Assembly: GCA_017303895.1 (NCBI GenBank)
Contig: JAFLBF010000015.1
Location: 1-64,000 of the forward strand
Reading direction: 5' to 3'
Source: Bacteroidota bacterium
Lineage (GTDB): Bacteria; Bacteroidota; Bacteroidia; 2-12-FULL-35-15
DNA length: 64,000 nucleotides
Of this stretch, positions 1-64,000 are shown piece by piece (the first letter of the stretch is position 1; each line of letters opens with the position of its first letter). The notes beneath the pieces were generated by a model. The model worked only from the letters and a program-made list of their open reading frames with translations, searched no databases and had not been told where the DNA came from. The translations under genes were made by a program, and so were the position numbers.

Positions 1-197
1 ATCGCTTTAGAGATGCCGCTTTTGTGACCTTCCGGTATGACTACATGGATTTTTCATTTTCAGCAGCTTATGATGTTAATATCAGCGGTTTAACACCGGC
101 TACTAAAACAGTGGGTGGCTTTGAGTTTATGTTGATGTACAGAGGCATCTTAGGTAAGAACCAAAACGCCAAACGATCGAGTGTGAGATTTATGTAA
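1..197 (+). CDS. PorP/SprF-family type IX secretion membrane protein, C-terminal fragment
   Basis: Open from the left edge in the frame beginning at base 3, ending at TAA 195-197, so only about 64 C-terminal residues are visible. They read as alternating beta-strands and include SAAYDVNISGLTPAT and GGFEFMLMYRG, close to the end of PorP/SprF outer-membrane proteins (typically about 300 residues), followed by a terminal RFM. Proteins of this family are outer-membrane components associated with T9SS and gliding. The family call rests on this tail alone. An AT-rich inverted repeat at 199-219 may be a weak terminator. Confidence 0.7.
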   Translation, partial: RFRDAAFVTFRYDYMDFSFSAAYDVNISGLTPATKTVGGFEFMLMYRGILGKNQNAKRSSVRFM

Positions 198-229
198 TGG
201 AATTTTAATTAATAATTCCATTTTAATTA

Positions 230-237
230 TAAATTTG
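230..237 (+). promoter_or_regulatory. Bacteroidota -7 box for tRNA-Leu
   Basis: TAAATTTG matches TAnnTTTG and lies 22 bases before the first tRNA base, a normal spacing for a stable-RNA transcript. Confidence 0.6.
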
Positions 238-259
238 CGTTCGCAAAAAGTTCTTAATT

Positions 260-339
260 GTCCGGGTGGCGAAATTGGTAGACGCACCATCTTGAGGGGG
301 TGGCGAGAAATCGTGGGAGTTCGAATCTCCTCCCGGACA
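260..339 (+). tRNA. tRNA-Leu (anticodon GAG)
   Basis: A full cloverleaf can be drawn. The acceptor stem is 260-266 with 332-338 (7 perfect pairs). The anticodon stem is 287-291 with 299-303 around loop TTGAGGG, placing anticodon GAG at 294-296. The T stem is 315-319 with 327-331 and its loop TTCGAAT is 320-326. The variable arm 304-314 has a 3-bp stem (CGA/TCG), short for a class II tRNA but consistent with Leu. The discriminator is A339 and CCA is not encoded. It reads CUC/CUU codons. Confidence 0.95.
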
Positions 340-342
340 CAT

Positions 343-1215
343 TTATTTCCCTACAATTTCCTGTAAATTTTTCTTGATACGTTCCGATATCTGATCGGTA
401 GGAAGATCATTGTCTTCATAGCCAAACGGATCCTCAATTTCTTCGGCAATCAATTCCAAACCGGCAAAAGCATAAAAAACGAAGAGTACCATTGGTATGG
501 TAGCCCATTTAAAATCATCTACCAATCCAATTGGAAGTGTGATGATGTATAAAAGAATGATACGTTTAATGAAAGTGCTATAGGAATAGGGTATAGGCGT
601 TGATTTAATACGTTCGCAAGCACCTGCATTATTCGTAAAAGAGCGTAATTCTTCATTCAATACAATTAGCTTTTCTTCCGATATAATATTGTCGGTTCTT
701 AATTTTTCAACTTCAATGTATAATTGTTGTGCAATTCTGTTTGGAATATGATTGTAGTTTTTTAGTTCGGAAGGATGCAGATTGGGATGTTCTTCTAATA
801 ATTCTGCTTTGTATCCACTACGTAAATGTTCCTTTAAAGCAAAAGGATAATTGCTAATTAATATTCTGAAATGATTTTTCAAATCTTTTCTGTCAGAAGG
901 GATATAGGCATTCAGTTTTAGCATTAGGTTTCGAGTGTTGTTAACCATATCGCCCCAAATTTTTCTGCCTTCCCACCAACGATCGTATGCAGTGTTTGTC
1001 CGGAATACCAATAGCAATGACAATACAAAACCAAGTAATGAATGTAGTACGGTTGTGCTTCTTAGTTTAATTACTTTCAACTCAACATCTAAGTAACATA
1101 ATGCGGATGCATAAATAGCCAATCCGATCATGGCAGGCAAAAGCATGCGAAATGAATCAGATCTATGAAAATGAAAAATGAGTTTACTCCAGTCTTTGGG
1201 GTTATATGCTTTCAT
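343..1215 (-). CDS. Bestrophin-family (UPF0187) anion channel
   Basis: 290 residues, the usual size for bacterial bestrophins. Hydrophobic helices lie near residues 23-43, 56-72 and 215-255. The diagnostic segment FRTNTAYDRWWEGRK is at about 71-85 (bestrophin N..YDRWWEGR motif). The family forms pentameric inner-membrane ion channels; the anion preference is inferred from the family. It ends 3 bases beyond the convergent tRNA-Leu gene and is independent of aconitase behind it. The start ATG at 1215 gives a full-length N-terminus. Confidence 0.85.
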   Translation of the reverse strand: MKAYNPKDWSKLIFHFHRSDSFRMLLPAMIGLAIYASALCYLDVELKVIKLRSTTVLHSLLGFVLSLLLVFRTNTAYDRWWEGRKIWGDMVNNTRNLMLKLNAYIPSDRKDLKNHFRILISNYPFALKEHLRSGYKAELLEEHPNLHPSELKNYNHIPNRIAQQLYIEVEKLRTDNIISEEKLIVLNEELRSFTNNAGACERIKSTPIPYSYSTFIKRIILLYIITLPIGLVDDFKWATIPMVLFVFYAFAGLELIAEEIEDPFGYEDNDLPTDQISERIKKNLQEIVGK

Positions 1216-1235
1216 TATTTTTTCTAATTAAAAAA

Positions 1236-1260
1236 TGCGCTGCGAAAGGATCGCAACGCA
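1236..1260 (-). terminator. Rho-independent terminator after aconitase
   Basis: Stem 1236-1245 with 1251-1260 (one mismatch), loop AAGGA. A-tract on the left (T-run on the minus strand) and T-run at 1262-1267 on the plus strand. Positioned 29 bases after the aconitase stop. Confidence 0.75.
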
Positions 1261-1288
1261 CTTTTTTATAATTACTAAGGTTATTCAA

Positions 1289-3556
1289 TTATGCTTTTAC
1301 ACTAGCACGGATGATATTCAATGCGCCACCTGCTTTGAACCACTCAATTTGTTGTTCATTGTAAGTATGATTAGCTTTGATCTCATCTTTGCTTCCATCT
1401 GCATGCGTAAATACCAATGTTAATGGTGTTCCCGGTGCAAATGTTGTTAAGCCAAGGATATCGATCGTATCATCTTCTTTGATCTTATCATAATCCGCTT
1501 TATCAGCAAATGTTAAAGCTAACATACCTTGTTTTTTCAAGTTGGTTTCGTGAATACGTGCAAATGATTTTACCAATACAGCACGAACACCTAAATGACG
1601 TGGTTCCATAGCCGCATGTTCACGTGATGAACCTTCTCCATAGTTTTCGTCACCAACAACGATAGAGCCAATTCCTTTTGCTTTATACTGACGTTGTACT
1701 TTAGGTACTCCTTCATAAGTTCCGGTCAATTGATTTTTAACGTTATCAGTTTTTTCATTGAATGCATTTACAGCACCGATCAACATATTGTTGGAAATGT
1801 TATCTAAGTGACCACGGTATTTTAACCATGGACCAGCCATAGAGATGTGGTCAGTAGTACATTTTCCTTTTGCTTTGATCAATAATTTTAATCCTTTCAA
1901 GTCAACACCTTCCCATGCAGCAAATGGATCTAATAATTGTAAACGATCAGAAGTAGGAGAAACATTAACGGTTAAGTTGCTTCCATCAGCAGCAGGAGCT
2001 TGGTAGCCTGCATCTTCTACAGCGAATCCTTTTGTTGGTAATTCATCACCGCTTGGTGCATCTAATTTTACTTTCTCACCTTTTTCATTTGTTAACGTGT
2101 CTGTTAAAGGATTGAAGGTTAAGTCGCCAGCAATAGCAAGTGCAGTAACTAATTCAGGAGAAGCAACAAATGCAAAAGTGTTCGGATTTCCATCGGCACG
2201 TTTTGCGAAGTTACGGTTGAAAGAGTGAACGATGGTATTCTTTTCTTGTTTTTCAGCACCCATACGATCCCACATACCGATACATGGTCCACAAGCATTC
2301 GTAAATACTTTTGCACCGATCTGATCAAATACATCCATAAAGCCATCACGGTTGATGGTGTAACGGATTTGCTCAGAACCAGGGTTGATGCAATATTCTG
2401 CTTTTGATTTTAAACCTTTAGCTGCAACTTGTTTTGCAATACTTACAGCACGTGAAATATCTTCGTAAGAAGAGTTCGTACAAGAACCGATCAAACCAAC
2501 TTCTACTTTTGTTGGCCATCCGTGTTTTGCAGCTTCTTCTTTCATTTTAGAAATAGGAGTTGCTAAGTCCGGAGTAAATGGTCCGTTCAAGTGTGGTTCC
2601 AATTCAGATAAATTGATCTCAATTACTTGATCGAAATATTTTTCAGGATTTGCATATACTTCAGGATCGGCTGTTAAATGTTCTTTTACACCATTTGCTA
2701 ATTCAGCAACATCAGCGCGACCAGTAGCTTTTAAATAACGGGCCATTGATTCATCGTATCCGAATGTAGAAGTTGTTGCTCCGATCTCAGCACCCATGTT
2801 ACAGATCGTTCCTTTACCTGTACAACTCATAGATGTAGCACCTTCACCAAAATATTCAACAACGGCATCAGTACCCCCTTTTACAGTAAGGATGCCAGCC
2901 ACTTTTAAGATCACATCTTTCGGTGCTGTCCAGCCATTTAGTTTTCCTGTTAATTTGATACCGATCAATTTAGGCATTTTTAATTCCCATGCTAAACCGG
3001 CCATTACATCGCAAGCATCAGCTCCACCAACACCAATCGCGATCATTCCCAAACCACCTGCATTTACTGTGTGCGAATCGGTTCCGATCATCATTCCACC
3101 TGGGAATGCGTAATTTTCAAGAACTACCTGGTGAATGATACCGGCACCCGGTTTCCAGAAACCGATGCCGTATTTATTAGAAACAGAACCTAAGAAGTCA
3201 TATACTTCTTTTGATTCTTTGTTAGCAAATGCTAAATCTTCATTGGCTCCGTTTTTTGCAGTGATCAAGTGATCGCAATGAACGGTTGAAGGAACAGCTA
3301 CTTTTGGTCGGCCAGATTGCATGAATTGTAATAAAGCCATTTGCGCTGTTGCATCTTGCATCGCAACTCTATCAGGAGCAAAATCAACATATGATTTTCC
3401 TCTTGTGAAGCTCTCTGCTTTTTGATCTTTATGAAGATGAGAGTAAAGGATCTTTTCTGTTAATGTTAAAGGGCGTCCAACTAATTTGCGGGCTGCCTCA
3501 ACTCTTGCAGGAAGGTTTTTGTAAACTTCCTTGATCATTTCAATGTCAAAAGCCAT
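1289..3556 (-). CDS. acn: Aconitate hydratase (mitochondrial-type)
   Basis: Converts citrate to isocitrate via cis-aconitate in the TCA cycle, using a [4Fe-4S] cluster. 755 residues, matching mitochondrial-type aconitases rather than the ~890-residue AcnA/IRP type or AcnB. The cluster ligands are visible as C359 (GSCTNSS) and C422/C425 (ACGPCIG). Also seen are the N-terminal DHLITA and [13 protein letters not shown] motifs and a C-terminal swivel domain with [11 protein letters not shown]. Monocistronic: own TAAATTCG promoter and own terminator. The start [12 protein letters not shown] is typical of the family. Confidence 0.97.
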
Positions 3557-3621
3557 AGTCTTTTATTTTTAATAGTTTAGTTTAGAAAGAGAAACTGTTT
3601 ATGCTGTTCTATTAAGCGTTG

Positions 3622-3629
3622 CGAATTTA
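3622..3629 (-). promoter_or_regulatory. Probable -7 box of aconitase, TTCG variant
   Basis: Minus-strand TAAATTCG, one base from TAnnTTTG, about 65 bases upstream of the aconitase ATG. The same octamer precedes recG (33708-33715). Confidence 0.45.
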
Positions 3630-3652
3630 CTAATATTATAAAACTTCATCAA

Positions 3653-3682
3653 TAAAAAAGGCGCAATTATTTTTCTTGCGCC
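3653..3682 (-). terminator. Terminator overlapping the end of the ankyrin gene
   Basis: GGCGCAA (3660-3666) pairs with TTGCGCC (3676-3682), followed on the minus strand by a T-run from AATAAAAAA at 3651-3659. The stem includes the last codons of the gene, whose stop is 3667-3669. Confidence 0.7.
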
Positions 3683-4515
3683 CCTTTTGATTTCAGGTAG
3701 TTGATAATGGTAATGAATCCCTTATCCTGTGCTATTTTTAATGGTGTGTCGTCAAAGTCGTTCTTGGCATTTACATCGGCTCCTTTTTCAATAAGCATTA
3801 CCAGAATATCATATTTCCCGGCTCTTGCGGCACAATGCAATGGAGTATTGCCTCCATCATCTTTATCTGTTATTTTGCAGCCTTTCGACAAGAATAATTC
3901 AGCTAGTTCTTTGTCCGGAGCAGGTTTGTCTTTTGCCGGTTTTGTAGAAGATGCGTACAGAATGGATTTGTGCAATGGGAAAATGTTTTCAGGGCTGGTA
4001 AAGCTGGCGCCTTTTCCTAAAAAATATTTAACCAATTCCGGTTGTGAGTTTTCAATGGCGATCTGAAGTGGGGAAGAAGTTAATAATCCATTTTCATTAT
4101 TAATAAGTGAAGGATCTTTTTTGATTGCAGCTTCTACCATGTTAACATTTCCTGTTTTTACATAATCCAAAAATTTTCCATCTTCAAAGAAGGAAATCTC
4201 GATGATGGTATTTTCACCTGCTTTTACGGTCACACTGCGATTGTATTTTGATTTTTTATCAGTAGAAACAGCTTCTATTTTATTCTCCCCGATTTTAAGT
4301 GTTACTTCTTTCGGTGTGTAGGCTTTTACTGCGATGACCACTGTTGATCCATTGATCTTAACGGAGCAATCCATGTCGGCAGCTAAAGTGCCTTTCGCAG
4401 TACCTTTTCCGGCAGGTGCAGCAGTTTTTTTTGCTCCCTGTGCGAATACTGTCGATTGGATAGAAATGAAGAGGATGAATATTGAACTTAATAGTAGTAG
4501 TTTTTTTGACATCAT
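3667..4515 (-). CDS. Exported ankyrin-repeat protein
   Basis: 282 residues. An N-terminal signal peptide (about residues 3-25, ending TVFAQ) points to export. Residues 27-47 are a low-complexity Ala/Lys/Gly stretch. Residues 48-110 form a beta-rich segment resembling a PEGA-like domain (KEVTLKIGENKIEA). Residues 118-282 hold about four ankyrin repeats, with clear units NTPLHCAARAGKYDILVMLIEKGADVNAK (about 223-251) and DDTPLKIAQDKG. A protein-protein interaction role in the periplasm or on the surface is likely; the partner is unknown. It is transcribed alone, between aconitase and the siaBC pair. Confidence 0.8.
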   Translation of the reverse strand: MMSKKLLLLSSIFILFISIQSTVFAQGAKKTAAPAGKGTAKGTLAADMDCSVKINGSTVVIAVKAYTPKEVTLKIGENKIEAVSTDKKSKYNRSVTVKAGENTIIEISFFEDGKFLDYVKTGNVNMVEAAIKKDPSLINNENGLLTSSPLQIAIENSQPELVKYFLGKGASFTSPENIFPLHKSILYASSTKPAKDKPAPDKELAELFLSKGCKITDKDDGGNTPLHCAARAGKYDILVMLIEKGADVNAKNDFDDTPLKIAQDKGFITIINYLKSKGAQEK

Positions 4516-4605
4516 ATGTGTTGTTTTTGCTCCTTAAAAATAAGACAATTATCCCAGTTAGTGCAGTTGATAGCGAATAAACTTACTAACATTGTTAAAA
4601 AAAAA

Positions 4606-4627
4606 GCGACCACATATCTGTGATCGC
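4606..4627 (-). terminator. Terminator after siaC
   Basis: GCGA..CACA pairs with TGTG..TCGC around TATC, with one internal mismatch. A-rich left flank and T-rich right flank let it work in both directions. It lies 23 bases past the siaC stop. Confidence 0.7.
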
Positions 4628-4649
4628 TTTTTATATGATTGAGCTTAGA

Positions 4650-5030
4650 TTATTCAGCTACTTGAACCATTTTAAATGGTACATTGATGATCGCTTGGTA
4701 ATCTTCTCCTGCTTCCAACATGTCTTCATCATCTTCTTCGTAGTACCAGTTGATCACAACAGCACTTCCTCCTTTATTGATCGCTTCAAGTTTCTTGAAT
4801 ACATCCAAGATGCATTTAGATGAGCTAGTATTGAAATATTCCAATTGGATATTTACGTTTGTGTTTGCTTGTGGTTTAGCAGCATACTTCTCTAACCAAT
4901 CAACCAAAGGCTTGTAAAACTCAATAGAGTTTTCAGGAATAGAGCGTCCTTTGATTTCTAAAAAGCCTTTACCTGTATCAAAAGTGATAGTTGGTGTTTT
5001 TGGTGTTCCTTCAATTGTAATTGTTTCCAT
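4650..5030 (-). CDS. siaC: SiaC-family regulatory phosphoprotein (DUF1987)
   Basis: 126 residues, the full length of the family. In Pseudomonas, SiaC is phosphorylated by SiaB and dephosphorylated by the PP2C phosphatase SiaA; unphosphorylated SiaC binds an effector. The family signature YFNTSSSK is at 65-72, so its Thr falls at residue 68, the number of the phosphorylated Thr I recall for P. aeruginosa SiaC. The N-terminus (TPKTPTITFDTGKGFLEIKGRS) and the acidic C-terminal YYEEDDEDMLEAGEDY also fit. It starts 3 bases after siaB, so both are one transcript. No diguanylate cyclase effector is adjacent, so the downstream target here is unknown. Confidence 0.9.
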   Translation of the reverse strand: METITIEGTPKTPTITFDTGKGFLEIKGRSIPENSIEFYKPLVDWLEKYAAKPQANTNVNIQLEYFNTSSSKCILDVFKKLEAINKGGSAVVINWYYEEDDEDMLEAGEDYQAIINVPFKMVQVAE

Positions 5031-5033
5031 ACG

Positions 5034-5585
5034 TTATTGTTGTTGTGAGATTTTGATGTTTAAACTAAAAAATGAAAATTTATCGTCTACTGGTGCAAAG
5101 TTAAAATTTAATTTTTCACCCGTTTTTCTTGCAATGTCAATCATGCCCAATCCGCCACCACCTTTTAAAGACATTTCTCCGTTGTTCAATACAGCTTTGT
5201 AATAGTCTTTTAATTCCTCTTTCGACAAAAGGTTGATGTCTTCCAATCTTTTTTTCAATCCGGCAACATTCTCATTTTTGATATAGTTGCCAGTGATGAT
5301 ATTATATTGGTTATCGATCCTACCGATCATAAAAATAGCAGAACGGATCTTGTCACTTTGGTCTGCAGCAACTTCATCCATGTGATGGTAAAGATTCTGC
5401 AAGCACTCTACCAAAACATTGTACACCTTCTTCTTGATCTTTGGTTCCTCCTGAAGATTATCCAGTTTGGATTCCATGATCTGTAATATGGATGTCAATA
5501 GTTCAGAAGTAATATCGCCTTTGAATGAAAGCATAATGTTATTACGCTCCATTTTATCGTAAAAATCGTAAATATCTAACATCAT
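5034..5585 (-). CDS. siaB: SiaB-family protein kinase (GHKL fold)
   Basis: 183 residues. SiaB proteins are small GHKL-type kinases that phosphorylate SiaC. A plausible N-box is VLVECLQNLYHHMDE at 58-71, and a Gly-rich ATP-lid motif KGGGGLG is at 141-147. The rest (ISQQQ end) matches the compact family fold with no sensor domain. First gene of a siaB-siaC operon behind a TATATTTG promoter at 5635. Two SpoIIE-type phosphatases that could oppose it are encoded 1-6 kb upstream on the same strand, separated by one lipoprotein gene. Kinase activity on SiaC is inferred from family and neighbour. Confidence 0.85.
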   Translation of the reverse strand: MMLDIYDFYDKMERNNIMLSFKGDITSELLTSILQIMESKLDNLQEEPKIKKKVYNVLVECLQNLYHHMDEVAADQSDKIRSAIFMIGRIDNQYNIITGNYIKNENVAGLKKRLEDINLLSKEELKDYYKAVLNNGEMSLKGGGGLGMIDIARKTGEKLNFNFAPVDDKFSFFSLNIKISQQQ

Positions 5586-5634
5586 AAGTTAAAAAATCGA
5601 TAAAGCTTATTACTTTGACTACTAAATGCTATAG

Positions 5635-5664
5635 CAAATATATAAATTAGTTTTATTAATCAAA
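5635..5664 (-). promoter_or_regulatory. siaBC promoter
   Basis: Minus-strand TATATTTG at 5635-5642 with an upstream TTTG at 5661-5664 (18-base spacer, slightly short of the usual 19-21). The leader to siaB is about 45 bases. Confidence 0.6.
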
Positions 5665-5682
5665 TTTTATTTGAAAAATATA

Positions 5683-5711
5683 AAAGGAAGGCTATTTTTT
5701 AACCTTCCTTT
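5683..5711 (-). terminator. Terminator after lipoprotein gene
   Basis: AAAGGAAGG (5683-5691) pairs with CCTTCCTTT (5703-5711), followed on the minus strand by a T-rich run. It begins 8 bases past the stop. Confidence 0.75.
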
Positions 5712-5718
5712 GAATATG

Positions 5719-6537
5719 TTAATGCATTGTAAATGTAAAGGTATTACCGTTTATGGTAAGTGTCGCCTGACTGTCGCAGTTACCAGTGCCAAAATCTACG
5801 GTTCTTGTTGCTAAACCTTCCGGAGTCAGGTCAATTGTCCCCTTTTCTATCCACTTGCAAGAAGATCTCTTGATAATAGGATTTGTGATGTTTACGCTGT
5901 ATGTTTTTCCATCTCTATTTTTACCATTCGCATTGCCTGAAAAGGAGAATACATCGTTGTAAGGGTCGTTGTCGCCAAATCCTGCTGTTTGGGTAAGTGT
6001 TCGGTCACATTCCCACTCTAAAGTAGCATTGCTAGGTGTTACGCATTTTCCTTTGAAAACCTTTGTGTTAAATCCATATTGAGCAGAGTGGGTGATCTTA
6101 ATGCTGTCAACAGCATAAGAATAACCGTCAACAGAAAAATTCACCAAATTGATCTTAACATAACTTCCGATCGTTAACCAGTGGTCAGAGAATGTAGCAA
6201 TAATCTGTCCTTTACGCAGTTTCCCATCAATGGTGTCGATGCAACCCACTGTTCCGTAGTCTAGTGTCATTGTTACAGGGAATCCGTCCAAGGTATCAGC
6301 CGGGTCGATGATCACTGTTGGACATGCTGCACGCATATTCTTCAACATTTCTTTTACCCCTTGTTCGTTAATACCGTAATTGTTGATGCGTGGAGCCATT
6401 TTAGTGAACTCTGTCTCGCAGATGTTATTATCGATCGCAGATTGTGTTTCTGTATCCGGTTCTTCTTTTTTACAAGAATTAAGTGTTACAGCTACAATTC
6501 CAATGATTGTGAATGCAGAAAATAAAATACGTTTCAT
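5719..6537 (-). CDS. Lipoprotein of unknown function
   Basis: 272 residues. The signal peptide (residues 1-21) ends in a lipobox LNSC at 19-22, so it should be lipidated and exported. The mature part is Thr/Asp-rich, predicted beta, with several Cys and repeated TFSDHWLTIGSYVKINLV-like strands. No catalytic motif or named domain was recognised. It has its own strong promoter (TTTG-N21-TATATTTG at 6561-6593) and terminator, so it is a single-gene unit between siaBC and the phosphatases. Any link to that signalling is positional only. Confidence 0.75.
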   Translation of the reverse strand: MKRILFSAFTIIGIVAVTLNSCKKEEPDTETQSAIDNNICETEFTKMAPRINNYGINEQGVKEMLKNMRAACPTVIIDPADTLDGFPVTMTLDYGTVGCIDTIDGKLRKGQIIATFSDHWLTIGSYVKINLVNFSVDGYSYAVDSIKITHSAQYGFNTKVFKGKCVTPSNATLEWECDRTLTQTAGFGDNDPYNDVFSFSGNANGKNRDGKTYSVNITNPIIKRSSCKWIEKGTIDLTPEGLATRTVDFGTGNCDSQATLTINGNTFTFTMH

Positions 6538-6560
6538 AGTTTGTTTTTGAATTTATATAC

Positions 6561-6593
6561 AAATATAACAAAAAATGGAATTTGCAAGCAAAT
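6561..6593 (-). promoter_or_regulatory. Strong Bacteroidota promoter of the lipoprotein gene
   Basis: Minus-strand TTTG (6590-6593), 21-base spacer, TATATTTG (6561-6568): both elements match the consensus. The leader is about 18 bases. Confidence 0.7.
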
Positions 6594-6597
6594 TCAG

Positions 6598-9500
6598 CTA
6601 AAATCTAATCCCGATCACTAAAATATCGTCTACTTGCTGATAGCTGCCTTTCCACTGATTGAAGGTCTCTTCCAGTTCATTTGCCTGGGTTTGCATGTTT
6701 TTGTCCTGAATTGAAAGTAAAAGCTCATTGAAGCGTTTTACCATGAATTTCTTCCCTTTTTCTCCTCCAAATTGGTCAGCATATCCATCACTGCTCATAT
6801 ATAAGGTATCTCCTCTTTTTAGCTGGATCGTATGACAAGTGAATTTACGGTCTGGATCCAGTTGTGAGCCTCCTATCGGATTTTTATCAGCATCTATTTT
6901 CTTGAATTCCTGCCCGTTAACAATATAAAGTGGGCGATAGGCACCGGCATATTTTACTTCGTTGGTTTGTGTATCAATACTGCATAGTGCCACATCCATT
7001 CCATCACTGGTGTCAACCACATTGGTGCCTTGTTTTAAGGCAGCTTGAACACCTTGATGCAGTGCGTTTAATATAAGATCCGGTTCCGTGATGCCGTTTT
7101 CACTGATGATCTGATTCAATAAGTTATGTCCGATCATACTCATGAAAGCACCCGGAACGCCATGTCCTGTACAATCTACAGTAGCGATGATCTTTTTGCC
7201 ATTCTTTACTCCGAACCAATAAAAATCACCACTTACGATGTCTTTAGGCTTGTAAACCACAAATGATTCAGGGAAATGCTTATAGATCTGCTCCAAAGGG
7301 GGAAGAATAGCCAGCTGGATACGTTTAGCATATTGAATACTGCTGGTGATGTCTTTGTTTTTTTGAGCCAATTCTTGTGTACGCTCTTCAACTTTCTCTT
7401 CCAATATTTTGTTTTCACGCTTAATAGCGCTGGTTCTGTATTTTAGGAATCCCCAGAAGCCTCCGATCACAAGGATCACACAGATGGTATAGAACCATTT
7501 GGTTTGCCAAAAAGGAGGGTTGATGCGAATGTGTAAGGTTACTCCATCGTTGTTCCAGATACCATCATTATTGGCAGCGCGGACTCTGAATACATAATCA
7601 CCCCCTCTTAATTCGGTATAACTCGCATACCGTTGTGTGCTGGCGGGTGACCAATTCTCATCTACGCCTTCAAGCTTGAAGGAATATTTGTTCTTGCCGG
7701 GCATTTGGTAATCCAGAGCAACGAATTCAAATGAGAAGAAATTTTGTCGCCACGATAATTCAATGTATTTTTTATCGTAGATCAATGTGTCCATTTCTAC
7801 TTCCGACCCAAAGCGTTTGTAGGAGGTGATCCTTACTGTCGGAATGTTCTGATTGTCGATGATCTTCTCCGGAAAGAATGCATTAAATCCATTGACCCCG
7901 CCCACAAATATTTCTCCGGTTTTTTTTGACTTAAAAAATGCACCCTGATTGTGTTCTAGACCTTGCAAACCATCATTTACATCGTAATTTCTAAAAGCAG
8001 AGCCATCAATGTTACTTACATTCGGATTAAATTTCGAGATCCCTTTATTGGTAGTCATCCACAGGTTCCCGTTCTTGTCAGGTAAGATACAATAGATATA
8101 GGCGTTTGGCAGACCATCCTTTTCAAAGAAATGGGTGAATTGATCGGTCTTATAGTTTAGTTTGTTTAATCCATTCGTTGTACCAAACCAGATATTCCCC
8201 TGAAAGTCCTCATAGATATGGTTGATAGAGTTGGAGCTGATACTGTTTTGTTTTTCATCTCTCGTATAAAACTTGATCTTCTTCGTTATTGCATCTATTT
8301 TATTTACTCCACCTCCTTCAGTTCCAACCCAAATATTGTTGTTGCTATCCTGAAAAATGGTGTAGATATTATTGCTTGTTAATCCATTGTCGGAATTGTA
8401 ATTGATGAATTCTTTGTTCGTTTTGTTATACGCAAACAATCCACCGCCATAGGTTCCTATCCAGATCAAACCTTGTTTGTCTTCATATATAGTAACAATG
8501 GTTGCATTATCCTGAGGGATGAAAGTTGGATAGCTGGTTGCTTTTTTTGTTCGTTTGTCATACGACAATAACCCACCTCCCCAAGTTCCGATCCAGATCA
8601 AACCTTCTTTATCTTCACATAAGGATAAAACGGTTTTGTTATTGGCAACTGATAAATGAGGATACTGAACGTAGGTGTCGGATTTTCTATCGAGAGTGGT
8701 CAAGCCTCCATTTTTGGTACCTATCCAAAGAATGCCTTCTCTGTCTTCCAGAATGGAGAACACATCATTGGTGAGTAGGCTATTATTGCTGTCATCTCGT
8801 TTCTTGTAATATTTAAATTTACTGCTTGAGCGGAAATGCACATTTATACCGCCTCCTTCAGTTCCTACCCAAACCGAACCTACTTTATCGTGAAGGATGT
8901 ATTTGATCTGATTACTGTTTAAGCTATTTTGATTTTTTTCATCGTAATAGAAATGTCTGAATCGCCCTGTTTTTTTGTAGTATTGATCTATCCCTCCTCC
9001 ATATGTTCCTATCCATAATATTCCATTAGCATCTTCGGTAACCGATGTGATCCTGTCATTTATTAGGCTATTGGGATTGGATGGATTGTTTTTTAAATGA
9101 TTAAGATATTTGCCGGTTTTAGGATCAAAGATCTGCACACCTTCCCCGTAAGTTCCTATCCAGAATATTCCATCTTTATCCTCTAAAATACTTCTAACCT
9201 TATTTGCATTTTCATAGATGAGTTGACCTTTGTTATCTAATTCCTGATAATTTTTAAACGACTTGTTTTTTTTGTCAAATACATTTAAGCCTCCACCATA
9301 AGTTCCGATCCAGATCCGCCCATCGCTTGCTTCCAACAAACACCAGGCACTGTTATTCGATATGGAATTAGGATCCTTCGGATTATTAAGATAGCGTGTA
9401 AAGTTTTTTGTTTTTCTATCCAATGCATTTAAGCCTTCGTCAGTTCCGATCCAAAGAATACCGTCTTTGTCTTCCAGAATAGCTCTGACATTATTATTAC

Positions 9501-9891
9501 TCAGGCTATTTTTAGAATTTTGTTTGCTGAGATAGTGAGTGAATTTACCGGTACTTAAATTGAACGCGTCCAATCCACCACCATTTGTTCCGATCCACAA
9601 TACTCCATTTCTATCTTCAAATAAAGAGTAGATGAAATTGTTGGCAAGGGAATTTGAATCTTGCTGATTGTGTTTATAAACAGTGATGCTGTATCCATCG
9701 TATTTGTTTAATCCATCTTGTGTTCCAAACCACATGAAGCCACGGCTGTCCTGCAATACACAGTTAACTGCACCCATGGATAAACCTTGCTCTGCTGTTA
9801 TATGAGCAAACTTCAGCTCTTGTGCGAACAGAGTAACATTACCCAAAAAGAGTAGCGAGAATAGTAGTTTTAAACAGATCTTATTAAGCAT
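6598..9891 (-). CDS. Propeller-sensor SpoIIE/PP2C-type protein phosphatase
   Basis: 1097 residues with a hybrid-sensor layout. Signal peptide 1-23. Thirteen two-component-regulator propeller repeats (W[IFV]GT..GG signature, about 30-640) suggest two seven-blade propellers. A Y_Y_Y domain (about 700-795) and one membrane helix (about 797-816) follow. Then come a coiled coil (820-850), the linker SSIQYAKRIQLAILPP (850-865) and a SpoIIE phosphatase domain to the end. Metal-binding acidic residues fit D889 (SGDFYW), D906 (DCTGHG), D1035 (SSDGYAD) and D1088/D1089 (VDDILVI). In related proteins this sensor drives a histidine kinase; here the output is Ser/Thr phosphatase. Its likely substrate is a SiaC or STAS-like phosphoprotein (inference). 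Confidence 0.9.
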   Translation of the reverse strand: MLNKICLKLLFSLLFLGNVTLFAQELKFAHITAEQGLSMGAVNCVLQDSRGFMWFGTQDGLNKYDGYSITVYKHNQQDSNSLANNFIYSLFEDRNGVLWIGTNGGGLDAFNLSTGKFTHYLSKQNSKNSLSNNNVRAILEDKDGILWIGTDEGLNALDRKTKNFTRYLNNPKDPNSISNNSAWCLLEASDGRIWIGTYGGGLNVFDKKNKSFKNYQELDNKGQLIYENANKVRSILEDKDGIFWIGTYGEGVQIFDPKTGKYLNHLKNNPSNPNSLINDRITSVTEDANGILWIGTYGGGIDQYYKKTGRFRHFYYDEKNQNSLNSNQIKYILHDKVGSVWVGTEGGGINVHFRSSSKFKYYKKRDDSNNSLLTNDVFSILEDREGILWIGTKNGGLTTLDRKSDTYVQYPHLSVANNKTVLSLCEDKEGLIWIGTWGGGLLSYDKRTKKATSYPTFIPQDNATIVTIYEDKQGLIWIGTYGGGLFAYNKTNKEFINYNSDNGLTSNNIYTIFQDSNNNIWVGTEGGGVNKIDAITKKIKFYTRDEKQNSISSNSINHIYEDFQGNIWFGTTNGLNKLNYKTDQFTHFFEKDGLPNAYIYCILPDKNGNLWMTTNKGISKFNPNVSNIDGSAFRNYDVNDGLQGLEHNQGAFFKSKKTGEIFVGGVNGFNAFFPEKIIDNQNIPTVRITSYKRFGSEVEMDTLIYDKKYIELSWRQNFFSFEFVALDYQMPGKNKYSFKLEGVDENWSPASTQRYASYTELRGGDYVFRVRAANNDGIWNNDGVTLHIRINPPFWQTKWFYTICVILVIGGFWGFLKYRTSAIKRENKILEEKVEERTQELAQKNKDITSSIQYAKRIQLAILPPLEQIYKHFPESFVVYKPKDIVSGDFYWFGVKNGKKIIATVDCTGHGVPGAFMSMIGHNLLNQIISENGITEPDLILNALHQGVQAALKQGTNVVDTSDGMDVALCSIDTQTNEVKYAGAYRPLYIVNGQEFKKIDADKNPIGGSQLDPDRKFTCHTIQLKRGDTLYMSSDGYADQFGGEKGKKFMVKRFNELLLSIQDKNMQTQANELEETFNQWKGSYQQVDDILVIGIRF

Positions 9892-9932
9892 AAATGCTAT
9901 TTAAGAGGTAAAGATAAATAAAATAGAATAAA

Positions 9933-11330
9933 CTAAATTTTGATGCCTATTACCAGAATGTCATCCACTTGTTCGAGTGCTCCTTTCCATTCCAGATGTT
10001 TTTTATTGAGCATTTGTTGTTGCTGAGGCATATCAAGATCTTGAATTTCCAATAAATAATTTTGAAACTGTTTGTACTTTAGTTTTTTCCCTAGTGGTCC
10101 TCCAAATTGATCCGCATACCCATCTGTGAAGAGATAAATGGTATCTCCTTTTTCTAATTGAATGGTTTGATTGCTGAATTTTTTACTCTCATAATTTTCA
10201 TGGTCAGCACCAATTGCAATTTTATCCGGTTTCAGTTCGATCAATTGTTTATTTCTGATCACATATACAGGATTGTTGGCACCGGCATATTCCATGGTCA
10301 TTTTTTGAAAATTAATGGCGCATAGCGACATGTCCATTCCATCTTTGATGGAATTTAAATTTTTTGCCAATTCTTTATTCAGGTAGGACAGTGCATCGGC
10401 CGGACTATTTACCGAGCGTTCAGAGGTGCTCTGATTAAGTATGGTGCTGCCAATGATGCTCATTAGGGCACCCGGAACACCATGTCCGGTGCAATCCACT
10501 GCTGCGATAACAAAAATATTCTCCTGAGGCTTTTCGGCTGTTGGAGTTGTTTTTAAGCTCGTAAACCAATAGAAATCTCCACTTACTATATCCTTTGGAG
10601 TATAATAAATGAAATAATCTTTTAGCACATTTTCAATACGTTCGCTAGGAGGAAGGATCGCATGTTGAATACGTTGAGCATAGGTGATGCTGGCTTTGAT
10701 ATCCTTATTTTTTTCTTCAATGATCTCATTCTTTTCTGCCAATTGCTCATTCGATTTAGCCAATGCTAAACGGGCAATGATCTCTTTCTTTGTCAGATTT
10801 GTGCGTGTATTGATCAGCAGGATGGTGAATAATGCCACCGATAGTGTAAGCAATCCGCCATTGGTAAGAAGCTCATCAATTGAAACGGGACTGTATAAAT
10901 TAAAACAGATGATGTTGGCGATGAATGATACTGCAACGATCCAGATAGAATATTGGATCTGCCATAGAACAAGCATGCCAGCGCCAATGAATAAAGCAAT
11001 GTAGGCGAATGTGTGTTTTTGTATCTCAGAAATATCCATTACATTGTACATATACGCATTTTGGATAGCAATGCCCATAAATGGAATGAAAGCAAGAATA
11101 TGCGGCTTTTCGGTAAGTTTATGTCGAAATAAATAACCGATCAACGTGGCTAACGATACTGTAATTCTCCAGATCAAGAAATCGGTAAAATGTGCTGGAA
11201 CATTAAAGTAGTCTCCAATTGCCCAAAGAGGATTCAATACAACTGCCACCCAAACGACTATCATATGGTATTTGTAGGCAGCTGCATTCAGCTCCTGTTT
11301 CCATGGAATAGTTGTTAGTCGGTGAGGCAT
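9933..11330 (-). CDS. Membrane-sensor SpoIIE/PP2C-type protein phosphatase
   Basis: 465 residues. About six membrane helices in residues 20-175 form an integral-membrane sensor, followed by a coiled coil (180-212). Then comes the pre-catalytic linker SITYAQRIQHAILPP (214-228) and a SpoIIE domain (about 240-465). Metal ligands are visible at D252 (SGDFYW), D279 (DCTGHGVPGA), FTDGYADQFGG and VDDILVIGI. It has its own promoter and lies 41 bases ahead of the propeller phosphatase on the same strand, so the two may be partly co-transcribed. With siaB/siaC nearby it is the best SiaA-like candidate, although SiaA itself has a different sensor. Confidence 0.88.
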   Translation of the reverse strand: MPHRLTTIPWKQELNAAAYKYHMIVVWVAVVLNPLWAIGDYFNVPAHFTDFLIWRITVSLATLIGYLFRHKLTEKPHILAFIPFMGIAIQNAYMYNVMDISEIQKHTFAYIALFIGAGMLVLWQIQYSIWIVAVSFIANIICFNLYSPVSIDELLTNGGLLTLSVALFTILLINTRTNLTKKEIIARLALAKSNEQLAEKNEIIEEKNKDIKASITYAQRIQHAILPPSERIENVLKDYFIYYTPKDIVSGDFYWFTSLKTTPTAEKPQENIFVIAAVDCTGHGVPGALMSIIGSTILNQSTSERSVNSPADALSYLNKELAKNLNSIKDGMDMSLCAINFQKMTMEYAGANNPVYVIRNKQLIELKPDKIAIGADHENYESKKFSNQTIQLEKGDTIYLFTDGYADQFGGPLGKKLKYKQFQNYLLEIQDLDMPQQQQMLNKKHLEWKGALEQVDDILVIGIKI

Positions 11331-11349
11331 GTGTTTAATTAATGAAAGT

Positions 11350-11387
11350 CAAATTTAGTCAATTAAGCAATATTAATTTTACTTTTG
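11350..11387. promoter_or_regulatory. Divergent promoters between phosphatase and methyltransferase
   Basis: Minus-strand TAAATTTG at 11350-11357 serves the phosphatase (ATG 11330). Plus-strand TACTTTTG at 11380-11387 serves the methyltransferase. The second box decides the methyltransferase start: an upstream in-frame ATG at 11342 would precede its own promoter. Confidence 0.65.
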
Positions 11388-11401
11388 CAAAAAATACTTC
11401 T

Positions 11402-12151
11402 ATGCAAACAAATAAAAAGCAATTATGGTTTAAAGAGTGGTTCAACTCTCCTTATTACCATTTGCTTTACAAGGATAGAGATCACCGTGAGGCCGAATTA
11501 TTCATCGACAATTTGTTAGTTCTTCTTCAACCTGCAACTGATTCAAAGATGCTGGATCTGGCTTGTGGTAAAGGACGGCATTCCATCTATTTGAACAAAA
11601 AAGGATATGATGTAACCGGCTTGGATCTTTCAGAAGAGAGTATAATTAGCGCCTCAAGATTTGAGAATGATCGATTACATTTTTATGTACATGACATGCG
11701 AAAGACCTATCGCACTAATTATTATGATTGTGTGTTTAATTTATTTACCAGCTTCGGTTATTTTTCTTGCGAAAGAGATAATTATCAAACCATCAATGCG
11801 GTGTGTAAAAATTTGAAAGAAGGAGGTTTTTTTGTACTTGATTTCTTTAATTCAAATCGTGTGCTTGAATGTTTAGTAAAACATGAGGAGAGAGTAATAG
11901 AAGGGATTCGATTTCAGATCAGCAAAAAGCTGGAAGATGGATTTGTAGTGAAGCAGATCGCGTTTACGGATAATGGGCAGGACTATTTTTTTGAGGAAAG
12001 AGTAAAAGCATTGCAGTTGAGCGATTTTGAGAAATACTTTGCCTCAAACAAACTTAAAATATTACATTTGCGCGGAAATTATCAGCTCGATCCGTTTGAC
12101 GAAAAAAAATCAGAACGACTGATTCTGATCGCGCAGAAAATGACTTCATGA
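11402..12151 (+). CDS. Class I SAM-dependent methyltransferase
   Basis: 249 residues from ATG 11402, chosen because the -7 box at 11380-11387 lies downstream of the alternative ATG 11342. Motif I is clear: MLDLACGKGRHSIYL (about 45-59), then the acidic strand end TGLDLS (about 65-70) that binds the SAM ribose, then DCVFNLFTSFGYF as motif II. This resembles small-molecule methyltransferases of the Methyltransf_25 type; the substrate cannot be told. Its stop overlaps the next ATG by four bases (ATGA at 12148-12151), so it is translationally coupled to the ZIP transporter. Confidence 0.85.
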   Translation: MQTNKKQLWFKEWFNSPYYHLLYKDRDHREAELFIDNLLVLLQPATDSKMLDLACGKGRHSIYLNKKGYDVTGLDLSEESIISASRFENDRLHFYVHDMRKTYRTNYYDCVFNLFTSFGYFSCERDNYQTINAVCKNLKEGGFFVLDFFNSNRVLECLVKHEERVIEGIRFQISKKLEDGFVVKQIAFTDNGQDYFFEERVKALQLSDFEKYFASNKLKILHLRGNYQLDPFDEKKSERLILIAQKMTS

Positions 12152-12870
12152 ATTATTCAGCCTACATAGCCCTTTTTTTATCTGTTATTGTCAGCGGAAT
12201 AGCTGTTTTATTTGTAAACATAAGTAGTAAAAGCTTAAAGCTGGTTTTGTCATTCAGCGGAGCTTATTTGTTTGCGATCAGTGTATTGCACCTGATCCCT
12301 GAAATTTATGCTTCCTCATCCCATGATATCGGTTTGTATATTCTGATCGGTTTTTTTATGCAAATATTGTTTGAATTCTTTACTGAAGGGATCGAGCATG
12401 GGCATATTCACATTCATCATCACAAAGGGCATACACATGCTTTTCCCTGGGCAATGATGCTGGGTTTGTCGATCCATTCCTTTTTGGAAGGAATGCCTTT
12501 GGCCGATCTTTCAAATGATTCCTATCAATCGCTTTTAACAGGGATCGTGTTGCATAATATTCCTATTGCGATCGCTTTGATGACCATGCTTATTAAATCG
12601 CATATTGACAAAAAGGTAGCAGTTCTTTCCTTGGTCATATTTGCTTTGGTAACTCCCTTGGGCGCTCTAACCAGTCATTTGATTGGTGCCAATATGATCG
12701 GTGATTTTTCTGTTTATTTTGATAAGATCATGGCAGTGGTAGTGGGTATATTTTTACATATTTCTACTACAATTCTTTTCGAGTCGAGTGAGAATCACCG
12801 CTTTAATCTGATCAAATTTTTGATCATTATTTTAGGAGCCGCTTTGGCTTTTGTGGGACACGGACATTAA
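12148..12870 (+). CDS. ZIP-family metal transporter
   Basis: 240 residues with about seven or eight membrane helices. A histidine-rich loop (EHGHIHIHHHKGHTHA, about 88-103) probably senses or binds metal. Helix IV carries HSFLEGMPLAD and helix V LLTGIVLHNIPIAIAL, the His/Glu and HNIP metal-site signatures of ZIP proteins. It likely imports Zn(II) or another divalent metal across the inner membrane. The ATG overlaps the methyltransferase stop. No Fur/Zur-type box was evident upstream. Confidence 0.9.
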   Translation: MNYSAYIALFLSVIVSGIAVLFVNISSKSLKLVLSFSGAYLFAISVLHLIPEIYASSSHDIGLYILIGFFMQILFEFFTEGIEHGHIHIHHHKGHTHAFPWAMMLGLSIHSFLEGMPLADLSNDSYQSLLTGIVLHNIPIAIALMTMLIKSHIDKKVAVLSLVIFALVTPLGALTSHLIGANMIGDFSVYFDKIMAVVVGIFLHISTTILFESSENHRFNLIKFLIIILGAALAFVGHGH

Positions 12871-12881
12871 TCTATTTTCAA

Positions 12882-13130
12882 ATGACAATCCCTGATATTA
12901 TTGGTTTAATAGGTGTATGTATCTTATTGCTTGCTTTTTTTCTGAATCTAACAGGAAAAATGGATAAAGACAGTCTTGTATATATTGTGTTAAATATTGT
13001 GGGAGCAGGCATTGCCTGTTTGGCTTCTATCCTGATCCATTACTTGCCTTTTATACTATTAGAAGGGACATGGACCTTAGTGTCGGTTTGGGGCTTGATC
13101 AATTATTATAAAACAAAAAAAGCGAGATAA
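12882..13130 (+). CDS. Small membrane protein, CBU_0592-like
   Basis: 82 residues with three hydrophobic helices (5-24, 34-52, 55-73) and a basic tail KTKKAR. The size, IGLIGV..LLAFFLN start and GxxxxxVxWGLINY end resemble the CBU_0592-like family of unknown function. It begins 11 bases after the ZIP gene, so it is probably the third gene of that operon. Its TAA sits in the loop of the following terminator. Confidence 0.65.
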   Translation: MTIPDIIGLIGVCILLLAFFLNLTGKMDKDSLVYIVLNIVGAGIACLASILIHYLPFILLEGTWTLVSVWGLINYYKTKKAR

Positions 13131-13144
13131 TTCTCGCTTTTTAT
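13115..13144. terminator. Bidirectional terminator
   Basis: AGCGAGA (13121-13127) pairs with TCTCGCT (13132-13138) around loop TAAT, flanked by A-run and T-run. It serves the plus-strand ZIP operon and the minus-strand DUF2795 gene. The loop contains the TAA stop (13128-13130) of the 82-residue protein. Confidence 0.85.
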
Positions 13145-13366
13145 TTAATACTCATCTTCATTAAAGAAGAAGTCTTCTTTTGTTGGATAGTCCGGCCAAA
13201 TTTCTTCGATCGATTCATAGGTTTCACCTTCGTCTTCAATTTCTTGAAGATTTTCAATTACTTCCATTGGAGCTCCTGAACGAATCGCAAAGTCAATCAA
13301 TTCGTCTTTTGTTGCAGGCCAAGGCGCATCCTCCAAATGTTTTGCTAATTCAAGTGTCCAGTACAT
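13145..13366 (-). CDS. DUF2795-family small acidic protein
   Basis: 73 residues, strongly acidic, matching the compact DUF2795 family found across Bacteroidota: MYWTLELAKHLEDAPWPATKDELIDFAIRSGAP (the PWPATKxELIxxA core at 15-28) and an acidic tail DYPTKEDFFFNEDEY. The function is unknown; no catalytic residues are evident. Monocistronic, with a promoter at 13442-13449 and a leader of about 70 bases that contains a perfect 12-bp palindrome. Confidence 0.85.
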   Translation of the reverse strand: MYWTLELAKHLEDAPWPATKDELIDFAIRSGAPMEVIENLQEIEDEGETYESIEEIWPDYPTKEDFFFNEDEY

Positions 13367-13401
13367 AGTCTTTATTTTTTGATTTTAGAACGTAAAAATG
13401 A

Positions 13402-13449
13402 GTAACATGTTACATTCTGTTATTAAAATTCAAATTTCGTGCAAAAGTA
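13402..13449 (-). promoter_or_regulatory. Promoter and palindromic leader site of the DUF2795 gene
   Basis: Minus-strand TACTTTTG at 13442-13449 with TTTG 18 bases further upstream (13468-13471). Between it and the ATG lies GTAACATGTTAC at 13402-13413, a perfect 12-bp dyad that could be an operator. Confidence 0.45.
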
Positions 13450-13520
13450 AAAATTAATTTCAGTAATCAAAGTCTTCCGGGAAGTTTTTAATGAAGAATT
13501 GAAATTAATTATAAACAGGT

Positions 13521-14075
13521 CTACATTCTTGGTTTCCAGGGAATTTCCTCTGCGTTCAGATCTTGTGATAATTTTCGGGAAAGGACAAAAAGATAATCAC
13601 TTAATCGATTAAGGTATTTGATCACCAGTTCGTCAACAAAACTACTTTCGGAGAGTTGTATGGTTAAGCGTTCTGCTCTTCTACAAACACATCTGGCAAT
13701 ATGACAGAATGAAACAGTTGTATGTCCTCCGGGGAGGACAAAGGATCTCATTTCCGGTAATTTTTCATCCATTTTATCGATCTCTTTTTCAAGAAATAGA
13801 ATGTCCTCTTCTTTGAGATCGGGGATCTTCATTTTGCTTTTTTCAGGATCGGAAGCTAAGGAAGAACCGATGGTAAACAAACGATCTTGAATTTCTACGA
13901 GCACTTGTTTGGCTGAAGGATCGATCTCTTGATCACGGATCAAACCGATGTATGAATTTAGTTCATCAACAGTTCCGTATGTTTCAATACGGATATGGTG
14001 TTTCGGGACTCTTGTGCCTCCAATCAGTGAGGTTTGCCCTTTGTCGCCTGTTTTCGTATATACTTTAAATGCCAT
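13521..14075 (-). CDS. PduO-type cob(I)alamin adenosyltransferase
   Basis: 184 residues, normal for PduO-type enzymes, which transfer adenosine from ATP to cob(I)alamin to make coenzyme B12. The N-terminal ATP-binding motif KVYTKTGDKGQTSLIGG is at 3-19. The helix pair includes GTVDELNSYIG (about 34-44) and the family signature RCVCRRAERL (about 131-140). It starts 11 bases after the ABC ATPase gene and shares its promoter. The link between the two functions is not obvious. No other cobalamin genes are in view, so salvage is likely. Confidence 0.92.
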   Translation of the reverse strand: MAFKVYTKTGDKGQTSLIGGTRVPKHHIRIETYGTVDELNSYIGLIRDQEIDPSAKQVLVEIQDRLFTIGSSLASDPEKSKMKIPDLKEEDILFLEKEIDKMDEKLPEMRSFVLPGGHTTVSFCHIARCVCRRAERLTIQLSESSFVDELVIKYLNRLSDYLFVLSRKLSQDLNAEEIPWKPRM

Positions 14076-14086
14076 GATCCTTCACT

Positions 14087-14806
14087 TTAGTGTGCCACTC
14101 TGTTGCTAACGGTGGTCACATTTTCATTTTTATAGTCGCGCTCCACTATTCCATCTTTTAATCTTACGATCCTGTGTGCATGTTGTGCGATATCTTCTTC
14201 GTGTGTAACCAAAACGATCGTATTGCCATGTTTGTGGATCTCTTCGAGCAATGCCATGATCTCTACAGATGTTTTTGAATCCAGATTTCCGGTAGGCTCA
14301 TCGGCTAAAATAATTGCCGGATTATTTACCAGAGCTCTTGCAATTGCTACACGCTGGCGTTGTCCACCGGAGAGTTCATTGGGTTTGTGCATGATCCTGC
14401 CACCTAAGCCAACTTGCTCCAATACTTCTGTAGCTCTTTTGATGCGCTGTTCTTTGGAGAATCCGGCATAAACTAGAGGCAGAGCAACATTATCCAAAGA
14501 GCTGGAGCGGGGTAAAAGATTAAAGGATTGAAAAACAAATCCGATCTCTTTATTTCTTACTTCAGCAAGTTCATCATCCAGCATTTGCGCAACCGATTTG
14601 CCGTTCAAAATGTATTCGCCACTGCTGGGGCTGTCCAGGCAACCCAAAACATTCATCAATGTGGATTTTCCGGATCCGGAGGGTCCCATCAATGCTACAT
14701 ATTCATTTTTGTAGATCTCTAATGATACGGAGCGTAATGCATGGATGGTTTCTGATCCTATTTTATAGGATTTAGCAATGTTCTGAAGCTTAATAATGGA
14801 TTCCAT
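14087..14806 (-). CDS. ABC transporter ATPase (LolD/MacB type)
   Basis: 239 residues. Walker [10 protein letters not shown] (about 41-49), Q-loop [10 protein letters not shown], signature [15 protein letters not shown] (about 144-158), Walker [14 protein letters not shown] (about 164-176) and H-loop VTHE are all intact. The pattern [20 protein letters not shown] is typical of the MacB/LolD/FtsE-like subfamily that powers lipoprotein release, antibiotic or peptide export. No permease is adjacent, so the partner is encoded elsewhere. The mRNA is predicted to be leaderless. Confidence 0.9.
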
Positions 14807-14811
14807 GTTTA

Positions 14812-14819
14812 CGAAGATA
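14812..14819 (-). promoter_or_regulatory. Leaderless -7 box (TTCG variant) of the ABC ATPase
   Basis: Minus-strand TATCTTCG ends 6 bases before the ATG at 14806, so transcription should start at or next to the start codon. Confidence 0.5.
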
Positions 14820-14842
14820 GCGCTTTTGATCTAATTGAGCGG

Positions 14843-15628
14843 TCAAAACTTAATAACAAAATGTTGCTTTTTTTGTTCTTTTCTGAAAAATACGATCCCA
14901 ATAAAAAACAGGTCGATCGTAACTCTTACAGCATCATGTTTTTTGATCTCTTCCCAGGCCTCTGTCATTTCTTTGCTCCAGTAAATATCGTCAAAAATGA
15001 ACACGGTCTCATTGTGTGCTTTTTTTAGACAGAGCTCAAAATACTTTAGTGTCGCATCTTTACGGTGATTGCCGTCAAAAAATATCAGGTCGGGTTGAGG
15101 GATCTGTTCTAATAGTGTAGGCAAAACATCATCAAAATTTCTGGTATGCTGTTGAATGTTATGAAGTCCTAATTGCTTAAAGTTTTGCTTTGCTTTTTGG
15201 GCTATCTCAGGACTTCCTTCGATGGTATGAACGGTGCTTTTGGAGTTTGCGGAAGCCATATAGGCTGTACTGATCCCTAATGATGTTCCCAGTTCAATAA
15301 TTGTATGTGCTTGGAAATGATTGCATATACGAAATAGTAGTTGGGCATACCTGGCCGGTTTGGCAGCATTCCTTGCAATTTGTGAAATAGGGCGCGAATG
15401 TGCATTATTCACTTGCGAACCTGCTCCCAGATCTACAACTTTTAATTGTTCATCTGACCCAAGTAGTTGCTTTCTTAAATCCTCGATGGATTCATAAGAA
15501 TAAAATGCCACTTTATTATAAATAACATCTCTTGTAAGAGCAAAAACAAATGGGGAATGAATGGCATGTTCATTGACTGATCGGAATCTGTATATCAGAT
15601 AGTTAAGTATGGTGTGGAGCTTATTCAC
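14843..15628 (-). CDS. Class I O-methyltransferase-like protein
   Basis: 261 residues from a GTG at 15628. SAM motif I IIELGTSLGISTAYMA (about 97-112), acidic VHTIEGSPE (about 119-127) and the O-methyltransferase-like DLIFFDGNHRKDATLKYF (about 166-183), then FIFDDIYW. These match Methyltransf_24/catechol-O-methyltransferase-like enzymes. The N-terminal YRFRSVNEHAIHSPFVFAL block is common in Bacteroidota homologues. Substrate unknown. GTG was chosen because the TACATTTG box at 15633-15640 leaves a leaderless transcript that begins there. It does not share the ABC operon, which has its own promoter. Confidence 0.8.
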   Translation of the reverse strand: MNKLHTILNYLIYRFRSVNEHAIHSPFVFALTRDVIYNKVAFYSYESIEDLRKQLLGSDEQLKVVDLGAGSQVNNAHSRPISQIARNAAKPARYAQLLFRICNHFQAHTIIELGTSLGISTAYMASANSKSTVHTIEGSPEIAQKAKQNFKQLGLHNIQQHTRNFDDVLPTLLEQIPQPDLIFFDGNHRKDATLKYFELCLKKAHNETVFIFDDIYWSKEMTEAWEEIKKHDAVRVTIDLFFIGIVFFRKEQKKQHFVIKF

Positions 15629-15632
15629 AGGG

Positions 15633-15640
15633 CAAATGTA
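15633..15640 (-). promoter_or_regulatory. Leaderless -7 box that fixes a GTG start
   Basis: Minus-strand TACATTTG ends five bases before GTG 15628. Confidence 0.55.
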
Positions 15641-15757
15641 GGTTTATTGGCCGAAAAACAGAAAATAATCTGATACCATGCAACTATTCACATGAAAATC
15701 ACATCTTTTTCAAAGTTTTTAGATGTTAAATTTCAAGGTCAAGGACTAATTTTGTAT

Positions 15758-15765
15758 TATCTTTG
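15758..15765 (+). promoter_or_regulatory. Promoter of the large T9SS type B protein
   Basis: TATCTTTG matches TAnnTTTG; the leader is about 55 bases. No convincing TTG at the -33 position. Confidence 0.5.
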
Positions 15766-15824
15766 TAAATTATAATCATTCTAATTTAAGCTAATTTTGT
15801 TTCGATAACGGTAATAAAAATAAG

Positions 15825-18800
15825 ATGACTAAAAAAATACAGTTTCTATTCGTTGTACTTTTCATTGGTATACTCTCCAAGTCTACTTTTGCTTCACACA
15901 TTGCAGGTGGCGAGATCACCTATAACTGTTTGGGAAACAATCAGTATGAGATCAACCTGAATTTGTTTGTGGATTGTGCCGGTTTTAATCCTGGGGCTAC
16001 ACAAACAGTGAGTTTTACCAGTACTTGTGGAGGGACAGCAACCTTAACGGTAAACGTAACACCTCAGAGTACAAACGGTTTGGAGATCTCTCAGCTTTGT
16101 CAGGCTCAATTGCCACAAAGTACTTGTAGTGGAGGTACCTTGCCGGGGATGTGGGTGTTTAATTATACCGGAATTGTGACATTAGCGCCACCATGTGATA
16201 CATGGACCATGAGCTGGCAGACCTGCTGTAGAAATAATGCTGTTACGAATGTGACTCCAAACAATAGTTATATTGAGGCTACATTGAATAGTGGTACCGC
16301 AGCATGTAATAGTTCACCTTCATTCACTGCTCAACCGATTCCTTATGTTTGTGCGAATCAGCCGGTAAGTTATAGTTATGGTGTAATTGAAAATGACGGT
16401 GATTCATTGTTTTATTCAATTGTTCCTGCATTAGAGAATTCTGGATTGCCTTGTACTTACATTGCACCATACACAGGAACTTCACCAATCCCTGGAATTT
16501 TTATTGATCCTAACACTGGGCTTTTAACATTTACTCCTACCACAATTGGGAATTTCGTAGTAGCAGTTTTGGTTCAGGAGTATGACAGTAACGGGAATTT
16601 AGTAGGTTCAGTGATGCGTGATATTCAGTTCGTTGTACAAAATTGTCCGAATCAAGTTCCTGACCCAACTACAGGAACTATGTTTGGATTTACCGGAAAT
16701 GCGGTGCAAACCGGACCGTATGCACTAGAAATGTGTGCTGGAAATAGCTTTAGCTTTAATGCTACCTATAACGACCCAGATGCTACCAATATTTTAACAT
16801 ACATATCTAACATTCAGTTAGCATTACCAGGTGCTGTGATCACACAAGTGGGTGCTTCAACAAATCCGCTTACCTTAAATATTTCATGGACTGCTCCTGC
16901 AGGAACACAAGGACAAAATTTGACATTTACAATTACAATGCAAGATGGTGCTTGTCCTGTTCAAGGTATTCAGACCTATGTATATAATGTAAATATTTTG
17001 GATGCCACAACAGTGAATCCGGATCTAACTATTTGCGGTTCTCAAACAGCTCAGTTGAATGCCTACGGTGGTAGCATCTTTAACTGGTCGGTAGTTTCCG
17101 GGCCACCAATGACGCCAAGTAATTTTTCATGTAATCCATGCGCCAATCCGGTAGCGAGCCCAAGTGCAACAACGACCTATGCTGTTGTTAGTAATTTAAG
17201 TGGAACATGTGATAACGTGGATACTGTTACAGTATTTGTTGTGCCTGATTTTAGTTACAATGTTACTCAAAGTGGAACAAGTTCTTGTTTGTTGCAACCA
17301 ATTCAATTAGGAATTGCAAACTTGACTCCTACTGCCCCGGGTTACACCTACAATTGGTCGCCTGCTACTTATTTAAGTGATCCAACTATTGCCAATCCGG
17401 TAGCAACTATTACCGCTCCCGGAACTTATAACTATACCGTTACCGTTACCAGTCCACAAGGGTGTATAAAAACAGATAATGTGACTATTTCTGTGATCCC
17501 TGCAGTTTCTCCAACAATTACTGCTACTGCCGATACTTCATTCTGTGCAGGTGGAACAGCTAGTTTGGGTGTTGTTTTTGGAAATGGAGTTCCTGCTGTT
17601 TGTGGACCGAGTGCAACCGGTGGTTGTGCGGTATCTGTTCCTATTATCGTTGGAACAGGAACACTTGCAACCAATGCTTATCCTACACCATTTACCGGAT
17701 TTTGGAATAATGGTCGTATTCAAATGTTGTTCACTGCAGCTGAGTTAAATGCCTTAGGATTTGTTGGTGGTAAAATTACATCTATCGCCCTTGATGTAGC
17801 TCAAAAAGCAAGTACTCAGCCTTACAGTAATTTTACGATCAAAATAGGTTGTACGAATTTAAGCTCTCTTCCTACTACTGCATTCCAGGCTGTGGGAACA
17901 ACGGTTTTCGGTCCTACTGCCGTTACAACTACATTGGGGATCAATACCTATAATTTGACCACTGTTTATGAGTGGGATGGGATCTCTAATCTGATCGTAG
18001 AGATGTGTTATAACAATACCAGCTGGACACAAAATGATATTTTAAATAAAACTACCACTACGTTTGCCTCGGTTGTGAATGATTACGAGGATCCTTCTCC
18101 CGGTTGCGGACTTCCTTTGCCGGATGCATTTGTATCTCAGTTTGAACGTCCGAATGTTCGTTTTGGAACTTGTGCTGTAGCTGCGAATCCTGCAAACTAT
18201 AGTTATGCATGGACACCATCCAGCGGTAATATTGCGAATGCAACTGCACAAAATACAACTGCTCAACCAATGACGACCACAACGTTTACTGTTACAGTAA
18301 CCGATATTGCAGGAGGTTGTTCTTCAACAGATAGTGTACAAGTGGATGTGATCAATATTAATGCGTTAACCGTGACACCTGCAGGACCTTTCTGTGTAAA
18401 TGGTGGAACACAACAGTTAGCTGTAAATGTACCAATGAGCTCAGGCGCTTGGAGTGGTCCGGGTGTAAATGCATCAACGGGTGTTTTTGATCCTGCTACA
18501 GCCGGAAACGGAACTCATCAAATTATTTTTGCGGTAAATGGTGCTTGTGGTGTAGGTGCTGATACGATCAGTATTGTGGTAACGCCTCAACCTGACGCAA
18601 CCATTACTCCTGTTCCTAATCAATGCTCTACCGGTGCAGCCATTACTCTAACTGCTGCTACAGCAGGTGGTACATGGAGCGGTCCGGGAATCACAAATGC
18701 TACAGCCGGAACATTTGATCCTGCAACAGCTGGTGTAGGTACGCATACCATTACATACAATATCACCACTCCTTGTACAGCACAGGATACGGTATTAATC

Positions 18801-19820
18801 GTAGTTACGAATCAGTTAAATGCTACCATTACACACGTTGGTCCTTTCTGTACAACTGCCTCTGCTGTTACTCTTGCGGCTGTGAGTCCGGGTGGAACTT
18901 GGAGTGGAACAGGTATTACCAATCCATCAACAGGAGTGTTTGATCCGGCAACTGCTGGTCCTGGTCAGCATGTGGTTACATATACCATCACTGGCTTGTG
19001 TGGTAATGTGGATACAGATACGATCATTGTGATCGCTTCGCCTGTTATTTCATTTACATCAGATACAACAGAAGGTTGTGAGCCAACCACCATCAATTTT
19101 GTTTCTACAGTGAATCAACCGGGTGGAACTTGTGCTTGGACCTTTGGTACAGGTGCAACATCTTCTACTTGCAATCCATCTTTTGAGTACACAACGGCTG
19201 GTTCGTACGATGTAAGCTTTTCTTATACCAACACGATCGGATGCTCTAGTTCAGTAACTCAAACCGGATACATCACGATTCACTCTCAACCGGAAGCACA
19301 TTATTCAGCTTCTCCGCAGCCAACAACGATCATTGACCCTACAGTTCATTTTAGTGATCTTTCAACCGGTGTGATCGATTCATGGTTATGGACTTTCGAT
19401 AATTTAGGAACTTCTACTATTCAAAATCCAACGTATGTATTCCCTGATACAGGTTATTACTTAGTTGAGTTGATCGTTACCAACACCAATGGTTGTGCGG
19501 ATACAACAGCCGGCTGGATAGGAATTGATCCGGTTCAGGTGTTCTATGCTCCAAATGCATTTACTCCAAACGGTAATGGAAAAAATGATGTGTTCCGTGT
19601 ATATGGATATGGTATCGAACTATCAACATTTGAAATGAGAATATTCAACCGTTGGGGTGAGCAAGTATTTAAAACCAATGATTATTTCGAAGGCTGGAAT
19701 GGTGCTTATAACAACATAGGTGATCTGGTTCAGCAGGAAGTATATGTTTGGAGGGTAACGTTCAAAGATTTCAAAGGAAATAATAAAGAATATATTGGTC
19801 ATGTGACCATCGTTAAATAA
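15825..19820 (+). CDS. Giant secreted PKD-repeat protein with T9SS type B (gliding-associated) tail
   Basis: 1331 residues. Signal peptide 1-23 (STFASHIAGGEI follows). The N-terminal 380 residues hold cadherin-like beta domains with many Cys. Residues 605-780 form a domain also found in the PNGase F-like protein at 44946-48374 (FNWDGTSNLLIE-like core). Residues about 848-1075 carry three tandem WSG-type repeats, then two PKD-like domains (about 1080-1240). The tail FYAPNAFTPNGNGKNDVF...FNRWGEQVF...GWNG is the CHU_C/gliding-motility-associated type B sorting signal. It is therefore exported by T9SS and probably surface-bound; an adhesin role is inferred. Monocistronic, with a strong terminator. 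Confidence 0.9.
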   Translation: MTKKIQFLFVVLFIGILSKSTFASHIAGGEITYNCLGNNQYEINLNLFVDCAGFNPGATQTVSFTSTCGGTATLTVNVTPQSTNGLEISQLCQAQLPQSTCSGGTLPGMWVFNYTGIVTLAPPCDTWTMSWQTCCRNNAVTNVTPNNSYIEATLNSGTAACNSSPSFTAQPIPYVCANQPVSYSYGVIENDGDSLFYSIVPALENSGLPCTYIAPYTGTSPIPGIFIDPNTGLLTFTPTTIGNFVVAVLVQEYDSNGNLVGSVMRDIQFVVQNCPNQVPDPTTGTMFGFTGNAVQTGPYALEMCAGNSFSFNATYNDPDATNILTYISNIQLALPGAVITQVGASTNPLTLNISWTAPAGTQGQNLTFTITMQDGACPVQGIQTYVYNVNILDATTVNPDLTICGSQTAQLNAYGGSIFNWSVVSGPPMTPSNFSCNPCANPVASPSATTTYAVVSNLSGTCDNVDTVTVFVVPDFSYNVTQSGTSSCLLQPIQLGIANLTPTAPGYTYNWSPATYLSDPTIANPVATITAPGTYNYTVTVTSPQGCIKTDNVTISVIPAVSPTITATADTSFCAGGTASLGVVFGNGVPAVCGPSATGGCAVSVPIIVGTGTLATNAYPTPFTGFWNNGRIQMLFTAAELNALGFVGGKITSIALDVAQKASTQPYSNFTIKIGCTNLSSLPTTAFQAVGTTVFGPTAVTTTLGINTYNLTTVYEWDGISNLIVEMCYNNTSWTQNDILNKTTTTFASVVNDYEDPSPGCGLPLPDAFVSQFERPNVRFGTCAVAANPANYSYAWTPSSGNIANATAQNTTAQPMTTTTFTVTVTDIAGGCSSTDSVQVDVININALTVTPAGPFCVNGGTQQLAVNVPMSSGAWSGPGVNASTGVFDPATAGNGTHQIIFAVNGACGVGADTISIVVTPQPDATITPVPNQCSTGAAITLTAATAGGTWSGPGITNATAGTFDPATAGVGTHTITYNITTPCTAQDTVLIVVTNQLNATITHVGPFCTTASAVTLAAVSPGGTWSGTGITNPSTGVFDPATAGPGQHVVTYTITGLCGNVDTDTIIVIASPVISFTSDTTEGCEPTTINFVSTVNQPGGTCAWTFGTGATSSTCNPSFEYTTAGSYDVSFSYTNTIGCSSSVTQTGYITIHSQPEAHYSASPQPTTIIDPTVHFSDLSTGVIDSWLWTFDNLGTSTIQNPTYVFPDTGYYLVELIVTNTNGCADTTAGWIGIDPVQVFYAPNAFTPNGNGKNDVFRVYGYGIELSTFEMRIFNRWGEQVFKTNDYFEGWNGAYNNIGDLVQQEVYVWRVTFKDFKGNNKEYIGHVTIVK
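18369..19047 (+). repeat. Three tandem protein-level repeats inside the T9SS adhesin
   Basis: Three units of about 75 codons share the pattern GP-FC...GG-WSG-GI-N-TGVFDPATAG-G-H-I-Y followed by a C-x-D strand. The DNA has diverged, so this is an old duplication rather than an unstable repeat. Confidence 0.8.
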
Positions 19821-19830
19821 AACTTCATTA

Positions 19831-19857
19831 AACGCCTCCATCCGGAGGCGTTTTTTT
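19831..19857 (+). terminator. Strong terminator
   Basis: AACGCCTCC (19831-19839) pairs with GGAGGCGTT (19844-19852), loop ATCC, then a T-run to 19857. It separates the two T9SS protein genes. Confidence 0.9.
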
Positions 19858-19862
19858 AATTT

Positions 19863-21938
19863 ATGAAAAATACGATCTTCTCAAGTTTGTTGTTTCTGTC
19901 AACAACAATCTTTGCACAAACATTTAACGGCACAACTGGTAATATTACCGATGATGGTCAGGTAAATGATTTTAATTTAACGGTTTCCGGACTGAGCCCG
20001 TCAGCTATAAATACGAGTCATGGTTTGATAAATGTTTGTTTGGATATTTCACATACGTATGACTCCGATTTGAATGTTCATTTGGTAGCTCCTGATGGAA
20101 CCGAGATCAATTTGTTTTCAGGAATAGGTGGAGGTGATGATGATTTTACGAATACCTGTTTAAGTCAATCTTCTTCCACACCAATAGGAACGGCAAGTGC
20201 GCCATTTACAGGAACTTTCAAACCTCAGGAAACGCTTGGGAATACGAATAATGGACAGAATGGAAATGGAGTCTGGAAATTAAGGATCGTTGATACCTAT
20301 CCTGCAGATGCGGGGGTGTTGAACAGTTGGAGCATAACATTCGGATCCGGTGCTATTGGACCATTTGTTTTTACGCAATCCAATTTGCCAATTGTAATCA
20401 TCAATACCGGAGGGACTCCCATTCCGGACGAGCCCAAGATCAATGGTACGATGGGCATTATTTATAACGGACCTGGTATGATGAATCATGTGACGGATCC
20501 TGCTAATAACTACAATGGAAATATTGGAATTGAAAAGCGTGGCGCTTACTCTCAATCACTTCCTCAAAAACCTTATGCGATTGAAACGCGTGATGCTTCT
20601 AATCTTGAATTGGATGTACCATTGTTGGGAATGCCTGCTGAGCACGATTGGTGCCTCATCGCAAATTATAACGATAAGGTGTTCATGCGCAATACTCTTG
20701 CTTATAAACTATTCGATGAGATGGGGCATTATGCTACTCGCAGTCAATATTGTGAAGTGGTTGTGAATGGTAGCTACCAGGGAGTTTATATGTTAATGGA
20801 AAGTATAAAGCGTGATAATAACAGAGTGGATATTGCTAAGTTGGATACCATGGAGAATACCGGTATCGATCTGACAGGTGGTTATATTTTAAAAAATGAT
20901 TATTGGGATGCGAGCAATAGTTGGTTGTTGAATTATCATCCGATCGATCATCCTACATTTAATGTTCATCTGGTGTACGATTATCCTAAGCCGGATAATA
21001 TTACCATACAACAGAAAAATTACATTCAAACTTTTGTAAATGATCTTGAAACAGCATTGTATAGCACTAACTATACAGATACAGCAAATGGCTACAGAAA
21101 ATACATGAGTATCACTTCGTTTGTGGATTACCTGATCGTAAATGAGCTGGCAAGAAATAATGATGGTTTTAAAAAAAGCTCTTATTTTCATAAGGATAAG
21201 GATAAACTTACAGGGATCTCTAAATTGAAAGCGGGCCCTGTTTGGGATTTTGACTGGGCATGGAAAAATATTAATGAATGCTCCATCTTTGCAGCAACAG
21301 ATGGTTCGGGCTGGGCACATCATATTAATGATTGTAATCCGGATGTGAACTCCTCGGGTTGGTATGTGCGTATGATGCAGGATACTTCTTTTCAAAACAC
21401 TTTGCGTTGCAGATGGGAATATTTCAGGACGAATATTTTAAGTGAAAATTATTTGTTCAATTATATTGATTCTATTGCTTTGTATCTTGATTCGGCACAA
21501 TACAGACATTTTGATAAATGGGGTAACTTAGGCGTAAGCACCGGAACACCGGAAGTCGATGCCGATCCGGCTACATTTGCCGGTCAAATAACAAAGTTCA
21601 AGAATTGGATCAGTTTACGTTTGGCATGGTTGGATGCCAATATTCCCGGCAATGCCATCAATTGTAATATTACTTCCATAAATGAGGTGGAGAGCAATGA
21701 ACAACTATTTGTTTATCCTAATCCTGTAAAAGATGTGTTGTATTTTTCTAACACTAGTAATTCAGTTATAGATCGCATAGATATACTGGATGTTACAGGT
21801 AAATTGATCAGCTCTCAGCAACTTGCCAATGGTGAATCAAGTATGGATATTTCATCGCTTGCCAATGGTTTTTATTTCTGTCAATTCAGATCCGGTAACA
21901 AAATACTTCATCAGCAAAAAGTGGTGGTGATGCATTAA
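19863..21938 (+). CDS. CotH-kinase-like protein with P domain and T9SS type A tail
   Basis: 691 residues. Signal peptide 1-18. Residues about 30-160 match a proprotein-convertase P/Homo B domain (DISHTYDSDLNVHLVAPDG, GVWKLRIVDTYPADAGVLNSW). Residues about 175-590 are CotH-like, with EHDWCLIANYNDKVFMRN, GVYMLMESIKRD and the catalytic-loop-like GPVWDFDWAW. CotH proteins are atypical protein kinases. The last ~80 residues (YPNPVKDVLYF...DVTGKLISS...) are a T9SS type A sorting domain. Together this suggests an extracellular kinase-fold protein; its substrate is unknown. It follows the previous gene by 42 bases but a strong terminator intervenes. Confidence 0.88.
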   Translation: MKNTIFSSLLFLSTTIFAQTFNGTTGNITDDGQVNDFNLTVSGLSPSAINTSHGLINVCLDISHTYDSDLNVHLVAPDGTEINLFSGIGGGDDDFTNTCLSQSSSTPIGTASAPFTGTFKPQETLGNTNNGQNGNGVWKLRIVDTYPADAGVLNSWSITFGSGAIGPFVFTQSNLPIVIINTGGTPIPDEPKINGTMGIIYNGPGMMNHVTDPANNYNGNIGIEKRGAYSQSLPQKPYAIETRDASNLELDVPLLGMPAEHDWCLIANYNDKVFMRNTLAYKLFDEMGHYATRSQYCEVVVNGSYQGVYMLMESIKRDNNRVDIAKLDTMENTGIDLTGGYILKNDYWDASNSWLLNYHPIDHPTFNVHLVYDYPKPDNITIQQKNYIQTFVNDLETALYSTNYTDTANGYRKYMSITSFVDYLIVNELARNNDGFKKSSYFHKDKDKLTGISKLKAGPVWDFDWAWKNINECSIFAATDGSGWAHHINDCNPDVNSSGWYVRMMQDTSFQNTLRCRWEYFRTNILSENYLFNYIDSIALYLDSAQYRHFDKWGNLGVSTGTPEVDADPATFAGQITKFKNWISLRLAWLDANIPGNAINCNITSINEVESNEQLFVYPNPVKDVLYFSNTSNSVIDRIDILDVTGKLISSQQLANGESSMDISSLANGFYFCQFRSGNKILHQQKVVVMH

Positions 21939-21940
21939 TA

Positions 21941-21970
21941 AAAAAGGCGCTCAACATGAGCGCCTTTTTT
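21941..21970. terminator. Bidirectional terminator between cotH-like gene and pheT
   Basis: GGCGCTCA (21946-21953) pairs with TGAGCGCC (21957-21964), loop ACA, A-run before and T-run after. Convergent genes share it. Confidence 0.9.
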
Positions 21971-21989
21971 ATTAATAAGTATTACAAGA

Positions 21990-24437
21990 TTATGATCTGA
22001 TCTCTGCACCTACTTTTTCCTGATAGGTTTTGATCAGTTTCTCCATGATCTTTTCAATCTGTTTGTCGGTTAGTGTTGCATTTTCATCCAACAAGGTAAA
22101 GCTCAATGCGTAGGATTTTTTTCCTTCCGGAAGTTTATCTCCTTCGTACACATCAAACAAGTTCACATTTTTCAATAAGCCTTTTTCAGCCTGAAATGCT
22201 AACTGTTCCAATTGGTCGAATTTTACCGATCGGTCGATCAACATCGCCAGATCTCTGCGTACTTCAGGGAACTTAGGCACTTCCGTGTACATCAATGCTT
22301 TGTTCTTTTTGATGGCTTCAATAACAAGATCCCAGTTGAAATCAGCGAAGAATACTTCCTGTTTGATATCCATTGTTTTTAATACCGGTTTTGCAATGCT
22401 ACCAAATGTTACCAATGTTCTTTTGTTCCAGGTGTAACTTAACCCTTGCACAAACTCTTCAGTGGTTGTATCGTTTAATTTTGCATCAATTCCTAAACGA
22501 TCAATGATCGCTTTTACATATCCTTTTAATGTATAGAAATTTACATTCTCTGCTTTTGCATTCCAGCTTTCTTCTTTTTTCTTTCCGGTAATGAATAAAG
22601 CCAAATGTTTTGTTTCTATGTATTTGTTGCCTTGTTCGCCTTTAACAGCCAAATATGTTTTGCCAAATTCATATAATTTCAGATCCGCATTCTTCCTGTT
22701 CTGGTTGTAGGCAATGCTTTCCAATCCACTGAATAAAAGTGTCTGACGCAATACGTTCAAGTCGCTGCTCAATGGATTCAACATTTTTACATTCTGCTCG
22801 GCATTGATCGATTTTAAGCGGGAAGAGTAATCTTCTTTTGTTAATGATAAACACATCGTTTCATTGAAGCCATTGTTTGTCAATAGTTCAGAAACAATGT
22901 TTTGTATCTTTTCTTTATCCGGTTTTTCAGCAAATGATAAAGAAGAGTTCAAAGCAGTTGGGATCTCAATATTGTTGTATCCATAGATACGTAACACTTC
23001 TTCGATCACATCCTGCTCACGTGTAACATCCACTTTGAATGGAGGTATCGAAAGTAATAAAGCATCATTGCTTTCGCTTTCGATCTTTATCTCAAGTGAT
23101 GTTAAAATATTTTTGATCAATTCTTTATCCAGTTTCTTCCCGATAAGGCTGTTGCATTTTTCGAATGAGAACGGCACTTTGAAATTCTCAACAGGAGCAG
23201 GGTAGAGGTCAACGATCTCGGAGCTGATGCTTCCTCCGGCAATTTCTTTGATCAATAATGCAGCACGTTTTAAGGCAAATACTGTTATGTTTGGATCAGT
23301 ACCACGCTCAAAACGGAAAGAAGCATCGGTCTTTAAACCATGACGCTTGGATGATTTACGGATAGAGGTTGAATTGAAATACGCACTTTCCAAAAAGATA
23401 TTTGTTGTACTTTCAGAAACACCCGATTCAATTCCACCAAATACACCTGCTATGCACATCCCTCCATTGGTGTCGCAGATCATCAGATCTTCTGATGATA
23501 ATTCACGCTCCACATCATCCAATGTTTTGAATTTACTTTTTTCAGCAAGTGTTTTTACGATCACTTTCTTGCCTTTGATCTTGTCGGCATCAAATGCATG
23601 TAGCGGTTGTCCTAATTCATGCAACACATAATTGGTGATGTCAACAATGTTGTTGATCGGACGCAAACCGATGGCTAATAATTTATTCTTTAACCAGTCA
23701 GGTGAATCGGCTACTTTTACGTTGCTAATGGAAACACCTGAATAACGAGGGCATGCAGCGCTGTTCTCAACAGAAACTTCTAATGTAAGATCCGTATTAT
23801 CTGTTTTGAATTTGCGAACGTCCGGCAATTGTAATTCTACTTTGTTTTCAGGGTGTAGAGTGTTCAATACAGCAACTAGGTCGCGTGCAACACCTACATG
23901 TGACGCAGCATCGGCTCTGTTCGGTGTTAAGCCGATCTCGAACATAAAATCTTCTTCAATATTGAAATATTCTTTTGCAGGTGTTCCTATTTTTGCTTCC
24001 GCATTCAACACCATGATGCCTGCATGTGATTGTCCTAATCCGATCTCGTCTTCGGCACATAACATTCCTTCGGATACAGCACCACGGATCTTTGATTTTT
24101 TTATTTCAAATGGTTCGCCTGTACTTGGATATAATTTAGCACCAATGGTTGCGACTACCACTTTTTGTCCTGCAGCCACATTCGGAGCACCGCAAACAAT
24201 GTTTAGCAACTCTCCTGTGCCAATGTCCACAGTTGTTAAGCTTAGTTTGTCTGCATCAGGATGTTTTTCTTTGGTCTTTACTTCACCGATCACCATGCCT
24301 TGCAAACCGCCTTTTACAGTTTCTACTTTTTCTATGCTTTCTACTTCCAGTCCGCAACCTGTTAATAGTTTACCCATTTCTTCGGGTGCAAGATCTGTTT
24401 GTACGTACTGTTTTAACCAGTTATATGAAATTTTCAT
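21990..24437 (-). CDS. pheT: Phenylalanine--tRNA ligase beta subunit
   Basis: 815 residues, the usual bacterial length. Domains in order: N-terminal and tRNA-binding EMAP-like domain (about 40-150, VIGEVKTKEKHPDADKLSLTTVDIG), B3/B4 editing domain (about 210-375), B5 domain (about 400-475), catalytic-like core (about 480-700), and C-terminal FDX-ACB anticodon-binding domain (about 720-815, FPEVRRDLAMLID). It pairs with PheS, which is not in the window. Single gene with a TATTTTTG promoter 20 bases before the ATG and a shared terminator. Confidence 0.98.
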   Translation of the reverse strand: MKISYNWLKQYVQTDLAPEEMGKLLTGCGLEVESIEKVETVKGGLQGMVIGEVKTKEKHPDADKLSLTTVDIGTGELLNIVCGAPNVAAGQKVVVATIGAKLYPSTGEPFEIKKSKIRGAVSEGMLCAEDEIGLGQSHAGIMVLNAEAKIGTPAKEYFNIEEDFMFEIGLTPNRADAASHVGVARDLVAVLNTLHPENKVELQLPDVRKFKTDNTDLTLEVSVENSAACPRYSGVSISNVKVADSPDWLKNKLLAIGLRPINNIVDITNYVLHELGQPLHAFDADKIKGKKVIVKTLAEKSKFKTLDDVERELSSEDLMICDTNGGMCIAGVFGGIESGVSESTTNIFLESAYFNSTSIRKSSKRHGLKTDASFRFERGTDPNITVFALKRAALLIKEIAGGSISSEIVDLYPAPVENFKVPFSFEKCNSLIGKKLDKELIKNILTSLEIKIESESNDALLLSIPPFKVDVTREQDVIEEVLRIYGYNNIEIPTALNSSLSFAEKPDKEKIQNIVSELLTNNGFNETMCLSLTKEDYSSRLKSINAEQNVKMLNPLSSDLNVLRQTLLFSGLESIAYNQNRKNADLKLYEFGKTYLAVKGEQGNKYIETKHLALFITGKKKEESWNAKAENVNFYTLKGYVKAIIDRLGIDAKLNDTTTEEFVQGLSYTWNKRTLVTFGSIAKPVLKTMDIKQEVFFADFNWDLVIEAIKKNKALMYTEVPKFPEVRRDLAMLIDRSVKFDQLEQLAFQAEKGLLKNVNLFDVYEGDKLPEGKKSYALSFTLLDENATLTDKQIEKIMEKLIKTYQEKVGAEIRS

Positions 24438-24456
24438 TGTCTTAAAAATTGAGTAG

Positions 24457-24464
24457 CAAAAATA
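24457..24464 (-). promoter_or_regulatory. pheT promoter -7 box
   Basis: Minus-strand TATTTTTG, 20 bases upstream of the ATG. No leader peptide or T-box-like structure fits in the short leader. Confidence 0.6.
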
Positions 24465-24485
24465 AGAAATAAATCCTGTTGTTGC

Positions 24486-26762
24486 TTATTTAAACTTATC
24501 CTTCAAAGCAGCCAGCTGTGAAGCAAAATCGTTGGCAGGTGCTTCTTGTTTTTTGTTTTTATTATTATTGTTATTACTTGATGGCTTGCTAGCATTGGAT
24601 GTTGTTGTTCCGGCTGCATTGTCTTTCATGGATAATGCAATGCGTTTACGTTGTGCATCCACTTCAGTAACTGTTACCATCACTTGTTGTGATACTTTTA
24701 CGACTGTATTCGGATCGCTTACAAAAGTGTTGGATAATTGTGATACATGCACCAATCCATCCTGATGTATACCAATATCCACGAATGCTCCGAAATTGGT
24801 CACATTGGTAACGATGCCCGGCAATCGCATACCCACGCGTAGATCCGCGATCTCGTGTACACTGTCATCAAACTTAAATACTTCAAATGATTTACGTGGA
24901 TCGCGTCCCGGTTTGTCCAACTCATTCATAATGTCATTCAAGGTTGGTAAACCAACGGTTTCGGTGACATATTTTTGCAGACTGATCTTTTTTCTTAATT
25001 CTTTATCGCTCATCAATTGTTCGATGGTGCAATTCAGATCGGCAGCCATTTTCTCTACGATCGGATAACTTTCCGGATGCACAGCACTTCTGTCCAATGG
25101 ATGTTTTCCATTCGCCACACGCAAGAATCCTGCTGCCTGCTCAAACGCTTTATCACCCATGCGTGGTACTTTTAAAAGGTCTTTACGCGTTTTAAAAGCC
25201 CCATTCTCATTTCTGTATTCAACAATGTTTTTTGCCAATTGTGGTCCTAATCCTGAAACATAAGTCAACAATTGTTTGCTGGCAGTGTTGACTTCCACAC
25301 CCACTTTGTTTACACAACTTTCTACCACTTCATCCAATTTCTTTTTCAATAAATATTGATCCACATCGTGTTGATATTGTCCAACACCGATTGATTTTGC
25401 ATCGATCTTTACCAGCTCCGCCAATGGATCGGCTAATCGTCTGCCAATAGATACAGCACCACGAACAGTTATATCTTTATCAGGAAATTCTTCACGTGCC
25501 ACATCCGATGCTGAATAGATGGATGCACCGCTTTCATTCACCATGAGGATGTTGATGTCTTTGGGTAATTCAGCAATGCTGCGGATAAAGTTCTCGGTTT
25601 CGCGACTGGCAGTTCCGTTTCCGATCGCAATGGCTTCGAGATTGTGTTTTGCACACAAAGCCATAACCGTTTGTTTGGAATGGAAGATCTTATTCTGCTC
25701 ATGCGGATAGATCACCGTATCTTCTAATAATTTTCCTTGTTTGTCCAATGCTACTACTTTACATCCTGTGCGGAATCCGGGGTCGATAGCCAGGATCGCT
25801 TTTTGACCTAATGGTGATGCCAGCAACAATTCACGTAAGTTATCAGCAAATACCTGAATGGCTTTTTCATCGGCCAACTCTTTGGTAAGCATACGCATCT
25901 CACTTTCAATGGAGCTTTGCATCATTCGATCATAGGCATCGTGTGCTGCCAATTTCACTTGTTCGGAAGCAGCATTGGTAGATGTCACAAACTGCATCTC
26001 CAAAATTTTGTATACATCCTCTTCGGGTGGAGCAATATGAATGTTCAGCACTTCTTCGCCTTCGCCTCTGCGAATGGCTAATAAACGGTGTGATGGACAA
26101 CTCATCAATGGTTCTTCCCAATCGAAATAATCTTTGAATTTTTCACCGGTCTCTTCTTTGCCACGGAGTACTTTACTTTTAATGGTAGCAGAACGTTTGA
26201 ATAATGTACGGATCTTATCGCGCGCTTCCGCATTTTCATTGATCCATTCAGCAATGATATCACGTGCACCGGATAGAGCTTCTTCTGTTGATGTCACACT
26301 GAGCCCTGTCGAAGTGTCGACAGCAACAAATTTCTCCGCTTCTGCTTCCACATCCATTTTCCCTTGCTTAAAAATAAGCTCCGCCAAGGGTTCTAATCCT
26401 TTTTCACGGGCAATGGTAGCGCGGGTTCTGCGCTTAGGTTTGTAAGGCAAATAAATATCTTCGAGCGTAGATAATGTTTCGGCAGCATTGATCTGTTGAA
26501 TCAATTCAGGGGTTAATTTTCCTTGTTCTTCAATGGATTCCATGATGGCCTCTCTGCGTTTTTCGAGTGCACGCAGGCGCTCGATCTCATCACGCACATT
26601 CGCTACCTGCACTTCATCCAGACTGCCGGTCATCTCTTTACGGTAACGGGAAATAAATGGAATCGTAGCGCCTTCATCCAATAAACCAACGGTGGCACTT
26701 ACTTGTTTTTCGGCAATGCCCAATTGCAATGCGATCTTTTTATAAAAACCTATATCTGACAT
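24486..26762 (-). CDS. tex: Tex-family RNA-binding transcription accessory protein
   Basis: 758 residues, typical of Tex. Order: Tex N-terminal helical region (1-190), YqgF/RuvC-like fold (about 320-450, AILAIDPGFRTGCKVVALD), helix-hairpin-helix segment (about 490-560, LLTYVSGLGPQLAKNIVEYRN), and S1 RNA-binding domain (about 645-715, GIVTNVTNFGAFVDIGIHQDGLVHVS). An Asn/Lys-rich tail follows (SSNNNNNKNKKQ). A role in RNA or transcription-complex metabolism is known from other bacteria. It starts with an isolated TATATTTG promoter. Confidence 0.95.
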   Translation of the reverse strand: MSDIGFYKKIALQLGIAEKQVSATVGLLDEGATIPFISRYRKEMTGSLDEVQVANVRDEIERLRALEKRREAIMESIEEQGKLTPELIQQINAAETLSTLEDIYLPYKPKRRTRATIAREKGLEPLAELIFKQGKMDVEAEAEKFVAVDTSTGLSVTSTEEALSGARDIIAEWINENAEARDKIRTLFKRSATIKSKVLRGKEETGEKFKDYFDWEEPLMSCPSHRLLAIRRGEGEEVLNIHIAPPEEDVYKILEMQFVTSTNAASEQVKLAAHDAYDRMMQSSIESEMRMLTKELADEKAIQVFADNLRELLLASPLGQKAILAIDPGFRTGCKVVALDKQGKLLEDTVIYPHEQNKIFHSKQTVMALCAKHNLEAIAIGNGTASRETENFIRSIAELPKDINILMVNESGASIYSASDVAREEFPDKDITVRGAVSIGRRLADPLAELVKIDAKSIGVGQYQHDVDQYLLKKKLDEVVESCVNKVGVEVNTASKQLLTYVSGLGPQLAKNIVEYRNENGAFKTRKDLLKVPRMGDKAFEQAAGFLRVANGKHPLDRSAVHPESYPIVEKMAADLNCTIEQLMSDKELRKKISLQKYVTETVGLPTLNDIMNELDKPGRDPRKSFEVFKFDDSVHEIADLRVGMRLPGIVTNVTNFGAFVDIGIHQDGLVHVSQLSNTFVSDPNTVVKVSQQVMVTVTEVDAQRKRIALSMKDNAAGTTTSNASKPSSNNNNNKNKKQEAPANDFASQLAALKDKFK

Positions 26763-26779
26763 AAATTCAATTTATATCA

Positions 26780-26787
26780 CAAATATA
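26780..26787 (-). promoter_or_regulatory. tex promoter -7 box
   Basis: Minus-strand TATATTTG, 18 bases before the tex ATG. Confidence 0.6.
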
Positions 26788-26848
26788 AGTTTCCTGAATA
26801 GGCGGGAATGATAATGTTTTAAACAGTTTTAGCCTTTTTGTTGATAAA

Positions 26849-27457
26849 TTATTCCAGTGCTTTTAATACATCCAGAATAGATTCGTAGGTGTTGGTTTTC
26901 ACCTTTTTAAATTCTGTTGGAGCCAGCCATTGCACATCGGTAATGCCTTCTTCTACTTGTGGAACGAGTGCTGATGTGTCGGCACAGCTCATTTCAAACC
27001 AATAGGTGCGTTTAAGTACCTGTTTCTCTTCCATAAAATACGTATGATAGGTAGAAGGTAATTCTTTGATGATCTGTAATTTACTGATGCCACATTCTTC
27101 TTCTACTTCCCGGATGGCAGCTGTTTTAATTTTTTCGCCTTTTTCGATCTTCCCTTTCGGAAGATCCCATTTTCCGTTACGGAAGATAAACAGCCATTTT
27201 CCTTCATTATTTTGTACCAATCCACCCGCAGCCTCAATAATTTTGAACATAGAGCTGAAAAATGTTAATAAATCCTCCAATTTATCGTTCAAAAAATAGG
27301 CTTCATCTATATCCTGTTGACGAAATAATGCCTCGTATTTTTTTCTCATTTCGGCTTCGGAGGCAATAGGCTCCAAAGTGCTCTTAGAACCTGGTTTGTA
27401 GAGGTTCTTATTGTCAATCAGATAGATGGTTTTATTGAGGGAAAATACCTTTATCAT
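26849..27457 (-). CDS. NUDIX hydrolase
   Basis: 202 residues. The NUDIX box is intact: G-K-I-E-K-G-E...REVEEECGI (about 122-144), matching GX5EX7REUXEEXGU. The N-terminal 75 residues (MIKVFSLNKTIYLIDN) are an extra beta/alpha segment common in Bacteroidota homologues. It hydrolyses a nucleoside diphosphate linked to another moiety; the exact substrate is unknown. Divergent from pyrE, a conserved neighbour arrangement as I recall it in this phylum. Confidence 0.9.
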   Translation of the reverse strand: MIKVFSLNKTIYLIDNKNLYKPGSKSTLEPIASEAEMRKKYEALFRQQDIDEAYFLNDKLEDLLTFFSSMFKIIEAAGGLVQNNEGKWLFIFRNGKWDLPKGKIEKGEKIKTAAIREVEEECGISKLQIIKELPSTYHTYFMEEKQVLKRTYWFEMSCADTSALVPQVEEGITDVQWLAPTEFKKVKTNTYESILDVLKALE

Positions 27458-27504
27458 TCGTCTAAATTGTTAATTAATATATATTGCCATTAAATCTACT
27501 TTAA

Positions 27505-27512
27505 TATCTTTG
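27505..27512 (+). promoter_or_regulatory. pyrE promoter -7 box
   Basis: TATCTTTG. A TTG at 27510 that would extend pyrE lies inside this element, so translation must begin at ATG 27531. Confidence 0.65.
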
Positions 27513-27530
27513 CACACGCAAAAAATAAAC

Positions 27531-28181
27531 ATGAGTCCTACAAAAGTTAAAGAAGAATCAGCGCTGAAGGTTGCAGAATTCCTTTTGCAAATTAAAGCAA
27601 TTAAATTACAACCTAATAATCCATTTACCTGGGCATCGGGATGGAAGTCACCTATTTATTGTGACAACCGCGTTACTTTGTCGTATCCGAGCGTGCGTAC
27701 CTACGTGCGTCAGCAATTTGTTCAGACCATCAATAACAATTTTGCAAAACCCGATGTTATTGCAGGCGTAGCAACGGGTGGTATTGCACAAGGTGCTTTG
27801 GTAGCACAGGAATTAGGCTTACCATTCGTATATGTACGTTCCGAAGCGAAGAAGCACGGTATGACCAATATGATAGAAGGAGTGGTTGAAAAAGGGCAGT
27901 CGGTAGTGGTGATTGAAGATCTGATCTCTACAGGCGGTAGTAGTTTAAAAGCAGTGGAAGCATTGCGTGAGGCAGGATGTGATGTAAAAGGAATGGCTGC
28001 TATTTTTACTTATGGTTTCCAAACAGCGGTTGAGAATTTCAAAAAAGCAAATTGTAATGTGGTAACACTGACCAATTATGATACCTTGATCGCACAAGCA
28101 TTAAAATCGAACTATATTGCGGAGAAGGATCTGGAATCATTGAAAAAATGGAGAGAGAATCCGGCAGAGTGGGGAAAATAA
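27531..28181 (+). CDS. pyrE: Orotate phosphoribosyltransferase
   Basis: 216 residues from ATG 27531. Catalyses orotate + PRPP to OMP in pyrimidine synthesis. The PRPP-binding loop VVVIEDLISTGGSSLKA (about 118-134) and the catalytic-loop region RSEAKKHG (about 97-104) are present, as is the substrate motif FTWASGWKSPIYCDNR near 34-49. The start is set by the promoter 19 bases upstream. The SRPBCC gene follows after 25 bases and is probably co-transcribed. Confidence 0.97.
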   Translation: MSPTKVKEESALKVAEFLLQIKAIKLQPNNPFTWASGWKSPIYCDNRVTLSYPSVRTYVRQQFVQTINNNFAKPDVIAGVATGGIAQGALVAQELGLPFVYVRSEAKKHGMTNMIEGVVEKGQSVVVIEDLISTGGSSLKAVEALREAGCDVKGMAAIFTYGFQTAVENFKKANCNVVTLTNYDTLIAQALKSNYIAEKDLESLKKWRENPAEWGK

Positions 28182-28206
28182 GTTAATTTTATAAAAAAGA
28201 AATAAC

Positions 28207-28611
28207 ATGTCATTAACCAGGATCGAGAGTGATAAAGTAGAGATCAATAATTCTGCAGAGAAGATCTTTAACCATTTAAGTGATTTCAATAATTTCAGTC
28301 AATTGATGCCACCACAGGTAACCAATTGGCAATCGACTGCCGATGAGTGTTCATTTACCTTGAACGGTATGGCAACCATTGGAATGAAGATCGTTGAAAA
28401 AACACCGAATACAAAGATCTCGATCAGTTCACATGGCAAAGTTCCTTTTGAATTCAAATTGTTTGTATTGTTAACAGAGAAAGATGCAAGCAATTGTGTG
28501 GGACAATTAACTTTTGAATCGGATCTGAACCCGATGTTAAAGATGATGGTAGAAAAGCCATTGGGCAATTTCTTTAATATGTTGGCTCAAAAAATGAAAG
28601 ACATTAAATAA
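28207..28611 (+). CDS. SRPBCC-family (START-like) protein
   Basis: 134 residues forming one helix-grip fold: N-terminal strand VEINNSAEKIFNHLSDFNNFSQLMPP, middle strands, and a C-terminal long helix KMMVEKPLGNFFNMLAQKMKDI. It matches polyketide-cyclase/START-like small-ligand-binding proteins. No catalytic residues can be assigned. Second gene of the pyrE transcript. Confidence 0.8.
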   Translation: MSLTRIESDKVEINNSAEKIFNHLSDFNNFSQLMPPQVTNWQSTADECSFTLNGMATIGMKIVEKTPNTKISISSHGKVPFEFKLFVLLTEKDASNCVGQLTFESDLNPMLKMMVEKPLGNFFNMLAQKMKDIK

Positions 28612-28630
28612 GCATTCTGCTTTATGAAAT

Positions 28631-28660
28631 AAAAAAGGCTACCGAGAGGTGGCCTTTTTT
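28631..28660. terminator. Terminator after pyrE-SRPBCC
   Basis: A-run plus GGCTACC pairs with GGTGGCC plus T-run (one T-G pair), loop GAGA. It works in either direction, though the nearest minus-strand stop is 46 bases away. Confidence 0.75.
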
Positions 28661-28706
28661 GTTTAACCTTTCTTGTAGCTGCTATTACCTGCTGTGGCTC
28701 TTCTGT

Positions 28707-29366
28707 CTATGGCCATGATGTCCAATTGTTTTCTTTTATTTGTTGTCCGTGTTGCTTTATTAATTTTAAGTATTGAGCAGCTTCTTCGTCTGGAATGTTT
28801 TTCAAATATTCTTCTGCTGCTTTTTGTGCATTCTGATTTGCTTCAATTGCCTCGTCATGTTTGTCAGCGATATAAAGAAACCAACTGTATTTGTCCCAAG
28901 AATAATAGTTAGTGTTTCTTGATTCACTATTTAAAACAGTATTCAAATTAAAGAAGTAGTAAATTCTGTCTGAATGTGTGAATGACAGCCAGAAGAAAAA
29001 ACCAAAATAAATTGCTAAAAATATTTGAGGAAATTTGATAGGTATCTTATTCCTTATGTGCAAAACAAAGCAGGAAATTGTTACTAACGATACGATTATA
29101 AAAAATAGTGAGTAACCCAATATCATTGGTCCAACCGGCCAATATTGAAGTCGAAACAAGATGTATATTGTCACAAGTGAATATGACACATGAAGAAATG
29201 AAGTTGGTAAATTCGTCCTCGCATTTTTGAATAAGTAAATTATACTGTGAATTATAAGTAAAAGTGTCCCAAGTAAAGAAATTACCGATGTCCCTGGGTA
29301 ATGTAGAAGTCGAAAAACAAGTCCGATAATTAATATTGTCCAAGCAATTATTTGTAATTTTTTCAT
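28707..29366 (-). CDS. Membrane protein with GldL-like motifs, cassette-like context
   Basis: 219 residues with four or five membrane helices in the first 130 residues. Two copies of a short motif, FRLLHYPGTS (18-27) and FRLQYWPVG (71-79), resemble the K-x-HWPG helical hairpin of the gliding/T9SS protein GldL and of the protein at 60775-61515. The C-terminal 60 residues are soluble, helical and charged (EAIEANQNAQKAAEEYLKNI). Function unknown. It sits in an accessory stretch, 55 bases downstream of a palindromic element, and has no visible operon partner. Confidence 0.6.
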   Translation of the reverse strand: MKKLQIIAWTILIIGLVFRLLHYPGTSVISLLGTLLLIIHSIIYLFKNARTNLPTSFLHVSYSLVTIYILFRLQYWPVGPMILGYSLFFIIVSLVTISCFVLHIRNKIPIKFPQIFLAIYFGFFFWLSFTHSDRIYYFFNLNTVLNSESRNTNYYSWDKYSWFLYIADKHDEAIEANQNAQKAAEEYLKNIPDEEAAQYLKLIKQHGQQIKENNWTSWP

Positions 29367-29420
29367 ATTGTCAATTTAATGTTATGTGGTTAATGTTTGT
29401 TTGTGTCCCGACATTGCAGG

Positions 29421-29544
29421 TAACGGTTTCGGGCTTTGCGTTGGTGGGCTTTTGAAACCGAAAACTGTCTGCCAGAACCAAAGTTTATTAATTGCTCAAA
29501 TGTTTCTATTAGTACTGTCCACCCACTAACGCAAACCCTTGTTA
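29421..29544. repeat. Imperfect palindrome A (attC-like) between accessory genes
   Basis: Outer TAAC (29421-29424) pairs with GTTA (29541-29544). Inner arms 29431-29448 and 29522-29538 pair along 16 of 18 positions with one bulge and one mismatch. Between the outer and inner stems is an unpaired spacer, and the terminal loop is about 70 bases. A nested CGGTTTC/GAAACCG hairpin lies at 29424-29460. The loop contains AAAACTGTCT (29461-29470), also present in element B. The TAA of the 301-residue gene lies in the outer GTTATAG, as in integron cassettes. No gene is in 29367-29541. Confidence 0.6.
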
Positions 29545-30447
29545 TAGGTGGTTTTTAATTATCTCTTTTTCTAACAAGTTTAAATAACCGAGAGCAAATG
29601 TCGCTGAGCATAAAAGTCTCCCAGTGATTACCTTGTCTAAAGGTTTTGTCGTAACACCTTTATGGGCGATTTTATTGCGATAATCACGTAGCTCATTTAA
29701 CCCTCCCCTAATATGGTCTGGCAAACTTGGAAATTTTTCAAAATTTGATATTAATGGGAGTAATACATTCAATTGATGGCTGTAAGTTGCTCCAGAAGTC
29801 AAAAAGTCAGTCACTCGTTTATTAGAGGCGTGCTTACTTAAGTAGTCATCTAAAATTTTATTCAATTTCGCTTCCACCGCAACGTTTGCAGGAATAATAC
29901 AAGAAGGGTATTTGTGTATGGAAAAGGCTTCAATTGCTTCTACCAAATTATTCCATAATTGATTTTCTTCATCAACCTGAACCCAATTTATACTAACTGC
30001 GACTGGAGTTTTTTCCGCTGGTTCACCAAATGGCCTTCCGAACAACAATATTTTATGTGGGATAAAATGTCGATAAGGTGAGTTTCCGTGCATTTCAATG
30101 GGGAAAAGTCCCTTTCCATTTGGAGTGTATGTCACTTCTAATATTTTTGCGTTCGAAGGAATTCCGATTTCTTGAAAATCTAAAGTGTATATTTCATTAG
30201 GCTTCATGTGAATCATTAAACTCGTGTTCAATCCGCCAACAATTCCATATAAATATGAAGAGAAGTTCCAGTCAAAATGTCTTAATAAAAGTTCCCACCA
30301 ATCTAATTTTGTATCACATTTTGGACACTTCATTTCTACACCTAAGAAATAATTAAAAAGATTCGGAGAAGTAATACTGAATGAAATTGCTTTGCATTCA
30401 GGACATGGAGTTCCTCTTGTTCCAGTATGTAATAATGTGTATTCCAT
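29542..30447 (-). CDS. Zn-ribbon protein with HEPN-like C-terminus
   Basis: 301 residues, no close family recognised by eye. The N-terminal Cys pairs CPEC (about 15-18) and CPKC (about 40-43) form a zinc ribbon. The middle (60-170) is beta-rich. Residues about 190-301 are helical, with RDYRNKIAHKG (about 260-270); the RxxxxH in RNKIAH fits the HEPN nuclease signature, an arrangement like DUF4145 proteins. A defence or toxin role is possible but unproven. It lies between palindromes A and B, and its stop overlaps element A, as for a mobile cassette gene. Confidence 0.55.
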   Translation of the reverse strand: MEYTLLHTGTRGTPCPECKAISFSITSPNLFNYFLGVEMKCPKCDTKLDWWELLLRHFDWNFSSYLYGIVGGLNTSLMIHMKPNEIYTLDFQEIGIPSNAKILEVTYTPNGKGLFPIEMHGNSPYRHFIPHKILLFGRPFGEPAEKTPVAVSINWVQVDEENQLWNNLVEAIEAFSIHKYPSCIIPANVAVEAKLNKILDDYLSKHASNKRVTDFLTSGATYSHQLNVLLPLISNFEKFPSLPDHIRGGLNELRDYRNKIAHKGVTTKPLDKVITGRLLCSATFALGYLNLLEKEIIKNHL

Positions 30448-30468
30448 TTCCCTTTATAAAATCACCCA

Positions 30469-30632
30469 TAACGTTCTCAGGCTACACGCAGTGCAGAATA
30501 AATACCCACAAAACTGTCTTGAGCAAAAAACTTCGTTAAATGTACTGAACTAAATGGCAAATGCAAAAAATATTCTGCCGCTGAAAAAATGCATTTGCAA
30601 CATGCACAAACTCCGCATTGAGTGTTAGCCTG
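30469..30632. repeat. Imperfect palindrome B (attC-like) between accessory genes
   Basis: CAGGCTACAC (30478-30487) pairs with GTGTTAGCCTG (30622-30632) with one bulged T. Pairing continues with mismatches into GCAGTGCAG and CTCCGCATTGA. A second nested stem is TGGCAAATGCA (30555-30565) with TGCATTTGCAA (30590-30600). It starts with TAACG like element A and shares AAAACTGTCT (30510-30519), so the two are one family. It fills most of the gene-free 30448-30649. Confidence 0.6.
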
Positions 30633-30649
30633 TGTTTTGCACTGGCACT

Positions 30650-31234
30650 TTATTTCTCAAAGTCAAGGTTGGTCGGCTCGTCTTGTGTTCCTGTTTTATT
30701 GTTTTTCCCTTCAGCTGTTGTCGGAATTGTATTGTCAACTATTTCTATGGTTATATTGTCAAACCAAATTTGTCCTGTTCCATTAAGTAATGCACCATAG
30801 GAAATCAAAGAAGCATTCTTTGGGACATCTAATACAAGTTCATATTTTGTCCAGTCAGTCGTTCCTTTTATAGGTCTGTTTGCCATATTATCCAATGCAA
30901 TAGATTTTTGGGTACCAGCTTGGTCTACCCGAAACCAAAATCCTGCCCAATTTGAAACATTTTCGGATTTGATAAAACCAGTCATTCGTACTCGTTTGCC
31001 CAAATATTTTCCTACAACGCATTGTTGCATTAGAGTTCCAAAACCTTCAATTGTTTTGTCTATTGACTTAACTGTCGCTGCATTTGTACCATTCTGTCCA
31101 GCGCCTTTGTCGATGCCCATTTCATAACTATCGGGTTTGGATCCAGCTTTACCCCAACCAGTCGGCAAGTCAAATGATTGTAATAAAACCACCAAAGCAG
31201 TTAATGAAAAACTTTTTAGAATTGTTTTTGTCAT
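30650..31234 (-). CDS. Secreted carbohydrate-binding-like protein
   Basis: 194 residues from ATG 31234, chosen because it begins a proper signal peptide (MTKTILKSFSLTALVVLLQSFDLP). The alternative ATG at 31276 would sit on the conserved TAAC junction. The mature protein resembles a CBM-like jelly roll: GKRVRMTGFIKSENV, AGFWFRVDQAG, DWTKYELVLDVPKNA, GQIWFDNITIEIVD. The WFDNI end is typical of CBM4/9-like folds. The tail is polar and disordered. Possibly a sugar or polymer binder; no catalytic domain. Its stop lies 18 bases before palindrome B. Confidence 0.6.
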   Translation of the reverse strand: MTKTILKSFSLTALVVLLQSFDLPTGWGKAGSKPDSYEMGIDKGAGQNGTNAATVKSIDKTIEGFGTLMQQCVVGKYLGKRVRMTGFIKSENVSNWAGFWFRVDQAGTQKSIALDNMANRPIKGTTDWTKYELVLDVPKNASLISYGALLNGTGQIWFDNITIEIVDNTIPTTAEGKNNKTGTQDEPTNLDFEK

Positions 31235-31364
31235 GGCGAATAGAATTGTTTTGTTGTCGTCTACGTGCTTGTGCATAACTCCCCTATAGGAGCAGTTTTT
31301 TCATCCTTATCTTGCAATTGCAGCCCGCTAAGAATGATTTTATATATCAAATATAAACCATTTT

Positions 31365-31538
31365 TTATTTGTTCTTGTCTTTTTTAATGGCTCTCCAAAC
31401 TCTAAAAACAATATATCCAATAACGATGATCGCAATGGTGAAAATAATGTGTTGTGCTTTTAGTGTTAAGCCTTGTGTGCTATCGTAAGGTTTTGCAAAT
31501 GTGCTCCTGCCTTGCAGGATAATATAATGGAACATCAT
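31365..31538 (-). CDS. 57-residue single-pass membrane protein
   Basis: ATG 31536-31538 overlaps the TAA of the upstream lipoprotein gene by one base (TAATG), implying translational coupling. The 57 residues are a polar N-terminus (MMFHYIILQGRSTFAKPYDS), one helix IIFTIAIIVIGYIVFRVW (about 31-48) and a basic end AIKKDKNK. No family recognised. Coding status rests on the overlap, the coherent helix and the position of the stop. Confidence 0.55.
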   Translation of the reverse strand: MMFHYIILQGRSTFAKPYDSTQGLTLKAQHIIFTIAIIVIGYIVFRVWRAIKKDKNK

Positions 31539-32443
31539 TATTTTATCCTTTCTAAACTAAATTCACGCTCTGTCAGTTTCAGGATCTTGAATTTGTGTTC
31601 ATCGATCATGAATGTCTCTTTTTTTAATTCCCATTTATTTTTCTCATTGTAATACACACCATCGTATCTCTTGGATTGAGAAAAGTTTAGCGTTCCATCG
31701 CTCCGGAACCAGAAGCCATGTTTGTTATCAGGGTCGGGTGCTTCTTTTAGCAATTCGATGGTATCATATTCCGCAATGCTCTGTTTCTTCTCGTTTTTTA
31801 AATACCAGGTATCTTTAATGATGAGTGCTTTTAAATTGATGATGCTATCCAATTGTTTTCTGGTCAAGCTGTCTTTTTGCATCTGGTGGTTGAGGGCAGC
31901 ATTCGTGTAGAGGGTACTTTTCCATTCCTGTTCTGTAAATGGACGCAAAAAGTATTCTTTCCCATTTTTCCATTTGTACACTCCCGGGGTGTCCACCAGA
32001 AATTGCATACTTTCATATCCATCATAATGTCCACCGGTAAATGGAATACGTTTTCCGTCTTTATACACTTCAATCACTTCTTTGTGTTGTTTATTGATAT
32101 AGGTATAAATGATGTTATCCGGAGCTTTAAACGATGTGTCAATTAAAAGGAATTTGCCTTTGTCAACCGTTTTAAATCCTTTTTTACTTACGAATTTCCA
32201 TCCATCGTTATTGGGCCATAATTCATAATAAATAGTGGATTCGTAAAGCGTATCATTTCTATAAAGATTTACTTCTGCCAGTTTTTTCTTTCCATCCGGA
32301 TAACCGTAGATCTTTGAGCGGCAATACTTGTTACCGCCTTTACGGTATGAAAAGTTTTTGGGTCCGGCATGATAGGAGCAGGAGGAAAGCCAAATCATCA
32401 TCACAATAATGATCAGAAACAGATGATTGATAATTGGTCTCAT
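31538..32443 (-). CDS. Lipoprotein of unknown function
   Basis: 301 residues from ATG 32443, preferred over 32512 because it yields a clean lipoprotein signal peptide, MRPIINHLFLIIIVMMIWLSSC with lipobox LSSC at about 19-22. The body has repeated KxYGYPDGKKKLAEVNLY-type strands resembling MORN-like or antitoxin-like YwqK repeats, and Lys/Asp-rich strands. The C-terminal third (KRYDGVYYNEKNKWELKKETFMIDE) looks like a lipocalin-type strand set. No enzyme motif. The 32-bp direct repeat 1 lies 12 bases upstream of the start, in its promoter region. Confidence 0.65.
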   Translation of the reverse strand: MRPIINHLFLIIIVMMIWLSSCSYHAGPKNFSYRKGGNKYCRSKIYGYPDGKKKLAEVNLYRNDTLYESTIYYELWPNNDGWKFVSKKGFKTVDKGKFLLIDTSFKAPDNIIYTYINKQHKEVIEVYKDGKRIPFTGGHYDGYESMQFLVDTPGVYKWKNGKEYFLRPFTEQEWKSTLYTNAALNHQMQKDSLTRKQLDSIINLKALIIKDTWYLKNEKKQSIAEYDTIELLKEAPDPDNKHGFWFRSDGTLNFSQSKRYDGVYYNEKNKWELKKETFMIDEHKFKILKLTEREFSLERIK

Positions 32444-32454
32444 TTGCCGGGATT

Positions 32455-32486
32455 GATACTCAAATATATTGAATTCAGCCTTAATT
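32455..32486. repeat. Direct repeat copy 1 (32 bp)
   Basis: Identical to 33636-33667 in 31 of 32 positions (C/T at the fifth base). The core contains the dyad TCAA-ATATA-TTGA. The two copies bracket only the Na/Pi transporter gene. Confidence 0.85.
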
Positions 32487-32596
32487 TTCATGGATTTCAG
32501 AAAATTATGCAATCAATGAGATCTTTTCTAATTAAAAAATATTTTGCTTGAATGCAATATTCAAATTATTGTGATTAACACTATAGTTCACAAGGT

Positions 32597-33532
32597 CTAT
32601 GCTTTATCAGGAAGAAATTTGTTTAGCATTTTTTCAAAAAATGGAATTGTCCATATAAAGAGTAAAACACCAAAAATGTTAAATAGCATATGTGCATTTG
32701 CAACAGCTCTTTCAATGGGTGCATTGTGGCTAATATATTTTACCAGATCAACAAAAGGGACAAATGATAGTAAGCCAATTATAATTGAAAATAAGTTAAA
32801 TGTTAAATGGAATAAGCCTGTTTTTATTGCGGCTCTGCTGCCTTTTATTGTTGCTAACAGGGTGTCGCTACAAGTGCCTAGTTCGGCTCCCAGCATTACG
32901 GCAATCCCTCCTGCCAAACTAAGAAGTCCCTTTTTTGAAAGAATGATCGCCATTCCTACAGTAGCAGAGGAGGATTGAATAATTAATGTGATAACAGCAC
33001 CAACAATTGCGCCTGTAACAGGATTTTCCGTTTTTTTTAACCATTCCAAAAAATAGGCTTCGTCTTTTAATGGTTCAACCGCATTTTCCATGGTGAACAA
33101 TCCAAAAAATAAGACGCCAAAATAGAGTATAATTTTTCCCGTATTATTTATTCGTTCAGATTTAGATAATATTAAAAGAACAAATCCAATGAGTAAAAGT
33201 ATTGGAGAGTATTTCCCAATGTCCATTGCTATAATTTGACTGCTTATGGTAGTCCCTATGTTTGCGCCTAATACAATTCCCATTGCCTGCCTGAATGTTA
33301 GTATTTTGGAGTTTACAAACACAATTGTGATAATGATAACTGCGGAAGAAGAATCTAAAAGTGTTGTGACAATAATCCCAACAATAACACTGCTAATTGT
33401 ATTGGAGGTGAATTTTAATATCCATTTGTTGGCATTGTCGCCTATTGCCAATTTTATTGTGTCAGAAAGATTGTTAACAGCAAATAAAAAAAGAACTAAT
33501 CCTGCTAAAATTGATAAAATAATCTCCGTCAT
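32597..33532 (-). CDS. Na/Pi-cotransporter-family protein without PhoU domain
   Basis: 311 residues, both inverted repeats of the Na/Pi symporter fold: DSSSAVIIITIV (about 60-71) and IQSSSATVGMAIIL (about 186-199) are the QSSS-type substrate motifs, the first with D for Q. Eight or so helices. Many bacterial relatives carry a C-terminal PhoU-like domain (550-600 residues total); this one stops after the membrane part. It likely moves phosphate across the inner membrane. Minus strand, own TACCTTCG promoter at 33555-33562, and framed by 32-bp direct repeats, which suggests insertion as a unit. Confidence 0.85.
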   Translation of the reverse strand: MTEIILSILAGLVLFLFAVNNLSDTIKLAIGDNANKWILKFTSNTISSVIVGIIVTTLLDSSSAVIIITIVFVNSKILTFRQAMGIVLGANIGTTISSQIIAMDIGKYSPILLLIGFVLLILSKSERINNTGKIILYFGVLFFGLFTMENAVEPLKDEAYFLEWLKKTENPVTGAIVGAVITLIIQSSSATVGMAIILSKKGLLSLAGGIAVMLGAELGTCSDTLLATIKGSRAAIKTGLFHLTFNLFSIIIGLLSFVPFVDLVKYISHNAPIERAVANAHMLFNIFGVLLFIWTIPFFEKMLNKFLPDKA

Positions 33533-33635
33533 AATTTTTGTTAATGTTATTTAACGAAGGTATTATTGAACTGAAAACTCATTGTGCAGTTAGTGTTAAC
33601 TGTGTATTAATATTTTCAGTTGCTTTGGGCGGGGT

Positions 33636-33667
33636 GATATTCAAATATATTGAATTCAGCCTTAATT
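33636..33667. repeat. Direct repeat copy 2 (32 bp)
   Basis: Second copy of the repeat at 32455-32486, now upstream of recG. Here the dyad is perfect: TTCAA-ATATA-TTGAA (33640-33654). It lies 41 bases before the recG -7 box. A separate CAGTTA/TAACTG hairpin lies near 33585-33600. Confidence 0.85.
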
Positions 33668-33707
33668 GGTTCGGATAAAATGTTTATTCTATTTCTTATT
33701 TATTCAG

Positions 33708-33715
33708 TAAATTCG
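33708..33715 (+). promoter_or_regulatory. recG promoter -7 box (TTCG variant)
   Basis: TAAATTCG, 11 bases before the recG ATG; the same octamer as before aconitase. Confidence 0.45.
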
Positions 33716-33725
33716 CAGTGTAAGT

Positions 33726-35837
33726 ATGTCGAATTCCTTTTTAAATACACCGATTGAATATCTCAAGAATGTTGGTCCGCAAAGGGCCGATGTATTGAAG
33801 AAGGAGCTGCATATTTTTACCTATAAGGATCTGCTTCAATATTATCCTTTCCGTTATGTGGATCGTACCAAGTTCTACAAAGTGAAAGAGATCAATGCCG
33901 ACCTTCCTTTTGTTCAGCTGAGAGGTAAGATCATTGCCACAGAAATGGCAGGGGCAAAACGCACCAAACGTTTTGTGGCGACCTTTGCCGATGAAACAGG
34001 AAAGCTGGAGCTAGTATGGTTTCAAGGTGCTAAATGGATCGCTGAAAAAATAAAGCCTCATCTTACACAGGAATATGTGGTATTCGGAAAACCGAATTTG
34101 TTCAATGGGAAATTCAATATCGCTCATCCGGAGATCGATCCTGCCAGTGAGGAGAATACCATTTTTGCCAGCGCCCTGCAACCTGTTTATTACAGCACGG
34201 ATAAATTAAAAGGAAAAAGTTTAGATACAAAAGGCATTGCCAAACTTCAAAAAGGCTTGGTATCGCTCATTAAAAATAATATCCCTGAATCGCTTTCGAA
34301 AGAAGTACTGGAGCGTTTTCAATTGATGCCCAAAGAGGAAGCTGTTAAACAGATCCATGTGCCGAAGAGTCCGGAATTATTGCGCAAAGCAGAATTTCGT
34401 TTGAAGTTTGAAGAGCTGTTCTTTATTCAATTGAAATTGCTTCGTCAGAAAGGATTGCGTGAAAAGAACTTCAGAGGTTTTGTATTTTCAAAGGTAGGTG
34501 ATCATTTTAATACTTTCTATAATCATCATTTACCTTTTCAATTGACCAATGCACAAAAGCGAGTGATCAAAGAGATCCGTCTGGATATGGGAAGTGGAAA
34601 ACAAATGAACCGTTTGTTGCAAGGGGATGTAGGGAGTGGTAAAACCTTGGTGGCATTAATGAATATGCTCATTGCATTGGATAATGGCTTTCAAGCTTGT
34701 TTGATGGCACCTACCGAGATCCTTGCCAATCAGCATTATGAAACCATTGCAGGTTTGTTGAAGCCGCTGAACATACAAGTTGGATTGCTCACAGGTTCTA
34801 CCAAAACAAAAGCACGCAGAGAATTGCATGAAAAATTGCAAAGTGGTGAAATGGAAATTTTGATAGGAACACATGCTTTGCTGGAGGATGTGGTTCAATT
34901 TAAAAATATAGGATTGGTGGTGATCGATGAGCAGCATCGTTTTGGTGTTGCACAACGAGCAAAGTTATGGTCGAAAAATTCATTGGCGCCACATATTCTC
35001 ATCATGAGTGCTACACCTATCCCGCGTACATTGGCAATGACATTGTATGGCGATCTAGATGTGAGTGTGATCGATGAGATGCCACCGGGAAGAAAACCGA
35101 TACAGACTGTTCATCGTTTTGATAGTAACCGCTTGCGTGTGTTTGAATTTATGCGCGAGCAAATTGCCATTGGAAGGCAGGTGTATGTGGTGTATCCGCT
35201 CATCAAAGAGTCGGAAAAGATGGATTATAAAGATCTGATGGATGGTTATGAAAGTATTGTAAGAGCTTTCCCACAGCCGAACTATCAGGTGAGTATTGTG
35301 CACGGACAAATGAAAGCCGATGCCAAAGATTATGAGATGCAGCGTTTTGTGAAGGGGGAAACACAGATCATGGTAGCAACAACGGTGATAGAAGTAGGGG
35401 TGAATGTACCGAATGCCAGTGTGATGGTAATAGAGAGTGCGGAACGATTTGGTTTATCACAATTGCATCAGTTGCGTGGACGTGTAGGACGGGGTGCGGA
35501 GCAATCGTATTGTATTTTAATGACAGGACATAAATTAAGCAGTGATAGTAAGTTGAGGATGGATACCATGTGCAGGACGAATGATGGATTTGAGATAGCA
35601 GATGTGGATCTGAAGTTGCGCGGACCCGGTGATATGTCGGGCACACAACAAAGTGGGGTGTTGGATCTGCATATTGCCGATCTTGCAAAAGATGCACAAA
35701 TATTACATGCAGCTCGCAACATGGCGATAGAAGTGTTGAGTGAAGATGCGAATCTGGAAAAACCGGAGAACGCAAATATTGCTTACCATTTTGCGATGAT
35801 GGGCAAAGAAAGAACCAATTGGAGCAGGATTAGTTAG
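33726..35837 (+). CDS. recG: ATP-dependent DNA helicase RecG
   Basis: 703 residues, the standard length. RecG reverses stalled replication forks and branch-migrates Holliday junctions. N-terminal wedge OB domain (about 60-160), helicase lobe 1 with Walker A GDVGSGKT (about 299-306), DEAD-type DEQH (about 402-405), and motif III SATPIPRTLAMT (about 427-438). Lobe 2 carries QLHQLRGRVGRG and the RecG-specific TRG region DLKLRGPGDMSGTQQSG. Monocistronic as far as seen; it ends directly in a heptanucleotide repeat tract. Confidence 0.97.
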   Translation: MSNSFLNTPIEYLKNVGPQRADVLKKELHIFTYKDLLQYYPFRYVDRTKFYKVKEINADLPFVQLRGKIIATEMAGAKRTKRFVATFADETGKLELVWFQGAKWIAEKIKPHLTQEYVVFGKPNLFNGKFNIAHPEIDPASEENTIFASALQPVYYSTDKLKGKSLDTKGIAKLQKGLVSLIKNNIPESLSKEVLERFQLMPKEEAVKQIHVPKSPELLRKAEFRLKFEELFFIQLKLLRQKGLREKNFRGFVFSKVGDHFNTFYNHHLPFQLTNAQKRVIKEIRLDMGSGKQMNRLLQGDVGSGKTLVALMNMLIALDNGFQACLMAPTEILANQHYETIAGLLKPLNIQVGLLTGSTKTKARRELHEKLQSGEMEILIGTHALLEDVVQFKNIGLVVIDEQHRFGVAQRAKLWSKNSLAPHILIMSATPIPRTLAMTLYGDLDVSVIDEMPPGRKPIQTVHRFDSNRLRVFEFMREQIAIGRQVYVVYPLIKESEKMDYKDLMDGYESIVRAFPQPNYQVSIVHGQMKADAKDYEMQRFVKGETQIMVATTVIEVGVNVPNASVMVIESAERFGLSQLHQLRGRVGRGAEQSYCILMTGHKLSSDSKLRMDTMCRTNDGFEIADVDLKLRGPGDMSGTQQSGVLDLHIADLAKDAQILHAARNMAIEVLSEDANLEKPENANIAYHFAMMGKERTNWSRIS

Positions 35838-35944
35838 TAAATAGCGAATAGCGAACAGTAAACAGTAAACAGTGAATAGTAAACAGTAAACAGCGATTAG
35901 CGATTAGTAAACAGTGAATAGTGATTAGTGAATAGCGAACAGTG
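35836..35944. repeat. Heptanucleotide tandem repeat tract after recG
   Basis: Fifteen contiguous 7-base units with consensus AG[TC][AG]A[AT][TC] (most often AGTAAAC, AGTGAAT, AGCGAAT), plus a 4-base remnant. It starts inside the recG stop codon. The rest of 35945-36061 is low-complexity T/C- and A/T-rich DNA with no gene. Variation among units suggests slippage followed by decay. Confidence 0.9.
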
Positions 35945-36061
35945 TCTTCCGGTATTCTAATTCTGTAACCATAACAACTTTTAATCTTACAACCTTTCAA
36001 CTTTCGAACTTTCCAACCAACCAATTATCACATCATCAAATTATCACATTAGCTAATTGCC

Positions 36062-36334
36062 CTAAAGCGCCATAACGCCTTCAATCTCGCTCACATCTTT
36101 GTATTTCTGAATAACAGCATCGGCATTTAGCATCACTTCTTTTACGGTAATACTCATGTATTTCCCATTGCTGGATTCTTTCTGAGAGATATTCGCTTCG
36201 TCAGAGAATTTAGATTCAACCAAAGCCATTTTTTTATTGTCGGCAGGAATGATGAATTTGAACATATATACTTGCGGCCAGTTGTTCTCTTTCGAAAGTT
36301 TGTCGCGGAGGTTATTAAAAAGGTCATTATTCAT
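36062..36334 (-). CDS. DUF493-family (YbeD-like) protein
   Basis: 90 residues from ATG 36334: MNNDLFNNLRDKLSKENNWPQVYMFKFIIPADN. The WPxxYxFKFIxP core and ferredoxin-like beta-alpha-beta pattern fit DUF493, a small regulatory-domain-like family of unknown role. Upstream in-frame ATGs exist (to 36424), but they precede a TACCTTTG promoter at 36339-36346 that points exactly at 36334, so the transcript is leaderless. Confidence 0.8.
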   Translation of the reverse strand: MNNDLFNNLRDKLSKENNWPQVYMFKFIIPADNKKMALVESKFSDEANISQKESSNGKYMSITVKEVMLNADAVIQKYKDVSEIEGVMAL

Positions 36335-36338
36335 GTTA

Positions 36339-36346
36339 CAAAGGTA
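36339..36346 (-). promoter_or_regulatory. Leaderless -7 box of the DUF493 gene
   Basis: Minus-strand TACCTTTG ends 5 bases before the ATG. Confidence 0.65.
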
Positions 36347-36493
36347 AGAAAATAAATAGTTGTTAGTTGTTGGTTTATGGTTGTTGGTTAGCCTGTACCT
36401 CTGAATTGTCATATTTATTCCCATTCATTTTACTTTTCATTTTTCTGTTGAAATTATTTGATGAATAAAATGCCTATTCCTGATTATTGTAAT

Positions 36494-36501
36494 TATTTTT
36501 G
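36494..36501 (+). promoter_or_regulatory. Leaderless -7 box of the S4 gene
   Basis: TATTTTTG ends 5 bases before ATG 36506, which rules out the upstream ATG at 36458. Confidence 0.6.
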
Positions 36502-36505
36502 TGAC

Positions 36506-36712
36506 ATGCAAACATTTAAAATTAAGGGAGATCATATCCAATTGAATCAACTTATTAAAGCAATGGGCTGGTGTGAAAATGGTGGTGATGCCAATGCGCT
36601 GATCGATGCAGGACTGATCAGAGTGAACGGTCAGACAGAATTACGCAGACGAAATAAATTAACATCCGGTTCTAAAATTGAATTTAATGATCAATCTGTT
36701 ATAATTGAGTAA
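36506..36712 (+). CDS. S4-domain RNA-binding protein (YaaA/RlbA type)
   Basis: 68 residues consisting of one S4 fold: TFKIKGDHIQLNQLIKAMGWCENGGDANALIDAGLIRVNGQTELRRRNKL. The GDANALIDAGLIRVNG segment (about 26-41) is the S4 RNA-binding signature and RRRNKL is the basic patch. Likely binds structured RNA, perhaps ribosomal. Start fixed by the leaderless promoter. The next gene starts 2 bases past its stop, so they form an operon. Confidence 0.85.
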   Translation: MQTFKIKGDHIQLNQLIKAMGWCENGGDANALIDAGLIRVNGQTELRRRNKLTSGSKIEFNDQSVIIE

Positions 36713-36713
36713 T

Positions 36714-37121
36714 ATGAAATATTCATTCTTGTTTTTATTATTTATCGCTTTTCAAGGATTTGCTCAGGAACCTGATTATAGCAGTATTTCGGATGATTTT
36801 AAATTGACCGACAAGCAATATTCGGCCTGGAAGAGCATTTATAATCAGTGGTTGGTAAACGATTATGAAACCATTCAGTTTGAGAATAAGATCAAAATGA
36901 ATTGTAAATCCTGCACCGCATTTTATATGGATGTGGTTATAAAAGTGAATGCCAGTGGTAAGTTGGAGTATTATAAAGCGATCGATGGAAAGAAGTGCGG
37001 GATAGAATTTACCAAGCAATTGGAACAACGTATGATGAAAAACTTTTTCAAATTTGAATTTCCTCCTGAACTTCGAAACCTGGAATTTAAAACACGTTTA
37101 GGAACTTCTTTAAAATGTTAA
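36714..37121 (+). CDS. Small exported protein of unknown function
   Basis: 135 residues from ATG 36714, with signal peptide MKYSFLFLLFIAFQGFAQ. The mature part has Cys residues CKSC (about 63-66) and two later Cys (GKKCG and the terminal C), suggesting disulfides in the periplasm. It reads as a TonB-C-like beta-alpha-beta pattern (YMDVVIKVNASGKLEYYKAIDG...), but the family is not certain. Between the S4 and miaE genes with gaps of 1 and 4 bases. Confidence 0.6.
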   Translation: MKYSFLFLLFIAFQGFAQEPDYSSISDDFKLTDKQYSAWKSIYNQWLVNDYETIQFENKIKMNCKSCTAFYMDVVIKVNASGKLEYYKAIDGKKCGIEFTKQLEQRMMKNFFKFEFPPELRNLEFKTRLGTSLKC

Positions 37122-37125
37122 TGCC

Positions 37126-37707
37126 ATGTTAGGATTAAAATTAGCTACCGACCCTCGCTGGGTAAATATTGTTGAGAGTAATATTGATGAGATATTGACC
37201 GATCATGCCTGGTGTGAGCAAAAGGCTGCATCGAATGGTTTGTCGCTGATCGTGAATAATCCACAATATACCGAAATGGTTTCTGCTCTTCTGGAAATTG
37301 TAAAAGAAGAAGTAGCACATTTTGAGCAGGTGCACGACCTGATCAAAAAACGTGGTGGTGTGTTGGGGCGTGAACGGAAAGATGATTATGTGAATGAGTT
37401 ATATAAATTCATGAAGAAAGATGGCGGTCGCCAGCAATCATTGGTAGATCGTTTGTTGTTCTCTGCCATGATCGAAGCACGCAGCTGTGAGCGTTTTAGA
37501 GTACTTTCCGAAAATATCAAAGATCAGGAATTGGCTAAATTCTATCGCGACTTGATGATCTCCGAGGCCGGACATTATACTACTTTCATTGGCTTTGCCC
37601 GTCAGTATGGCGAAGGAATAGATGTTGATAAACGCTGGAAAGAATGGCTAGAGTACGAAGCAGAGATCATGAAGAACTACGGCAAAAAAGAAACCGTGCA
37701 TGGGTAG
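37126..37707 (+). CDS. miaE: tRNA-(ms2io6A) hydroxylase
   Basis: 193 residues, ferritin-like diiron fold. MiaE hydroxylates the isopentenyl group of ms2i6A37 in tRNA. Iron ligands are visible as paired E/ExxH motifs: EEVAHFEQVH (about 65-74), EARSCERF (about 117-124) and SEAGHY (about 145-150). Third gene of the S4 transcript, 4 bases after the preceding stop. MiaE is present in many Bacteroidota; MiaA and MiaB are not in the window. Confidence 0.93.
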   Translation: MLGLKLATDPRWVNIVESNIDEILTDHAWCEQKAASNGLSLIVNNPQYTEMVSALLEIVKEEVAHFEQVHDLIKKRGGVLGRERKDDYVNELYKFMKKDGGRQQSLVDRLLFSAMIEARSCERFRVLSENIKDQELAKFYRDLMISEAGHYTTFIGFARQYGEGIDVDKRWKEWLEYEAEIMKNYGKKETVHG

Positions 37708-37764
37708 GAAATTTGAAGGGTGAATGTTGAAGGTTGATTGAAACCTATAGCAAGCAGCCAACAA

Positions 37765-38181
37765 CTAGCTAATCATTAATGTTTTCCAAGCTTCAGGAAT
37801 AGCAATGCTTTGATTGGTGTTAAAGTTATAGCAAACGATCACAGCCAAGCCATGTGCCACTTCCACTTCCACACCGTTTACATCACGCACAATAGAGCAA
37901 GCCATGTCAAAACTACGTGAGCCGATACGCGATACCCAGGTGTAAACAAATATTTTATCTTCTAAGTAAATAGGTTGTTTGTATTCCATTTCCACCTTGG
38001 CCAGGATCACACCTTCATTGATCCAGTCGATCTTCAATCCATCTTCTGCTAATGCATCAAAATAATCAACACGTGCTAATTCAAAATAGGTGATATGATT
38101 GGCATTATTTACATGTCCTAATTTATCTATGTCCTTAAATCGGATCTGGATCTTTGTTTTATGACGGTAGGGTGTATTCAT
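37765..38181 (-). CDS. 4HBT-type acyl-CoA thioesterase
   Basis: 138 residues, single hot-dog domain: IQIRFKDIDKLGHVNNANHITYFELARVDYF. The D-x-x-GHVNN-x-x-Y-x-x-YFE-x-x-R pattern at about 17-35 is the 4HBT signature with the catalytic Asp. It hydrolyses acyl-CoA thioesters; the chain length is unknown. Single gene with promoter TAACTTTG at 38201-38208 (20 bases before the ATG). Confidence 0.9.
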   Translation of the reverse strand: MNTPYRHKTKIQIRFKDIDKLGHVNNANHITYFELARVDYFDALAEDGLKIDWINEGVILAKVEMEYKQPIYLEDKIFVYTWVSRIGSRSFDMACSIVRDVNGVEVEVAHGLAVIVCYNFNTNQSIAIPEAWKTLMIS

Positions 38182-38200
38182 GATCGTAAAATTGGAGATG

Positions 38201-38208
38201 CAAAGTTA
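38201..38208 (-). promoter_or_regulatory. Thioesterase promoter -7 box
   Basis: Minus-strand TAACTTTG, 20 bases upstream of the ATG. Confidence 0.55.
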
Positions 38209-38291
38209 GTATTATAAACTCTTCTTTGAAATATGTTTTTAATTAATAAATAGAGTGTGGGCGGTCACTCTGAGCCTGCCCTCTGAGTTAC

Positions 38292-40172
38292 TTACTTATC
38301 CAACTCTTCGTAAATAGAGTTATTGCTTTTGAATTCAGGTACAAGTGCTTTCATCTTAGAAACGATCTGTTTATTGTTTTGGGAATTAAACAGCACGATC
38401 AGTTCATTGATGGATTGAGAAACACTCTCCAGATCATATTCTTTTACTTTAGCGATCATGATCTGTTTATGGTGTGTAGGAATGGTATTCTCTTCGTTCG
38501 CTAATAATTCTTCGTACAGTTTTTCGCCCGGACGTAAGCCGGTGAATACAATGCTAATGTCTTTGTCTAATGTCAAACCCGAAAGTTTTACCATTTTCTT
38601 GGCCAGGTCAACGATCTTTACCGATTGGCCCATGTCAAAAATAAAGATCTCTCCACCTTTTCCCATTGCTCCTGCTTCCAATACCAATTGGCAAGCTTCC
38701 GGGATGGTCATAAAAAATCGTGTGATCTCCGGATGTGTGATGGTGATCGGTCCGCCTGCTTCTATCTGCTGACGGAAGCGAGGTATCACAGAACCATTGG
38801 AACCCAACACATTTCCGAAGCGGGTAGTGATGAATTTTGTTTTTGAATTTTTGTTGAGCGATTGTGTGTAGATCTCCGCAATACGTTTGCTGGCTCCCAT
38901 CACATTGGTTGGATTCACTGCTTTGTCGGTAGAGACCATCACAAATTTTTCTACACCATGTTGAACAGATAGATCGGCTAAGTTTTTAGAGCCTAACACA
39001 TTCGTAAAAATAGATTCAGATGGATTGTTTTCCATCATCGGTACATGTTTGTAGGCTGCTGCGTGAAAAACAATGTTAGGCTGAAAAGTGCGGAACACAT
39101 TTTCCATACGCTCTTTATTGCGTATGTCGCCCATCACGATCTCATATTGTTGCTGTTTGTATTTATCGTGCAGCTCCATTTCCATATCATACAATGGTGA
39201 TTCAGCCTGATCGAGTAAAATGATCTTCTTTGGATTGAATTTGATCACCTGGCGAACGATCTCACTTCCAATGCTTCCGGCTGCACCGGTAATAAGAATG
39301 GTTTTGTTGGTCAACTGTTCCTTGATAATATCAATGTCGAGTTGTATCGCATCGCGCTCCAATAACTCTTCGATCTGTACTTTTTTGATCTGACGGAAAC
39401 TCAATTCTCCATTGATCCAATTGCTTACCGGAGGAACATTTAAAACCTTCGTATTATGATTCAAACAAATATCAACGATCTGTTGCTTTTTGCTGGGTGA
39501 AAGATCCTGTACTGAAATGATCAGATTGGAAACATCGTTTTCTGATAATAATTCATCCAATTTATCGATCGGGAAAATGCCAACACCTTCCAGTTTCTTG
39601 CCTTGTTTCTTTTTATCATCATCAATAAAACCCAATACTTTGTATTTGGTACCGGCATCACGGTCGAGCGTGCGTTTAGTGATGATACCCGATTCGCCCG
39701 CTCCAAAAATGATCACACTGCGTTTTTCTTTATTCGGGTTGGTAAGTTCCTGGTACAAGGCTTTGAACATGATGCGCAAGCTGATCATGAGGAAAGTGGA
39801 AGCCATGTAATCGATAATAATAATGGAGAATGGGATCGGGAATTTTTGGTTGATGAAATAATAGAAGATCAGATTCACCACTACAAAAAGCAAACTGCCA
39901 ATGCTCAGTACCACGAAGATGCGTTGTGCATCTTTTGATCCGGTGTATTTTACAATTCCTTGATAGGTTTTAGAAAAGAAAAAGCTCAAAGCTCTAACAC
40001 CTAATACCACACTGAATACAAAAGGGAAATCATCAATGGCCAGTTGTGGAATGGAAAAGTTAAAGCGAACTAAGTAAGCTAATATGAGTGAGAACAAACA
40101 AATGCCCATATCGATGAAGAAAATGACCCATCGAGGCATGTTGCGTTGAAATAAAAAATCCAGAGTTCTCAT
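38292..40172 (-). CDS. Membrane-bound UDP-sugar 4,6-dehydratase (WbpM/CapD/FlaA1-like)
   Basis: 626 residues from ATG 40172. Four N-terminal membrane helices (about 15-130), a first nucleotide-binding domain with GAGESG (about 156), then an SDR dehydratase with TGAAGSIGSEIVRQV (about 295-309). HAAAYKHVPMMENNP and STDKAVNPTNVMGASK carry the family's atypical Met/Lys catalytic region in place of YxxxK. It probably starts synthesis of 2-acetamido-4-amino or N-acetylquinovosamine-type sugars for surface polysaccharide. No glycosyltransferase cluster adjoins it. A TTG 9 bases upstream lies inside the -7 box and is rejected as start. Confidence 0.9.
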   Translation of the reverse strand: MRTLDFLFQRNMPRWVIFFIDMGICLFSLILAYLVRFNFSIPQLAIDDFPFVFSVVLGVRALSFFFSKTYQGIVKYTGSKDAQRIFVVLSIGSLLFVVVNLIFYYFINQKFPIPFSIIIIDYMASTFLMISLRIMFKALYQELTNPNKEKRSVIIFGAGESGIITKRTLDRDAGTKYKVLGFIDDDKKKQGKKLEGVGIFPIDKLDELLSENDVSNLIISVQDLSPSKKQQIVDICLNHNTKVLNVPPVSNWINGELSFRQIKKVQIEELLERDAIQLDIDIIKEQLTNKTILITGAAGSIGSEIVRQVIKFNPKKIILLDQAESPLYDMEMELHDKYKQQQYEIVMGDIRNKERMENVFRTFQPNIVFHAAAYKHVPMMENNPSESIFTNVLGSKNLADLSVQHGVEKFVMVSTDKAVNPTNVMGASKRIAEIYTQSLNKNSKTKFITTRFGNVLGSNGSVIPRFRQQIEAGGPITITHPEITRFFMTIPEACQLVLEAGAMGKGGEIFIFDMGQSVKIVDLAKKMVKLSGLTLDKDISIVFTGLRPGEKLYEELLANEENTIPTHHKQIMIAKVKEYDLESVSQSINELIVLFNSQNNKQIVSKMKALVPEFKSNNSIYEELDK

Positions 40173-40178
40173 CAGCCT

Positions 40179-40186
40179 CAAAGATA
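40179..40186 (-). promoter_or_regulatory. Leaderless -7 box of the dehydratase gene
   Basis: Minus-strand TATCTTTG ends 7 bases before ATG 40172. Confidence 0.6.
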
Positions 40187-40229
40187 TAAAAAATGACTGC
40201 CAATTCTGAACTTTATACCAATAAAATCA

Positions 40230-40237
40230 TACATTTG
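40230..40237 (+). promoter_or_regulatory. gcvT promoter -7 box
   Basis: TACATTTG, giving a leader of about 70 bases. The leader (to 40311) shows no convincing glycine-riboswitch fold. Confidence 0.55.
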
Positions 40238-40311
40238 TGTTCGTAAAATCCGGTCACGGAAAATAAAATAGCGTAAGCTATAATCGCCAATCAGTAAATT
40301 AAAGAACTATC

Positions 40312-41412
40312 ATGGAAACAACTACAGAATTAAAAAGCGTTGCTTTAGAAAAAACTCACATTGCATTAGGTGCCAAAATGGTTCCATTTGCTGGATACAA
40401 TATGCCTGTTTCATATTCAGGATTGAATGAAGAACATCTTACTGTTCGTAATGCTGTTGGTGTATTTGATGTGAGCCATATGGGTGAATTTATCCTTAAA
40501 GGAGAAAATGCTCTGGATCTGATCCAGCGAGTAACTTCTAACGATGCTTCAGTGTTGACAGATGGTAAAGTTCAATACTCTTGCTTGCCAAATGACAAAG
40601 GCGGAATTGTGGACGATCTTTTGGTGTATCGTATCAACGATAAAGAATACATGTTGGTGGTAAATGCTTCTAATATTGATAAAGATTGGAACTGGATCTC
40701 TCAATTCAATACCAAAGGAGTGGAGATGAAAAATATTTCAGATTCTGTTTCGTTGTTGGCGGTACAAGGACCAAAAGCAGCTCAAGCATTACAAAAATTA
40801 ACAGATGTGAATCTTTCTGAAATGCCTTATTATACATTTAAGAAAGGAACATTCAACGGAGTGGATAATGTGGTTATTTCTAATACAGGTTATACAGGAG
40901 CAGGTGGATTCGAGATCTATTTTGCGAATGAAGTAGCGGATAAAATGTGGAAGGCGATATTTGAAGCAGGAGCAGAGTTTGGTATCAAACCAATTGGATT
41001 GGGCGCACGTGATACTTTACGTTTGGAAATGGGTTTCTGTTTATACGGAAATGATATTGATGATACAACTTCACCGCTAGAAGCAGGTTTGGGTTGGATC
41101 ACAAAATTCACGAAAGAGTTTACCAATAGCAAAGCATTGTTAGAACAAAAAGAAAAAGGTGTTTCTAAAAAATTAGTTGGATTTGAAATGATCGATCGTG
41201 GTATTCCGCGCCATGATTACCAAATTGCTGATGCAGCAGGAACGATCATTGGAAAAGTAACTTCCGGAACTCAATCACCTTCATTGAATAAAGCGATCGG
41301 TATGGGATATGTACCAACAGCATTCTCTAAAGTTGATTCTGAGATCTTTATCATGATCCGTGATAAAGCGATCAAAGCAAAAGTGGTAAAGATCCCTTTC
41401 TATAAAGCTTAA
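40312..41412 (+). CDS. gcvT: Glycine cleavage system T protein (aminomethyltransferase)
   Basis: 366 residues, full length. It transfers the C1 unit from the H-protein-bound aminomethyl group to tetrahydrofolate. Diagnostic segments: [11 protein letters not shown] (about 49-59), catalytic-region [11 protein letters not shown] (about 97-107), [12 protein letters not shown], and [21 protein letters not shown] (about 227-247). C-terminal barrel with [20 protein letters not shown]. gcvH and gcvP are not in the window. comB follows after 15 bases, probably on the same transcript. Confidence 0.97.
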
Positions 41413-41427
41413 AAATTCCTTCTCTCT

Positions 41428-42147
41428 ATGGAGAAAAAATTAATTGTTGACGTTTGTTTATCGCCCCAATTGTATCCTGCTTACGAAAAAGAGGATACCA
41501 TTGTGGTGGTGATCGATGTGCTTCGTGCTACATCGGCAATGTGTACTGCTTTTGAATATGGAGTGGAGAAAATGATCCCTGTGGCAACACTGGAGGAAGC
41601 GCACGAATACAAAAAGCAAGGCTACCTGGTAGGAGCGGAACGTAATGGAATTGCTATTGAAGGATTTGATTTTGGGAATTCTCCATACAGTTATATGACC
41701 GGGAAAACAAAAGGTCAAACCGTTGTTATTTCTACTACCAATGGAACACAAGCCATTGAAGCAGCCCGCAAAGCATATAAAGTGGTAATAGGAGCTTTTA
41801 CCAATATTACCGCATTGTGTAACTGGTTACAAACACAAGATAAAAATGTATTGTTGCTTTGTTCAGGCTGGAAAAATCGTTTGAATCTGGAAGATACAGT
41901 GTTTGCAGGTGCAGTTGCTGAGCGATTGATCAATTCTAATTTATATCAAACCGGTGATGCCGCCTTGGCCGCACTTTTCTTATATCAGCAAACACAACAA
42001 AGTCAGGTTAAATTTTTTCATAATTCATCCCACTCCAAGCGTTTGGCTGCTATGGGACTGAAAAAAGATATTAAGTATTGTTTCACCCTCGATCAAACAT
42101 CTATCATTCCCGTTCTGGAAGGTAAATATTTGGTAAAGATGGCTTAA
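41428..42147 (+). CDS. comB: 2-phosphosulfolactate phosphatase
   Basis: 239 residues, matching ComB: VVVIDVLRATSAMCTAFEYG (about 26-45), AERNGIAIEGFDFGNSPYSY (about 71-90), STTNGTQAI and SGWKNRLNLEDTVFAGAVAE. ComB dephosphorylates 2-phosphosulfolactate to sulfolactate; it is known from coenzyme M synthesis and from sulfolactate formation in bacteria. No ComA, ComC or other coenzyme M genes are here, so sulfolactate or an alternative phosphatase role is more likely. Confidence 0.9.
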   Translation: MEKKLIVDVCLSPQLYPAYEKEDTIVVVIDVLRATSAMCTAFEYGVEKMIPVATLEEAHEYKKQGYLVGAERNGIAIEGFDFGNSPYSYMTGKTKGQTVVISTTNGTQAIEAARKAYKVVIGAFTNITALCNWLQTQDKNVLLLCSGWKNRLNLEDTVFAGAVAERLINSNLYQTGDAALAALFLYQQTQQSQVKFFHNSSHSKRLAAMGLKKDIKYCFTLDQTSIIPVLEGKYLVKMA

Positions 42148-42202
42148 TCATCTGCTGCTCATTTATTCTTATCTTTACGTATTAAATGATTGATACGTGT
42201 TC

Positions 42203-43195
42203 ATGAAAAGGATCATCTTCTTATTATTTGTTTTTGCCATTATCGCATTCTTCTGGATGCCTTCGCGTCAGCCTGCTTATACGTGGGGATTCTTTGCGCA
42301 TAAAAAGATCAACCGTATGGCGGTGTTTACATTGCCAACTGAGATGATGGGATTTTACAAGCAACACATTGAATACATTTCGGAGCATGCTGTTGATCCC
42401 GATAAAAGACGTTATGCCAATGAAGATGAAGCTGCACGCCATTATATCGATATCGATCATTATGGAAAACACCCTTTTGATTCTGTTCCAATGTATTGGA
42501 AGGCGGCCGTAAAAAAATACTCCGAGGATACATTAAAAGCCTATGGTATTGTTCCATGGCATATCGAGAAGATGGTGTACCGTTTATCACAAGCGTTTAA
42601 AGAAGAAAATCTGGATCTTATTCTTCATTACTCTGCCGATCTGGGGCACTACATTGGTGATGCACATGTACCACTGCATACAACCGAAAATTATAATGGT
42701 CAGTTAACGAATCAGAAAGGGATCCATGGTTTTTGGGAGTCGCGTATACCGGAGTTAAAATCAGAAGGATATGATTATTGGGTGGGTAAAGCAAAATATA
42801 TTGATAAGCCGATCAATAGAGCCTGGGAATATGTGAAACAAAGCAATGCAGCAGTAGATTCCGTATTGAAATTTGAAGCAGCACTGAATGCACAGTATTC
42901 ACCCGATAAAAAATATAGTTTCGAGAACAGAGGAGCAACGGTGATGAAAGTGTATTCAAAAGAATATACCGAAGATTATGATAAGATGATGAATGGAATG
43001 GTGGAACGCAGAATGCGTCAAGCTATTATTGAAGTGGGTAGTTTATGGTACACGGCCTGGGTAAATGCAGGTAAGCCGAATTTAAGTCGTTTTAACGATA
43101 AAGATATTTCCGATTCCTTAAAACTCGCCAATAAAAAAGAGGAAGAGATGTGGAAGAATGGAACCGTGAGGGAGATCAAAGGACATAATGATTGA
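42203..43195 (+). CDS. Zinc-dependent phospholipase C / S1-P1 nuclease-fold protein
   Basis: 330 residues from ATG 42203. After a signal peptide (1-25) the mature chain begins near TWGFFAHKKINRMA; in this fold an N-terminal Trp and nearby His bind zinc. Further ligands fit HYIDIDHYG (about 84-92) and HYSADLGHYIGDAHVPLH (about 141-158, HxxxD and D-x-H). The family hydrolyses phosphodiesters (phospholipids or nucleic acid); which one cannot be told. Secreted or periplasmic. Followed 3 bases later by a GSCFA gene. Confidence 0.85.
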   Translation: MKRIIFLLFVFAIIAFFWMPSRQPAYTWGFFAHKKINRMAVFTLPTEMMGFYKQHIEYISEHAVDPDKRRYANEDEAARHYIDIDHYGKHPFDSVPMYWKAAVKKYSEDTLKAYGIVPWHIEKMVYRLSQAFKEENLDLILHYSADLGHYIGDAHVPLHTTENYNGQLTNQKGIHGFWESRIPELKSEGYDYWVGKAKYIDKPINRAWEYVKQSNAAVDSVLKFEAALNAQYSPDKKYSFENRGATVMKVYSKEYTEDYDKMMNGMVERRMRQAIIEVGSLWYTAWVNAGKPNLSRFNDKDISDSLKLANKKEEEMWKNGTVREIKGHND

Positions 43196-43198
43196 GGT

Positions 43199-44170
43199 AT
43201 GAATTTTTATTTACAATTTACGATCCCGGCATTTCAACAAAAATTGAGCTATGAGCAGAAATGCATATTCATAGGTTCCTGCTTTGCAGAGAATATTGGA
43301 GAGAAAATGCAGGAGCATAAATTCAATTGTTTGATCAATCCTCATGGCGTACTGTACAATCCAATAAGCATTGCACAGGCTTTAAGAAGATATTTGAATG
43401 ATGCTTCATTGAAGGATGAAGACTTGTTTTATGCTCATGAGCAATGGAACAGTTGGGAACATCATAGCCGGTATTCACATGCGGATAAAGAGCAATGCAT
43501 AAAAAGTATCAACCAGGAGATAGCAGCAGCACATACGTATTTAAAAGAAGTGCAATGGTTGTTCATCACCTTCGGATCATCATTTGTTTATAAGCGAAAA
43601 GACAACGGCAACTATGTTGGTAATTGCCATAAAGTGCCTGCTGCACAATTTGAGAAGGAGCTCTTGTCGAGTGAATATATTATCAAAGAATACAGCGAAC
43701 TGATCCTTCAATTGAAAAAGTTCAATCCAAATTTAAAGATCGTTTTTACGGTTAGTCCTGTCCGTTACATCCGGGATGGTGTGGTGGAGAATAACATTAG
43801 CAAAGCAAATCTGATCACTGCCGTTCATGAGCTGGTAAATGCTTTTGAGCATGTGTTTTATTTTCCTGCGTATGAGATCGTGATCGATGAGTTGCGTGAT
43901 TACCGTTTTTATAAAGAAGATCTGGTGCATCCGAATGAGATAGCGATCAATTATGTATATGAAAAGCTTATTGAAGTATTGTTGGATAAATCCACTAAAA
44001 AGCAGCAGGAGAAGATCCTTGAATTGATCAATGCCATGCGGCATAAGCCCTTTAATGAGCAAAGCGAAGCACATCAGAAATTCAAAGCGAATTATTTGGC
44101 ACGATGTAAAGAAATTCAGAAGGAACTTCCGGTCATCGACCTAAAAAAAGAAGAAGCGTATTTTGGTTAA
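43199..44170 (+). CDS. GSCFA-domain protein
   Basis: 323 residues. The defining motif IGSCFAENIG is at about 24-33; later blocks NPHGVLYNP, LFITFGSSFVY, KIVFTVSPVRYIRDG and DLVHPNEIAINYVYE follow in family order. The GS...DxxH-like arrangement (Ser after Gly, DLVHPN near 241) recalls SGNH esterase folds, so an esterase/acyl-hydrolase role is plausible. The last codons lie inside a long terminator stem. Second gene after the phospholipase-like gene, gap 3 bases. Confidence 0.85.
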   Translation: MNFYLQFTIPAFQQKLSYEQKCIFIGSCFAENIGEKMQEHKFNCLINPHGVLYNPISIAQALRRYLNDASLKDEDLFYAHEQWNSWEHHSRYSHADKEQCIKSINQEIAAAHTYLKEVQWLFITFGSSFVYKRKDNGNYVGNCHKVPAAQFEKELLSSEYIIKEYSELILQLKKFNPNLKIVFTVSPVRYIRDGVVENNISKANLITAVHELVNAFEHVFYFPAYEIVIDELRDYRFYKEDLVHPNEIAINYVYEKLIEVLLDKSTKKQQEKILELINAMRHKPFNEQSEAHQKFKANYLARCKEIQKELPVIDLKKEEAYFG

Positions 44171-44190
44171 AAATACGCTTCTTCTTTTTT
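44144..44190. terminator. Long terminator stem overlapping the end of the GSCFA gene
   Basis: About 20 pairs: AAGAAGAAGCGTATTTT on the left and AAAATACGCTTCTTCTT on the right, loop GGTT. The left arm encodes the last residues and the stop is in the loop. Serves the GSCFA operon, perhaps also the convergent barrel gene. Confidence 0.8.
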
Positions 44191-44205
44191 ATTGGAAATT
44201 AGTTC

Positions 44206-44859
44206 TTAGAATTTAAAACTCACTCCACCTGTTATGTAGGAGATACCATAACCAACTTCGCCAAATACACCTACATTTTTTGCAAAATACCAGCGTGCAC
44301 CTGCAAATAAGGAATAAGCAGGATAAGCAAAGCTGTTTGCTATTTTGTATGCATTTTTATTTTCTGGTCTTGGATCGTTTGTTTCATAGTTATAGATACT
44401 CATACGAGCGCCAATGATAACACCTGCATACACTTCGGCTTTTTCACTGTTCAATACATCCCAATGGTAAGCAGCACGTCCTGCTAACATCAAGGATGTC
44501 CAATTGTGCTCATAGTAGTATGAATTCAGGTCATAAATGGAAGTATAGGTGTTTTTGTAATGAGCCGTTTGGAATCCTACATATCCTCCTACTCCAAGGT
44601 ATCCGGGTCCGATACGATCCTTCCATGGTTGTTCATAGCTTACACTGAAAGCAGGAGTAGAGCGGTAGGTGCCACCAATACCTCTGTAATAGCGAATGCT
44701 TCCAAAACCAACACCAACATTGATAATATGGGTGTTATCATCGAAGCATTTTCCTCCCGATCCATTGTTTTTAAGGATCAATTTTTCTTCTGATAGGCCA
44801 TTTGCAAATCCCGATGCAAATAAAACCAATGATGCGATTAATGTGGTTAACGTTTTCAT
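44206..44859 (-). CDS. Outer-membrane beta-barrel protein of unknown function
   Basis: 217 residues. Signal peptide 1-20 (SGFANG), then alternating amphipathic strands rich in Tyr/Gly (NVGVGFGSIRYYRG, GPGYLGVGGYVGFQTAHYKN, VYAGVIIGARMSIYNYE, FGEVGYGISYITGGVSFKF) and a terminal Phe, typical of an 8-strand OmpX/OmpA-like barrel. Substrate or role unknown. Single gene with promoter TACATTTG at 44875-44882. Confidence 0.8.
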   Translation of the reverse strand: MKTLTTLIASLVLFASGFANGLSEEKLILKNNGSGGKCFDDNTHIINVGVGFGSIRYYRGIGGTYRSTPAFSVSYEQPWKDRIGPGYLGVGGYVGFQTAHYKNTYTSIYDLNSYYYEHNWTSLMLAGRAAYHWDVLNSEKAEVYAGVIIGARMSIYNYETNDPRPENKNAYKIANSFAYPAYSLFAGARWYFAKNVGVFGEVGYGISYITGGVSFKF

Positions 44860-44874
44860 GGTGTTATTTTTTTA

Positions 44875-44882
44875 CAAATGTA
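44875..44882 (-). promoter_or_regulatory. Beta-barrel gene promoter -7 box
   Basis: Minus-strand TACATTTG, 16 bases before the ATG. It abuts the terminator of the next gene. Confidence 0.55.
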
Positions 44883-44894
44883 CGAGCAAAAAAA

Positions 44895-44919
44895 ATGCTT
44901 CCACTAATTATGGAAGCAT
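44895..44919 (-). terminator. Terminator of the PNGase F-like gene
   Basis: ATGCTTCCA (44895-44903) pairs with TGGAAGCAT (44911-44919), with a long T-run on the minus strand. It lies 27 bases past the stop. Confidence 0.85.
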
Positions 44920-44945
44920 TTTTTGAACATTTTATTATTTATCAA

Positions 44946-47900
44946 CTATTCTTTTATCCATTTTTTTGAAATGAAATCGTTCTCTGTTTTTAATCGTACA
45001 AAGTAAATTCCTGCCTTTAAGTAACTTAGGTCCGTTTCCAGGCTTTCAGCCGATAGCTCCTTGAACTCATGTGTTAAGATCAGTTTTCCTAATAGATCGG
45101 TGATCTCAATTTTTCCATCTTGTTTCTCTAGCAAATTCACATCCACATATAAATGGCCATTGCTCGGATTCGGATACACATTTAGTGTTGCTTCATTGGT
45201 AAGAATGTATTCATCTACACCTACCATCATTCCTGTTGTGAACTGTTGGAATATTTTTCCTCCAAAGTCATTTCCAAAATTCTTAATGATGACATTGCTG
45301 GTGGCTTTTTTGAAACGTATATAACCAGCACCTTGTGCGGAGTTGGCCCACCAGCTTAATCCATCTTCTCCACTGTCGGTCAATTCAAACTCATAACATC
45401 CATCAGGTAGTGTGAGCGTATCTTTATAGATCGTATTTGCTGTCAGGTTATTTCGTTGGTGTACGATATTGCCAGCTGAGTTTTTAAGCGTGTACTGATT
45501 CTCTCCCGGATAATTGTTGCTTTTGAATTCGATCACAAAGGTAGATGGCATAGCAGGAGGATACACATAGTTTGTTGTCTTTGAATTATTAGGGGCATAT
45601 TGATCAGCGGCTCCATTTGGATTGCTTATGGTAACTGTAAAGGCTGTTGCATTTCCAACCCAGTTCATGTCACCTAATTTCACTTCTGCGCTTTCCATGA
45701 ATTTTAAATTGCCTGTCCAGTTATATACACTTGGTGTTGCGCCATTTAAGCCATACGTGATCGTAAGTGACGTTAAGTCCGATGATCCGGTATTGTTAAT
45801 TCGTATCACAGGATTGTCACAGATAGGGTTGTAGCGTAGCCACATTTGATCTTTACTTGGTGAAAGAATATCTTCAATTGCCGCATCCAATGTAAAGTTT
45901 GGTGCACCATAACTTACTACCTGATCTTCGATCTGATAATAACTCCATTCGCCATTGTTCGTATATGCTTGTACATCATGGTCGAGTGTTACTGCATTCC
46001 CCGGTGTTACAAAAGGTGTTAATTCAAAATCATAGGTCCATACTTCAGCACCCGGACACCAGTTGGCTCTGTCATACACCCATGTTCCTCCTTGAGGATA
46101 CAATGGATTCACATCACAGTTGTCGCGCCAAACCAATTGAGAGAATTGCTGCGTGCCATTTACTTTGTAGTAATGGTATTTCGGACAAAATTCAGCACAG
46201 TTGGATGGAGTATCCATTCCATGCCCGGTTACACGAGATTTCCAGCGGGCTGTAACGGCATTAGTTGGAATAGTTGCAGTTTTAGGAATTAAATGATTTT
46301 CGATCGGATTGTTTGTATGTCCGTAATCAAATGCTCCTGTATAAATATTTTGAATGTCGATCACATCACGTGGTGGTGTTCCTTTGATCATGATAAATTT
46401 CATATCAAGTAATTCCTGCCAGTTACCAGCTGCGAGATGAACACTATCCGCTAAAAGTGTTCTGTAATCGCTTACATCAAATGTCCAGGTCCAACCGGTT
46501 CCTAAACTTAATCCATTTCCATAAGGAGTGATGTAACGTGCCAATTCATAGCGTATCACTTGCGGAAATTTTTTATACCAATCGTAATAAGCGATGTGCA
46601 TAGTGCTATCAGGTGTTACCCAGGTGGAATCGATCGCTTGTCCAGATGCATTGTATTGATAATTGCTGTAGTAAGCCGGCCAAACAATAATGGTGTCCGT
46701 AGCTATACCGGGATTGTTGATAGAATCGGTGTAGCTGATGATCTGCATAGGAGTATTTTGAATAGAGTCGATCACCAATATTGAATCGATCTGAGTTGTA
46801 AACACACCTTGCTCAAATACGATGTTTGGTCGTGTGTAGGTTTGCTGAAACTGTGTGATCAGATCGCTTGAGTTTTTTAATGGATTGTCAACCGAATTAA
46901 GAATGGCCGTTGAATGATTTCCCGGTGCAATATCCGTTGCAGTAGCATAATTTCCATCATTGAATTGATAATGTACTGCTAAATTATTGTAGTTGGGATG
47001 TGCTGCAGAAATTCCATTGTTCATTAAGCCTTGAATGCTAGTTTGGTCTAATTCGGAATTGAATACCATGAAATCATCCATCTTACCTTCATAGGTTTGT
47101 GAGCCATTCCAATTTCCTTTTCCAATTCTAAATTTTTTAATGTTCTTCATGGATTTGGTTTTGCCTGTACCGCTGAACCAAAGATTTCCATTCAAATAGA
47201 TCTTCATGGAACCTGTCACTTTATTTTTTGTAAATGTCCAATAATTCCACTGACCTTCAATTTCGGCTGTAGTAGCTGTTTTGCTGATGCGGTCATACGA
47301 AGTGGAGCTAAATCCGGCATCCCAATACACTTTACTATCCGACCAAGGCATGTGTGCATTTAGAATTCTGTTACCTAATGAGTCAACTGCTTCAAAGCAG
47401 CTACCATCTTGAGGTTGATATTGTGGTGTTCCATAAGCCCAATAAGCAACTGTTACAAACGAGTCGATTGAAACAAGTGTGTTGTTCAATGGAATATCAA
47501 TATACCCTGTTGAGTGAAAAGATGCAACTCTGTCCGCTCCTGCGTTGAATAATCCTGAATGATAAGTGGTGTTGGTAGAAGCAACAAGATTATCTGTTCC
47601 TGCTTGTGTATTGTCGTAAGTAAGTTCAATCAATAAATTGGATGTTCCATCCCAGTTGAAAGGTGTTGTTAATTGTAAACTGTTCCAGCCTGTTGAATTG
47701 AAATTGGTGTTTTTGGAATATACAGTAGTGAAGCCTGTTGAATTGAATGTAGCTTGTGTTAATGAATCCAATGTTACTTGTTTGATCTTAATGGTAAGAT
47801 CGCTCATAGAACTTCCTAATGTTTGTAAAAAGAATTGAAGTCCGGTAATGTTTCCGGCACTCATCCCTGCAGCCGACATTTCTGAAGCTTTCCATAAAAA

Positions 47901-48374
47901 CTGTGTGCGCGATACAGGATTCGCAGTTCCGAATGGAAGAGTACTGTTCACATTTCCACTGCCAACAGTATATGTGTTTAGTGAAGTGGTATCGGTGTGA
48001 TTCGCATAATATTGCCAGCTCGGATGATAGGAGTAGGATGGTGTATTCATGAATTGAATACTGTCCGGACTATTGCCATTTACTGCATAGGTTGGTTGAT
48101 GAATAAGTGTTGAGTCTTGCAAGCCTGTGTTTTTGTATAGATAGGTATAAGTCAAATAATCCCATTCACCGCAAGCCGGGCTTTGAGCCGGATTACATTT
48201 TAATGTGTATTGCATCAATATTTTTTCAAAGCGGACGGTGTCGCTCGGGAAAACAAACCAGGCATCCTGTGGTGATCCAAAAGTGAATGTTTGTACAGTA
48301 ATAGTATCTCCTGCTTGGGCAAATGCCGGTTGAAAACTTAAGAATGTTATGAGTGTATAAAACAGTTTCTTCAT
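44946..48374 (-). CDS. Secreted PNGase F-like protein with LamG insertion and T9SS type A tail
   Basis: 1142 residues. Signal peptide 1-19. Residues 22-80 match the PNGase F N-terminal domain (FPSDTVRFEKILMQYTLKC, PACGEWDYLTY). Residues about 135-290 are the domain shared with the T9SS protein at 15825-19820. Residues about 295-480 are a LamG/concanavalin-like domain (YWAYGTPQ, KIYLNGNLWFSGTG, FRIGKGNWNGSQTYEGKMDDFMVF). Residues about 590-850 resemble the PNGase F catalytic and C-terminal part (DVSDYRTLL, WKSRVTGHGMDTPSNCAEFCPKYHYYKVNG, WRDNCDVNPLYPQGGTWVYDRANWCPG). The tail ends with a type A sorting domain (YPNPSNGHLYVDV). Predicted to remove N-glycans outside the cell; activity not established. 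Confidence 0.85.
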   Translation of the reverse strand: MKKLFYTLITFLSFQPAFAQAGDTITVQTFTFGSPQDAWFVFPSDTVRFEKILMQYTLKCNPAQSPACGEWDYLTYTYLYKNTGLQDSTLIHQPTYAVNGNSPDSIQFMNTPSYSYHPSWQYYANHTDTTSLNTYTVGSGNVNSTLPFGTANPVSRTQFLWKASEMSAAGMSAGNITGLQFFLQTLGSSMSDLTIKIKQVTLDSLTQATFNSTGFTTVYSKNTNFNSTGWNSLQLTTPFNWDGTSNLLIELTYDNTQAGTDNLVASTNTTYHSGLFNAGADRVASFHSTGYIDIPLNNTLVSIDSFVTVAYWAYGTPQYQPQDGSCFEAVDSLGNRILNAHMPWSDSKVYWDAGFSSTSYDRISKTATTAEIEGQWNYWTFTKNKVTGSMKIYLNGNLWFSGTGKTKSMKNIKKFRIGKGNWNGSQTYEGKMDDFMVFNSELDQTSIQGLMNNGISAAHPNYNNLAVHYQFNDGNYATATDIAPGNHSTAILNSVDNPLKNSSDLITQFQQTYTRPNIVFEQGVFTTQIDSILVIDSIQNTPMQIISYTDSINNPGIATDTIIVWPAYYSNYQYNASGQAIDSTWVTPDSTMHIAYYDWYKKFPQVIRYELARYITPYGNGLSLGTGWTWTFDVSDYRTLLADSVHLAAGNWQELLDMKFIMIKGTPPRDVIDIQNIYTGAFDYGHTNNPIENHLIPKTATIPTNAVTARWKSRVTGHGMDTPSNCAEFCPKYHYYKVNGTQQFSQLVWRDNCDVNPLYPQGGTWVYDRANWCPGAEVWTYDFELTPFVTPGNAVTLDHDVQAYTNNGEWSYYQIEDQVVSYGAPNFTLDAAIEDILSPSKDQMWLRYNPICDNPVIRINNTGSSDLTSLTITYGLNGATPSVYNWTGNLKFMESAEVKLGDMNWVGNATAFTVTISNPNGAADQYAPNNSKTTNYVYPPAMPSTFVIEFKSNNYPGENQYTLKNSAGNIVHQRNNLTANTIYKDTLTLPDGCYEFELTDSGEDGLSWWANSAQGAGYIRFKKATSNVIIKNFGNDFGGKIFQQFTTGMMVGVDEYILTNEATLNVYPNPSNGHLYVDVNLLEKQDGKIEITDLLGKLILTHEFKELSAESLETDLSYLKAGIYFVRLKTENDFISKKWIKE

Positions 48375-48394
48375 TGGGTTTAACGTATTTGTTT

Positions 48395-48402
48395 CAAAAA
48401 TA
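48395..48402 (-). promoter_or_regulatory. PNGase F-like gene promoter -7 box
   Basis: Minus-strand TATTTTTG, 21 bases before the ATG. Confidence 0.55.
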
Positions 48403-48510
48403 AACTTTCGCGCTATTTTACTGTTTTCAAAATGCAGACATTATTAGTAATTGTTAAGCTTTTTTATCTTTATTATTGTGTAACTTTACAATTATTAAAA
48501 AAGAGTAACT

Positions 48511-49638
48511 ATGAAGATCGGAATTGTTTGTTATCCAACCTTTGGTGGAAGTGGTGTGGTTGCCACTGAATTAGGAAAAGCATTGGCACAAGAGGGACAT
48601 AAGGTGCATTTTATTACTTACAGTCAGCCGGTGCGACTTGATTTTTTCTCGGAGAATTTGTTCTACCATGAGGTATCTGTATCCGATTATCCTTTGTTTG
48701 ATTATCAGCCTTATGAGTTAGTCTTGTCGAGTAAATTGGTGGATGTAGTGAAATATGAAAAATTAGATCTGTTGCATGTACATTATGCTATTCCACATGC
48801 TTCGGCTGCCTATATGGCCAAACAAATATTAGCATCACAGGGAATCAATATTCCCTTTATTACCACATTGCACGGAACCGATATTACTTTAGTAGGGAAA
48901 GATCCTTCTTTTGAGCCGGTGATCACTTTCGCGATTAATAATAGCGATGCAGTAACTGCTGTTTCAGAAAGCTTAAGACAGGATACGATCAAAAATTTTC
49001 CGAATGTAAAAAAGGATATTAAAGTGATCCCCAACTTTATTTGTTTGGATGAATTTAAATTTGATAATCTACAATGCCATAAAAAAATGTATGCTCCGAA
49101 TGGAGAGCGATTGTTGATCCATGTTTCGAACTTTAGGAAGGTGAAACGAGTGGACGATGTGTTGAGGGTGTTCGATCGAGTGAGAAAAGAAGTCCCTTCC
49201 AAATTAATCTTGATAGGTGATGGTCCTGAGCGCGCTAATATTGAAAAATTATGTCGCGAATTGAATACCTGTGATGATATTAAATCGTTAGGAAAGATCG
49301 TAAATCCGGAGCAGGTGTTGGCAATAGCAGACCTATTTTTGTTACCATCGGAAACCGAAAGTTTTGGATTGGCTGCATTGGAAGCAATGGCAAGTAAGGT
49401 TCCTGTTATATCTACCAATTCAGGAGGTTTGCCCGAAGTGAATGTGCATGGCGTGAGTGGTTATATGAGTAATGTAGGGGATGTAGAGGATATGGCAAAG
49501 AATGCTATTCGCATTTTGATTGACGACAAGACCTTGGATCAATTCAAAGAAAATGCTTATCAGCAAGCCAAACAATTTGATATAGAAAAGATCTTGCCGA
49601 TGTATGAGAAATTATATCGCGATGTGATCGGAAAATAG
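48511..49638 (+). CDS. bshA: N-acetyl-alpha-D-glucosaminyl L-malate synthase
   Basis: 375 residues, a GT4-family retaining glycosyltransferase. BshA joins UDP-GlcNAc and L-malate, the first step of bacillithiol synthesis. Diagnostic: MKIGIVCYPTFGGSGVVATELG (Gly-rich loop), LHVHYAIPHASAAY, TTLHGTDITLVG, VSNFRKVKRVDDV, and the C-terminal nucleotide-binding ETESFGLAALEAMA (E-x7-E near 290). bshB and bshC are not in this window. Monocistronic; a TAACTTTA box near 48481 may be its promoter. Confidence 0.95.
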   Translation: MKIGIVCYPTFGGSGVVATELGKALAQEGHKVHFITYSQPVRLDFFSENLFYHEVSVSDYPLFDYQPYELVLSSKLVDVVKYEKLDLLHVHYAIPHASAAYMAKQILASQGINIPFITTLHGTDITLVGKDPSFEPVITFAINNSDAVTAVSESLRQDTIKNFPNVKKDIKVIPNFICLDEFKFDNLQCHKKMYAPNGERLLIHVSNFRKVKRVDDVLRVFDRVRKEVPSKLILIGDGPERANIEKLCRELNTCDDIKSLGKIVNPEQVLAIADLFLLPSETESFGLAALEAMASKVPVISTNSGGLPEVNVHGVSGYMSNVGDVEDMAKNAIRILIDDKTLDQFKENAYQQAKQFDIEKILPMYEKLYRDVIGK

Positions 49639-49640
49639 GG

Positions 49641-49982
49641 TTATCCTCCAGCTTTTTTTACTTTGTAATTAGCGTCTGTCAGTAGTTTCAAAACTTTGTC
49701 GCGGTGGTCGCCTTGAATAAGAATCTCTTCGTTTTTTACACTGCCACCTACACCACATTTCTGTTTGAGCATTTTTCCTAATGCTTCCAGATCAGCTTCA
49801 TTTCCAATGAATCCATTCACACGGGTGATCAGTTTTCCGCCTCCGATGCGGTCTAAAAAAATTTTTAAATTCTGCTGCTGAGGAGGAAGCGATTCCATTT
49901 GTTCCTCCGCATCATTATTAAATTCAAAGTTCTTATTCGTAGAATACACGAAGCCGTCTTTGTCGTTATTTTTTTTACTCAT
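49641..49982 (-). CDS. SUI1/eIF1-family translation factor (YciH type)
   Basis: 113 residues. The C-terminal SUI1 fold (about 38-113) is clear: [59 protein letters not shown]. The GCGVGGS-like turn (KCGVGGSVK) and IQGDHR motif are signatures. The N-terminal 35 residues are disordered. Likely influences start-codon selection, which is of interest given the leaderless genes here. Only 2 bases separate it from convergent bshA. The lipid kinase gene ends 7 bases upstream. Confidence 0.92.
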
Positions 49983-49989
49983 AGCGCAA

Positions 49990-50877
49990 TTAATTTACTT
50001 TGGGGATGATCACATTCAAGGATGCAGTATCTACTTGTATAAGTATCTCATTTCCGATCTCTATTGGTTCTCCATCAATGTGTGCGATGGTGCTGGGTTG
50101 TTTTACTTTCACCACTTTGGCTTTAATGATCTCCAGGTGTGCTGATTCATGCAAGCTGCCTTTGAATAAACGATAGCCGATCGATAAGGCACTCATAAAT
50201 TTAAAGTTTTTCAAAATAGCAATATCCATGATACCATCCGATATGTCGGCTGTTGGAGCAATGTAGGCGTTGTTTCCCCATTGTGATCCATTGGCAAAGC
50301 TGATCAAAAATGCTTCGGGATAGATCGTTTTTCCATCAATCTCCAATTCATATTTACGTGCTTTGTATTTAGGAAATTCGCGCATGATCACTTTCAAATA
50401 AGAGGAGAACCCTCGCTTACCAAACTTTGCAAATTCCCAACCGATGTGTGCATCAAATCCAATGCCTGCAACGTTCACAAATGTCTCTTTGTTAAACCGG
50501 ATGCTGTCAACTGTGGATATTACACCTGTATTGATCACATCCATGGCTTTCTTCAGGTCGATCGGAATTTTTAAATGTCTTGCCAATCCGTTTCCTGAGC
50601 CTGCCGGAATGATTGCCATTGCTGTTTTTGTGCCGATCAATCCTTTGGCTGTTTCATTCACAGAGCCATCGCCACCAACCGCCACTACAATGTCAAAATT
50701 CCGTGAAGCGGCATCTTTTGCCAGTTCGGTAGCATGCTTTGCTGCTTTTGTATATTGTATCTCGTATTCAAAAAGGGTTCTGTCAAGCAGCTGGTCGATC
50801 AGTTTCTCGATAATTTTTTGTCTTCCAATTCCTGAAATGGGATTAACAATAAAACATATTTTCTTTTTTGTGTTCAA
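49990..50877 (-). CDS. Diacylglycerol-kinase-family lipid kinase (YegS/DgkB-like)
   Basis: 295 residues. DAGK catalytic motif [18 protein letters not shown] (about 65-82) and nucleotide-binding [18 protein letters not shown] (about 90-107); N-terminal [15 protein letters not shown] (about 12-26); C-terminal beta-sandwich ending [11 protein letters not shown]. Phosphorylates a lipid or long-chain base. Located between the SUI1 gene and an LTA-synthase-like gene with gaps of 7 and 10 bases, so these three form one operon. A lipid-linked phosphate role beside a phosphoglycerol-transferase-like enzyme is coherent. Confidence 0.9.
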
Positions 50878-50887
50878 GTGCTGCGTT

Positions 50888-52786
50888 TTAGTTGGTCGTC
50901 ATTTTATTGTTGATCAAACTTTGCTCATAGGTTTGTATCATGGCTTTGATCTTTTCTTCCATTGTACGGAGCATTTGTTTTTCTGTTGCTCTCAGGTCTT
51001 TTTTAAGCGTACTGTCTTTTTGATAGTTATACAAAGCCAATGAATTGTTCCCATCAAATTCCAAAACATAAGCTCCCTCAATGAGTTGATAAAAATTGTT
51101 GTTATAGGTCAAGCTGGGCTGTTTTTTGAGAGAATCAAGACTATTGTGTCCAAAGGCGAAATACTTTTTAGGATAACCCAAATAGTTGAGAACAGTCGGC
51201 ATGATATCAAGCTGTTGTGTAACAGTAGAATCGACCCCTTTTAGGTCGCTATTGGCTTTATAATAAACGATAGGTATGGCGTGACTACCAATTAAATTGG
51301 AGTAGAAGGCATCTCCGGAAATACCGGTATGGTCTGCACAAAGCACAAATAGGGTGTTGTTGTACCAGGGCATTTTTTTAGCTGTTTCAAAAAAACGTCT
51401 TAATGAATAATCGGTATAAGCAACACTTTTTAAAATGGGCAGGTCGCCTTCTTTGAATTTGCCTTCATACTTCTTTGGTACTTCAAAAGGGTGATGCGAT
51501 GAAAGAGTAAAAAGAGTAGAGAAAAAAGGTTGTGGCATTTCATTCGATCTTTTAGCCACATATTGCATAAATTCTTCATCCCATATCCCCCAGTTGCCAT
51601 CATAATCACTTTCATCATTGTATTCTTTTCTGCCATAGTATTGCTCATAACCTGCCAGGCGGGCAAAGGCATCAAATCCCATCGTGCCATTGGTGCCTCC
51701 ATGAAAAAATGCGGTCCGGTATCCTTCCGACCTTAATGTGGAGGCCAGACTGTTCATATTATTACTTCCATAAGGAGAAGTGATATATGCTTCATCCATC
51801 CAGGTAGGAATGCTGGCGATGATAGCAGGCACTCCTTCAATCGATTTTTTTCCGTTGGAAAAGGCATTCGGGAAGACCAGACTTTCCGACATCAAAGAGT
51901 CAAGAAAAGGGGTGAACCCTTTTTGACGATGGTTAATGGCTCCAATGTATTCTTTGGAAAAACTCTCCAAAATGATCAGGAATACATTCATTTTTTGGAA
52001 TTCTTTTTTCCCGGCAGGATGAATATGAGTATAGTGTTTTATGAGGTCTGCTTCATTTACGTAATAATTGTGCGGCTCAATGGTTTTCAGGTCGAGGGTT
52101 TTCAGGATGGAGAAGGGCGTGCTGATCACCAAAGGTACATTCTGAGAGCTGGTATATTGAGCTGCATCCACCGCATTGATCGGCTTTAATTGAAAACCTC
52201 CACGGTAAACAAGCAAGGCCAGTGGAATGCCGGCAATAAATACGGCTGTTTGGATCAGGAAGTCCTTTTTTGACCAGGTAGGAATAATGGTTTTAGCTTT
52301 GCCGTAAAAGCGGATCAGAAGGTAGCTCAAGCCCAGCCAGATCAGAAAAACATACCAATAATCTGTAAAAAAGGTCGGAATGAGTTCAAACAGGTCATTC
52401 CCGATCTCCCCGCCAAAAAAATGGAAGACATCAGCAGTGGTCCGTTTTAATGTAAATGGGAAATAAACCAAGTCAACACAGTTGGCTAGTATGCCAATGC
52501 TGTTCGGGATAATAAAGAGCCATTTCAGGAACAATTGATAGCCTTTTTTATATCGAAAAGTGAAGGGTAGAAGCCATAGGAGGATGAATAAGCTATTCAG
52601 GAGTACGAGCACCGAAAGGTCGAATTTGACAGAAACGGCAAAAATGTACAACAGCTCCCCAATTCCCAGTTCCTGAAAGTGATGCTGGTTAAAAAGATAG
52701 AAAAGGAAACGGCATACCCCATAAATAAAGAGCAGAAGGAGTAGTTTTCTCCCCAATTCACGTGCATGTTGATGCCATTTTTCCAT
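50888..52786 (-). CDS. LTA-synthase-like membrane sulfatase-fold phosphotransferase
   Basis: 632 residues from ATG 52786; the longer ATG at 52804 lies upstream of the promoter at 52793-52800. Five N-terminal membrane helices (about 15-190), then an extracytoplasmic alkaline-phosphatase/sulfatase domain (about 265-570): VFLIILESFSKEYIG (metal-binding E and D/E site), SIEGVPAIIASIP (Ser/Thr nucleophile region), TAFFHGGTNGTMGFD, FVLCADHTGISGDAF. Related enzymes transfer phosphoglycerol or phosphoethanolamine. The substrate here is unknown. First gene of the operon with the lipid kinase and SUI1 factor. Confidence 0.88.
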   Translation of the reverse strand: MEKWHQHARELGRKLLLLLFIYGVCRFLFYLFNQHHFQELGIGELLYIFAVSVKFDLSVLVLLNSLFILLWLLPFTFRYKKGYQLFLKWLFIIPNSIGILANCVDLVYFPFTLKRTTADVFHFFGGEIGNDLFELIPTFFTDYWYVFLIWLGLSYLLIRFYGKAKTIIPTWSKKDFLIQTAVFIAGIPLALLVYRGGFQLKPINAVDAAQYTSSQNVPLVISTPFSILKTLDLKTIEPHNYYVNEADLIKHYTHIHPAGKKEFQKMNVFLIILESFSKEYIGAINHRQKGFTPFLDSLMSESLVFPNAFSNGKKSIEGVPAIIASIPTWMDEAYITSPYGSNNMNSLASTLRSEGYRTAFFHGGTNGTMGFDAFARLAGYEQYYGRKEYNDESDYDGNWGIWDEEFMQYVAKRSNEMPQPFFSTLFTLSSHHPFEVPKKYEGKFKEGDLPILKSVAYTDYSLRRFFETAKKMPWYNNTLFVLCADHTGISGDAFYSNLIGSHAIPIVYYKANSDLKGVDSTVTQQLDIMPTVLNYLGYPKKYFAFGHNSLDSLKKQPSLTYNNNFYQLIEGAYVLEFDGNNSLALYNYQKDSTLKKDLRATEKQMLRTMEEKIKAMIQTYEQSLINNKMTTN

Positions 52787-52792
52787 TGTCTG

Positions 52793-52800
52793 CAAAGCTA
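52793..52800 (-). promoter_or_regulatory. Leaderless -7 box of the LTA-synthase-like operon
   Basis: Minus-strand TAGCTTTG ends 7 bases before ATG 52786. Confidence 0.6.
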
Positions 52801-52879
52801 ACAAAATCTACCTGCATTTTGGAAGGTGAAGGGAAAGGATGGGGGCTGAAAAAAATATTTTACAAAATTTTAACATTTT

Positions 52880-52912
52880 TTTGCATAGTATCAAAAAATA
52901 AATATACATTTG
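52880..52912 (+). promoter_or_regulatory. Consensus promoter of the alanine-rich lipoprotein
   Basis: TTTG at 52880-52883, spacer of 21, TACATTTG at 52905-52912. Both elements are perfect, suggesting high expression. The leader is about 27 bases and A-rich. Confidence 0.75.
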
Positions 52913-52944
52913 CGCAAATTTTAATTAAAATCACAAACAAAAAA

Positions 52945-53205
52945 ATGAAAAAAGTATTTACATTAGTTGCTGTAGCTACATTATCTTTAGTAGCTTGCGG
53001 ACCGTCAGCTGAAGAAAAAGCTGCTGCTGAAAAAGCAAAACAAGATTCAATCCAAGCGTACAATGATGCAGAAGCTGCAAAAGCTGCTGCTGAACAACAA
53101 CGTATCGCTGACTCAACTGCTGCTGCTGCTGCTGAAGCTGAAGCTAAGCGTGTTGCTGACTCAACTGCTGCTGCTGAAGCAGAAAAAGGTGGTAAAAAGA
53201 AATAA
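52945..53205 (+). CDS. Small alanine-rich lipoprotein
   Basis: 86 residues from ATG 52945, which follows the consensus promoter; longer frames back to 52762 lie upstream of it. Signal peptide MKKVFTLVAVATLSLVAC with lipobox LVAC at 16-19. The mature chain is almost all Ala, Glu, Lys and Asp: heptad-rich helix with repeated RIADSTAAAAAEAEAK / RVADSTAAAEAEK units and a GGKKK end. It resembles small Bacteroidota envelope lipoproteins in composition; a structural or spacer role is a guess. Monocistronic with a strong terminator. Confidence 0.8.
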   Translation: MKKVFTLVAVATLSLVACGPSAEEKAAAEKAKQDSIQAYNDAEAAKAAAEQQRIADSTAAAAAEAEAKRVADSTAAAEAEKGGKKK

Positions 53206-53229
53206 TTTTCTTTTCATCGAGAAAAAAAG

Positions 53230-53254
53230 GAGCGAATTATTCGCTCTTTTTTTT
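53230..53254 (+). terminator. Terminator after the alanine-rich lipoprotein
   Basis: GAGCGAA pairs with TTCGCTC (53230-53236 with 53240-53246), then nine T residues. Confidence 0.85.
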
Positions 53255-53350
53255 TGCCTTTTATCCAGCCTTTTTAACACTTATCCCATTTCCAGCCCTT
53301 AATAAAAGTTAAAAGATGTTATTTGTATCTTTTCAAATACAAATACGTTA

Positions 53351-53358
53351 TACTTTTG
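53351..53358 (+). promoter_or_regulatory. Outer-membrane barrel gene promoter -7 box
   Basis: TACTTTTG, 14 bases before ATG 53373; excludes the upstream ATG at 53316. Confidence 0.6.
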
Positions 53359-53372
53359 GCCAAATTCAATTT

Positions 53373-56108
53373 ATGCGTAAAGTTTTATTCTTACTCTGTT
53401 TCCTTGTCACGCTAAGCTCTTTTGCTCAAAAAATGAGCATTTCGGGAACAGTGCAGGATACCATTGCAAAAATCCCTCTTAAAAATGCGGTTGCTATGGC
53501 GGTTAGGATCAAAGACTCAGTTCTGGTATCATTTGCCCGTACGGATGCCAATGGTCGTTTTGAGTTAAAAGATCTGAAGATCGATACCGTTCAGGTGATC
53601 GTATCAAACCCTGCCTTTGGGGATCAGTACTATTATGTATTTGGAAGTCAGGCGAATCATGAATTCGATTTTGGAAAGATCATCCTGCCACCTAAAACGC
53701 AGCAATTGAACGAGGTGGTGATCTATGCCTTTAAAGATCCTGTCTATTATAAAGGCGATACCCTGGTGTATTCGGCTGACTCATTTAAAGTGAAACCCAA
53801 CGCTACGGTAGAAGATCTTTTGAAAAAATTACCCGGCATTAAGGTCGATGCTCAGGGCAAGATCACCTCTCAGGGAAAAGAGATCAGCCAGGTATTGGTG
53901 GATGGGGATGAATTTTTTGGCTCCGACCCGACAGTCGCTACCCGCAATTTGGCAGCGAATGGAGTGGAATCGGTGCAGGTGTACGAGAAAAAAGATGAAA
54001 ATGCCACCGAAGGAGGAACTGAAACAGTCCAGGTAATGAACTTGAAATTGAAAGATGAAGCCAAAAAAGGATATTTTGGAAAGATTTCGGGTGCTTCCGA
54101 TTTTCAAAAGTATCACGAAGGGGAGATATTAGCCAACCGTTTTAATAAACAGCAGAAAGTCTCCTTTTTTGCACTGGGAAGTAATACTCCCCGTTCCTCA
54201 TTCGATTGGGGCGATGTATATAAATATGGTTTGGATAATGAAATGAACATGATGACCAATGATGAGGGTGAAACCTATTGGTATGGAAATAATGGCGTGC
54301 AAGGAGTTCCTCAGTCGTTCAAATCCGGATTCTATTATGCAGACAGATTAGGTAAAAAGACAAAATTAAATTTAAACTATACCTATAATAATAATACGCT
54401 AAATGCCAATTCCTCCACACGTTCACAATACTTTTTAAGTGATACCAGCTATGTGACGGAGAATGAATCCTTCAGTTCTCAAAAAACAGAATCGCATACA
54501 GTAAATTTTGGAATAGTTCAAACGATCGATTCATTGACTGATCTTGAAATTAGACCCAAACTGGTGACCAACTCAACCAATACAAAGAGCATTACTGATA
54601 ATTTATTTAAAACATCTACCGATTCGCTTACACGCGAAAATGAAGTAGAAAATACGAACAAGGCAAAAGGTTTCGACTTGAGTGCCAATGCAAAACTGAC
54701 CAAACGTTTTAAAAAGAAAGACCGTTTATTGCTATTCAATTATTCTTTTAATCAGAAGGAAGACGATGCCGAAGGAATTTTGAAATCTTACAATACATAC
54801 TATTCCGGATTTATACTTCCTAACGATACGGTAAATCAGAAAAAAGAGAACCGGAGTGACAGGCAAGTGCATAATGCCAAACTTACGTTTACAGAGCCTT
54901 TGACTAAAAAGATCAAAGTAGAACTGGAGTATGTATTCAATTACAATAATAGTTTGCAAAATAAAAAAGCCTTAAACTTTTTTAATGGAGAATATTCAGT
55001 GAATGATTCTGTATTCAGTAATAATTTTGAAAATATGCAATTGTTCAACAGAGCGGGTTTAAAGTTTATTTATGAAACTAAGAAAATACGCTTTGCAATT
55101 GGATCTAAAGCACAACAAACAGAATTGAACAGCCACAATCTAATTTCTGATGGGAGAGTTAAATATACCGGCAGTGCCATTCTTCCTTTCCTTTCGTATA
55201 TGTATCGCTTTAGTGAGAATAGCCGTTATACTTTTTCATATTACACATTTGCTAATCAGCCTACTATTAATCAATTACAGCCGGTGCAGGACAATACCAA
55301 TCCGAACCGGGTTATAGTTGGTAATACAGCTTTAAAACCTAGTTATAACAATCACTTTGAAATGAGTTATAATGTTTATAAGCCGATTACAGGAAGATAT
55401 GTTTGGGCGAATGTGAATTTTGATCTCGTGAATAATGCATTTGCCAATTCTTCCAATTTTGATAGTATCGGTAGAACCGTTTCTCAAACGATCAATGTGG
55501 ATGGGAATTACAATGGTAACTTTTATGTAGGTGCAGGCTTGCCGGTGTTGGGTGGCTTGATCAAGTTTGATCCGAATGTATATGGAAATTATAATAACTA
55601 TAGCAATTTTGTAAATGGTGCTGAGAATAAAACACAAGCTTCCAGTTTGAATGTTGGATTAGATATCAGTTTACAAACCGATTCGATCGAGTTTAGTATT
55701 GGAGGGAATTACAACTGGAATCAAACACAATCGAGTTTAAATCCAAATTCCAATAAACCGTATTCAAGTCAGTATTTAAGTGCAGACTTCAGATGGATAC
55801 TTCCTCTGAAATTTGTATTTGAAACGGATGCGGAGTACACGATCAACAGTCAGCGTACCCAAGGTTATAATATCAATTATGTGATCTGGAATGCGAAATT
55901 GAGTAAAGCCTTTTTGAAAAATGAAAATTTGATCCTTGCTTTTGAAGCCAATGATATGTTGAATCAGAACATAAGCACAAACCGTTCGATACAGGATAAT
56001 AGTATCACGGATACTAAGACCAATGTGATCAGCCGTTATTTTTTATTAAGAGCAACATTTAAGTTTAACAGTACTAAAACAAAAGAAACAGATGATTATG
56101 GATGGTAA
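53373..56108 (+). CDS. TonB-receptor-like outer-membrane beta-barrel protein
   Basis: 911 residues. Signal peptide 1-19 (SSFAQ). Carboxypeptidase-regulatory-like domain about 22-105 (ISGTVQDTIAKIPLKNAVAM), then a plug-like region about 110-235 with the SusC-like core LLKKLPGIKVDAQGKITSQG and VLVDGDEFFG. A large Tyr/Asn-rich barrel follows to the C-terminus, which ends in FKFNSTKTKETDDYGW. This is the outer-membrane beta-barrel subgroup that lacks a classic TonB box. Its stop overlaps the GLPGLI gene, a pairing common in Bacteroidota. Possible role: uptake or export of peptides; unproven. Confidence 0.88.
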   Translation: MRKVLFLLCFLVTLSSFAQKMSISGTVQDTIAKIPLKNAVAMAVRIKDSVLVSFARTDANGRFELKDLKIDTVQVIVSNPAFGDQYYYVFGSQANHEFDFGKIILPPKTQQLNEVVIYAFKDPVYYKGDTLVYSADSFKVKPNATVEDLLKKLPGIKVDAQGKITSQGKEISQVLVDGDEFFGSDPTVATRNLAANGVESVQVYEKKDENATEGGTETVQVMNLKLKDEAKKGYFGKISGASDFQKYHEGEILANRFNKQQKVSFFALGSNTPRSSFDWGDVYKYGLDNEMNMMTNDEGETYWYGNNGVQGVPQSFKSGFYYADRLGKKTKLNLNYTYNNNTLNANSSTRSQYFLSDTSYVTENESFSSQKTESHTVNFGIVQTIDSLTDLEIRPKLVTNSTNTKSITDNLFKTSTDSLTRENEVENTNKAKGFDLSANAKLTKRFKKKDRLLLFNYSFNQKEDDAEGILKSYNTYYSGFILPNDTVNQKKENRSDRQVHNAKLTFTEPLTKKIKVELEYVFNYNNSLQNKKALNFFNGEYSVNDSVFSNNFENMQLFNRAGLKFIYETKKIRFAIGSKAQQTELNSHNLISDGRVKYTGSAILPFLSYMYRFSENSRYTFSYYTFANQPTINQLQPVQDNTNPNRVIVGNTALKPSYNNHFEMSYNVYKPITGRYVWANVNFDLVNNAFANSSNFDSIGRTVSQTINVDGNYNGNFYVGAGLPVLGGLIKFDPNVYGNYNNYSNFVNGAENKTQASSLNVGLDISLQTDSIEFSIGGNYNWNQTQSSLNPNSNKPYSSQYLSADFRWILPLKFVFETDAEYTINSQRTQGYNINYVIWNAKLSKAFLKNENLILAFEANDMLNQNISTNRSIQDNSITDTKTNVISRYFLLRATFKFNSTKTKETDDYGW

Positions 56109-56820
56109 AAAACGAATTGTACTTTTCCTGTTCTGTGTTTTTGTTGTTGGACTAAAAGCACAGATCACACAAGGGAAGATCATTTACGAGCGCAAAACAA
56201 ATTTGTATAAAAAGTACAAAGATGATGATGTGAAAGAATGGTTGCGTGAAGAGGATAAGAATAAGGTTGATGTATTTGAATTGTATTTTACCGATTCGAG
56301 TTCCGTATTCAAGCCACAGGATAGCGATCTGAAAGAGCGGATGAGTTGGGCTACAAGTAAAAATGTGGTGTATCAGGAATATGCACAGAATAAACGCTTG
56401 ACGATAAAAAGTTTATGGGGAGAAAAAATGTATGTGGAAGATACATTGTATAAACGTGAATGGAAGATCACAGATAGTAAGCGTGTGATCAGTGGTTACA
56501 ATTGTAGAAAAGCTATTTGGCAGGCAAATGATAGCACTCGTATTTATGCCTGGTATTGTGAGGAAATTGTGCCGAGTATCGGGCCTGAAAGTTTTTATGG
56601 ATTACCGGGAGCCATATTGGGATTAGCGACAGAGGATGGAGGAGTGATCTACTTTGCCAAAACGATAGAGGTATCGAAACCCACTATGGATGCAGTTATA
56701 CCGAAAAAAGGGAAAAATAAGATCTATACATCAGCCGAGTTAAAAACGAAGCTGGAAAAAGATTTTGGTAAGAATCCCTGGGGAAAAGCCATGATCAAAG
56801 AAGCCTTTGGGATCTGGTAA
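56092..56820 (+). CDS. GLPGLI-family protein
   Basis: 242 residues. Signal peptide 1-23 (GLKAQ). The family motif is present in the form YGLPGAILGL (about 172-181), with upstream GKIIYERK and SGYNCRKA segments. GLPGLI proteins are periplasmic or surface-associated, of unknown function, usually encoded beside an outer-membrane barrel. It overlaps the barrel gene by 17 bases (ATG 56092; ATG 56098 is an alternative), so they are translationally coupled. Confidence 0.92.
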   Translation: MIMDGKKRIVLFLFCVFVVGLKAQITQGKIIYERKTNLYKKYKDDDVKEWLREEDKNKVDVFELYFTDSSSVFKPQDSDLKERMSWATSKNVVYQEYAQNKRLTIKSLWGEKMYVEDTLYKREWKITDSKRVISGYNCRKAIWQANDSTRIYAWYCEEIVPSIGPESFYGLPGAILGLATEDGGVIYFAKTIEVSKPTMDAVIPKKGKNKIYTSAELKTKLEKDFGKNPWGKAMIKEAFGIW

Positions 56821-56877
56821 TATTATCAAATCAGATGTAAGATTTTTGAATGATCTGTATTTATTTTTATGTTGTAA

Positions 56878-56936
56878 AAGTTTCCGGACAGTCAGAATTT
56901 CAAAATTTTATCTAAAAAACAACTGTCCGAAAACTT
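56878..56936. repeat. Inverted repeat between GLPGLI and ssb genes
   Basis: AAGTTTCCGGACAGT (56878-56892) and ACTGTCCGAAAACTT (56922-56936) pair over 14 of 15 positions with a 29-base AT-rich loop. No T-run follows, so it is not a standard terminator. The gap 56821-56951 holds no gene. Confidence 0.75.
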
Positions 56937-56951
56937 ATGAAAAACCATGGC

Positions 56952-57290
56952 TTATTGTTTTCCACTCAATAGCAGCAGCTCATTAATTTCCACCACCGTA
57001 TTGTATCGTTTGATCCCTTCTTTGTCGGTATAGGTATTGTGTACCAATTTGCCTTCAATAGCTACTTCTGAACCTTTGCTGAGGTGTTTCTCTACGATCT
57101 CTGCGGTTTTTCCCCATGCAGTAAGGTTGTGCCATTGTGTTTCTGTTACACGTTCGCCTTTTGCGTTCTTGTAGGTTTCATTTGTTGCGATCGAAAATTT
57201 CGCTAATTTTTTACCGCCTTCTAATTCTTTGATCTCAGGATTCATTCCTAAATTTCCAATTAATTGTACTTTGTTTCTTAATGCATTCAT
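56952..57290 (-). CDS. ssb: Single-stranded DNA-binding protein, short form
   Basis: 112 residues, one OB fold: NKVQLIGNLGMNPEIKELEGGKKLAKFSIATNE, TQWHNLTAWGKTAEIVEKHLSKGSEVAIEGKLVHNTYTDKEGIKRY. The chain stops at ELLLLSGKQ, with no linker and no acidic C-terminal tip (DDDIPF-like) that normally recruits partner proteins. It is therefore likely a secondary SSB rather than the replicative one. The region upstream (57291-57496) is rich in dyad symmetries. Confidence 0.9.
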   Translation of the reverse strand: MNALRNKVQLIGNLGMNPEIKELEGGKKLAKFSIATNETYKNAKGERVTETQWHNLTAWGKTAEIVEKHLSKGSEVAIEGKLVHNTYTDKEGIKRYNTVVEINELLLLSGKQ

Positions 57291-57323
57291 AATGTCCGAT
57301 TTTTAATTTTTTGATTTTTTTGG

Positions 57324-57369
57324 TTTGCATCAAACGTGAGAGCGCTCTACTTTTGGTTTGACGATGCAA
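57324..57369. promoter_or_regulatory. Nested palindrome upstream of ssb
   Basis: TTTGCATC (57324-57331) pairs with GATGCAAA (57362-57369). Inside are AAAC with GTTT and a perfect AGAGCGCTCT dyad (57339-57348). On the minus strand a CACCTTTG box (57365-57372, one mismatch to TAnnTTTG) would place the transcript start here, so the structure may be the ssb leader or an operator. Confidence 0.45.
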
Positions 57370-57420
57370 AGGTGGGATAGGTCGGCTTGATTAATCGGTT
57401 GGTAAGCATTTATAATCGGA

Positions 57421-57442
57421 TATAAACGTTTATAAACGTTTA
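57421..57442. repeat. Two overlapping AAACGTTT dyads
   Basis: TATAAACGTTTATAAACGTT followed by TA: two copies of the palindrome ATAAACGTTTAT sharing one end. It sits 55 bases before the Zn-ribbon gene and 131 before ssb; operator-like. Confidence 0.5.
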
Positions 57443-57496
57443 TTTTTTTAAACGGATAGTTGTTAAATCAAATAAAATCAATCAATTCAGCGGTTT

Positions 57497-57859
57497 ATGA
57501 GTAAAACATGTTTGGAATGTGAAGAAGAAATAAAAGGCAGAGCAGATAAAAAATTTTGCTCCGATCAATGCCGGAATGCCTATAACAATAAGTTAAAAAG
57601 TGGGACTTCCGATTATGTTCGGACTGTAAACAGTGCACTCAAAAAGAACAGAAAGATCCTCCAGGAATTATTGCCGGAAGCTACCTGCCGGACAACACGT
57701 TCTAAATTATTACAAAAAGGTTTTGATTTTAATTTTATGACCAGTTCATACACCAACAGAAAAAATGCAACCTATTATTTCTGTTATGAATATGGCTATT
57801 TACCTCTTGAGAATGATCTTTGTTTTTTGGTCAGACGAAAAGAGTATATGGATAATTGA
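57497..57859 (+). CDS. Zn-ribbon protein of unknown function (DUF2116-like)
   Basis: 120 residues. Zinc ribbon at the N-terminus: CLECEEEIKGRADKKFCSDQCRNAYNN (C4, C7, C21, C25), as in DUF2116-type proteins. Residues 35-120 are helical then beta, with KKNRKILQELLPEATCRTTRSKLLQKGFDFNFMTSSY and a conserved-looking YYFCYEYGYLPL end. Such proteins are common in Bacteroidota; the role is unknown, though nucleic-acid binding is plausible. Divergent from ssb across 206 bases of dyad-rich DNA. Confidence 0.75.
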   Translation: MSKTCLECEEEIKGRADKKFCSDQCRNAYNNKLKSGTSDYVRTVNSALKKNRKILQELLPEATCRTTRSKLLQKGFDFNFMTSSYTNRKNATYYFCYEYGYLPLENDLCFLVRRKEYMDN

Positions 57860-57864
57860 TTTTT

Positions 57865-58440
57865 TTATTTGGGCAAGGAAACATTATCGGTTAGGAACCG
57901 GTATGTTTTTAATAATGACTCGAATTTTTTAATATTGTTTTGTAAACCGGCATTGCTGCGTGAAGTAATGATGATCATGGCTACTCCTTTCTTTTCACCA
58001 ATGTAAGCCACCCGTTCAAAATTTTTATTCTCTTCATCCAGATAATCATAGATCAATGCTGTTTTTTTTGTTTTGCCCATTTTTATCGGCTTTTGTTTGA
58101 TGATCTTGATCTTGGGAGCATTGGTGGTAAATTGAACACTGTCATATTTGATCATTACGTACACATCTTCATTTTTTGTGCTGTCATAACTCGAAAAGGT
58201 GGTGTACATGACTGTTTCAGCATCGGCCCAGGTTTCTCCCTTGGGATAAAACACAGCCATCAATCCTTCCTGCAAAGCACTTTCATTATCCAATACCCAG
58301 CCGCTTGGTGCTGTTAAAAAATAAGAATGGTTGGGACCATATACCAAACCGGAATTGTTTTTTAAGCTATCCTTTTGAGCAAAAAGAAAAGCTAGGTTAA
58401 AAAAGAATAAAGTGCTAAGCAGTAGTTTTTTCATTTTCAT
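57865..58440 (-). CDS. Exported protein of unknown function
   Basis: 191 residues. Signal peptide about 1-21 (LAFLFAQ). The mature part has NSGLVYGPNHSYFLTAPSGWVLDNESALQEGLMAVFYPKGETWADAETVMYT, a pattern seen in small periplasmic Bacteroidota proteins, then strands ending RFLTDNVSLPK. No enzyme motif. ATG 58440 overlaps the TGA of a 45-residue membrane protein gene (ATGA), so the two are coupled. Confidence 0.7.
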   Translation of the reverse strand: MKMKKLLLSTLFFFNLAFLFAQKDSLKNNSGLVYGPNHSYFLTAPSGWVLDNESALQEGLMAVFYPKGETWADAETVMYTTFSSYDSTKNEDVYVMIKYDSVQFTTNAPKIKIIKQKPIKMGKTKKTALIYDYLDEENKNFERVAYIGEKKGVAMIIITSRSNAGLQNNIKKFESLLKTYRFLTDNVSLPK

Positions 58441-58574
58441 TTAATGTTTTTAGCAGCCTTCATCAACTCACATTTATCACAGGCCTGCTTTTTTTTGATA
58501 CTACCATATATTCTGTATGCCACATAAGCAACAGCTAACAAAACAATTCCATATACTGCCAGTTCTTGTATCAT
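58437..58574 (-). CDS. 45-residue Cys-containing membrane protein
   Basis: ATG 58574 to TGA 58437, overlapping the next start by three bases (ATGA). One helix (IVLLAVAYVAYRIYG, about 10-24), basic KKK, then ACDKCELMKAAKNIK with a CxxC pair. The layout resembles the FeoB-associated Cys-rich membrane protein family, but no FeoB gene is near. Metal binding by the CxxC is inferred. Confidence 0.6.
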   Translation of the reverse strand: MIQELAVYGIVLLAVAYVAYRIYGSIKKKQACDKCELMKAAKNIK

Positions 58575-58653
58575 TTACCCTGCAAAATTACGCAAAATTA
58601 TAGGCCTTTAAGTCCTTATTTTTAATAATTTTACATCCGTTAAATTGAATTCT

Positions 58654-60651
58654 ATGATCACAGCAGAAACTCCTATCCGTTACGATAGAAAAAAATATAA
58701 AGATGATACCTTGATCGCACTTTACAAAGGTGTGTTAAAGCCTAGAATGATCGAGGAAAAAATGCTGGTGCTTCTGCGCCAGGGGAAAATTGCCAAATGG
58801 TTCAGCGGTATCGGTCAGGAAGCCGGTTCCGTGGGTATTGCCATGGCAATGGACAAGGACGAGTACATTTTGCCGATGCACCGTAATCTGGGTGTATTCA
58901 CTTCCCGTGGTATTCCTTTGAACCGTTTATTTTGTCAGTTTCAGGGGAAACCAAGTGGCTTTACAAAAGGTCGCGACCGCTCTTTTCATTTCGGAACTCA
59001 GGAATACAAGATCATTGGTATGATCTCCCACCTTGGTCCGCAAATGGGTTTGGCTGATGGGATCGCCTTAGGAAATCTGTTAAAAGAAAATAATAAAGCA
59101 ACCGTTGTTTTTACAGGTGATGGTGGTGCTTCCGAAGGTGATTTTCACGAAGCATTGAATGTGGCTGCCGTTTGGGATCTGCCTGTAATCTTTACAGTTG
59201 AGAACAATGGTTATGGTTTATCTACACCCAGTAATGAGCAATTCCGTTGCAAGCAATTTATTGATAAAGGCATTGGTTATGGAATGGAAGCGGTGCAAGT
59301 AGATGGTAACAATGTATTGGAAGTATATGATACATTAAAACGTTTGCTGGAATCGATCCGCAAAAATCCTCGTCCCATTTTATTGGAGTTGATCACTTTC
59401 CGTATGCGTGGACATGAGGAAGCATCAGGAACCAAATATGTTCCGAAAGAATTATTTGATATCTGGGGCAAAAAAGACCCTTTGAACAATTTTGAAAAAT
59501 ATTTATTGGCGGAAGGCGTATTGGATGAAGCGATGATAGAAGGTTTCCGTGCAGAGATCAAAGAAGAGATAGAGCACGGTTTGGAATTGGCTTTTGCTGA
59601 AACATTGCCTCCTCCAAATACAGAGCTTGAATTGCGCGATATGTATGCTCCTTTTGATTTTGTGGAAACAAAAGCTACAGGAAGCAAAACCAACAAGCGT
59701 ATGATCGATGCTATTTCCGATGGTATGCGTTTGGCGATGCGTAAACATTCTAACCTGGTGTTGATGGGTCAGGATATTGCTGAGTATGGTGGTGTATTCA
59801 AGATCACCGAAGGTTTTGTGGAAGAGTTTGGTAAAAAACGTGTGCGTAATACACCATTGTGTGAGTCGGCAATTGTTGGAAGCGGGTTTGGTTTATCTAT
59901 CAATGGAATGAAAGCCATGGTGGAAATGCAGTTTGCTGATTTCGTTACAGAAGGATTCAACCAGATCGTAAATAATTTAGCAAAATCACATTACCGTTGG
60001 GGACAAAATGCCGATGTCGTAGTGCGAATGCCAACAGGTGCTGCTGTAGCTGCCGGACCATTCCACTCGCAAAGCAACGAAGCCTGGTTTGTGCATACAC
60101 CGGGATTAAAAGTAGTATATCCTGCTTTCCCAAGCGATGCAAAAGGTTTGTTACTAACTTCATTTGAAGATCCGAATCCGGTTATTTTCTTTGAGCAAAA
60201 AGCATTATACAGAAGCATTACCGAAGATGTGCCGGATGATTATTTTACTGTTCCTATCGGAAAAGCAAAATTGGTGCGTGAAGGAAACGATGTGAGTATC
60301 ATCACTTATGGAATTGGTGTTCACTGGGCAATGGAAGTATTGGATAAGTATCCGGAGATCTCTGCCGACCTGGTTGATTTGCGTACCTTGTTACCGTTCG
60401 ATAGAGAAGCGATCATCAACTCCGTAAATAAAACAGGAAAAGCCATTATTTTACATGAAGATACGTTAGTGGGTGGAATAGGAGGCGAGTTAGCTGCAGT
60501 GATCTCAGAAAATTGTTTCGAGAATTTAGATGCACCGGTGGTTCGCTCGGCCAGTTTAGATACACCTGTGCCTATGAATGCTGATCTGGAGTGGAATTTC
60601 CTGCCGAAAGCCCGTTTCGAAGAGCAGTTGAAAAAGCTTTGGAGTTATTAA
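58654..60651 (+). CDS. Fused E1 alpha-beta of branched-chain 2-oxoacid dehydrogenase
   Basis: 665 residues from ATG 58654 (a TTG at 58645 is less likely). N-terminal half (1-335) is E1 alpha: TPP-binding GDGGASEGDFHEALNVAAVW...NN (about 158-190), MRGHEEASGTKY. C-terminal half (about 345-665) is E1 beta: GQDIAEYGGVFKIT, ALYRSI, DLRTLLPFD, HEDTLVGGIGGELAA. It decarboxylates branched-chain 2-oxo acids (or similar) with TPP and passes acyl groups to E2. The fusion is usual in Bacteroidota. E2 and E3 are elsewhere. Monocistronic with a terminator. Confidence 0.9.
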   Translation: MITAETPIRYDRKKYKDDTLIALYKGVLKPRMIEEKMLVLLRQGKIAKWFSGIGQEAGSVGIAMAMDKDEYILPMHRNLGVFTSRGIPLNRLFCQFQGKPSGFTKGRDRSFHFGTQEYKIIGMISHLGPQMGLADGIALGNLLKENNKATVVFTGDGGASEGDFHEALNVAAVWDLPVIFTVENNGYGLSTPSNEQFRCKQFIDKGIGYGMEAVQVDGNNVLEVYDTLKRLLESIRKNPRPILLELITFRMRGHEEASGTKYVPKELFDIWGKKDPLNNFEKYLLAEGVLDEAMIEGFRAEIKEEIEHGLELAFAETLPPPNTELELRDMYAPFDFVETKATGSKTNKRMIDAISDGMRLAMRKHSNLVLMGQDIAEYGGVFKITEGFVEEFGKKRVRNTPLCESAIVGSGFGLSINGMKAMVEMQFADFVTEGFNQIVNNLAKSHYRWGQNADVVVRMPTGAAVAAGPFHSQSNEAWFVHTPGLKVVYPAFPSDAKGLLLTSFEDPNPVIFFEQKALYRSITEDVPDDYFTVPIGKAKLVREGNDVSIITYGIGVHWAMEVLDKYPEISADLVDLRTLLPFDREAIINSVNKTGKAIILHEDTLVGGIGGELAAVISENCFENLDAPVVRSASLDTPVPMNADLEWNFLPKARFEEQLKKLWSY

Positions 60652-60674
60652 TATCATACAATATTAAAACGAAG

Positions 60675-60702
60675 AAAGTCCCGGTTTGCCGGGACTTTTT
60701 TT
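60675..60702 (+). terminator. Terminator after the E1 gene
   Basis: AAAGTCCCGG (60675-60684) pairs with CCGGGACTTT (60689-60698), loop TTTG, then T-run. Confidence 0.9.
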
Positions 60703-60709
60703 ATATTTG
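60702..60709 (+). promoter_or_regulatory. Promoter -7 box of the GldL-like sensor gene
   Basis: TATATTTG directly after the preceding terminator, leaving a leader of about 60 bases. Confidence 0.6.
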
Positions 60710-60774
60710 TTTATGCTCCAAGCTTCTTAAGAATAAGAATTCAATTTACTCGTCATATTGTTAAAGAAAAAAGA

Positions 60775-61515
60775 ATGAAAAAAACAGGTATAGCAATTAC
60801 ACTCATAGGATTACCATTGATGGTGCTGTCCATGTTGGATCTGTTTGGAGAGCAACGTATCCCTATACCCATTACAATTCCAATTATGATCGTAAGTTGT
60901 ATCTCTGTTTTTCTAGGTCCTGCTTTGGCTGTTTTCCCGCTTAGTATGGAAAGGAGAAAGAGAATTACCAACAGATCGTTAGTATTCGGAGTCTCTTTAT
61001 TTGGATTGGGTTTTTTCTTTAAAAAAATGCATTGGCCGGGCGCTGCTTTTTTAGTGATCATTGGCGTGTTAATCCTTTGTTTCTTTTCAGGTACGCTTAC
61101 TTGCAAAAGCAATTACGATAAATGGAAATTATTGGCACGAACAAAATTTGACGCTCTGTTTTTGACCTTATGTAATTATGTAGGTATCGGTGGATTGTTG
61201 TTAGGGATACTCTTTAAAATTCAACATTGGCCTTTAGCGCAAGCCATTGCCATTGGAGGAATGGTGACGCTCGCTGTAGGAATGTTGATTGGGAACCATA
61301 AGTTTAAGAAGGAAGTGATCACAAGAAAAGAAACTGCCGATAAATTGAAAGAAACGCTTGATCAGCTGGAAGAGCAGCATCAAATACTTGAGGAAAAACA
61401 AAAAGAAATTATTGGGAGTATTACCTACGCAAAGCGCATTCAATCATCTTTATTGCCAACTGAAAAATATATTAATTCCCATTTGACACGTTTAAGGGAT
61501 GAAAATAGCCTGTAA
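60775..61515 (+). CDS. GldL-like membrane sensor ending in a SpoIIE pre-catalytic linker (no phosphatase)
   Basis: 246 residues. About six membrane helices (5-170) include two GldL-like motifs, FFFKKMHWPGAAF (80-92) and ILFKIQHWPLAQA (145-157). Residues 185-212 form a coiled coil, followed by SITYAKRIQSSLLPTEKY (215-232), the segment that leads into the phosphatase domain in the two SpoIIE proteins at 6598 and 9933. Here the chain stops 14 residues later, at TAA 61513-61515. The 53 bases before the next gene cannot encode a phosphatase remnant. Likely a membrane adaptor or decoy; the function is not known. Confidence 0.75.
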   Translation: MKKTGIAITLIGLPLMVLSMLDLFGEQRIPIPITIPIMIVSCISVFLGPALAVFPLSMERRKRITNRSLVFGVSLFGLGFFFKKMHWPGAAFLVIIGVLILCFFSGTLTCKSNYDKWKLLARTKFDALFLTLCNYVGIGGLLLGILFKIQHWPLAQAIAIGGMVTLAVGMLIGNHKFKKEVITRKETADKLKETLDQLEEQHQILEEKQKEIIGSITYAKRIQSSLLPTEKYINSHLTRLRDENSL

Positions 61516-61529
61516 ATCTTTTTGAAGTG

Positions 61530-61555
61530 CAGCCCTAATTTCGGGGCTGTTTTTG
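61530..61555 (+). terminator. Terminator between the two linker proteins
   Basis: CAGCCC (61530-61535) pairs with GGGCTG (61544-61549), then TTTTTG. A short stem, but correctly placed. Confidence 0.65.
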
Positions 61556-61556
61556 T

Positions 61557-61564
61557 TATATTTG
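61557..61564 (+). promoter_or_regulatory. Leaderless -7 box of the TPR sensor gene
   Basis: TATATTTG ends 4 bases before ATG 61569. Confidence 0.65.
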
Positions 61565-61568
61565 TTAT

Positions 61569-62930
61569 ATGCGACCAATTAATTTTATTAGCATATTTAT
61601 TTTCATTATTCTGCTTTTCTCAAGCGGGAATATTGAAGCAAACAAATTGGATTCTTTATACACGGTGCTTAGATCAACTCAAGAAGATACAGCTAAGGTG
61701 GAACTCTATTTGAACATAATTGAGGAAACCTATACCATTGCACCTGACAGCGTAATACCACTTTCGGAAAAATTGATCACGATTGTTGAAGGTGCACTTC
61801 AAAAAGTAAGCAAGGATAAAGAACATTATTTATTGGCAGTTAAAGCAAATTGCTTTAATAATATTGGAGCCATTCTTAATCAAAAAGGAGATATAAAAAA
61901 TGCCTTGAGCTATTTTCATAAAAGTCTTAAAATAAAGGAAACACTTGGTGAAAAAAAGGCTGTTTCCAGCACATTAAACAATATTGGTTACCTGTACGGT
62001 ACAATTGGCGACAGAGACAATGCGCTATTGTATTACAATAGGAGTTTAAAGATAAAGCAAGAGATTGGTGATAAAAAAGGGATCTCAAGAATATTAAATA
62101 ATCTCGGAAGTTTATATGATGAAATAGGAGATACAGTGATGTCACTCCGTTCTTACACTCAAAGTTTGAAAATTGCTGAGGAGTTGCACGATTCGGTGGG
62201 GATGTCATTGGCCCTGAATAATATCGGATTTACCTATGATAAAAAAGGGGCATCAGATGAAGCCTTGTTCTATTATTCTAAAAGTTATGATATAAGAATT
62301 CGTTTGAATGATCAGCAAGGTATTGCTGAGTCGCTGAACAATTTAGGGAATATCTATCTCAAAAATGGAAATGTGTCAAAAGCTCAACAAATGGGTGAAA
62401 AGGCTTTGCAAATATCAAAAGAATTGCAATATCCGGAGTATATCAAACGCTCTTCCAACTTGTTGAAAGATATTTATTTAAAGCAAGGAGATTATGCAAA
62501 AGCCTATAAAATGTTAGATCTGTATATGGTCATGCGTGATAGTATCATGAAAGAAGAAAATAGAGATGCAGCCCTAAAAAGATCATTTGAATATGAATAT
62601 GAATTAAAAACAACAGCGGATAGTATTAAAAATTTTGAAGTCAAGCAAAAAGAACAGATCTCCTATCAAAATGAGATCGCAAGGCAAAGAGCTTATACCT
62701 ATGGAGGTATAATTGGTTTTGTGTTGATGCTGATCATTGCTGTAATTTCTTACAAAGCCTATCAGCAAAAACAAAAAGCAAATGAGGCGATAATGATTCA
62801 AAAAAAGATCATTGAGGAAAAACAAAAAGAGGTGCTTGCCTCCATCAATTATGCTAAACGTATTCAACAATCGATCTTGCCAACAGCAAAATATATTGAG
62901 CAAAGTTTTAATCGCTTAAAAAATAAATGA
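61569..62930 (+). CDS. TPR membrane sensor ending in a SpoIIE pre-catalytic linker (no phosphatase)
   Basis: 453 residues. Signal peptide 1-22. Seven or so TPR units (about 75-335) with the repeated LNNIG-LY---GD---AL-YY-KSL pattern, as in sensor proteins with extracytoplasmic TPR domains. Single membrane helix about 378-397, coiled coil (QQKQKANEAIMIQKKIIEEKQKE), then SINYAKRIQQSILPTAKY (425-442) and 11 more residues to the stop. As in the preceding gene, the SpoIIE domain is absent. Its stop overlaps the start of the next TPR gene (ATGATGA), so the two are coupled. Confidence 0.8.
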   Translation: MRPINFISIFIFIILLFSSGNIEANKLDSLYTVLRSTQEDTAKVELYLNIIEETYTIAPDSVIPLSEKLITIVEGALQKVSKDKEHYLLAVKANCFNNIGAILNQKGDIKNALSYFHKSLKIKETLGEKKAVSSTLNNIGYLYGTIGDRDNALLYYNRSLKIKQEIGDKKGISRILNNLGSLYDEIGDTVMSLRSYTQSLKIAEELHDSVGMSLALNNIGFTYDKKGASDEALFYYSKSYDIRIRLNDQQGIAESLNNLGNIYLKNGNVSKAQQMGEKALQISKELQYPEYIKRSSNLLKDIYLKQGDYAKAYKMLDLYMVMRDSIMKEENRDAALKRSFEYEYELKTTADSIKNFEVKQKEQISYQNEIARQRAYTYGGIIGFVLMLIIAVISYKAYQQKQKANEAIMIQKKIIEEKQKEVLASINYAKRIQQSILPTAKYIEQSFNRLKNK

Positions 62931-64000
62931 TGACAAGTCCGTTTAATGTTCGTTTTGTCTTTAAGGCAGCACTGTTTTTATCGGTGTTATTATCCTCTAT
63001 TGACTTGTCTGCACAAAAGGAGATAGATTCTTTGATCCATCTTTTACAGTCGGCTAAAAAAGATACTTTCCAGCTTAGCATTTTAAATCAGATCGCTGAA
63101 AAAAGTACAGATGATAATCTATGGCCCATCTATAATAAAAAGATGGAACAATTAGCACTGGAGTTGATGAACAGCAAAAATGCAAAGATCAGTCGGAAAG
63201 CTAAGATGCATTTCGCCAATTCTCAGATCAATACCGGCTATCTTCACAACATGAATGGGGTATTGGATAGTTCTGTTGTTTATTATCAGAGGGCATTGGA
63301 TATCATGCAGGAATTAGGTGATAAAATAGGAATGGCGGCAGCATTGAACAATATCGGTTATGTGTTTAAATCACAAGGCGATATTTTGAGCGCACTCGAC
63401 TGTTATCATCGAAGCTTAAAGTTGTATGAAAGTATGAAGGATCAAAAAGGTATTGCCAATTCCTTGAATAATTTAGCGATCATCTATAGCCGGCAGGGCG
63501 ACACCAAAACTGCGATTAATTACAACTTAAGAAGCATTGAGATCGCAAAAAAATTAAAAGATAGTTTGAGTCTGGGGATATCTATGAATAATCTGGCTTT
63601 GCTCTATCACAAACGGAATAAGCCTGAAGAAGCATTGAAGAATTTAAGAGAAGCCTTGGTGATCCAGGAAAAGATCGGTGACCTGGAAGGTGTTGCCAAT
63701 TCGTATAACAATATCGGTTATGTTTACGAAGAAAGTAATGACATCGATAAGGCGCTGGAAAACTATTTGCTGGCATATCGTATGTCAAAAAATGGAAGTG
63801 ATAAACCTGTATTGGTGAGCACAGCTATAAATGTCGGGACACTTTATTTGAAAAAGAAAAATACAACTGAGGCTGTAAAGTATGCACAAGAGGCCTTTCA
63901 GTTGGCGAAAGAAATTGAATATGTGAATGAATTGGCCGATGCTGCTGATTTAATGAGTCAGGTATATAAATTAAAGAACGATTATAAGAATGCACTGGAG
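62927..64000 (+). CDS. TPR sensor protein, C-terminus beyond the window
   Basis: ATG 62927 overlaps the previous stop (62928-62930) and the frame stays open to the right edge (358 codons visible). After a signal-like segment (FVFKAALFLSVLLSSIDLSAQ) it has a TPR array with the same LNNIG-Y signature (MAAALNNIGYVFKSQGD, SLNNLAIIYSRQGD, NSYNNIGYVYEESND). By analogy with the coupled gene, a membrane helix and coiled coil should follow. Whether it ends in a SpoIIE phosphatase, a kinase or only the linker cannot be seen here. Confidence 0.8.
   Translation, partial: MMTSPFNVRFVFKAALFLSVLLSSIDLSAQKEIDSLIHLLQSAKKDTFQLSILNQIAEKSTDDNLWPIYNKKMEQLALELMNSKNAKISRKAKMHFANSQINTGYLHNMNGVLDSSVVYYQRALDIMQELGDKIGMAAALNNIGYVFKSQGDILSALDCYHRSLKLYESMKDQKGIANSLNNLAIIYSRQGDTKTAINYNLRSIEIAKKLKDSLSLGISMNNLALLYHKRNKPEEALKNLREALVIQEKIGDLEGVANSYNNIGYVYEESNDIDKALENYLLAYRMSKNGSDKPVLVSTAINVGTLYLKKKNTTEAVKYAQEAFQLAKEIEYVNELADAADLMSQVYKLKNDYKNALE

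Follow-up and report, generated by a model that had tools for sequence, protein, structure and literature searches.

Near the end of the window, by which we mean the whole 64,000-nucleotide stretch of Bacteroidota DNA that was analyzed, there are two adjacent genes for proteins of 246 and 453 residues (sensor 1 and sensor 2; Table 1). As the first-pass annotation had observed, both proteins close with the helix found ahead of the catalytic domain in SpoIIE/SiaA-type phosphatases, and then stop; their C-terminal ends are EEKQKEIIGSITYAKRIQSSLLPTEKYINSHLTRLRDENSL and EEKQKEVLASINYAKRIQQSILPTAKYIEQSFNRLKNK, respectively. A search with PF07228 (SpoIIE/PPM, including the metal-binding aspartates) gave no match in either protein. 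There was also no phosphatase remnant 3' of either stop, that is, in the 53 bp after sensor 1 or at the ATGA overlap after sensor 2, in agreement with the annotation. Its proposal that the two genes have separate promoters was not borne out, as promoter-like matches occurred at chance level (8 found, 9.6 expected). The second gene overlaps a third by 4 bp (ATGA, at 62927). This third gene encodes an intact phosphatase of 727 residues whose SpoIIE domain (C7:64499-65107) lies outside the window, and a third tail-only TPR sensor, of 448 residues, begins 16 bp after it, beyond the window.

Table 1. Features of the window discussed in the text, in order of position.
Feature	Position	Strand	Basis
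SiaC-family protein, possible substrate type	4662..5015	-	PF09345 154.7 bits
SiaB-family kinase, possible opposing kinase	5034..5585	-	NF038262 170.6 bits (cut-off 85), PF19788
Full-length phosphatase for comparison, Reg_prop sensor	6598..9891	-	PF07228
Full-length phosphatase for comparison, membrane sensor	9933..11330	-	PF07228; 6K4E alignment runs through linker helix
Terminator-like hairpin before sensor 1	60671..60702	+	
Tail-only sensor 1, 246 aa	60775..61515	+	ORF; GldL-like multi-helix membrane domain, long helix, tail
Tail module of sensor 1, residues 205-246	61387..61512	+	tail profile 79.6 bits
Terminator-like hairpin after sensor 1	61529..61550	+	
Tail-only sensor 2, 453 aa	61569..62930	+	ORF; TPR repeats, one membrane helix, tail
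Tail module of sensor 2, residues 415-453	62811..62927	+	tail profile 77.5 bits
Start of intact TPR-linker-SpoIIE phosphatase, 727 aa	62927..64000	+	ORF runs past window end

The N-terminal parts of the two proteins are different. Sensor 1 resembles the GldL/PorL motor protein in that it scores above the Pfam cut-off for GldL_N (PF22827; 29.8 bits, cut-off 24), but it falls well below the cut-off of the GldL/PorL equivalog (TIGR03513; 24.7 bits, cut-off 68.3). Sensor 2 matched TPR_12 (3.8e-34). An AF2 model of the 246-residue protein, of modest confidence (pLDDT 73), has membrane-type helices, then a helix at residues 155-225 and, past a break at LLP, another at residues 229-244; YAKRIQ is predicted to lie inside the one long helix, ahead of the break.

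The tail has the consensus KQKEIIDSI-YAKRIQ-SLLPTEKYIEK-L-RLKK-stop. An alignment of 87 tail proteins had columns that were invariant, or almost so, only in the coiled coil and the tail (Q201, S215, I216, Y218, A219, R221, I222, Q223, P228, Y232 and I233, in the numbering of the 246-residue protein); the sensor was of the TPR type in 74 of the 87 and contained GldL_N in three. The annotation had equated the tail with the pre-catalytic block of the phosphatases at 6598 and 9933. This equivalence holds as far as YA[KQ]RIQ-x-[AS]-[IL]-LP. The TEKYIE...RL block that follows is absent from both phosphatases, which have ILPPLEQIYKHFPESFVVYKPKDIVSGDFYW and ILPPSERIENVLKDYFIYYTPKDIVSGDFYW, and the tail is therefore a variant of its own and not a cut phosphatase linker. 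The two kinds of sequence diverge after YAKRIQ, tails continuing as SLLPTEKYIEK-L-RLKK-stop and phosphatases as AILP----L---LP-SFV-YKPKDIVSGDFYW. A profile of 40 columns built from tails gave 66-92 bits on the eight tail-only proteins of the host genome, and none of the phosphatase linkers of that genome scored above 53.5 bits. The tail of sensor 1 also aligned with positions 384-431 of the SiaA model NF038263 (E 0.004, 15.7 bits, a match that is weak alone). In terms of the PPM fold, the tail is the helix-break-helix at its N-terminus, named alpha1-alpha2 in SiaA and linker plus alpha0 in RsbU; in relatives made as one chain, this element is part of the dimer interface through which activity is controlled.

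Tail-only proteins are numerous and widespread. The host genome encodes 33 SpoIIE domains and eight tail-only proteins, the latter distributed over four contigs (three on C7, three on C5, one on C1 and one on C12), and we gathered 116 complete, distinct tail-only proteins from related Bacteroidota, with from 1 to about 32 tail genes per genome. One genome (G003, contig C58) has a tandem array of ten. The C-terminus lay 22-36 residues beyond the Y of YAKRIQ in all but one of the 116 proteins, with a mode of 25-27. The tail was the best-conserved part of these proteins and was under stronger purifying selection than the sensor (pooled pN/pS of 0.215 for the tail and 0.421 for the sensor, over 163 homologous pairs that are not mutually independent). 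It was conceivable that the closest homologues of the window proteins would all have an intact SpoIIE domain; instead, three congeners (G009, G011 and G025) carry tail-only orthologues of the GldL-like protein, which are 51-56% identical to it and stop at nearly the same position.

These data bear on the possibility that tail-only proteins are products of accidental truncation or assembly error, which the annotation had judged unlikely. A few vestigial-looking tail ORFs of 72-94 residues (G043, L235, L252 and L255) would fit such an origin. One of them, an 83-residue tail ORF (L256:8012-8263, minus strand) in G043, a genome without a catalytic subunit, has no recognisable sensor and looks like a relic. 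The existence of 116 distinct complete proteins with a conserved stop and with purifying selection strongest in the tail, the tail-only orthologues in several species, and the lack of a downstream remnant refute truncation as a general explanation, and we consider it extremely improbable for the proteins described here. The view that these are phosphatase-less sensor subunits, in which the coiled coil plus YAKRIQ forms a conserved module, is thus supported. Weaker matches to the profile (1e-16 to 1e-14; in G021, G024, G030, G036, G101, G110 and G206) were not counted as tails. Those listed lie in reading frames of 448-1268 residues, most of them >560, and those inspected (G030, G206, G024 and G021) run on into a phosphatase domain.

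The host genome also encodes a free catalytic protein of 236 residues (C1:593765-594475), which is a PPM domain alone (PF07228, 85.9 bits at C1:593768-594349) and has a tail gene directly adjoining. The same protein adjoins tail genes in three other genomes (G001, G011 and G019) and lies near one in a fourth (G009). GDFY, ADCTGHG, DG and DD are invariant in 41 members of the family, so that the catalytic aspartates are kept. The N-terminus, MET-TETK-FFILYKPKDIVSGDFY, starts just past the position of the tail helix, and the helix itself is missing. Against the SiaA model NF038263 the protein aligned at positions 439-656 (E 1.6e-40, 139.3 bits). It is not a SiaA: that equivalog is a single chain scoring >700 bits, and here the catalytic piece gives 139.3 bits and the tail piece 15.7 bits. 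The only solved sequence relative is SiaA-PP2C (6K4E), in which the equivalent stretch, YASLIQRAILPDRQLSATLGEHHFILWKPRDVV, covers both the tail half and the catalytic half. Modelled with AF2 (pLDDT 82, pTM 0.84), the free protein opens on a beta strand, lacks a helix at the N-terminus and is matched best by 6K4E. Judged from alignment and predicted structure, the tail and the free catalytic protein correspond to parts of a single fold, each having the piece that the other lacks. A tree of 117 PPM domains placed 46 of 47 free catalytic proteins in one clade (SH-aLRT 99), which fits a single main origin with later multiplication of the sensors. The remaining free phosphatase domain (L207:6989-7684, plus strand) lies outside this clade and may represent a separate fission.

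We compared the distribution of tail and catalytic genes over genomes. In a class sample of 395 genomes, 24 had both, none had the catalytic gene only, one had a tail only (G344) and 370 had neither (Fisher 1.5e-37, a value that ignores relatedness and takes the genomes as unrelated). In 119 relatives, a sample that overlaps the first, the corresponding numbers were 19, 0, 2 (G003 and G043) and 98. The pair was present in eight family codes (f1, f8, f16, f30, f33, f37, f41 and f44), some of which also hold genomes with neither part, and no genome had more than one free catalytic gene. In a phylum sample (395 genomes, 171 genera) either part was found in the host genome only, indicating that the system is limited to certain Bacteroidia families. 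G043 and G344 each have one tail, and G003 has 29, with no catalytic gene found in any of the three. The tail array of G003 is syntenic to an array in G025 that has the catalytic gene at its end, but it runs off the end of its contig, and the missing gene is therefore probably an assembly gap.

The two kinds of gene are also often neighbors. The catalytic gene has a tail gene as its immediate neighbor on the same strand at 20 of 44 loci; the tail gene is upstream in 18 of the 20, and the gap is mostly 4-36 bp. Tail upstream of catalytic gene is the order expected from fission of a sensor-linker-phosphatase gene. The other 24 loci have no directly adjoining tail gene; five of these have a full-length phosphatase as neighbor.

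There were also cases in which orthologous sensors end in a tail in one genome and in a phosphatase domain in another. A tail-only protein of 984 residues in G003 is 64% identical over its full length to the sensor part of a 1204-residue full phosphatase in the matching array of G025; the tail-only member has SLLPTEKYI and the full member has SLLANEELLRKNLPEHF. Likewise, the sensors of a tail-only protein in G001 (L133) and of the host phosphatase starting at 62927 are 68% identical, and the tail of the former differs from the linker of the latter in the same way. Since orthologous sensors exchange the PPM domain for the tail consensus, the consensus accompanies absence of the catalytic domain. 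This association suggests that the split form has a requirement of its own.

We estimate a probability of roughly 70% that the two window proteins serve as sensor subunits of a phosphatase of the SiaA/SpoIIE type that is split into separate chains. A coiled coil would join the tail to the sensor, which is a GldL-like membrane domain in one protein and TPR repeats with a single membrane helix in the other, and the catalytic domain would be the separate 236-residue protein, encoded once per genome and without the tail segment. In RsbU and its relatives, a coiled-coil linker dimerises and activates the PPM domains, and such linkers have been proposed to be exchangeable between sensors (PMC12143880); SiaA-PP2C is a homodimer formed by helices alpha1-alpha3 (PMC7647112). 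From these two precedents we infer that a dimer of tail-bearing sensors may present its two tail helices in trans to two catalytic subunits, which the helices would pair and thereby switch on. Many sensors (eight in the host, about 30 in some relatives) would feed one catalytic subunit. We also favor, with somewhat less confidence, a hub in which up to about 30 sensors compete for the one free subunit by supplying its missing dimerisation helix in trans. In this view, an enzyme with one sensor would have become an integrator shared by many when a SiaA-like gene underwent fission, and sensors would still pass from the fused to the split form and back.

Some observations go against the split phosphatase. 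In the window, the tails adjoin a full-length phosphatase and not a free subunit; over half of the catalytic loci (24 of 44) have no adjoining tail; and G003, G043 and G344 have tails with no catalytic gene detected. The same three genomes, the homology of tails to linkers, and the placement of tail genes beside full phosphatases in the host C7 and C5 clusters, including the 4-bp overlap in the window, would be expected if tails form heterodimers with full-length SpoIIE phosphatases by way of the linker helix common to both, and so supply these enzymes with further sensors. This was the partner that the annotation had proposed. The sensor subunits themselves are genuine, and one full-length phosphatase does adjoin the window tails, but tails track the free catalytic subunit, and genomes rich in full-length phosphatases that have no free subunit carry no tails (for example G036, with 19 strong phosphatase-domain matches). 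In addition, the residues after LLP differ consistently between tails and full-length linkers, and full-length enzymes already have the helix. It therefore seems unlikely that docking of this kind is the general role of the tails, and possible that some of the window tails do dock in this way. In the second host cluster (L062, G000:C5:58822-66485), three tail-only sensors lie between two full phosphatases; a membrane sensor and its TPR neighbor there have nearly identical tails, which suggests exchange of tails between unrelated sensors.

The predicted long coiled coil could also mean that the tail merely dimerises sensors or binds some other protein, with no phosphatase output, and that the co-occurrence reflects common inheritance from the fission event. 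This seems less likely still. The tail is homologous to the helix-break-helix that packs on the PPM domain, and is not just a coiled coil; its most conserved positions are in YAKRIQ-LP-KYI; and a plain dimeriser need not vanish along with the catalytic gene.

If the window proteins belong to a split phosphatase, as we prefer, a SiaC-like protein is its likely substrate. The host genome has four matches to PF19788 (SiaB) and five to PF09345 (SiaC), including the pair at 4662-5585, and from these matches we expect that a SiaC-like protein phosphorylated by a SiaB-like kinase would be dephosphorylated by the paired catalytic subunits, which would oppose the kinase. The SiaA-SiaB-SiaC system of Pseudomonas aeruginosa (NF038263, 6K4E) is similar in that the catalytic piece and the tail align with adjoining parts of SiaA and in that SiaB- and SiaC-family proteins are present. 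It differs in that SiaA is one chain with one sensor, whereas here the sensor plus helix and the enzyme are on separate genes in a many-to-one arrangement, and in the score of the free protein (139 bits, against a SiaA cut-off of 700). Phosphatases of the RsbU/RsbP type (PMC12143880) likewise have a coiled-coil linker before the PPM domain and varied sensors on a common linker, and by analogy the same activation may apply; the RsbU linker acts in cis and is rigidified by a separate partner, RsbT, whereas here the partner would supply the linker helix itself. If this is correct, a naturally split version would provide an independent test of the linker-helix model proposed for RsbU activation, with a simple in-vitro handle, as helix and enzyme can be mixed.

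The organization has a parallel in bacterial chemotaxis, where many chemoreceptors share the kinase CheA. In both cases many sensors with a common helical tip would act on one catalytic protein; the parallel is an analogy only, as there is no homology and the enzyme is a phosphatase here and a kinase there. To our knowledge, partner-switching phosphatases have been described as single chains with one sensor each. Searches of open journal full text (preprints apart) returned no paper with a title or abstract on tail-only sensors or a shared free catalytic subunit; a bacterial PP2C survey (PMC12088040) was covered by term search. A split phosphatase would assign a function to TPR and membrane proteins that number in the dozens per genome and are described in family libraries by their sensor repeats only, and would predict that Bacteroidota lineages seen almost solely in metagenomes have a signalling hub of the many-to-one kind.

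Three further observations concern the partner-switch genes and full-length phosphatases. Within the window, the SiaC-SiaB pair has the two SpoIIE phosphatases upstream of it (4662-11330, minus strand), an arrangement resembling SiaABC within a Bacteroidota genome. A bin labelled Candidatus Wolfebacteria contains a full-length linker-SpoIIE phosphatase of the same type (L238:5687-7690, plus strand), probably on a misbinned Bacteroidota contig. Elsewhere in the host genome (G000:C12:297196-298550, plus strand; L292, L297 and L299), two SiaB-type domains are in one reading frame of 387 residues, a tandem SiaB fusion that adjoins a SiaC gene and a convergent phosphatase.
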